Both the position numbers and the translations under genes were made by a program. This document shows, one piece after another, positions 1 through 23,063 of a stretch of DNA of 23,063 bases. The DNA lies in IMG/VR virus record IMGVR_UViG_3300046008_000732, positions 1 to 23,063 of that record; one strand, written 5' to 3'. Source of the DNA: a virus. The first letter of the stretch is position 1; every line of letters starts with the position of its first letter. The notes below the pieces were generated by a model. It worked only from the letters and a program-made list of their open reading frames with translations, was not told the DNA's origin and did no database searches.

Positions 1-944
1 TATTCGCTAATCTTTTTTAGATGTTCTGAAACTTTGTCCATTCCCGTGTAAATATACGGTGTCGTGACACCCAATTTTTTGAGATGCGTCAAATCAATGT
101 CGCAACTAATTTTAAGTTTTAGAATTTTTTTGATGGGATGCCGAATGAGTATGTTATCTAACAAAACAGGAACGTTATCTTTGTATTGAATTATCGGAAT
201 ATGATTTTTAACATCATCAAAGTTTAAGCCAAATAATAAAAACGCGCCTTTTTGCCCGTAAATTCGCGTGTTGGTTAATTTTGGTTTGACAAATTGTGCT
301 GAAAAAATGTGTTGCGGGTCGATGATGTGTGAAAAATAGCCTTTTTCTTCTTTGATTTCATGCAGTAAAAAATCGGTGCTTTTGTAACTTTTGTATTCCT
401 CAATTTTGTTACTTTTTAGCATTGCCTTTTTTGCATCGTCTGCAATTGCACGTTTTGATTTTTCACGAATGTCGTCGTTATCTAAAGGCAACTTGGCTAA
501 ATTTGAGATTACGCTCACAGCATCTGAATCGTAGTATTTGATTTTGTCGTTTGCGACGGCTGTGACATAAACAATTGCATCGTCACACGTTTTTCTTGTT
601 GCCAAAGCAAAATATAATGCCGTTAAAGCATCTTCACTGAAATCAATTAAGCGTGTCGGTGCTAAATAATGCTGCATTCGACTTAATTTATCGAAAGCCG
701 ATCTGTCTTCGATGAATTCATGATTGTTAAATCGCTGCATTTCACGATAAATGAAATGTTCTTTTTTTAAGTGATTCAAGTTTCTGTAAATAGATGGCTG
801 GAATGCGGTATCTTTGAAATCTTCAGATTCACCTCTGAAATAAACGGTGTAATTTCCTTCGTATTCAAAATCAAGAACTTTTTGCATAAATTCTGGAATT
901 GAATTCACTTTTTCTTCTTTTATTTCTTCGATGATATTGCTCAT
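1..944 (-). CDS. FRG-domain protein (3' end at or just beyond the window edge)
   Basis: This reading frame opens at ATG 944 and has 314 complete codons with no stop before position 1; the last two visible bases are TA, so it may stop right at the edge. Residues 35-55 carry the name-giving motif (YFRGESEDF then FQPSIYRNL), residues 97-102 read PTRLID, 107-113 read LTALYFA, and 231-239 read QKGAFLLFG. These are the usual conserved blocks of the FRG domain in order. FRG proteins have no established biochemical activity; they recur in accessory and defence regions. The C-terminal LKKLGVTTPYIYTG segment resembles the normal family end, so little is probably missing. A site at 1004-1030 nearly identical to one before the WYL regulator lies about 70 bases upstream. 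The ribosome binding site is weak (AAGG, about 10 bases from ATG). Base composition is strikingly A+T-rich compared with the phage genes. The family assignment is firm; the role is inference. Confidence 0.88.
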   Translation of the reverse strand, partial: MSNIIEEIKEEKVNSIPEFMQKVLDFEYEGNYTVYFRGESEDFKDTAFQPSIYRNLNHLKKEHFIYREMQRFNNHEFIEDRSAFDKLSRMQHYLAPTRLIDFSEDALTALYFALATRKTCDDAIVYVTAVANDKIKYYDSDAVSVISNLAKLPLDNDDIREKSKRAIADDAKKAMLKSNKIEEYKSYKSTDFLLHEIKEEKGYFSHIIDPQHIFSAQFVKPKLTNTRIYGQKGAFLLFGLNFDDVKNHIPIIQYKDNVPVLLDNILIRHPIKKILKLKISCDIDLTHLKKLGVTTPYIYTGMDKVSEHLKKISE

Positions 945-1003
945 AAATTCATAGCCTTTTTAGGTTCAATTTAAATAATTACAGTTCGAGCATAAACCAC
1001 ACC

Positions 1004-1030
1004 GATGACAGGTTGTGTCATCCTGAAAAA
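1004..1030. promoter_or_regulatory. Inverted-repeat site upstream of the FRG gene (candidate WYL-regulator operator A)
   Basis: GATGACA and TGTCATC form 7-base arms around a 5-base centre (1004-1022), followed by TGAAAAAT. The core GACAGGTTGTGTCAT matches the site at 1974-1988 with one difference. The site lies right after the WYL stop codon and about 70 bases before the FRG start, a normal place for an operator overlapping a promoter. Binding by the WYL protein is inferred from the shared sequence and position. Confidence 0.55.
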
Positions 1031-1921
1031 TTATTCATCTTTGTTCAAATAATCGCGCAGTTCTTGAAACAAATGATGGCGTAATTCATTCGGGCTAATC
1101 ACTTGGACATTCGGCAACCAATATCGAATTAGTGGCAAAATCTGGTGGTCGTGAGCAATCCGTGACGATACAATCAAACTGCCATCTTCCAAGGTTTTGT
1201 CGATTTGTTGATTCGGTAATAAATCGCGGCGTTTGAAATACTGCGCGACAGAACTATCGATTTTCAAAACCACTTCGCGTTTATTTTCGGCAAACCAGAT
1301 GCTATCTTCTTGCTCGATAATTTGATGAGTTGCCGCGTCTGGCTTGAACGTGTCGCATTCGATAACGATGCCTTTAAGCTGGGTAAAACAAAACGCTTTC
1401 AGCACATTTTCGACTTTCGCAGCGAGATACCAAATCGCTTTGTGATTCACAAGTTTGTACGGTTCAGCACGATAAGTTTTTTCTTTGTATTCAAATTGAA
1501 CGAGGCGATGTTGCAAAATTGCTTGTTCGAGTTGTTTAAATTCGTGGCTTTTTTTCGATAAATCTTCGTAATGATGCCCTTTGACCAAATAGGCTTGCGA
1601 AATGCGCGAATCAAAAAGCTCACGCAAAAAGTCATCTTTTAATTTTGGAAATAACGCTTTGATTCCCGATAAACAGGCGAAGCGTTCAACATCTTTGAGA
1701 TTGAGTTTGCCTAAATAAAACGATTCGAGATAAAACAAATTGCCATCTTTTCGCAATGGTAAATAAGCGAAGCGTTCCAGCAAATCACGTTGAATGGTGC
1801 GAACGGTGACATTGAATTCGAGAGCGAGTTCTTTTGGGTCAAGTTTTTCGCCTTCATTCAATTTTTTCAGAATTTCAGTTAAACGAACGGCGGTTTTATC
1901 GTGTTCAGTGGTTTTGGTCAT
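1031..1921 (-). CDS. WYL-domain transcriptional regulator (DeoR-type helix-turn-helix N-terminus)
   Basis: A 296-residue protein. Residues about 10-55 form a helix-turn-helix of the HTH_11/DeoR type, with PKELALEFNVTVRTIQRDL as the recognition region. Residues about 130-215 form a WYL domain with the literal W164-Y165-L166 motif in KAIWYLAAK. A C-terminal extension with the RYWLPNVQVISP pattern follows, as in typical WYL regulators. WYL regulators of this shape (for example the BrxR and CapW groups) commonly repress defence operons and sense nucleic acid or nucleotide ligands; that is family knowledge, not visible here. The gene lies just upstream of the FRG gene on the same strand, 86 bases apart. 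Near-identical inverted repeats precede both genes, which suggests autoregulation together with control of the FRG gene. The ATG at 1921 is chosen because it gives the full HTH. Confidence 0.9.
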   Translation of the reverse strand: MTKTTEHDKTAVRLTEILKKLNEGEKLDPKELALEFNVTVRTIQRDLLERFAYLPLRKDGNLFYLESFYLGKLNLKDVERFACLSGIKALFPKLKDDFLRELFDSRISQAYLVKGHHYEDLSKKSHEFKQLEQAILQHRLVQFEYKEKTYRAEPYKLVNHKAIWYLAAKVENVLKAFCFTQLKGIVIECDTFKPDAATHQIIEQEDSIWFAENKREVVLKIDSSVAQYFKRRDLLPNQQIDKTLEDGSLIVSSRIAHDHQILPLIRYWLPNVQVISPNELRHHLFQELRDYLNKDE

Positions 1922-1970
1922 GGTGATTTTCAGTGGATTTGAAAGAATGATAAAAACAATAACACGCGGT

Positions 1971-2000
1971 GACGACAGGTTATGTCATTTTGAAAAATAT
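1971..2000. promoter_or_regulatory. Inverted-repeat site upstream of the WYL regulator gene (candidate operator B)
   Basis: GACA and TGTC arms lie around a 5-base centre (GACAGGTTATGTCAT at 1974-1988), followed by TTTGAAAAATATT. The conserved block, including the flanking TGAAAAAT, matches the site at 1004-1030. Its centre is about 60 bases upstream of the regulator ATG at 1921, a spacing close to that of the other site before the FRG gene. I could not pick confident -10/-35 boxes. Confidence 0.55.
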
Positions 2001-2032
2001 TAAACCTAAATTTTCACCTAAATTTATAATCT

Positions 2033-2075
2033 GTTGACCACTAATTTCTGCCTCTAACAATTCGCACTGGTCAAC
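2033..2075. repeat. Inverted repeat in the gap between the tail gene and the WYL gene
   Basis: GTTGACCA (2033-2040) and TGGTCAAC (2068-2075) are perfect 8-base inverted arms with a 27-base spacer. It lies just past the stop of the last tail gene and before the WYL promoter region. There is no clear T-tract after it on the minus strand, so it is not a convincing intrinsic terminator. A direct repeat of CCTAAATTT lies next to it at about 2005-2025. The rest of the 1922-2101 gap shows no convincing gene. Confidence 0.3.
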
Positions 2076-2101
2076 GTCTATTCTGCGCCATCTTCTAAAA
2101 A

Positions 2102-4606
2102 TCAAATTACAATTTCACTCTGCGTCAAATTCGGCGCAGCGTTTTCAATTCTGCCTGCGCGAACATAATACTTTGCCCCTGTCGTACCTGTGCCACGCAC
2201 GCTAATAACGCCACCGTCGATTAAAGTCATCAACGACGTTTGTCCATCGGTATGTGAAAGTGTACCAACCAGCAATGGGTCTCGCGGCAAAATTTGCTTG
2301 AAAACAGACCAAACATTAGCCGTTTCCTCGCCAATTTGTATCGTTTGCCAGACCTCTTTCAAATTCGCGGTAATGGACACTGAGTTCACGATTCCGTGAA
2401 ACAGCGAGCCACTGACATTAACTCGAACCAAGTCGCCGACATTCGCCAGCGGCATATCGGTTGTGTTCATTGGTAGCGTGAATGATTGTAGTGATGGCTG
2501 CGTGAATTGCCCCGCCAAGATTCGCTCACCCAACGCCCGACACCCAATCGCGTCAGTCATTAGTGAGTTCGTGAGCGTTTGCGATAATCGTCCGCCGTCC
2601 GTTCCTGTTAAACGACACCAGCCAATCACGCCACCGACTTCACCACCGTGAATATAAACGCCGTTTGCTTGCGCGGGGATAACTGCCCGATAAGTTAGCG
2701 ATTGCAACGCGCTGTCTGGGATTACTAAGTTTGGTATTGCCTCGCCGAACTGCCACGGAAGGACGGGGTAGCGTGGCGCGATTTTTAATGTTCGACTGTT
2801 TCGGGATGGAATAACGATTGCACCGATGTCGGCGGCAATTTCAGAAATAACCTGTATCGGCGTTTTTGCGGTGTAAGAAAAAGCCCCAGCAGGGACGTTC
2901 CAATTTTGAGTCTGCCAATCAATCGTCCAGCCGTTCGGAAGTTCTAATTCAGCTAATTGCTGCACAGTAAATAAGTCAACCTGTGTGGCGGAACGTGGTT
3001 GTAAAAATGGTGGCGCGAGTAACGCGGATAAACTGTGTCCCGACAGTCCGATTTCGTCTTTTGCAAACGTCTTTGTGTGAGTGGTTTTTTCTGCCAACAC
3101 ACGCCACTCGAACCCGTTAATTGTGATAATTATTTCGACAGGCGTGTCACCCGTTGAAACCAAAAGCGGCAATTGGTCAACGTCCAGCAGCTTGCAGCTA
3201 AATTGCCACGTCCATGAATCCGCGTCGAGCGAAAGCGAAATGTCAGCCACGTTTAGCGGCGTTAAATCCGTTAATGTTGCTGTAATGGTGTGTTTCATTT
3301 GATAAACCGTACTCGTTGGAATGGTGAAGGTTACGACGTTGGTTGGCGGCAACGGTGGACGGGGCGGGTCGATAATCGTGCCACCGCCATCACCGAATAC
3401 TTGCCGCTGGCTATAAAGAACCTTTGTTTTTTCAAATTTGAAACACGACTTACGCCCCACTGGCGTTGCTTTTTTAGTGCTGACGGTTGTCGATAAGCGA
3501 TAGCCGCCACGCTGTACTGATTCGGTCAGTTGCTTTTTTGCATCGGTGAATGGATAAACAAAATCTGGCGAAGCAATGTAATTTAAAACGCTGTCAAAAA
3601 TGGTGCGAATCGTTGTCACAGGCTTAACGTCAATCAATCCCAAGTCAAAAGCAGTCGTATTTGAAACGCTTGAAGCCAAGTTAAACGCAACGGGTGATAC
3701 AGCTTGATAAATGGATTCGGTCAGCGAAAAACTACGCGACGTTGGTTGGACTGCAATCGTGAAAACGGTTGCTGGCGTGTACCAATACTGCGGTGGCATT
3801 TGTTTGTTGAGCGAAACATTAAAAACGTATGTGGCATTATTCACATCTTCGACCACAACAAAAAACGCTGAACCAATGGGAATCAACTGCTGCAAATCTG
3901 CGTTTGTTTTTGAATTGAGAGGTAACGCTGTTTCAACGACTGATGATAACGCCACATTTTTTGGAATAGCCTGCTCATGTTTAAAGCTGGTTTTCGCGCC
4001 GATTTGAAGTGTCAAATATTGCAATGACACTTTTTCAGTTGATATTTTTAACGTGTTTTGCTCAGTCGATGTCGTTGTTTCGCGGATTTGGTTTGTTGTG
4101 TCCTGGCGTGCCGCGACAGAAACAACATTTTTCACTGCGTTGGATTGCAAAAACGACGTGTTTAGTCGTGCCGACTTTGTGGTTTCCTGTTTTGAATTCA
4201 CGCCACTGAAAAGCGAGCGATTTACATTTGAATCATAGTTTCCATGCAGGTAGCCTACACAATCATCGAGTACGGCATTCAATGCTCCAAAGTTAGCCGT
4301 TACCTTGCAACTAAAAGTACCAGCCGCGTCGTCGAGCTGGGCATTGAAAGTCCCAATAGCGGGATTTATTGCCTTGCACTCAAAAGTACCAATGACATCA
4401 TCAAGTTGTGCGCGGAATAATCCAATAACGGTTGCTGGTGGCAATCCAGCACCAAAGTTAAACGAAACAGGTAATTTTGGTGGATTAACGCCTTCGTATA
4501 AGTCAAATTCAATATCGTAGAATTGAAACTTTGTCGGACTACTTGACGCGGTGTAGCCCGACAAAAACTCAAACGAAACCCTTTTACCAGGCGGCGTGTA
4601 AGACAT
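2102..4606 (-). CDS. Large phage tail protein, probable tail-hub/tip component (834 aa)
   Basis: The N-terminus (YTPPGKRVSFEF, residues 3-14) carries a short motif frequent in tail-tip proteins of this phage type. Residues 58-122 hold three copies of a short LDD-centred beta unit. A proline-rich linker (411-424, IIDPPRPPLPP) separates an extended N-terminal half from a C-terminal region (about 435-760). That region has the look of a hub domain: SLSLDADSWTWQFS, then ITINGFEWRVL, then DEIGLSGHSLSALLAPPF. This is an impression from pattern, not a firm family match. Its ATG overlaps the stop of the 135-aa gene (TAATG), so translation is coupled. It is the last gene of the late operon in this window and by position should lie at the distal tail. 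A host-binding role is possible but not shown. Confidence 0.75.
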   Translation of the reverse strand: MSYTPPGKRVSFEFLSGYTASSSPTKFQFYDIEFDLYEGVNPPKLPVSFNFGAGLPPATVIGLFRAQLDDVIGTFECKAINPAIGTFNAQLDDAAGTFSCKVTANFGALNAVLDDCVGYLHGNYDSNVNRSLFSGVNSKQETTKSARLNTSFLQSNAVKNVVSVAARQDTTNQIRETTTSTEQNTLKISTEKVSLQYLTLQIGAKTSFKHEQAIPKNVALSSVVETALPLNSKTNADLQQLIPIGSAFFVVVEDVNNATYVFNVSLNKQMPPQYWYTPATVFTIAVQPTSRSFSLTESIYQAVSPVAFNLASSVSNTTAFDLGLIDVKPVTTIRTIFDSVLNYIASPDFVYPFTDAKKQLTESVQRGGYRLSTTVSTKKATPVGRKSCFKFEKTKVLYSQRQVFGDGGGTIIDPPRPPLPPTNVVTFTIPTSTVYQMKHTITATLTDLTPLNVADISLSLDADSWTWQFSCKLLDVDQLPLLVSTGDTPVEIIITINGFEWRVLAEKTTHTKTFAKDEIGLSGHSLSALLAPPFLQPRSATQVDLFTVQQLAELELPNGWTIDWQTQNWNVPAGAFSYTAKTPIQVISEIAADIGAIVIPSRNSRTLKIAPRYPVLPWQFGEAIPNLVIPDSALQSLTYRAVIPAQANGVYIHGGEVGGVIGWCRLTGTDGGRLSQTLTNSLMTDAIGCRALGERILAGQFTQPSLQSFTLPMNTTDMPLANVGDLVRVNVSGSLFHGIVNSVSITANLKEVWQTIQIGEETANVWSVFKQILPRDPLLVGTLSHTDGQTSLMTLIDGGVISVRGTGTTGAKYYVRAGRIENAAPNLTQSEIVI
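4241..4435 (-). repeat. Three tandem LDD-type protein repeats in the 834-aa tail protein
   Basis: Residues 58-78, 83-101 and 104-122 align: GLFRAQLDDVIGTFECK, GTFNAQLDDAAGTFSCK and GALNAVLDDCVGYLHG. The unit is about 19-25 residues, with an invariant L-D-D and a following Gly. It looks like a short beta-hairpin repeat. The DNA copies are diverged, so this is an old duplication. Confidence 0.8.
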
Positions 4607-5013
4607 TAGGCTGGCGTAAGTTTGTCAAAGATTTGCGCGTTAAACGGCTGTTCAGTCATTGCCACAGCGTAATAATCTGCGACATTACGATTCAAACCAC
4701 ATTTGAACAAAAACACGCCGTCTTTATCAGTAAATGTTGATTGAATCAACTGTCCAGACTTTCTGTAATACAGATTCACTCGTGACTTTATTTGCAGCAC
4801 TCCAAGCACCTTTACTGTTCCAGTAATTACGCCACGGCGGTCTTCAAATAGGTTTAAATCAAGCCTTCCAAGCCACCAAGGCATGGGTTCTATAATTTCA
4901 ACACTGCCTCTTTTTGGCATTTTAATTTTGGTAAAATCAATAAAAGGGTTAATTGTCATTTTCTTACCGCGATAGAACTCTTTCACAACATTGGTTGGAG
5001 TAATAGTCGCCAC
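4606..5013 (-). CDS. Small tail-associated protein with a carboxypeptidase-regulatory-like beta domain
   Basis: 135 residues from a GTG at 5013, chosen because it directly follows the previous stop and has GGTGA about 8 bases upstream. An internal ATG at 4959 is an alternative. Residues about 60-120 (GVITGTVKVLGVLQ, YYRKSGQLI, FTDKDGVFLFKCGL) resemble the CarboxypepD_reg/transthyretin-like beta-sandwich that phages often place in tail-surface proteins. PMPWWLGRLDL near residue 45 is a tryptophan-rich patch of unknown meaning. Its stop overlaps the start of the 834-aa gene. No catalytic residues are visible. A structural role at the tail tip is inferred from its place. Confidence 0.7.
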   Translation of the reverse strand: MATITPTNVVKEFYRGKKMTINPFIDFTKIKMPKRGSVEIIEPMPWWLGRLDLNLFEDRRGVITGTVKVLGVLQIKSRVNLYYRKSGQLIQSTFTDKDGVFLFKCGLNRNVADYYAVAMTEQPFNAQIFDKLTPA

Positions 5014-5018
5014 TTAAA

Positions 5019-6095
5019 TCACCAGGTATCAGAGATTTCAAGGGCGCATTGCCCTTGTTGTAAATTAATAACCAGAAATCGCTTACCAGTAAAGTCCCCA
5101 GTTCCGATAATAATATCGCCAGTGTTGAAAGCGTAATGGTGCATTATGTTCCATAAGCCTGGCATAGTTCCTCGCACCCCTGACGCGCCTTCCGTTATTG
5201 TGATGTCGGATAGGTGTAATGCGCCATCTAACGGGCATGGGTAAGTATAGCCATTCATTCCAAAGACGGTCTGAAACCCCTCAGACCTAAATCCAACATT
5301 AACTGCCCCTCCAATTTGGGTGTAGGGTCGAGCCACGTCATGGTATGTAAGGTTCGCATTTGAATTTGATAAAGCGTAGAACTCTGGGGAGTGGTGGGCA
5401 GATGCAAAACACGCGATGGTATTAAACGCATCTCCCTGCCTCTTGGTCACAAAATCACCGAAAGCCATAACACATTGGTAAGAACCGTTGCTTGATGCTA
5501 TGTATAACGTTTTTTCAGTAGCAAGAACATACCACCAAGTTGCAGATGCGTTGGCAGCCTTCTGAGGTGCGCGTCCATTACTAAATAATCCTGTACCTGT
5601 CATTATGTCAGTCATGCTTTCATACGCCTGGACAATTGGATCACTAGCAATAGCCCCTGCGCTAACCATCGTGTCATCAACCCGCAGGAACATTCCATTT
5701 GAACCTACACCTGTTTTGTACGCCGCAAGGTTCGTCCCAGAAAACGGCTTTGTCCAATTAGCAGGAGCAACTTTGGATGTAATTGTGCCTGTTGCTGGAC
5801 TTGCTGGAGCGTTCAAAACGGGGTAAGTAAAGGTTGTACCATTCACCACGGTGATAGGAAAATCGCCGTTGTAATCAGATTGGGTTGCACCCGCAATGCG
5901 AACAAATGTGCCATCTTTTAGCGTGTGTGCAACAGGGGTTGTAACGGTTGCCAATCCAGTCGTGCTGGTAATCGTCACGCTTTGCGAGCCGTACCCATTC
6001 AATAAACACGCATCTAAAACGGCAATAAACGCCCCAGCCGCATTCGTAAGGGCAGGTGCGCCAAAATCGGTACTTCTAAAAAGTTTCACAGTCAT
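5019..6095 (-). CDS. Phage tail-tip/virion structural protein (358 aa)
   Basis: I chose the ATG at 6095 because it forms an ATGA overlap with the stop of the 251-aa gene; the frame could extend to 6170 but that would run deep into its neighbour. The opening MTVKLFRSTDFGAPALTN followed by FIAVLDACLLNGY is a conserved N-terminus seen in tail-region proteins of Mu-like and related phages. Residues about 38-108 form a beta-rich module (GLATVTTPVAHTLKDGTFVR, then YNGDFPITVVN) that resembles a small phage beta-sandwich unit. The C-terminal half is rich in aromatic and Gly residues without a motif I recognise. A structural role, possibly in host contact, is inferred from its position between fibre-like genes. 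Confidence 0.75.
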   Translation of the reverse strand: MTVKLFRSTDFGAPALTNAAGAFIAVLDACLLNGYGSQSVTITSTTGLATVTTPVAHTLKDGTFVRIAGATQSDYNGDFPITVVNGTTFTYPVLNAPASPATGTITSKVAPANWTKPFSGTNLAAYKTGVGSNGMFLRVDDTMVSAGAIASDPIVQAYESMTDIMTGTGLFSNGRAPQKAANASATWWYVLATEKTLYIASSNGSYQCVMAFGDFVTKRQGDAFNTIACFASAHHSPEFYALSNSNANLTYHDVARPYTQIGGAVNVGFRSEGFQTVFGMNGYTYPCPLDGALHLSDITITEGASGVRGTMPGLWNIMHHYAFNTGDIIIGTGDFTGKRFLVINLQQGQCALEISDTW

Positions 6096-6847
6096 GATAT
6101 TTTTCTCATTGGAATTAAAGGGAATTGTGTGATGGGCTGGTTGAACCGCTCGACAACTTCCCATAGACATCTGCTGTCATGCGTGAAAATTTCGGGATTT
6201 ATTGACCATGTGGGTTCGATTAAATCTGAAATTGCACCCACACGATTACGATAATAAAACGGTGTGGTTTGTGGATTAGTTGGAATAACTAACGAGCCTG
6301 ATTTGTAATAACACCCCGCTTTCCAAGTGTCGCCGCATTCTTGCGATACAGTCACGCTGACGGCGTTTTGGTTGGGCATTAGGATTTTAGTGTTACCATT
6401 TTTGACAGATTTTTTGGTGATTAGTTCGCCATTCAAATCGTGAACGAAAACGTTGAACGATTGCGCGGCATTCGAGCCGTTTATCGTCAAATTAAGCGAA
6501 TGCAAATCTGCTACAAAGTAGCGTGCTTCGCCTGTTTGCCAGCGGCTTTGCGCGTGTTCAATGTGAGCAATTGACCACTTAACGCCATTATCTGAAAATT
6601 CTAAACACCACGCTTTTGGAGCGGTTGCGCCTTGTGCTGCAAAGGAATACGCGCCGACGGTTGTAGCCGTTGTAAATTCAAACGTTTTTTCATGTGCAAC
6701 AGCAGGCATTACGCCGCTAAAGCCCACGCCATTTGCAATCAAATTAAGCGTATGCGGACGTTCTGATAGCACAATCTCAGACAAACTAATCGTGTCGCCA
6801 CCATTGTTATCCGTGAAAACGAACCTCCAGTATTTGTGCGGGTTCAC
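6092..6847 (-). CDS. Tail-tip/fibre-like protein with a discoidin-like N-terminus (251 aa)
   Basis: The start is a GTG at 6847 inside a GTGA overlap with the preceding stop, with GAGGG about 7 bases upstream. Residues 6-29 (YWRFVFTDNNGG, then ISLSEIVLSE) match the opening of discoidin/F5-8C-like carbohydrate-binding beta-sandwiches, in which a WR strand precedes an E-I strand. Residues about 120-160 (FNVFVHDLNGELITKKSV) resemble a short beta repeat of adhesins. A sugar-binding role on the host surface is plausible but not proven. The last part (PQTTPFYYRNRVGAISDLI) matches nothing I know. Confidence 0.65.
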   Translation of the reverse strand: MNPHKYWRFVFTDNNGGDTISLSEIVLSERPHTLNLIANGVGFSGVMPAVAHEKTFEFTTATTVGAYSFAAQGATAPKAWCLEFSDNGVKWSIAHIEHAQSRWQTGEARYFVADLHSLNLTINGSNAAQSFNVFVHDLNGELITKKSVKNGNTKILMPNQNAVSVTVSQECGDTWKAGCYYKSGSLVIPTNPQTTPFYYRNRVGAISDLIEPTWSINPEIFTHDSRCLWEVVERFNQPITQFPLIPMRKIS

Positions 6848-7257
6848 AAGTTGCCCTCGGTTAATGAACCACTTGAGATACTGATTAACCCACCCGCTTG
6901 CACACTTAGATTGTTGAAAATCAAAATCGCGCTCGAACCCGTTACGCCGCAGTTCATATCCGCCACAAAGCCGCCGTCACCGTTCAAGATACGCGCCCAG
7001 CTAATTATTCCCGTGTTGTCGGCAATCGGGTCATCAGCAATCGGTTGAAACGTGACCACGCCTTCAATCGCAATGGCACACGGTTTTGACAACGTACAAG
7101 TACCAAGCAAAACTTGAGTGGTAATCGCCGCGCCTGTAATGGTGGGTTTCGTTCCCGAATAAAGTTTGATTGTTGCGGGTGTTGCGCCAGCATCAAGAGC
7201 TGAAATAATCGCCGTGGCTCTGGCGTTGCGTAGTGCTGTTGAAAAATTAAGCGACAT
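6844..7257 (-). CDS. Small phage virion structural protein (137 aa)
   Basis: The frame runs upstream to 7323, but the ATG at 7257 is favoured. It overlaps the stop of the 1228-aa gene by a few codons, has GGGGA about 10 bases upstream and begins with the conserved SLNFSTALRNARATAI. Proteins with this start followed by LYSGTKPTITG are common in tail-tip regions of Mu-like and lambdoid phages and are annotated only as structural. The rest is Gly/Ala/Ile-rich beta. The gene overlaps those on both sides, which indicates one translated operon. Confidence 0.72.
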   Translation of the reverse strand: MSLNFSTALRNARATAIISALDAGATPATIKLYSGTKPTITGAAITTQVLLGTCTLSKPCAIAIEGVVTFQPIADDPIADNTGIISWARILNGDGGFVADMNCGVTGSSAILIFNNLSVQAGGLISISSGSLTEGNL

Positions 7258-10200
7258 TATCAATGTCCCCGCGAGCTTCGATACAGAAAGTAAAATCGGG
7301 GTCAGTTGCCGCGCCTTGACCAATGGACTGAATTAACCAAACAGGCGCATTGGCGGCGTAGGTGTTGAATCGCATCACGTTACCTGCTGACCAACCGCCA
7401 CCCCAGCCACCCGACGGAATCGTGAAATAAGGCTGTGCTGTATTCGGATTGATGGGTGCGGTGTTAGTGTTGATATTTGCGCCTGTGATAATTTGCCCGA
7501 CGTGTTCGCCCACAACGTTAAACAGTGACGCGGTGGTGAAAATCAGCACCCACCGTTCTTGAATCGCACTGTTGTTATCAACAACAATCGGATATTGCGT
7601 GCTGTTATATTGCGCCGCGACCGTTGAACCGATGACGCTGTCACTCCACACATTCGTCCAAGTTTGCTGGTCAAACGGTACGGATACACGCGCATAAATC
7701 GTACCGTTAATCACCGCGTTTGAAACGAGTGTATTTTGGATAGGGAAGGCGTGTGTCAAAGGTTGTGACAGCGTGAGTTGCCCAGTGATTTGAACGTCTG
7801 TGACCACGCCCATGTCTTCGATTCGGTCAACGATGGTGATGGGTTGTGAAACGCCTGAAAGGTTAATCCATGTCACTGTTCCCGCGTCTAAGTTCACGCT
7901 GTATCGGTCAACCGCAATCATGTTTCCAGCCGCATCTTTGATGACTACTTTCGCCAAACGAACTCGCCCTAAATTTGTCGTTGCACCATTTGAAAACGTC
8001 CCGACGGTGGTTTGGTCATTCAAAATTACCGCGACATCGCCTGTTGAATAAATTGGCACACGACCATCAGGCGGCAATCGCACAGGGTCAAGCCCTAAAA
8101 TTGCGCTCGACAGTGGAATATAAACATACGACACGGCGTTATAAACAATCGTTTCTGCCATGACGTGAGCAGGCTTAAAGATGCGAGCATCCGCCCCAGA
8201 GCTAACGACCGCAAGAGCATCAAACCAGCTTTCGGCTTCGTGACCCGCTGGAATAATCCACGCGCCGAATCGGATTTGTGCCACGCCTGTTTCGTAATTG
8301 ATAAAACCAGACATCGCGGCGGTGTTAATAACGCCATCGTTATCCGCTGTGGCGGTTAAATGCGCTCCGCCAGAAAATGCAGTCGCGCGAATTTGAAACG
8401 AACCTTGGCGAATGGGTGAAGTCGGCAAACGGAACGTCACCATGTCAACGGGTTGGATTGAAATGTCGGTCAGCAGCGAACTAAGCGTAACTGTTGGCGG
8501 TTGACCTTGCGCCCAAAAACTTAACGTTGCCACGCCTGTTGAATAATCAAGTGTTCCCGCAAACGTCCCCGCACCAGTGCCTGTGACAATATCGGTGTAA
8601 AGCTGACCGTTGCGGTCGATGTAAGTCTTCCCGCCTAATACAAACCGCACCGAGCCATAAACAATGGTTTCAGCAAAGTCAGGCGTGAGGTCGATTTTTA
8701 TACTGGTCATTGTTTGTGTTTCGGTTGCCGTATTAGGCGAATCAGCAACCCGATAACTCACTTTCACCCAGCCAGAGTCGTCGCTTGGGTACGCATTCGG
8801 AACGTCCAGGTACAAGAACCCAGTGAAAACATCTCTAAAAGTATTAACCGTAGTGACTGTCGTTGAACTGCTTGAAGTGTTAGTCCCGCCTCTTGAGCTA
8901 TCTCTCGAACCCGAAACGCTGGTGGAGGCGGTTGATGAAGAACCAACCAATAATTTTGTTCGCTGAGGAGCAGGTAATTTAACGACCGAATCGGGGTTAA
9001 ATAACAGTGTTCCGTTAGCAAGGCTCACGGTCGAAATAGTTATAACCTTGTCTGTTTTTAGCTTACCTCCTTCTTCCGTAGCAATAACAATCGGGTCAAC
9101 TGGGGTTTTCCAAGATGACGAACTTTCTGATGTGTTGGTGGTTGTTTCGGTGTAAGTGTTGATGAACGACAAATCTTGTATGGTGTTCCACTCAACCTGT
9201 AGCGTTCCAGGCAGGATGTTTTGGTCTGGGAGCGTTAAAGATAGCAGCCCTTCGGAATTTCGGGCGGGGTGAGTGAACTCTTTTACAATCGGTAAGCCAA
9301 AGGAATAATTGAACGTAAAAATTGTGCCATTGTTGGGTAGTACCGTTGGGTAAAATTCAACCAGCCCAGTGCTGTGTTTTATCTTTCCAGTTGCGTGTCC
9401 TGAAATCGTTCCATTCAAATCTGCCACCGCTGTTTTGGGTGTTACACCATCAGTCCAGGTGATTTTTAATGTGGTAGGTACGATTCCCGCATTTGCTAAT
9501 TGCTGAGTTATTTTGGGGCTTGCGACAACTGTCGCTTGGCGATTAAATGTGTTCGATTTTTGCCCCCACGAAAAAATAATCTCACTATCAACGTCTGGCA
9601 ACACGGCTGCTGTAATGGTTGCCGTCCCACTTTCGTAGTTCACCGTTCCGCTTCCAAGCCCAGGCTCTAACCCAACGATACCGCCCGCTGAATTGTCGCG
9701 TAATGAGTACCACTTTCCGAGCGCACGGTAGCTAACAGTCAAGCTGCCAGGGGCTGGTGACGGTGCTATATTTATCGACCAAATGTAGCCACGATTTGCA
9801 GCCGTTACGGCTAACGACGCTGTGTCGGCGATGCGAACTGGCGCAGCCGCTGGGGTGTATCCAACAGTTGTTCCACCCGACGACGACGGACAGGTTGAGG
9901 CGAAGCTAACCACGCCAGCAATATAATCAATCGTTCCAACGGCAGTTGTTCCAATTTTTACCTGCCCTGCGTCGTCCTTGAAAACCGTGCCAGCTACCGT
10001 AATATTTAGTGACCCTGGCTTGCATGGGTTTCCAAGGTGCATTGATTTACCAGCCCCAATATCGGTGCTGGTAAAAAATGAAAACGGTGCGCCAGATTCA
10101 ACGATTGGCGTGGTGTAACCGCCTGCGTTCAAGTCCAATAGAGCCACTTCGGCTTGTGAGCTGGGGATGACTTGCGAATAAACGCTATCCACTTTGACCA

Positions 10201-10933
10201 TGACATCACCCAGCGCGGCGACTGTATTTAATGGACGTGCGCTGTAGTATTTGGCGGCGTTAGCGACGACTGTCGTGTAAATGCGGGCATTTGGCGTTAG
10301 CGTGTCGTTTTTTGATATTTCTGCACCGACGTAATCAAACAGGAGTGGTGTCGCAACCTCAAAGGCAATGACGCGCTTTTGGAATGAATCAGTTCCCACT
10401 TGAAATGTTTGGAGAGCGTTCGTGTTTAATTTAACCACCCGAAGGTACTGGGACTGCCCAACGTTGAGCGTGTTTGAAATCATAAACACATCGCCAATTG
10501 CGGGGATTACATTCGACGACGGGTTCTGAAATAACGTTATCTGGCGGCTACCTGCATATTGCGTTGACCAAACAAAACCCTGATACACAGAAGCCTGCAC
10601 GCGATAGGCTTCAACACGACTTTGTGCCGAGTCCCGACGGTCAAACCAATCGCCTGTTCTAAATAAATTCACACCGATTTTTTTGTCTTTTGGTAACTTT
10701 GAAAGCAGCACCATCGATCCGAAGAATTTGTCGGTGGTGATTGTTTGAATCGCCGCGAACAACTTTCTCATGTGAACCGCGCCGTAAACACGGTCAAGCG
10801 TCGAAATGTCATCAAAAATGTTATTGCTCACGCCGTCCAAAATTACGTTGGCAGTCATGCCGCCACCGCCGTCAGAAACGTCACTCATATTGTCGGATTG
10901 AAGCAGTTTTATATCGGATGCAAGAATGGTCAT
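7247..10933 (-). CDS. Giant multi-domain phage tail protein (1228 aa)
   Basis: It begins at ATG 10933 with ACGGAATA upstream, right after the tape measure gene, the place of the distal-tail/central-fibre gene in siphophages. Residues 27-300 form a conserved-looking head (LDRVYGAVHMRKLFAAIQT, then DWFDRRDSAQSRVEAYRV). From about 305 to 890 a beta domain recurs: GTIDYIAGVVSF (333-344), GTVNYESGTATI (429-440), GKIKHSTGLVEF (516-527), GTLDYSTGVATL (793-804) and GFINYETGVAQI (876-887). A Ser/Thr-rich stretch at 664-694 interrupts the series and may be a flexible linker. The C-terminus (from about 1080) is a separate globular region with a Gly-Trp patch (SGGWGGGWSAG). I do not recognise a catalytic motif. 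A central tail fibre or tail-tip scaffold is the most likely role. Confidence 0.72.
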   Translation of the reverse strand: MTILASDIKLLQSDNMSDVSDGGGGMTANVILDGVSNNIFDDISTLDRVYGAVHMRKLFAAIQTITTDKFFGSMVLLSKLPKDKKIGVNLFRTGDWFDRRDSAQSRVEAYRVQASVYQGFVWSTQYAGSRQITLFQNPSSNVIPAIGDVFMISNTLNVGQSQYLRVVKLNTNALQTFQVGTDSFQKRVIAFEVATPLLFDYVGAEISKNDTLTPNARIYTTVVANAAKYYSARPLNTVAALGDVMVKVDSVYSQVIPSSQAEVALLDLNAGGYTTPIVESGAPFSFFTSTDIGAGKSMHLGNPCKPGSLNITVAGTVFKDDAGQVKIGTTAVGTIDYIAGVVSFASTCPSSSGGTTVGYTPAAAPVRIADTASLAVTAANRGYIWSINIAPSPAPGSLTVSYRALGKWYSLRDNSAGGIVGLEPGLGSGTVNYESGTATITAAVLPDVDSEIIFSWGQKSNTFNRQATVVASPKITQQLANAGIVPTTLKITWTDGVTPKTAVADLNGTISGHATGKIKHSTGLVEFYPTVLPNNGTIFTFNYSFGLPIVKEFTHPARNSEGLLSLTLPDQNILPGTLQVEWNTIQDLSFINTYTETTTNTSESSSSWKTPVDPIVIATEEGGKLKTDKVITISTVSLANGTLLFNPDSVVKLPAPQRTKLLVGSSSTASTSVSGSRDSSRGGTNTSSSSTTVTTVNTFRDVFTGFLYLDVPNAYPSDDSGWVKVSYRVADSPNTATETQTMTSIKIDLTPDFAETIVYGSVRFVLGGKTYIDRNGQLYTDIVTGTGAGTFAGTLDYSTGVATLSFWAQGQPPTVTLSSLLTDISIQPVDMVTFRLPTSPIRQGSFQIRATAFSGGAHLTATADNDGVINTAAMSGFINYETGVAQIRFGAWIIPAGHEAESWFDALAVVSSGADARIFKPAHVMAETIVYNAVSYVYIPLSSAILGLDPVRLPPDGRVPIYSTGDVAVILNDQTTVGTFSNGATTNLGRVRLAKVVIKDAAGNMIAVDRYSVNLDAGTVTWINLSGVSQPITIVDRIEDMGVVTDVQITGQLTLSQPLTHAFPIQNTLVSNAVINGTIYARVSVPFDQQTWTNVWSDSVIGSTVAAQYNSTQYPIVVDNNSAIQERWVLIFTTASLFNVVGEHVGQIITGANINTNTAPINPNTAQPYFTIPSGGWGGGWSAGNVMRFNTYAANAPVWLIQSIGQGAATDPDFTFCIEARGDIDNVA

Positions 10934-10948
10934 GATTATTCCGTGTGT

Positions 10949-13900
10949 TTAAAGTGATATGCCACGATTAGCGGCTTCGCGTAATGCGTCAACAATGGTT
11001 TTTGCGTCTATTGGACTTGCGTTTGCGCTGGCTGATTTGCCGTCTTGGAATTTGAAGTTAAGCGTAATTTCTTGATTTTGTTTTGGTGCGGATTCGCCAA
11101 CGCTGCCACCATTCGAGAATCCTTGTGGTTTTTCACCATTATTGATTTTGTCGAGCGTATTCACGCCGATTTTATCAACCGCATCCGCTTTGATGACATA
11201 TTCGCCATTGGATAGCATTGCGGGGATTTCGTCTGACGTGCCAGTGCCTTTACCTTGAATGTGTCCGCCAGCGGCTTTGAAGAATGGCTTTTTGCTTTTG
11301 TTTGAGGTATCTGATTCTTGAATCTGTTTAAACGGCTCTATTTTATGAGTGTCACCACGCTTAATTGCCGCTTCTAATGATTCGACTACGTTTGCAATCT
11401 CGCGTCGTCCAGCTTGAATTTGCTCTCGTTGCGCCATATTATCAACGCCGTACACGGGTGCATCTCTTTCTGCTTTTGTCGCTTTTGCACGCGCTAAATC
11501 TCGTTCTTCGCGGCTTATGTCCCCGTTTTCATACTGCACATTTGCCCATCTAACAGGCAAGACACGCATCGTTTGCTCAATGTCTGCATAGTTTGAGCGA
11601 CCCGTTACAGCACGGTTTGTAAATCCCCACACCGCGCTCACGAATTCTTTTGCTGATTGCGTTTGTGGCTTTGCTTTCTTTGATAAGCTGTCTGCTTTGC
11701 CTTGGTAGTCATGCAGGAAGCTATTTAAGCCATCGGTAAATGCTTTATTTTCAGAATTTAAATTGTCGGTATCTCTATGGAGCGCAGCTTCCCAATTTGC
11801 CGATTTAACAGAACCGCCAATTGCAAAATGCGGAACGTCATCAATCTGCCCCGCGTTCAATTTCGCCATGAACCCGTTGCCGTACTTTTGGACAGATTCT
11901 TTTTTGATAATAAACTCACCAGGTTCGAGCATTGCAGGCACGGTATCACCGCCGCCGTAACCACCCAATCCACCTTCGCGGCGCACAAATTTTGGCATCC
12001 CACCGTTTTGAAAACTTTGAATTTCGCCGCCATCTTGGCGTTGTTGAACCGTGTGAACGTAAATTGTGTGGGTGCTTGAGGTAGGCTGTTGGTTGTGTGC
12101 GATTGCATTTCTTGGCTCGTCATTATTAACGCCAATGCTATGTTCACTTTTGGTTGGTTGTTTTATTTCGGCAATTTTCGTATCTATCGCGTCTACTTTC
12201 GGAACGATATTGTGGGTTGATTCAGTTCCTTTTTGATTTTGGGTAATCGCTTCGGCGGTTTTTGCATTTTCAGGTTTTACTTCGTGACTGCTTTCTGTTT
12301 TCTTTTTAAACTCCGCAATTTCGCCTTTCAAAACGGTCGCGTCGCTGTAAATGGTGTGATTACTTTTTGTCTCGCCTTTCAACACTGTTATGTCTTTGAC
12401 TGGGACTGAAATGTCGGTCGTAACAAAGTGTGTGCTTCCAGTTGTCGCCTTTAACGAATCTATAGCTCTTGCGGGTGCGGTGGTATCAGTTGAAACCAAA
12501 TGACTGCTTTCTGTGTTTGTTTTTAACCCGTCGATTTTGCTTTGTGCAGCGTCAATTTCAGACGGATTAACGCCAATTTTCAACAGGTGGTCTTTGCTAA
12601 TTGCCGCATCAACTTCGCCGATTTCGGTCTTCAACTCCTTCATCTTTCCAATTTGAGTTTTTGCGTTGGTTTCGAGCGCGGTGGCTTGCGTTTCCTCGGC
12701 AGCTTGCAGACCTTTTGTTGCAGCCTCGGTTTGAGCGATAACTTTGATGTACTGTTCTTTTAGCGAGTGTAATTCGCCCGATTGCGTTTTTTCAGTCGAT
12801 GCAAGACTCAGAATTAACTGTTCGGTTTGTTTTGATATTTCCTGGGCTTTTTTAAAGTCGCCGTTGGCAAGAGCCTCTTTGTAATCCGAAACCCCTTTCT
12901 CGATTTCTTTTTTCTTACTGGCGTGTAATTGTTTTTCGTCCATGCCAATACGTTCAATCTGGAGGATTCCTTTTGCTTTTCTGTCTTCCGCGTCCAGGAT
13001 TTCATTCGCATAACCGATGGCTTTATCGCGGTGCGCCTGAGCCGCCGCCGTCATTTGGTCAACGGCGTTTCTGTATGCGGTTAAGACCTCAATATCAATT
13101 TCTTTTTTTGCGTTGGCGTAATCGCGCTCGTATTCGGCTCGTTTTTGAGTGTCGCCTTCGGACTTTGCGATTGCGTCGTCATAAACCGCCTTTGCCAGAA
13201 CCTTTTTGTTGTTGGCGGCTTCGGTTAAAACACCCATGACCTTATCGCTTGCAGCAATAATCAGGTCGGTTTCTGCTTTTTCGCGTTCTTCTGTGCTTTG
13301 AACAATCGAATGATTTGCCTCGATGTCGAGTTTTAGGTTTTGAGCAATCGCTTCATTTGCTAATTTGTAGCGGGCATCAATCGCGGCGGATTCATTTTTG
13401 AGTGCTTCGATTTTTATGGCTGAGAATTGTTCAGCTTGTTGGCGTGCCGTCGCCAAGCGTTCAACTTCTTTTGTGGTGGCGGCGTTCTTTTCGGCTTCTA
13501 CGCCTTTGATGCCTTCAATCTTGGTAGCGTTGTTTTTTTGTTCTTCTATCGTGGCATTACTGGCAGCGGCTCGTTGTTCATCAAAGGATTTCGCTAAAAA
13601 TGCAATTTCGGCTGCATATTTCGCCCGTCCTTCTGCCGTTAAAATGTCACCGTTGAACACGCTTTTTATGGCGATGCCCATGCCGATAACGCCCTGGGTG
13701 ACGTTCAGCGTACCAATTCTAAAACCCTCGAAATTGGAGAGCCAATCACCGATTGTCTTGCCGACTTCATACGCTAAAAATACAGGAATCGCTCTGCTTA
13801 AAAGTCCAACGGCTGTCGCTGCTCGGGTTGATGCTGTTGCAAAAATATCCGTTGATAAAGCCGCTCGTGCCGCTGCCAGTTGGGAAGCACCAAACGCAAT

Positions 13901-15034
13901 CGCAGAACCCGAAAGCGAGGCAGTCATGTTAATAATCGCCTGCACCGCTTTAATTCCCATCACAACTGCGAGCGATTCAAACATCGTCACCAGCAATGGA
14001 ACGTGTCCCGTGACGAAGGTTGAGAATTTATTAAACCCGCTTGTTAGCGGCTCTAAAATTGGCGTACCGAGGGTGATTTTTAGATTCTCGAATACGGCGA
14101 ACATCTTTTCTTTTGCACCCTCGAAATTCGAGGTCATTGTGGCAGCGGTTTGACGTGACGCACCGCCCGCGCTTACGAGGTCTTCTTCAAATTTCTTTAA
14201 CGCTGGCGAGCCTTCTTTCATTAACGCTAAGACGGTCGTTTTCGCGGTATCACCAAATGCTAAAATGGCGGACGCACTGCTTAAGCCCGCCTTTTTCATG
14301 CCGTCCATTGCCATGCCAACGTCGGACGTATTGATACCCAATTTTGAAAGTTCAACCCGCGCTTTAGATGTCGGGTCGTTTAACGCGGTTAATGTTGCAC
14401 CAAGCCCCGTGCCTGCTACTTCGCCTTTGAGTGCGTACTTTGCCAGCACGTCTAGCATTGCAGCGGTTTGTTCAACGGTATAGCCCGCCGCTGCTGCTTG
14501 TGCGCCCACGCCTTTGAACGATTCATTTAATCCAACAACGGAAGCATCCGAAAGGTTGGCGGCTTTGGTTAAAACGTCGGCAACACGGGCGGTGTCGCTA
14601 AACTTCAAGCCCATAATGCCCACGGTGGCAATCAAGCCCGACGCGGCAACTTCCATCGACACTGATTCCGAAGCGGACACGGCTAAAACGCTGGGGAGTG
14701 CTTTCATTGCTTCGGATGCAGATAAACCCGCGCCCGCTAAAATGGTCAAGCCTTGAGCGGCTTCCGTTCCTGACCGACCAAATTCAACACCAACCGTGGT
14801 GGCGAACTCGGACAGCTTTTTCATTTCTTCTGATGTGTAACCGCCTTTTGCGGCGACAGCATCGAGTTCTTTTTCAAACTTTGCCGCGCTATTAACCAGG
14901 TCTTTGAAGGTGTCGAACGTGAAGTACGCCGCCAATGCGGTCGCTAATTTGCCCGCATTTTCTTGAATTGAGCCTAATGTTGCCGACGCATTATCGCGGG
15001 CGTTAATGATGATTCGTGTGATTAAATCAGCCAT
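10949..15034 (-). CDS. Phage tail tape measure protein (1361 aa)
   Basis: Sets tail length and is thought to be released during DNA entry. Residues about 45-340 are the TP901-type core (AAKFEKELDAVAAKGG, EFGRSGTEAAQGLTILAGAG, NFEGAKEKMFAVFENLK). Hydrophobic segments at about 345-370 and 405-460 could be the membrane-inserting part. Residues about 480-800 are Ala/Lys/Glu-rich and should form long coiled coils. Residues 841-990 hold a repeat with an exact 24-residue period. Two similar C-terminal units, GGDTVPAMLEPGEFIIKKES (1028-1047) and GTSDEIPAMLSNGEYVIKAD (1265-1284), are the usual tape measure end motif. By the rule of about 1.5 angstroms per residue the tail would be roughly 200 nm (an estimate). 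The gene starts one base after the previous stop. Confidence 0.95.
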   Translation of the reverse strand: MADLITRIIINARDNASATLGSIQENAGKLATALAAYFTFDTFKDLVNSAAKFEKELDAVAAKGGYTSEEMKKLSEFATTVGVEFGRSGTEAAQGLTILAGAGLSASEAMKALPSVLAVSASESVSMEVAASGLIATVGIMGLKFSDTARVADVLTKAANLSDASVVGLNESFKGVGAQAAAAGYTVEQTAAMLDVLAKYALKGEVAGTGLGATLTALNDPTSKARVELSKLGINTSDVGMAMDGMKKAGLSSASAILAFGDTAKTTVLALMKEGSPALKKFEEDLVSAGGASRQTAATMTSNFEGAKEKMFAVFENLKITLGTPILEPLTSGFNKFSTFVTGHVPLLVTMFESLAVVMGIKAVQAIINMTASLSGSAIAFGASQLAAARAALSTDIFATASTRAATAVGLLSRAIPVFLAYEVGKTIGDWLSNFEGFRIGTLNVTQGVIGMGIAIKSVFNGDILTAEGRAKYAAEIAFLAKSFDEQRAAASNATIEEQKNNATKIEGIKGVEAEKNAATTKEVERLATARQQAEQFSAIKIEALKNESAAIDARYKLANEAIAQNLKLDIEANHSIVQSTEEREKAETDLIIAASDKVMGVLTEAANNKKVLAKAVYDDAIAKSEGDTQKRAEYERDYANAKKEIDIEVLTAYRNAVDQMTAAAQAHRDKAIGYANEILDAEDRKAKGILQIERIGMDEKQLHASKKKEIEKGVSDYKEALANGDFKKAQEISKQTEQLILSLASTEKTQSGELHSLKEQYIKVIAQTEAATKGLQAAEETQATALETNAKTQIGKMKELKTEIGEVDAAISKDHLLKIGVNPSEIDAAQSKIDGLKTNTESSHLVSTDTTAPARAIDSLKATTGSTHFVTTDISVPVKDITVLKGETKSNHTIYSDATVLKGEIAEFKKKTESSHEVKPENAKTAEAITQNQKGTESTHNIVPKVDAIDTKIAEIKQPTKSEHSIGVNNDEPRNAIAHNQQPTSSTHTIYVHTVQQRQDGGEIQSFQNGGMPKFVRREGGLGGYGGGDTVPAMLEPGEFIIKKESVQKYGNGFMAKLNAGQIDDVPHFAIGGSVKSANWEAALHRDTDNLNSENKAFTDGLNSFLHDYQGKADSLSKKAKPQTQSAKEFVSAVWGFTNRAVTGRSNYADIEQTMRVLPVRWANVQYENGDISREERDLARAKATKAERDAPVYGVDNMAQREQIQAGRREIANVVESLEAAIKRGDTHKIEPFKQIQESDTSNKSKKPFFKAAGGHIQGKGTGTSDEIPAMLSNGEYVIKADAVDKIGVNTLDKINNGEKPQGFSNGGSVGESAPKQNQEITLNFKFQDGKSASANASPIDAKTIVDALREAANRGISL
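12065..12514 (-). repeat. 24-residue tandem repeat in the tape measure protein
   Basis: Seven histidines, each in a T-x-S/G-x-H setting (845, 869, 893, 917, 941, 965, 989), are spaced by exactly 24 residues. Example blocks are TESSHLVSTD, TGSTHFVTTD, TKSNHTIYSD, TESTHNIVPK and TSSTHTIYVH. Between them lies a short stretch often ending I-x-x-L/N-K/Q before the next T. The DNA copies are diverged, so this is a protein-level repeat maintained by selection, not a recent DNA duplication. Confidence 0.95.
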
Positions 15035-15035
15035 A

Positions 15036-15410
15036 TTAAACCGCCAATAAATTGATTTTTAAGGTGTAGAAGTCCGCATCGTCGGGCGTTGAGTAATCAA
15101 TCCACGGCTTGGCTTCTATCGGGTTTTTGGTATGGTTGAAAATGACGTTGAATGTGCTGGCATCGTTTAGCGTCAAAACCATTGTGGGATTAGTGTTTGA
15201 TTTGATTTGTAAAAGTTTTAGATCGTGGCGACTGATTAGCCCAGACGACGAATCGCCCGACAAAGTAATCAGCCGTCCCGCTTGTTTCGTACCGCTTTGG
15301 ATAATCAACGCGCCCGTCACGGAGTAGGACTGCGACTGCTCAACTGGCGACCAGTCGAATTCATCAACCCAAATCAAATCTTCTGGGAGCGTTAAACTAT
15401 CGAGCAGCAT
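15036..15410 (-). CDS. Small tail protein between tail tube and tape measure (124 aa)
   Basis: Opens with DSLTLPEDLIWVDEFDWSPV and contains SVTGALIIQSGTKQAGRLIT, a pattern I associate with conserved small proteins of unknown function located just before tape measure genes in Mu-like and related siphophages. It is predicted soluble and beta-rich. Position alone would suggest a tail assembly chaperone, but there is a single frame with no overlapping extension and no slippery sequence that I can see, so I do not call it one. It lies 3 bases after the tail-tube stop and 1 base before the tape measure start. Confidence 0.7.
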   Translation of the reverse strand: MLLDSLTLPEDLIWVDEFDWSPVEQSQSYSVTGALIIQSGTKQAGRLITLSGDSSSGLISRHDLKLLQIKSNTNPTMVLTLNDASTFNVIFNHTKNPIEAKPWIDYSTPDDADFYTLKINLLAV

Positions 15411-15413
15411 GGG

Positions 15414-16178
15414 TTAAGCGTTTGCGAAGTTGGTTAAAATTTCAAACGGTTCGGGTCTGCCTTCGGGAATAACCATGCGACCTTTCAATTTAATATCAAT
15501 CGGTTTTTCAGACAGCCAATCAATCGCTGATTCCGAGGTTAAAACCGCGTCCCAGATTTTGATTTCAACTTGCGCGTCATCCGCGAATACGTTTTGACCT
15601 TTCATGTGAATAATGCCGCGAACTGACGCTTGCGTGCCGCCTTTGATTGATTCTGCTGTGACGGCGTTGTAGGTGTAAGACACTTTCAACGATTGCCCGT
15701 CGGTGATGGCAGACGTTGGCAATACAAAAATCTGTCCTGCCACATAATCGACCGTGTAATCTGTATCTTTGACATAAGTGACCGCGCCCGCGCTGTTTTT
15801 TACTGCTAAACCTGTTGCAGCCATGTTGCGGAATGCCATATCCATCCAACCACCTTTAACCGACGTGGCAACTTCATCAACGGCTGCGCCTGACGCTTGG
15901 GTAAATGGCACAACTGAACCTTGAAGCCCCATTGCCAACGCTTTCGGTGATGCTTTGTTGAATTCGAGCGTTAAGTCAGACGGTTCTGGCAAGATTGCAG
16001 TTGCACGTGGCATACCGTAATTTGCGCGACCTTTTGAAATTGCGTCGAGTTGTTTGGAGTTCATTTTGATAGATAACGCGCCTGCGTTTAAATCAACAAA
16101 ACCTTGATATGCGCCGTTTAATAAACGATTAAAAAGCACATCGCCTTTTAATAAAATTGCTTCTTGTGATGCTGCCAT
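15414..16178 (-). CDS. Major tail (tube) protein
   Basis: 254 residues with a GAGGA ribosome binding site 8 bases before ATG 16178. The alternation of beta strands, the fold-like sequence (ILLKGDVLFNRLLNGAYQGF, then FVDLNAGALSIKMNSK) and the C-terminal VEIKIWDAVLTSES fit siphovirus tail-tube subunits, which stack as hexameric rings around the tape measure. The central VKDTDYTVDYVAGQIFVLPT, followed by VSYTYNAVTAESI, looks like an inserted beta domain similar to those that decorate tail tubes. It lies between the tail-terminator/connector genes and the tape measure gene, the standard place. No sheath gene follows, which argues for a non-contractile tail. Confidence 0.82.
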   Translation of the reverse strand: MAASQEAILLKGDVLFNRLLNGAYQGFVDLNAGALSIKMNSKQLDAISKGRANYGMPRATAILPEPSDLTLEFNKASPKALAMGLQGSVVPFTQASGAAVDEVATSVKGGWMDMAFRNMAATGLAVKNSAGAVTYVKDTDYTVDYVAGQIFVLPTSAITDGQSLKVSYTYNAVTAESIKGGTQASVRGIIHMKGQNVFADDAQVEIKIWDAVLTSESAIDWLSEKPIDIKLKGRMVIPEGRPEPFEILTNFANA

Positions 16179-16195
16179 TGGTGAATCCTCGGAAT

Positions 16196-16636
16196 TTAAA
16201 ACTGATTACTTTTAAAAATGAATTTGGTTTGAAAAACGTCACTCCAATAGGTCGTGAGGTTTTTGTAATAAGTGGCTTTGCCAGCCATGAACGTGACCCG
16301 CGCTGTGGTGTTTGGAGCTTGCCAACCGCGTAACGCTTCGTGCGTTTCAGCACGGATTTCCTGTAGCAGATTGTTGTTTTCTGCACCGCGTAAATCTTTG
16401 ACGCTTTTAACCGCAATCACCACGCCGATTTGCCCCGTCATTTCTTGGGAATAACCGCGCTGATTCAGCTTGCCATTGGTGATGTCGCCGCCGTCTTCGT
16501 GCATTTGAATAACAAACGCATACGGTGGCTGGATTGAGGTTGGCATTTCGATGTCAAAGTCCGAAACTACATAAACTTTATTGTTCAACAACGGGCATTC
16601 GTCTTTTAAGCGTTCAACGAAATCGTTAATGTCCAT
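16196..16636 (-). CDS. DUF1834/Gp37-like protein, probable tail terminator
   Basis: 146 residues. The N-terminus (DFVERLKDECPLLNNKVYVV), the central YAFVIQMHEDGG and the segment IGVVIAVKSVKDLRG, then LLQEIRAETHEALRGW, match the pattern of Mu Gp37-like (DUF1834) and phage tail-terminator proteins, which cap the tube during assembly and join it to the head. Its ATG shares one base with the stop of the DUF1320 gene (TAATG). The order DUF1320, DUF1834, tail tube is typical of Mu-like modules. Family membership is likely; the terminator role is from position. Confidence 0.75.
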   Translation of the reverse strand: MDINDFVERLKDECPLLNNKVYVVSDFDIEMPTSIQPPYAFVIQMHEDGGDITNGKLNQRGYSQEMTGQIGVVIAVKSVKDLRGAENNNLLQEIRAETHEALRGWQAPNTTARVTFMAGKATYYKNLTTYWSDVFQTKFIFKSNQF

Positions 16637-17073
16637 TACATTCTGTCCAACAAATCGCTGGTGAATATCTGCGCGGGTGCTGATAATTTTGGCACTTGCA
16701 AACCCACGGCAGGCGGTGCTTCAAGCGGCGGTACGCCCAGCAACGCTAACAGCGACGACTTGTGCAAATGCACCTGCTGAAAGAAAGCAATTGCTTCTTC
16801 ATAAGCAAGTCGCACCGCAGGAATTACGCCGATGTCATACAAATAAAACCGCGTCATGTCGCACGCGCACCGAACAACAAAAGGGCTTGGCGTAGCAATG
16901 GGGAGGGCAATCAGTCCAACAAGATAACTGTCGATTTTGGCACTGGCATCCGCGATGGCTTGATTCAAAATCGCCTCATTCACATCGCCGCCCATTTCGC
17001 CTGTCTTGTCGGATAATCCTGCGACCTCCTCACCCCAACCGCGAGCGATTAAATCTTGTTCGGTGCAGTACAT
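16636..17073 (-). CDS. DUF1320 family protein (Mu Gp36-like head-tail connector)
   Basis: 145 residues beginning MYCTEQDLIARGWGEE. Residues about 34-50 (ILNQAIADASAKIDSYL) and 70-95 (CDMTRFYLYD, then RLAYEEAIAFFQQV) are the conserved helices of DUF1320, the family of Mu Gp36. It resembles head-completion connectors and follows the capsid gene directly (stop TAA immediately followed by ATG). Its product should sit at the portal-side neck. A proline-rich section near residues 112-130 (PPLEAPPAVGLQVPKL) is followed by a short tail. Confidence 0.85.
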   Translation of the reverse strand: MYCTEQDLIARGWGEEVAGLSDKTGEMGGDVNEAILNQAIADASAKIDSYLVGLIALPIATPSPFVVRCACDMTRFYLYDIGVIPAVRLAYEEAIAFFQQVHLHKSSLLALLGVPPLEAPPAVGLQVPKLSAPAQIFTSDLLDRM

Positions 17074-18057
17074 TTACGCTTCCGTCAATTTGATAACGGC
17101 TGCTGGGCGAGTACACAAATTCAGCGGGTTTGATTGCGCTTCGATGTTCACGCCTTTATTCATTTCGAGCGGCTCAATCTTCGCGTAAAACGGTGAGCCG
17201 ATAGAGTTCACAGTTTCCCAATAGTTCGCAGGTGCAAAGCGGGTGATAAACAAATCGATAACGCCTTGTGGCACGGCATACGCTTCACCGTCAGGGATTT
17301 TTACCACCGACGAGCCGCGATAACGCTCGAACGAAACGCCACCGAATGAAATCGGATTGCGTGGGTCATTGCGTAAATCGGCGGCAGCGTTCCAGTTCAA
17401 TACGGTGGTTTTAAGCGCGTCATGTTCGATTAAGTTTTTCCAAAACGATGCACCGCAATAAACTTTGATGCCACTAAACGCCAAACCATCAAGCGATAAT
17501 TCGATGGCATCAATGACTTCTTGGACTTTGGTTCGCACTTTGGTTGCCGAAGTCGTCAACGCCATATTCACCGTGGTTTGCGATACGCCGAATTCGGTAA
17601 ATAACGAACTGACATTACCTGCCGCATCGTAATAACTGCCCATGATGGCGGCTAAACGATGGGCTTCGATGGTGTATTCAATTTGGCGTTTCATTTTTGC
17701 AAGGCGTTCGTCACGGATTGTGTTCACCGCTTGCGCTTGGTTTTCGCTACCAAAGGCACGCACACTTTGAACTTCGTCAGCCATAATCGTTGCCCGTTCA
17801 GGCAAATGCGGCACTTTGATGGTACGAATGGTGCGTTTATCACCCAGTACCACTTGCCCTGGGGCGTTACGTGGCTGCACAGAAACTAAACCGATAGTTT
17901 TACCGTCAGATTCGATTGAAACGTCGAGCGTTGAAATACCAGAGCTTTGAAACAATCCACTATTTTCGATAGTTGTTGGTGTGTAAGGAATGGCGTTAAT
18001 TGCGGCGGTTAAGCTAAGAAGCGTAAAACCGTCGGCTTTGAATGGGTCAAGAAACAT
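17074..18057 (-). CDS. Major capsid protein, lambda gpE family
   Basis: 327 residues, the usual length for Phage_cap_E proteins. The N-terminus (FTLLSLTAAINAIPYTPTTI), then ENSGLFQSSGISTLDVSIES, PHLPERATIMADEVQSVRAF and IEYTIEAHRLAAIMG match the family's conserved order, including the E-x-x-R helix near the middle. It forms the icosahedral shell and is expected to be bound by the decoration protein encoded just upstream (3 bases apart). A gpE/gpD pair together with a gpG-like gene is a mosaic: Mu itself uses an unrelated capsid protein (gpT). Start ATG 18057. Confidence 0.93.
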   Translation of the reverse strand: MFLDPFKADGFTLLSLTAAINAIPYTPTTIENSGLFQSSGISTLDVSIESDGKTIGLVSVQPRNAPGQVVLGDKRTIRTIKVPHLPERATIMADEVQSVRAFGSENQAQAVNTIRDERLAKMKRQIEYTIEAHRLAAIMGSYYDAAGNVSSLFTEFGVSQTTVNMALTTSATKVRTKVQEVIDAIELSLDGLAFSGIKVYCGASFWKNLIEHDALKTTVLNWNAAADLRNDPRNPISFGGVSFERYRGSSVVKIPDGEAYAVPQGVIDLFITRFAPANYWETVNSIGSPFYAKIEPLEMNKGVNIEAQSNPLNLCTRPAAVIKLTEA

Positions 18058-18060
18058 TTT

Positions 18061-18423
18061 TTATCTCACGATGATGTTTTGGGTTGCAAGGGCGACAATC
18101 GCAGCCGCTTTATTTGGTGCGGTGATGCCTGTTTTAAAAATCAATTTCGCATTCGCCACTTCGGCAAGGCGCGTCAATACAGTGCAAGCGGTGTCTGCCA
18201 AGGTTGCATCGGTGCTATTTCGCAAAATCGCGCTGGCAACTTCGCTGCCGTCAGTTGCCGCATTGTTGTGTAACGTGTATTTGCCTGACGCAGTGATTTT
18301 GCCGAGTACCGTGCCGACGATTAGGTTTTGACCTGAAATCAAAACGCCTTTGTCGAACGACATAGTTTCTTCATCGCTGAGTAAAAACTCTGCGCCATAA
18401 ACGCCTTCGGTTTTGGTAGCCAT
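18061..18423 (-). CDS. Head decoration protein, lambda gpD family (HDPD)
   Basis: 120 residues, about lambda gpD length. The opening YGAEFLLSDEETMSFDKGVL and the section LIVGTVLGKITASGKYTLHN, then VASAILRNSTDA, are characteristic of HDPD decoration proteins, which stabilise the expanded capsid as trimers on the outer surface. Its ATG overlaps the stop of the protease gene (TAATG), and the capsid gene follows after 3 bases. Confidence 0.92.
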   Translation of the reverse strand: MATKTEGVYGAEFLLSDEETMSFDKGVLISGQNLIVGTVLGKITASGKYTLHNNAATDGSEVASAILRNSTDATLADTACTVLTRLAEVANAKLIFKTGITAPNKAAAIVALATQNIIVR

Positions 18424-18785
18424 TAGTTAGAACCTCGTGCGTTCATTTGGGCGTAAATTGCCGACGTATCAAACGCAGGCGTAGTGGGTTTTTCTGCACC
18501 GTCTGTTGCTTGTGCGCCGAATAAATGCGCGGGCAAGTTAGGTTTTTGTTCACCTTTTTGAGCGATTAAATCAGCAGAAATGGTTTTGAATTGTTCCGCG
18601 TTAAAACTCAAATACGGCGCGGCTGTCGCTTCGCTGTATTCACGACCTAACGCCGTGAACAATGTTTTAACTTCAATTTCGCGTGTGGCTTTTTTTGCAG
18701 CTTCTGCGTCGGCTTTAAACTGCACGTTTTCGGTTTCGAGCATTGCAACTTTGTCTTGCAGAGCTTTTGCTTCTTCGGGTGTCAT
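18423..18785 (-). CDS. Probable scaffold protein from an internal start within the protease gene
   Basis: The in-frame ATG at 18785 (MTPEEAKALQDKV) is preceded by CAGGAATCCACC, putting AGGA 7 bases before the ATG. That is a better ribosome binding site than the full-length gene has. Its product (120 aa) would be only the coiled-coil region and C-terminus, the part expected to act as scaffold. Mu gpZ and lambda Nu3 are known to be made from internal starts of their protease genes in the same way. The internal start is inferred from the sequence. Confidence 0.55.
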   Translation of the reverse strand: MTPEEAKALQDKVAMLETENVQFKADAEAAKKATREIEVKTLFTALGREYSEATAAPYLSFNAEQFKTISADLIAQKGEQKPNLPAHLFGAQATDGAEKPTTPAFDTSAIYAQMNARGSN

Positions 18786-19319
18786 GGTGGATTCCTGTGG
18801 TTTTGTGGATTGAGCGTTAAAGACGGTGGCGGAGGTTTTGTCGTCTGCACCCATCGTGACAAACGACACCTCTCTTATGCGGTTGTTTTTCAAAAGCGCG
18901 AGTTCGCCTGTGAACGATTGCCCATTGATGTTGTGGGTTTGTGTGCCGTTTAGGTTTTCAGTCGATGCGGGGAAGATGCCGACCGACAGTTGCCACTTGA
19001 TGCCACGGTCGGCTTTGGCAGCGATGTCTTTAGCAACGGGGTCGATGTCCGCGAATAACCGTCCTGCGATTTCGATTTGTGTGCCAATGGACACGGTCTC
19101 GATTACGCCAATGGGTGAGCCGTGATGATTGAATAGCAGCGGCAGGGGTGTTTCTGCGGTGGTGGTCGATAAATCGAAAGCAACCGCGTTGTACCAAGAA
19201 TGGTCAGTGATTACACCGCCAGCATAAGCAACGCCTGAAAAGGTACGTTCGCCTGTGGTTGTAGGTTTTGAAAGCTGGAAGTCAGCTAAAAAATGGAGGA
19301 TTTGATTTTGTGTTTTCAT
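18423..19319 (-). CDS. Prohead protease (S78/HK97-type) fused to a scaffold-like domain
   Basis: I chose ATG 19319 (298 aa); a GTG at 19337 is in frame but neither start has a strong ribosome binding site. Residues 56-70 (PLPLLFNHHGSPIGV) supply the catalytic histidine (H65 or H66). IKWQLSVGIFPA supplies serine 112, and RIREVSFVTMGAD supplies an acid (E150), the His-Ser-Glu order and spacing of HK97-type prohead proteases. After residue 175 comes a coiled-coil segment (EEAKALQDKVAMLETENVQF) typical of a scaffold. Protease and scaffold are therefore in one gene, as in Mu I/Z or lambda C/Nu3. The product should cut head proteins during maturation. It follows a terminator and starts the capsid-tail operon. 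Confidence 0.88.
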   Translation of the reverse strand: MKTQNQILHFLADFQLSKPTTTGERTFSGVAYAGGVITDHSWYNAVAFDLSTTTAETPLPLLFNHHGSPIGVIETVSIGTQIEIAGRLFADIDPVAKDIAAKADRGIKWQLSVGIFPASTENLNGTQTHNINGQSFTGELALLKNNRIREVSFVTMGADDKTSATVFNAQSTKPQESTMTPEEAKALQDKVAMLETENVQFKADAEAAKKATREIEVKTLFTALGREYSEATAAPYLSFNAEQFKTISADLIAQKGEQKPNLPAHLFGAQATDGAEKPTTPAFDTSAIYAQMNARGSN

Positions 19320-19393
19320 GCGCGTTAGATTGCCCACAACGCACTGGGTTTTCTAATCGCATGGTTTAGTAAAGTACGCGAAAAATAGGCAAC

Positions 19394-19422
19394 AAAAAGC
19401 CCAACAGTTCGTCAGGCTTTTT
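19394..19422 (-). terminator. Intrinsic terminator closing the small-gene cassette
   Basis: A 12-pair hairpin (AAAAAGCC with GGCTTTTT plus a four-pair inner stem containing wobbles, loop of 5) is followed by T-rich sequence on the minus strand. The plus strand also shows a T-run after it, so it could work in both directions. It lies about 20 bases past the stop of the 93-aa gene and before the protease gene, so the protease operon needs its own promoter or read-through. I saw no clear promoter in the 100-base gap. Confidence 0.8.
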
Positions 19423-19443
19423 TTGTTTTAAAGATGAGTGGGG

Positions 19444-19725
19444 TTATTTACCTGACATAAAAGCGTTGTAGCATTCGTCGCTAACTTCGATTTCGTCTGG
19501 GATAAAGTCGCCAACGTCACGTCCCATCATAAAACGCTGGGGCTGGGCGTTGATGTAATAAGGTTCGCCATCCTCGTTGAATGGCGTGGCATAAACAATC
19601 CAATCGCCCATGCCACCAAGGTAGCAAAATCCCGCATCTTCTTCTTTGATAACGAAGCCTGCATATTTTGGGTGGTTACTTTCGTAAATTCCGCCCATGG
19701 GCGGATGGTTTGATTTTTTGCTCAT
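19444..19725 (-). CDS. Small acidic accessory protein (93 aa), unknown; anti-CRISPR-position gene
   Basis: Not recognised. 93 residues with AAGGAG about 7 bases before ATG. The sequence is rich in Gly, Tyr and acidic residues (15 Asp/Glu against 7 Lys/Arg by my count). Features are MGGIYESNHPKYAGFVI, then AGFCYLGGMGDWIVYATPF and FIPDEIEVSDECYNAF. No membrane segment or signal peptide is visible. It is last in a four-gene cassette between the gpG and protease genes, the site where several Mu-like Pseudomonas phages encode CRISPR inhibitors. Its small size and acidity fit such inhibitors but are weak evidence. Other roles, such as superinfection exclusion, are equally possible. Confidence 0.7.
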   Translation of the reverse strand: MSKKSNHPPMGGIYESNHPKYAGFVIKEEDAGFCYLGGMGDWIVYATPFNEDGEPYYINAQPQRFMMGRDVGDFIPDEIEVSDECYNAFMSGK

Positions 19726-19745
19726 GACTTTGCTCCTTTTGGTTG

Positions 19746-19767
19746 GGCAGCGCGATTCCGCCGTGCC
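19746..19767 (-). promoter_or_regulatory. Imperfect intergenic hairpin before the 93-aa gene
   Basis: GGCA and TGCC outer arms with an inner GCG/CGC stem and two mismatches. It sits between the stop of the 134-aa gene and the AACCAAAAGGAG leader of the next gene, the same position as the two stronger hairpins upstream. No T-tract follows on the minus strand, so it is not a terminator. Confidence 0.35.
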
Positions 19768-19774
19768 GTTTGTT

Positions 19775-20179
19775 TTATTCGGCTATGTCTTGCGCCGCTT
19801 TGGCAGCACACAATGTTGCGATAACCTGCGCCAGCGTTTCGTTTAGGTTCGGCGTGCCTGGGAACTGCTCTTGGTGCAGCCCACTGGTTGCGAGTTCAAA
19901 CAAGATGGCGTTGATAACTTGAGTTAGTGTTTTCGCGCCAAACTCATCGGCAATCTCAACAACCGCCTGTCCAACTTCGCCGAACCCCGTGGCGGCTGCT
20001 TTTATTTCGCCAGCAAAAACTTCGTAGTTTTCGCCAAGTCCCGCAACAACCTTTTTTGCTGCCTCGAAAATTACGTCGTTTGCGCGGTCGGTGTCGATGT
20101 CGCCGTTTTCGTCGAGTGGAAATCCGATTGTTTCCATCAAATCCATTTGTTTTTTGGCTTCTTCATATACTTTTTTCAT
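19775..20179 (-). CDS. Small acidic accessory protein (134 aa), unknown; anti-CRISPR-position gene
   Basis: Not recognised. It is strongly acidic (23 Asp/Glu against 10 Lys/Arg by my count) and should be mostly helical: YEEAKKQMDLMETIGF, then VIFEAAKKVVAGLGENYEVF, GEVGQAVVEIADEF and ETLAQVIATLCAAKAAQ. The ribosome binding site AAAGGAA lies 7 bases before ATG 20179. No signal peptide or membrane segment is visible. It lies third in the cassette, preceded by a GC hairpin and an ACCAAA leader shared with its neighbours. An inhibitor or DNA-mimic type of role would fit the charge, but that is only a guess. Confidence 0.72.
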   Translation of the reverse strand: MKKVYEEAKKQMDLMETIGFPLDENGDIDTDRANDVIFEAAKKVVAGLGENYEVFAGEIKAAATGFGEVGQAVVEIADEFGAKTLTQVINAILFELATSGLHQEQFPGTPNLNETLAQVIATLCAAKAAQDIAE

Positions 20180-20205
20180 GGTCGTTCCTTTGTTTGGTTT
20201 TGGTT

Positions 20206-20231
20206 GGCGGGGGGGCTGTTAATCCCCCGCC
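20206..20231 (-). promoter_or_regulatory. GC-rich hairpin between the 68-aa and 134-aa genes
   Basis: GGCGGGGG pairs perfectly with CCCCCGCC (8 pairs, loop of 10). It begins 10 bases past the stop of the 68-aa gene. On the minus strand it is followed by AACCAAAACC and the next ribosome binding site, not by a T-run, so it is not a normal terminator for these genes. Processing, RNA stability or translational control are possible roles. On the plus strand a T6 run follows, but no plus-strand gene precedes it. Confidence 0.55.
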
Positions 20232-20241
20232 GTTTTTTGGT

Positions 20242-20448
20242 TTAGGCGATGCCCCAGATTACAAAGCGTGGTTTGTTTTGATTGTTGTAATACATCTTGC
20301 CCGTTATCAATCCCGCGAACTTCAAGTCTTCCGCTTGGTTTGCGGTAAGTTTCGATTCGCGTTGTGCTGTTGCGATGTCGTTGGTTTCTTTAAATGCCAA
20401 GATGAGTGATAAGAATTTGCGGTGCGTTGCGTCTGTTAATGTTTTCAT
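20242..20448 (-). CDS. Small protein (68 aa), paralogue of the adjacent 72-aa protein
   Basis: Starts at ATG 20448 after AAAAAGGAAAAGACCA. In the first 50 residues 22 are identical to the 72-aa neighbour without gaps. The shared elements are an L-x-x-AT start, A-x-x-ET, LT-x-x-Q, LK-x-AGL-x-TG, and PRF with GIA at the end. The middle (KLTANQAEDLKFAGLITG) looks like a small helix-turn-helix or winged-helix segment in which an LT-x-x-Q helix precedes LK-x-AGL. If so, it could bind DNA and regulate the cassette, as small HTH regulators do in anti-CRISPR operons. It does not look like any Aca family I can recall. The fold is inference. Confidence 0.75.
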   Translation of the reverse strand: MKTLTDATHRKFLSLILAFKETNDIATAQRESKLTANQAEDLKFAGLITGKMYYNNQNKPRFVIWGIA

Positions 20449-20473
20449 TGGTCTTTTCCTTTTTGGTTAAGTT

Positions 20474-20496
20474 GGCGGGGGCGTTTAAGCCCCGCC
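20474..20496 (-). promoter_or_regulatory. GC-rich hairpin between the 72-aa and 68-aa genes
   Basis: GGCGGGG pairs with CCCCGCC (7 pairs, loop of 9), starting 8 bases past the stop of the 72-aa gene. Its arms and placement match the hairpin at 20206-20231, so gene and hairpin seem to have been duplicated together. No T-run follows on the minus strand. Confidence 0.55.
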
Positions 20497-20504
20497 GTTG
20501 TGGT

Positions 20505-20723
20505 TTAAGCCGCTATGCCTGTGAGTTTAAAAAAGAATCTTGGTTGGCGTGAGCCGATGTCAAACTTCGCTTCGCCAGTTACCAAACCCGCTTGTTTGAG
20601 TTCTTTAAGCTGGCTGAATGTAAGGTTGGTAGCGCGTCTTGCTTTAGCCAAGCAGCCTGTTTCTGTGTGCGCCGCTTTCAATTTTTGAAATTCTGCTTTT
20701 GTTGCTTCGTTTAATGCGTTCAT
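20505..20723 (-). CDS. Small basic protein (72 aa), first gene of the accessory cassette
   Basis: ATG 20723 is chosen over an in-frame ATG at 20789 because it has AAAGGAAAAGACC just upstream and matches the start of its 68-aa paralogue; the extension would be unconserved. The sequence has two helices (ATKAEFQKLKAAHTETG, then LTFSQLKELKQAGLVTG) and a C-terminal aromatic strand (PRFFFKLTGIAA), which could be a winged-helix layout. As the promoter-proximal gene it is a candidate regulator of the cassette. Function unknown. Confidence 0.75.
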   Translation of the reverse strand: MNALNEATKAEFQKLKAAHTETGCLAKARRATNLTFSQLKELKQAGLVTGEAKFDIGSRQPRFFFKLTGIAA

Positions 20724-20841
20724 GGTCTTTTCCTTTGTAGTTCGTTGTTTTAAAAGGCTTTTTCGTGCCGTCGGGACACACATTGCCATTCAATTTACGT
20801 TGTCAGCAAGTTAAGAAAATAAACCAAACCTTTAAAACGCA

Positions 20842-20875
20842 AAAAGCCCCGTAACACAGGGGATACGAGGCTTTT
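20842..20875 (-). terminator. Intrinsic terminator after the gpG-like gene
   Basis: On the minus strand AAAAGCCTCGTA pairs with TACGGGGCTTTT (12 pairs including one T-G), with a 10-base loop, then TTGCGTTTT. It lies 30 bases past the stop of the gpG-like gene and separates the head genes from the small-gene cassette. The 20724-20841 stretch should hold the cassette promoter, but I could not identify convincing -35/-10 boxes. Confidence 0.85.
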
Positions 20876-20905
20876 AAATAGTTTTCTTAGTACCGCGCTG
20901 GCTGC

Positions 20906-21367
20906 TCAGGGCTGGGATAGGTGCTGTTCAATAATATCAACGATGTCCTCTGCCCAAGCGTCTGGCAACGCCGCCGTTGGCATAAAGGGACGGGCGGGAA
21001 TATCACCCCACAAATTTGGGAATTGCGCCTTTTTACCGCCGAAGTTCATCATTGCGGCTTGCGGGGCGTTTGTACCCACAACAACCGACTGTGCGCCAGC
21101 TTGCACCGTGAACGAGTTTTTTAAAACCCCCGTGTCGCTTAATGGCACACTTGAGCCACCGCGCCGATTCGCAATCGTGACGGGCGATAACGCCTTCCAG
21201 TTGATACCGTCAGGCGATTTGGTATCAACGAAACAAAGACGAATGTTAGATTTTAAACTTTGCCCGATAGAGCGCATCGCGGGTTGCAAATTGGTGACGG
21301 AGTTGCCTAGCTGCTGCAACCTTGCGTGCATCTCAGCGTTGTCGATTTGAACGGTAATGCCGCTCAT
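20906..21367 (-). CDS. Phage virion morphogenesis protein, Mu gpG family
   Basis: 153 residues. MRSIGQSLKSNIRLCFVDTK followed by SPDGINWKALSPVTI, LSDTGVLKNSFTVQAG, VVVGTNAPQAAMMNFGG and IPARPFMPTA are the ordered motifs of the gpG/Phage_tail_S family, which includes P2 gpS. These proteins act in head completion or joining of head and tail. The ATG overlaps the stop of the 136-aa gene (ATGA). Neighbours on the upstream side are the virion ADP-ribosyltransferase and a small protein. Downstream, Mu has the protease gene directly, but here the accessory cassette is inserted. Confidence 0.93.
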   Translation of the reverse strand: MSGITVQIDNAEMHARLQQLGNSVTNLQPAMRSIGQSLKSNIRLCFVDTKSPDGINWKALSPVTIANRRGGSSVPLSDTGVLKNSFTVQAGAQSVVVGTNAPQAAMMNFGGKKAQFPNLWGDIPARPFMPTAALPDAWAEDIVDIIEQHLSQP

Positions 21368-21774
21368 CCAAAAACGTCCTCAAACGACTCAATTTTCCTT
21401 GTTACGGGTGGGTTTTTTAGGCGTTCAAGTCTACTTAACTCGTCCGACTCCAGCCCCTTAATTCGTGCTGCCTCCTGCTTGTCTTCTAGGTCTTTAAGTG
21501 CTGCACCCTCTAAATAAACACGCGGCTCGCGGTCGCACATTCTTTCTGCAAACGCCAGCTCATTGGCTGTCATAATTGAAAATGGGTCGTCGCTGTTAGC
21601 AAGCTCGATGGCGCGTAGAACCCACCCGTATTTTTCGTCTGCAACTTTATCGATGTCTTGCCCTGTGTTATGCGCTTCGGACTCCCACCCACCAAGTACA
21701 ATAATCGCAAACTCTTCCCGTCCTTCATCGGCGCGGCTATCAACCCACGCCTGTGCTTTTTCTAAATTGGTCAT
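21364..21774 (-). CDS. 136-aa protein next to the virion ADP-ribosyltransferase (unknown; possible immunity or head protein)
   Basis: Not recognised. The N-terminal half contains QAWVDSRADEGREEFAIIVL, then GWESEAHNTGQD and YGWVLRAIELANSDDPF. The C-terminal half is charged and helical (LKDLEDKQEAARIKGLESDE). It is acidic and shows no signal or membrane segment. It starts one base after the toxin gene's stop and has a perfect AAGGAGGT five bases before the ATG, far stronger than the other sites in the window. Its stop overlaps the gpG start. Two readings fit: an immunity protein that protects the lysogen or producing cell from the neighbouring ADP-ribosyltransferase, or a small head-assembly protein. 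I cannot choose between them from sequence alone. Confidence 0.8.
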   Translation of the reverse strand: MTNLEKAQAWVDSRADEGREEFAIIVLGGWESEAHNTGQDIDKVADEKYGWVLRAIELANSDDPFSIMTANELAFAERMCDREPRVYLEGAALKDLEDKQEAARIKGLESDELSRLERLKNPPVTRKIESFEDVFG

Positions 21775-21775
21775 T

Positions 21776-23063
21776 TTATACCTCCTTCAATTTAACAATC
21801 TGCCTGTTCTCTTTTTTGTCGAACTCGTTTGATTCGATAACAAATTTGCGCCCGCTTTGAATAAGGATTTCGCTCTCTGTGCCTCCGTATTCTGACAGCA
21901 TACTTATCTCCGAACCTGAGCCGTTTTTCAAGTCAAAGAAAAACACAGTATTTCCATCGTCCCTGAAATGCGATATTCCCGCCATTTTTTTCGTTGTGCT
22001 TGAGAAGTGGTTTTCAGTAACTTGCTCTCCTACGGCGTATTTTTCAAGTTGTTTTGGAGACAGCGACAGGTCGCGCCTGACTACTCCCGAATGAACGTCT
22101 AGTTTCTTCAATGCGCCGTTTAGCACTTTCGTGAATGTGTCGGCGGCTTCTGCCTCTGCATTGGTCACAACGTGTGTTGCCCACTTACCGTTTACGGCGT
22201 TTAGTCTCCCGAATACTTTGTTTTCAGTATATGAATAAACCGCCTTATGCTCAAGCTCCGACAGACCCATCGCTCTCGCGTATTCCACTCCGTTTTTATA
22301 TCTTGGACGAGCGAAATATCCGTCATCGACATCATAAAAGTCGAGTGCGGTCTGGAGTTTTTTCGCATGAACAGAAGTGTAATCGTTATAGTGAAGGTCG
22401 CCGAACTCTTTGCCGACCGTCACCTTGATTTTCGCCATTGATGGCGTTGGATCTGATAATGAAGGGTTGACCCAGTTGCCGTTTTTATCGAAGTTTTCAG
22501 GAAACTTCCACTTCATCGCTTTTATAGTTCCGCTGTCCCACGTTGCGGCGATTGGGTCTTTTTGCGCCCCTTTGAGCAGCGACTTTGGATTTTTATAGCT
22601 TCCTGGGACGACTTCTTTTTTCATGTCGTCCCAATCCCAGCTCTCCTCGGTTACTGAGTCTTTGATTTTGTTGCCCGTCTTCACGATTTTTGTATTCAAC
22701 ACGCCATCTTGGAATTTATATGGGTGCGAGATTTGAAGTTTGTCGAGATTCTCAGGAGTAACATACTTGGTGTCTGGGTCTGTTTGTGGCGTTTCGCTGG
22801 CTAATTTTTTCGTTGGTGTTGAAACTTGTGCTGGTTTCGGTGCAGGAACAGGAGCGGGCTTTTTCAACACTGTTTTTGGTTTTACGCCGCTTCCAGGGGA
22901 CGCTTCTTTTTTCACATCGTCCCAATCCCACGTTTCGCCCGTTTTTGTATCTTTGATTTTGTTGCCCGTTTTTACAAGGTCGGGATTAAACACGCCGTCT
23001 TGAAATTTATACGGGAACGCCTTTTGAACTTTATCAATATGTTCCTTTGACCACGCCTTAATT
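21776..23063 (-). CDS. Phage head-associated protein with C-terminal R-S-E ADP-ribosyltransferase toxin domain (N-terminus outside window)
   Basis: The frame is open to the right edge (428 visible codons), so the true start is outside. Visible residues 4-66 and 100-164 are two copies of a 60-residue repeat, with a third partial copy at 174-205. Between the first two lies a Pro/Ala/Lys linker. From about residue 225 to the end is an ADP-ribosyltransferase fold. LSELEHKAVYSYTENKVFGR is the usual first helix, and R329/R330 in SGVVRRDLSLS is the first catalytic arginine. FSSTTKK at 353-359 is the S-x-T strand, and TESEIL gives E396-x-E398, the ExE pair typical of arginine-specific enzymes. In Mu-like phages the gene just before gpG is the MuF-type minor head gene, and such proteins can carry polymorphic toxin tails injected with DNA. 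A MuF N-terminus is therefore expected but not seen. Confidence 0.85.
   Translation of the reverse strand, partial: IKAWSKEHIDKVQKAFPYKFQDGVFNPDLVKTGNKIKDTKTGETWDWDDVKKEASPGSGVKPKTVLKKPAPVPAPKPAQVSTPTKKLASETPQTDPDTKYVTPENLDKLQISHPYKFQDGVLNTKIVKTGNKIKDSVTEESWDWDDMKKEVVPGSYKNPKSLLKGAQKDPIAATWDSGTIKAMKWKFPENFDKNGNWVNPSLSDPTPSMAKIKVTVGKEFGDLHYNDYTSVHAKKLQTALDFYDVDDGYFARPRYKNGVEYARAMGLSELEHKAVYSYTENKVFGRLNAVNGKWATHVVTNAEAEAADTFTKVLNGALKKLDVHSGVVRRDLSLSPKQLEKYAVGEQVTENHFSSTTKKMAGISHFRDDGNTVFFFDLKNGSGSEISMLSEYGGTESEILIQSGRKFVIESNEFDKKENRQIVKLKEV
21780..21787 (-). promoter_or_regulatory. Perfect Shine-Dalgarno site for the 136-aa gene
   Basis: AAGGAGGT, complementary to the end of bacterial 16S rRNA, lies five bases before ATG 21774 and inside the end of the toxin gene. 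It settles the start and implies strong independent translation of the 136-aa protein compared with its neighbours. Confidence 0.85.
22448..23063 (-). repeat. Two and a half copies of a roughly 60-residue linker repeat in the toxin protein
   Basis: Copy 1 (22859-23063, left-truncated by the window edge) and copy 2 (22571-22762) share PYKFQDGV, VKTGNKIKD, W-DWDD-KKE, PGS and the end K-LLK/K-VLK. Copy 3 (22448-22543) keeps only W-S-IK, FPENFDKNGNWVNPSLSD. The DNA of copies 1 and 2 is also recognisably similar. Their place before a C-terminal toxin domain suggests a spacer or binding module that separates toxin from head. Confidence 0.85.

Follow-up and report, generated by a model that had tools for sequence, protein, structure and literature searches.

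The stretch of DNA analysed here, referred to as the window, is an entire IMG/VR record of 23,063 bases. On its minus strand, head genes are followed by tail genes, a gene for a WYL-domain regulator and, at the record's edge, a gene for an FRG-domain protein; the genes just upstream of this pair are phage tail genes according to PHROGs. The first-pass annotation had described a WYL gene followed by an FRG gene on the same strand in markedly A+T-rich DNA, and this description was borne out: the two genes occupy 1031-1921 (-) and 3-944 (-), separated by an 86-bp gap, and the GC content is 34-40% over positions 1-2000 versus about 42-51% in the rest of the window. The features of this end of the record are as follows.

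3..944, minus strand: FRG-domain protein, 314 aa, predicted ART-fold effector (ORF, Pfam, PDC-S15, model)
989..994, minus strand: FRG-promoter hexamer TATGCT, -10-like, 9 nt beyond the dyad; the twin record has TATACT here (by inspection)
1004..1022, unstranded: putative operator copy 2, before the FRG gene, GATGACA-CAACC-TGTCATC, with perfect 7-bp arms and a 5-bp spacer (dyad scan)
1031..1921, minus strand: wHTH-WYL-WCX transcription regulator, 296 aa, DriD/BrxR-like (ORF, Pfam, model)
1956..1961, minus strand: WYL-promoter hexamer TATTGT, -10-like, 9 nt beyond the dyad (by inspection)
1971..1989, unstranded: putative operator copy 1, before the WYL gene, AATGACA-TAACC-TGTCGTC (dyad scan)
2102..4606, minus strand: 834-aa phage tail protein (PHROGs), directly upstream of the cassette and its context rather than a part of it

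Since the window is the whole record, the FRG gene reaches the record's end. It had been called complete-looking, and it is complete save for one base: in a twin record that also carries the WYL-FRG pair (IMGVR_UViG_3300046008_001455; L002), the same C-terminal residues, KKISE, are followed by TAA, and it is the last base of this stop that lies beyond the window record. Past the FRG gene, the twin encodes an RCC1-repeat-like protein and an OmpA-like lipoprotein (both named by eye). Differences between window and twin at codon positions 1/2/3 numbered 17/12/67 in the FRG gene and 8/6/68 in the WYL gene. From this excess of third-position changes, both genes appear to be under purifying selection and to be kept as working proteins. 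The earlier placement of the pair at the tail end of a prophage agreed with the gene order, in which tail genes adjoin the pair. In a search for signs of an integrated end, the window and the integrase end of a sister phage (L137, a third record, which stops within the tail gene) had one 13-base match of unclear meaning in common, and no att site was found.

Several further observations concern the phage itself. The tail gene (2102-4606) is 61-69% identical in DNA to its twin counterpart (L002:6347-8851) over much of its second half, versus 87-96% identity for most cassette blocks beside it, a contrast suggestive of segment exchange. At the record's opposite end, an ORF at 21776-22993 (-) gave a weak C-terminal match, below the cut-off, to the ADP-ribosyltransferase exoenzyme domain PF03496 (E 0.006), and the same phage may thus carry a second ART-type protein. 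In a sister phage record, genes for a PLD/SNF2-type helicase, for a type IIG restriction-modification-like protein and for an AAA ATPase follow one another (L256:7294-17075); this record has a tyrosine integrase gene near its end, and its end sequence looks by eye like a tRNA gene.

The FRG ORF belongs to the Pfam family FRG (PF08867; 57.9 bits, cut-off 25) and matches a PADLOC PDC-S15 model over its full length (E 1.3e-69, residues 9-311). FRG proteins fell into two main length classes, one of about 270-320 aa and the other of about 430-500 aa with an N-terminal extra of ~155-230 aa; a long-form gene is found close to an end of the P2-type phage record L004 (Peduovirus P22H1). The window protein is of the short form, without the N-terminal extension found in many relatives. 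Residues invariant in 51 FRG proteins include R37-G38, Q91-H92, P96-T97-R98-L99, D101, D139, D141, R227 and Q231. The predicted structure has a pLDDT of 89.5, and the 50 structural matches listed by VIA are ART-fold proteins, with a middling best Z of 5.8. Foldseek returned no match below E 0.001, all of its matches having E > 0.2, and the sequence profile gave only poor matches in PDB (best E 0.026). The available portion of PMC9503650 places FRG in the ART superfamily, as a potential antiviral effector or NADase; the window FRG model resembles ART folds, in agreement with this view.

For 17 FRG loci on 16 contigs, the 93 proteins encoded nearby matched 85 PADLOC defence models, among them AbiE, DRT, type I and II methyltransferases and PDC-S39, versus 6 models matched by 93 control proteins taken from 14 of these contigs (93 of 100 computed control proteins entered the comparison); the counts are of models rather than proteins, and one protein may match several. 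FRG genes also occur near defence genes on plasmids and bacterial chromosomes. With the PDC-S15 listing, the ART-like model and these defence-rich neighbours, the role of effector assigned to the FRG protein in the first-pass annotation is credible.

The regulator has the wHTH-WYL-WCX architecture of the BrxR family, with Pfam scores of 33.2 bits for WYL (cut-off 21.8) and 49.3 bits for WCX (cut-off 23.9), HTH_11 scoring 23.5 bits, just below its cut-off of 25. Its model is middling (pLDDT 71, pTM 0.49; the C-terminal part is better). The closest structure is the C-domain of DriD with ssDNA (Z 15.8 over 181 residues), followed by BrxR (Z 12.1), PafBC (Z 11.6) and CapW (Z 11.5), and the fold match extends over most of the protein's length. 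In the accessible part of PMC9122601, membership of that family is defined by a BLASTP E < 1e-5 to BrxR of E. fergusonii. As a proxy for this measure, phmmer against PDB sequences, 7qfz (BrxR) included, yielded nothing at E 0.01, and a profile match to 7qfz had an E-value of 0.0031. DriD and PafBC are described as ssDNA-binding activators in the text available of PMC11804915. Because the closest structures are those of DriD bound to ssDNA, ssDNA is the likely ligand of the WYL protein, as far as the model can tell. The protein could be either a repressor or an activator, since DriD activates and BrxR and CapW repress.

A feature that had escaped the first-pass annotation is a 19-bp dyad with the core YGACA-YNNCC-TGTCR, which precedes both genes. 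The two copies lie in the window's two intergenic gaps and each is followed, exactly 9 nt later, by a TATNNT hexamer. Scanning the window with up to 2 mismatches gave 4 strand-counted matches versus 0.29 expected, with no further copies found at this stringency, and the dyad arms are identical in the window and its twin. As the same dyad and the same -10-like spacing are found before both, WYL and FRG look like one regulatory unit. The FRG-side dyad also scored as a terminator-like stem; we prefer to read it as an operator, since WYL genes in other loci are preceded by the same sequence. A sigma-70 promoter scan of the window offered no support, as its 6 matches compare with 6.1 expected; one of them overlaps the WYL-side dyad, and none coincides with the FRG-side dyad on the strand of the FRG gene.

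By inspection, neither promoter has a good -35 hexamer at the usual distance, which would suit an activator. The closest structures are those of DriD, an activator seen in complex with ssDNA, with PafBC also scoring among the better matches. These points speak for an explanation that we consider a real, if minority, possibility: the WYL protein would be a DriD-like activator that turns FRG on in response to ssDNA arising from DNA damage or prophage induction, and FRG would serve the phage cycle or host takeover, not defence against other phages. The genes found near FRG and behind related regulators bear on this explanation. FRG genes near defence genes on plasmids and chromosomes argue against it, as does the nature of the nameable cargo described below.

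To follow the dyad beyond the window, we scanned 2.58 Mb of collected loci with the 15-base pattern YGACAYNNCCTGTCR. It matched 14 times (12 distinct sites) versus 0.6 expected under uniform base use, the pattern having been defined after most of its sites were known, so that only L128 and L227 are held-out cases. All 14 matches lie upstream of WYL-subfamily genes or before the FRG gene of the window or its twin. The two held-out sites lie ahead of the WYL ORF by ~380 bp in L128 and by ~470 bp in L227, and that of L227 is the same 15-mer as the window FRG operator. Spacers other than 5 bp gave nothing in the same scan but one 8-bp match, in the window itself. Similar sites precede related WYL genes on Cronobacter plasmids (L131, L134), an E. 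coli plasmid (L132), viral contigs (L219, L221) and a gammaproteobacterial genome (L216). Among these, L219 has two tandem operator copies before its WYL gene (L219:2930-2995), and L216 has one copy and a degenerate second dyad.

A looser form of the dyad (9 or 10 of 10 arm positions), sought in 260 bases upstream of and around the start of the WYL gene, was present in 7/18 subfamily members versus 0/33 other WYL genes. This count omits three WYL genes with short upstream sequence, as well as a 92-aa ORF, the twin record and L220, which probably duplicates the Moraxella phage locus. With the window excluded, the proportion was 6/17 (Fisher p = 0.0008), and counting the near relatives L131 and L134 (83% identical) once gave p = 0.002. 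The dyad is thus tied to the subfamily, 11 of whose 18 members lack a 9-of-10 match near the WYL start. A dyad of this quality just after the WYL gene and before the next gene was seen only in the window (and its twin) among the 18. In L140, a WYL gene that does not belong to the subfamily is directly followed by a 9-of-10 match, of different sequence. In the accessible part of PMC9122601, BrxR of pEFER is described with two boxes, R-BOX1 ahead of brxR and R-BOX2 ahead of the effector operon, each with 11-bp arms and a 5-bp spacer; the window likewise has this BrxR-family trait, an inverted repeat with a short spacer ahead of the regulator gene and another box ahead of the cargo.

The pair had been proposed to be a self-contained inducible module, to be checked by counting WYL-FRG neighbours across genomes. 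Of the 161 FRG ORFs that 158 other loci contained, none had a WYL gene within 1 kb, and two (L022, L057) had one anywhere in the locus, 4-5 kb off. These loci comprised 80 genome contigs, 36 viral contigs, 36 gammaproteobacterial stretches and 6 named phage or plasmid records; the gammaproteobacterial stretches represent 37 FRG matches in 29 of 274 genomes, none adjoining a WYL gene. The WYL profile recovered WYL in 44/44 reference loci. The nearest FRG relative beyond the twin, L010 at 49% identity, is without a WYL gene beside it, and among the collected loci the pair occurs in the window record and its twin only. A general WYL-FRG association, whose absence the first-pass annotation had itself named as refuting the proposal, is thus rejected for these loci; what stands of the proposed module is a single regulatory unit, with its shared dyad and spacing. 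A sister phage record (L135) has the same tail gene (80% identical) with other genes at that place and no WYL-FRG pair. Since there is no WYL near other FRG genes and this sister record is without the pair, the pair is accessory and local. To judge from the sequences compared, the conserved partner of the WYL gene is its operator, not FRG, and the cargo varies by locus.

These counts weigh on two further explanations. The want of a conserved pairing would be expected if two unrelated accessory genes had merely met in one phage end. The operator common to both genes leads us to reject such a chance pairing, which we regard as very improbable: the WYL-subfamily operator precedes the FRG gene in this locus and was absent from the collected FRG loci that lack a WYL-subfamily gene, and window and twin have retained both genes as well as both dyads. 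Alternatively, the cassette might resemble a toxin-antitoxin system at the level of expression, a toxic FRG protein and a WYL silencer together ensuring its retention. Two genes with a common operator in an accessory position, given the sister phage record without them, would fit this arrangement. We nevertheless think it improbable, because no WYL gene lies within 1 kb of FRG in the 158 other loci, so that FRG needs no WYL to be carried, and no protein antitoxin was seen.

We then considered what lies behind related WYL genes in place of FRG. The genes found after WYL encode a HerA-type ATPase (L128), a NERD-helicase (L133), PDC-M09A (L132, L221), a patatin-dynamin protein (L233), an AAA-type ATPase (L127, Moraxella phage Mcat5) and a type I RM-like protein (L232), the last two named by eye from the translation, as well as unknown proteins (L131, L134). 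In one case (L217/L230), the gene next to WYL is on the opposite strand. Mcat5 is a second phage with WYL and cargo at a record end. Of the cargo that can be named, most is known to act in defence or is a candidate for it, rather than belonging to SOS or lysis functions, which counts against a DriD-like activator working for the phage cycle. Several cargo proteins of the subfamily had no Pfam match at E 0.01; as the operator marks such cargo, it could help to find new defence genes.

Taken together, these results lead us to favour, with moderate confidence, a WYL-controlled cassette with an FRG/ART effector, in which the WYL protein directly controls FRG and which is probably anti-phage. We hold the shared control of both genes and the ART fold more firmly than this reading as a whole, and the anti-phage role less firmly. 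The carrier would be a temperate-type phage and the cassette two inducible genes. A WYL homodimer would bind the dyads before its own gene and before FRG, controlling both together. A signal of infection or DNA damage, most likely ssDNA, would bind the WYL domain, whereupon FRG would be made; the FRG protein, as an ART-fold enzyme, would then consume NAD+ or modify a target, so that the cell or the incoming phage is stopped. A bolder version, which we hold to be improbable, is that WYL and the operator YGACA-YNNCC-TGTCR form a portable induction cassette that swaps effectors, here FRG, and that the WYL ligand is FRG's ADP-ribose-type product or the ssDNA of an attacked phage, giving a self-amplifying alarm. 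If this were true, the operator would serve as a barcode for unrecognised defence cargo.

Several known systems are close to this locus. It resembles BrxR in the wHTH-WYL-WCX architecture and, going by the part of PMC9122601 available, in 5-bp-spacer repeats before its own gene with a second box before the effector; it differs in the weak sequence similarity (7qfz profile E 0.003) and in having one FRG gene behind the regulator instead of BREX. BrxR of Acinetobacter binds a dyad over its promoter, as stated in the accessible text of PMC9122589. CapW, the WYL repressor of CBASS, has a palindromic operator of 19-24 bp overlapping the promoter, as given in the available section of PMC9122588. The likeness to CapW lies in a WYL regulator with a palindromic site at the promoter and a similar predicted fold (Z 11.5), but here FRG is the candidate effector and no cyclase is present. 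DriD of Caulobacter is closest in predicted fold (ssDNA-bound C-domain), but it is a chromosomal DNA-damage activator, whereas the window WYL protein is phage-borne beside a suspected effector; the searched text of a 2014 paper contained no DriD motif. The FRG protein is of the same family as PDC-S15, for which no regulator was described with FRG in the literature searched. Only PMC9503650 in that literature mentions both the FRG domain and WYL, in separate contexts as far as its available text goes. Neither the WYL-FRG combination nor the WYL-subfamily operator was found in the literature searched. The WYL regulator type, WYL control of defence and FRG as a defence candidate (PDC-S15) are thus already known; the combination of WYL with FRG, and an operator that marks a WYL subfamily, appear to be new within that literature. 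No trigger for FRG is shown in the literature found; here a DNA site ties the FRG gene to a specific regulator, and the locus offers a testable trigger and a reporter promoter for FRG.

Follow-up and report, generated by a model that had tools for sequence, protein, structure and literature searches.

The four small genes between the gpG and protease genes of the virus record studied here (23,063 bases, with genes on the minus strand; this whole stretch is called the window) occupy a region that comparison with related phages shows to be a genuine accessory slot with exchangeable contents, located where two late operons meet and also taking predicted immunity cargo. We lean towards regarding the cassette as a 'moron' block, carried by a Mu-like phage of methanotrophs in a slot reserved for accessory genes. 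In the proposed mechanism, the slot would lie at the joint of two late units, one running from the lysis genes to gpG and the other from the protease onward, both starting from the same palindromic promoter, which is probably activated by a Mor/C protein. Insertions at this joint would interrupt neither late operon, so that genes would be free to come and go. Comparison of the phages shows that the slot is ordered as a start module of terminator and leader, small genes joined by hairpins, a terminator, optional predicted immunity cargo, and a putative promoter resembling PI of phage Mu. The 72-aa and 68-aa proteins, predicted to be winged-helix proteins, would probably autoregulate the block via the leader, as their structure and position suggest, and the acidic 134-aa and 93-aa proteins would most likely act on defence systems of the host or of rival phages, by analogy with the Acr proteins encoded at this position in JBD30-type phages, with CRISPR as one possible target.

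The cassette genes and their products

The cassette consists of genes A (72 aa, 20505..20723), B (68 aa, 20242..20448), C (134 aa, 19775..20179), and E (93 aa, 19444..19725), all on the minus strand; the first-pass annotation had listed four small ORFs of these sizes, and its coordinates proved to be exact. A third A/B paralogue of 71 aa, designated D, is present in relatives L019 and L020. A 94-aa version of A with an extended start was rejected in favour of the ATG at 20723, since the additional residues would be encoded by the conserved leader, which is also found ahead of different genes and in different reading frames. The dN/dS values calculated against relatives (0.23–0.41 for A, 0.10–0.30 for B, 0.18–0.26 for C, and 0.09–0.21 for E) indicate that all four genes are coding and subject to purifying selection.

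As previously proposed, the 134-aa and 93-aa proteins are acidic (pI 4.33 and 4.46, respectively) and the 72-aa and 68-aa proteins, which are basic (pI 10.0 and 9.7), are paralogues with 40% identity. Searches of Pfam, PHROGs, PADLOC, and NCBIfam with A, B, C, and E revealed nothing above noise, so that the candidate effector C and the last gene E, which alignment shows to be the most widespread of the cassette, are orphans. Sequence profile searches against PDB returned no significant match for any cassette protein; the C profile had two weak, non-significant matches to phage structural proteins (E 0.34–0.39). DNA and protein searches of phage records yielded a single match, a Psychrobacter phage protease with 35% identity; C and E have no match in the phage collection searched, and these methanotroph phages have no close relative in this public collection.

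The AlphaFold model of A (pLDDT 81.5) has an H-H-H-b-b topology and aligned mostly with winged-helix DNA-binding domains, LexA-type domains being among the best (Z 5.1–5.5); the top structure matches have Z of 5–6, under the tool's own caution line of 8. Foldseek found no significant match for this model (best E 0.16), and the winged helix is therefore a probable fold and not a proof of function. We consider A and B, as well as D of the relatives, to be probable winged-helix regulators, and the earlier guess that the 72-aa and 68-aa proteins have a regulatory role is plausible on the basis of the model of A. The AlphaFold model of E is unreliable (pLDDT 49). The N-terminus of E is modular, with variable modules added in relatives, and its length across phages is 93, 96, 144, 157, or 241 aa. 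A small Cys-rich motif, CTC..IS...RL...CP.HDGE, occurs in an L032 gene (8106-8402) and, N-terminally, in long E proteins; joined in this way to different proteins, it could possibly be a mobile zinc-binding module.

The narrow distribution of E (2 of 311 host-order genomes) and the absence of matches to C and E in the phage collection could also be explained by neutral orphan genes piling up in a permissive insertion site, with no selected common function. However, all four genes have dN/dS of 0.09–0.41, and the hairpins, the leader, and the gene order of the block are conserved, making such neutral accumulation very improbable.

Borders, leader, and late promoters of the slot

On the left, the slot is bordered by gpG (20906..21367, minus strand; PF05069 1.1e-19, phrog_26 8.6e-30), a tail completion/virion morphogenesis gene and the final gene of the lysis-packaging operon. 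The right border is the head maturation protease (18423..19337, minus strand; phrog_3244 3.2e-31), the first gene of the head operon, followed downstream, according to profile searches, by a lambda-type gpD (PF02924) and the major capsid protein E (PF03864). These profile matches confirm both neighbours named by the first-pass annotation. The gene at 21776-22993 (minus strand) encodes the C-terminal portion of a protein of MuF type, which weakly matches ADP-ribosyltransferases (PF03496 0.006, phrog_832 0.009) and shows the R/FSST/ESE arrangement of residues that is typically seen in ARTs.

Intrinsic terminators with 12-bp stems were identified on the minus strand 3' of gpG (20842..20875, -15.7 kcal/mol, z -3.94) and 3' of E (19394..19422, -14.1 kcal/mol, z -4.92); in neither case did any of 200 shuffles fold equally well, and both terminators are also present in relatives. 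A simple terminator scan of the window gave 11 hits against 6.9 +/- 3.0 expected, which is not above chance, and the case for the terminators is therefore made by folding and conservation. On these grounds, the two bounding terminators proposed earlier can be regarded as real, and their folding supports the view that the cassette is transcriptionally separate from the head genes.

The post-gpG terminator and the following leader of about 118 bp (20724..20841, minus strand) form a conserved start module with a mean column identity of 82% over 12 copies. The same leader heads the block regardless of whether it opens with A, B, E, or a 98-aa gene, and in L019 and L020 a second copy is located upstream of D. 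Its conservation suggests a promoter or operator role; the palindromic stretch AAAAAGCCTTTTAAAAC, located before the RBS, may be the operator, and a promoter scan of the leader detected no canonical sigma-70 promoter. Within the block, G+C hairpins separate A from B (20474..20496, -16.1 kcal/mol, z -3.13; no T run) and B from C (20206..20231, -18.8 kcal/mol, z -3.32), while alignment revealed a degenerate one between C and E (19746..19767), all on the minus strand. The same element, often GGGGC-GAAA-GCCC without a T run, sits between nearly all cassette genes of relatives too; changes in both arms were found in three of seven pairs, which is modest support for the hairpin. No promoter-like sequence was found in these intergenic hairpins.

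Upstream of the protease, the window carries one copy of the block TTACTAAAYYRYGCGATTRG (0 in shuffles), part of an imperfect palindrome and also denoted TTACTAAA; the core of this putative PI-like late promoter, TTACTAAACCATGCGATTAG, is located at 19353..19372 on the minus strand, with a -10-like CAATCT 20 nt downstream. In nine IMG/VR loci, the same palindromic block also stands ahead of the holin (PF16083)/endolysin operon; wherever the contig extends far enough, a gene of a Mor-family activator (PF08765 6.5e-20) comes immediately before the block. The -10-like hexamer lies at a constant distance of 20 nt, being TAATGT or TACTGT at the lysis site and CAATCT at the protease, with two exceptions: the L122 lysis copy is one base off and the L017 protease copy reads CAAGCT. 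Since the same block stands before the lysis genes and the protease, the slot is the seam between two late transcription units. The MuF and gpG homologues precede the protease in this order (MuF of the full-length relative L019, PF04233 5.7e-27), and a Mor/C gene accompanies the paired putative late promoters at the lysis genes and the protease; as judged from sequence, this is the late gene organisation of Mu-like phages, the early region lying outside the record. It resembles Plys and PI of phage Mu, which are activated by C (PMC4461284), in having a Mor/C-family gene followed by a lysis operon, and a second such promoter ahead of the protease. In contrast to Mu, the motif sequence is this phage family's own, activation is suggested by sequence, and PI is immediately preceded by an accessory slot. 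Variable large genes, one encoding 418 aa without a match and another encoding 714 aa with a weak NERD match, occur upstream of the Mor gene and lysis promoter in relatives (L112:740-1996, L109:206-2350), and this region is possibly another accessory site.

The location of the small genes between two late promoters, together with the presence of two or three winged-helix paralogues per phage, which exceeds an autoregulator's needs, could indicate a lysogeny or late-switch module, in which A, B, and D act on the late promoters or the repressor and C and E are co-regulators without a role in defence. However, phages with an empty slot retain both late-promoter blocks, and the small-gene module is therefore not required for late expression; moreover, unrelated immunity cargo enters the same slot. 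We regard such a switch as quite improbable.

Slot contents and their exchange among relatives

The window was compared with about a dozen relatives, nearly all of which derive from a single IMG/VR sample series and two MAGs. The order A-B-C-E of the window is extended to A-B-C-D-E, with a long E, in L019 and L020/L021, and reduced to A-C-E in L023 and L028. In L024, A-C-E is accompanied by RnlB and RnlA genes on the opposite strand, and the same insert is found in L022. The slot of L018 contains B-C-E, a HipA-like kinase, and a 288-aa protein; that of L002 contains C-E and a 466-aa DUF4062 protein, and that of L031, which lies in a bacterial MAG, C-E and an oppositely oriented AAA ATPase pair. 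In L032, likewise from a MAG, B and E occur together with the 98-aa gene and a 211-aa orphan, L027 has E alone, and in L025/L026, L029, and L033 the slot is empty, with gpG abutting the protease. Occupied slots of the relatives thus hold from one to five small genes. Some of the empty-slot relatives share the same head module, their proteases being 77–79% identical to that of the window. Because the contents vary among relatives and the slot is empty in some, the cassette is both dispensable and exchangeable; the possibility raised in the first-pass annotation as evidence against its reading, that the genes are conserved throughout the relatives as a component of the late operon, does not hold.

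Larger cargo lies between the 93-aa gene and the protease in five relatives and comprises RnlA/RnlB, a DUF4062 protein (4e-30), a HipA-like kinase (HipA_2 6e-7), a PARIS/Septu-like AAA ATPase (AAA_21/AAA_15, with PADLOC HEC-02/AriA-like matches), and an orphan. RnlA of L024 has all RnlA domains (PF19034 8e-24, PF15933 1e-24), so that the full domain set of the RnlA/RnlB (RNase LS) toxin–antitoxin is present in this slot; the window carries neither RnlA nor RnlB. All larger cargo enters at one point, between the post-E terminator and the protease promoter, and a right-border sequence is common to three cargos and partly to a fourth. Different predicted defence or toxin–antitoxin systems, assigned by domain, thus occupy one fixed site, as is characteristic of a defence hotspot. 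The hotspots of P2/P4 phages and satellites (PMC9122126, PMC9519451) likewise combine a fixed insertion point in the prophage with rotating defence and toxin–antitoxin cargo; the slot described here differs in its Mu-like backbone, in being at another structural junction, and in the conserved array of small genes ahead of the predicted cargo.

The location of the small genes between structural genes could suggest that they are dispensable virion or head-assembly factors, such as decoration or ejected internal proteins, that vary between phages; the virion decoration gene of Pseudomonas Mu-like phages is also accessory and resides in the next gap, RGP H (PMC4378225), and the two non-significant PDB matches of C mentioned above are to structural proteins. 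On the other hand, relatives with the same head module lack all of these genes, a terminator and a leader belong to the block itself, A and B are predicted DNA-binding proteins, and a gpD is already present in this phage. A virion role is therefore unlikely.

Synonymous divergence of gpG tracks that of the protease across relative pairs (rho 0.83), while the tracking is poor for C (rho 0.45) and B (rho 0.50). In many pairs, the divergence of A, B, or C is far below that of the protease, as for C between L018 and L020 (0.18 versus 0.54, p 1.7e-8) and for B between L018 and L019 (0.09 versus 0.53, p 2.6e-8); these p-values are descriptive, since the Fisher tests assume independent sites and the pairs overlap. 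E tracks the backbone on average. The decoupling of C, A, and B from the protease indicates that cassette genes move singly or as sub-blocks. A model in which the whole block swaps as one was rejected, because E and gpG track the backbone and C, A, and B do not; of the earlier proposal of block-wise exchange, swapping at this point was indeed observed, but the genes also move individually or in sub-blocks.

Recombination may occur at the intergenic hairpins. Conserved stem-loops between shuffled small ORFs are also a feature of the PeSLs described for T4-like phages (Arbiol 2010 and Comeau 2014, as cited in PMC4503421). PeSLs are units of an early promoter and a stem-loop; the hairpin unit described here has no promoter, there is one start module per block, and the scale is far smaller. 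In L044 (6004-8892), a similar gpG is directly followed by a protease that by eye is of Mu type, and by a different capsid module; the seam between G and the protease is therefore an exchange point for head modules too.

Host CRISPR systems and the anti-CRISPR position

The phage is carried by two MAGs of one genus, in which pMMO/AMO is encoded in 15 of 18 genomes, and the host is therefore probably a methanotroph. The type I-C locus of the host MAG G001 is complete and holds 54 spacers, and type I-F and I-E CRISPR were found in other genomes of the genus. In the small sample of about 185 spacers from four host-genus genomes, no match was found to the window or to any relative that has a cassette, and none is self-targeting, the latter being a sign that the first-pass annotation had proposed to look for. 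A type I-F spacer of G006 (L057), two copies of which lie in one host-genus array, aligns to 8863-8894 of L033, an empty-slot relative in a different genome, with 27 of 32 positions matching and the CC flank that would be expected. This phage group therefore meets type I CRISPR in the host genus. Single type I-F-like repeats GCCGAATAGGCAGCTTAGAAA are scattered outside arrays in G006, G007, G012, G015, G016, and other genomes. An RNA anti-CRISPR, that is, a solitary CRISPR repeat carried by the phage, was considered and rejected, as no I-F, I-C, or I-E repeat is present in the window or relatives.

The window gpG is 35% identical to that of JBD30 (E 9e-20), and the JBD30 record also has two small genes between G and its protease, which bears out the earlier claim that the cassette occupies the equivalent position. 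We take these two genes to be AcrIF1 and Aca1. The protease of the window has no recognisable homology to that of JBD30 (E 0.04), and the right flank is therefore a different head module.

The slot can be compared with the anti-CRISPR region known as RGP G in Mu-like phages of Pseudomonas, such as JBD30, D3112, and MP29 (PMC4378225). Both lie between a homologous gpG and the protease and hold a variable number of short ORFs. However, the two regions share no proteins, the protease and head module here is unrelated to that of JBD30, the predicted winged-helix genes A and B come first, and the slot of this phage family also takes RnlAB, DUF4062, HipA-like, and AAA cargo.

One reading of this position is that C and/or E are anti-CRISPR proteins directed against type I-F, I-C, or I-E systems of the host genus, with A and B as Aca-type autoregulators. 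It would be consistent with the identical position of the JBD30 acr locus, the small acidic orphans partnered by predicted winged-helix proteins, the abundance of type I CRISPR in the host genus, and the I-F spacer targeting a related phage. However, no Acr or Aca match was found, as the first-pass annotation had also reported: this holds for Pfam, PHROGs, NCBIfam, and PADLOC, which do not contain all Acr families, and for direct comparison of A, B, C, and E with the proteins at the acr/aca position of JBD30. In addition, no self-targeting was seen among the approximately 185 spacers, the regulators are first in the operon, while the second small gene of JBD30 (aca1) follows acr, and non-CRISPR immunity cargo is accommodated in the same slot. 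The steady purifying selection on C and E, as opposed to the rapid turnover often seen in Acrs, also counts against the role in defence modulation favoured above for these two proteins. The full anti-CRISPR reading is on the unlikely side, and inhibition of CRISPR by C or E in itself is likewise rather unlikely. Inhibition of some defence system by one of these proteins, by contrast, is a substantial possibility, although short of probable.

With the cassette viewed as a moron block, one could further speculate that C and E are founders of new counter-defence families of methanotroph phages under a new winged-helix Aca-like family, and that the Plys/PI joint is a standing cargo bay for anti-defence and defence genes, hence the anti-CRISPR position of Mu-like phages; we hold this extension only tentatively and would not expect it to be borne out in full. 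The location of anti-CRISPR genes between G and the protease becomes a testable structural rule, namely a slot between two probably co-activated late operons, in which insertions would leave late expression intact. A distant Mu-like family appears to have immunity systems at the same spot as the anti-CRISPR genes of JBD30-type phages, and reading the G–protease gaps of Mu-like prophages could be a direct route to defence and counter-defence genes.

Downstream of the tail genes, the window also carries, on the minus strand, genes for an FRG-domain protein (3-944; PADLOC PDC-S15 match, 1.3e-69) and a WYL/WCX regulator (1031-1921), which represent a second defence-like cargo site in this phage.
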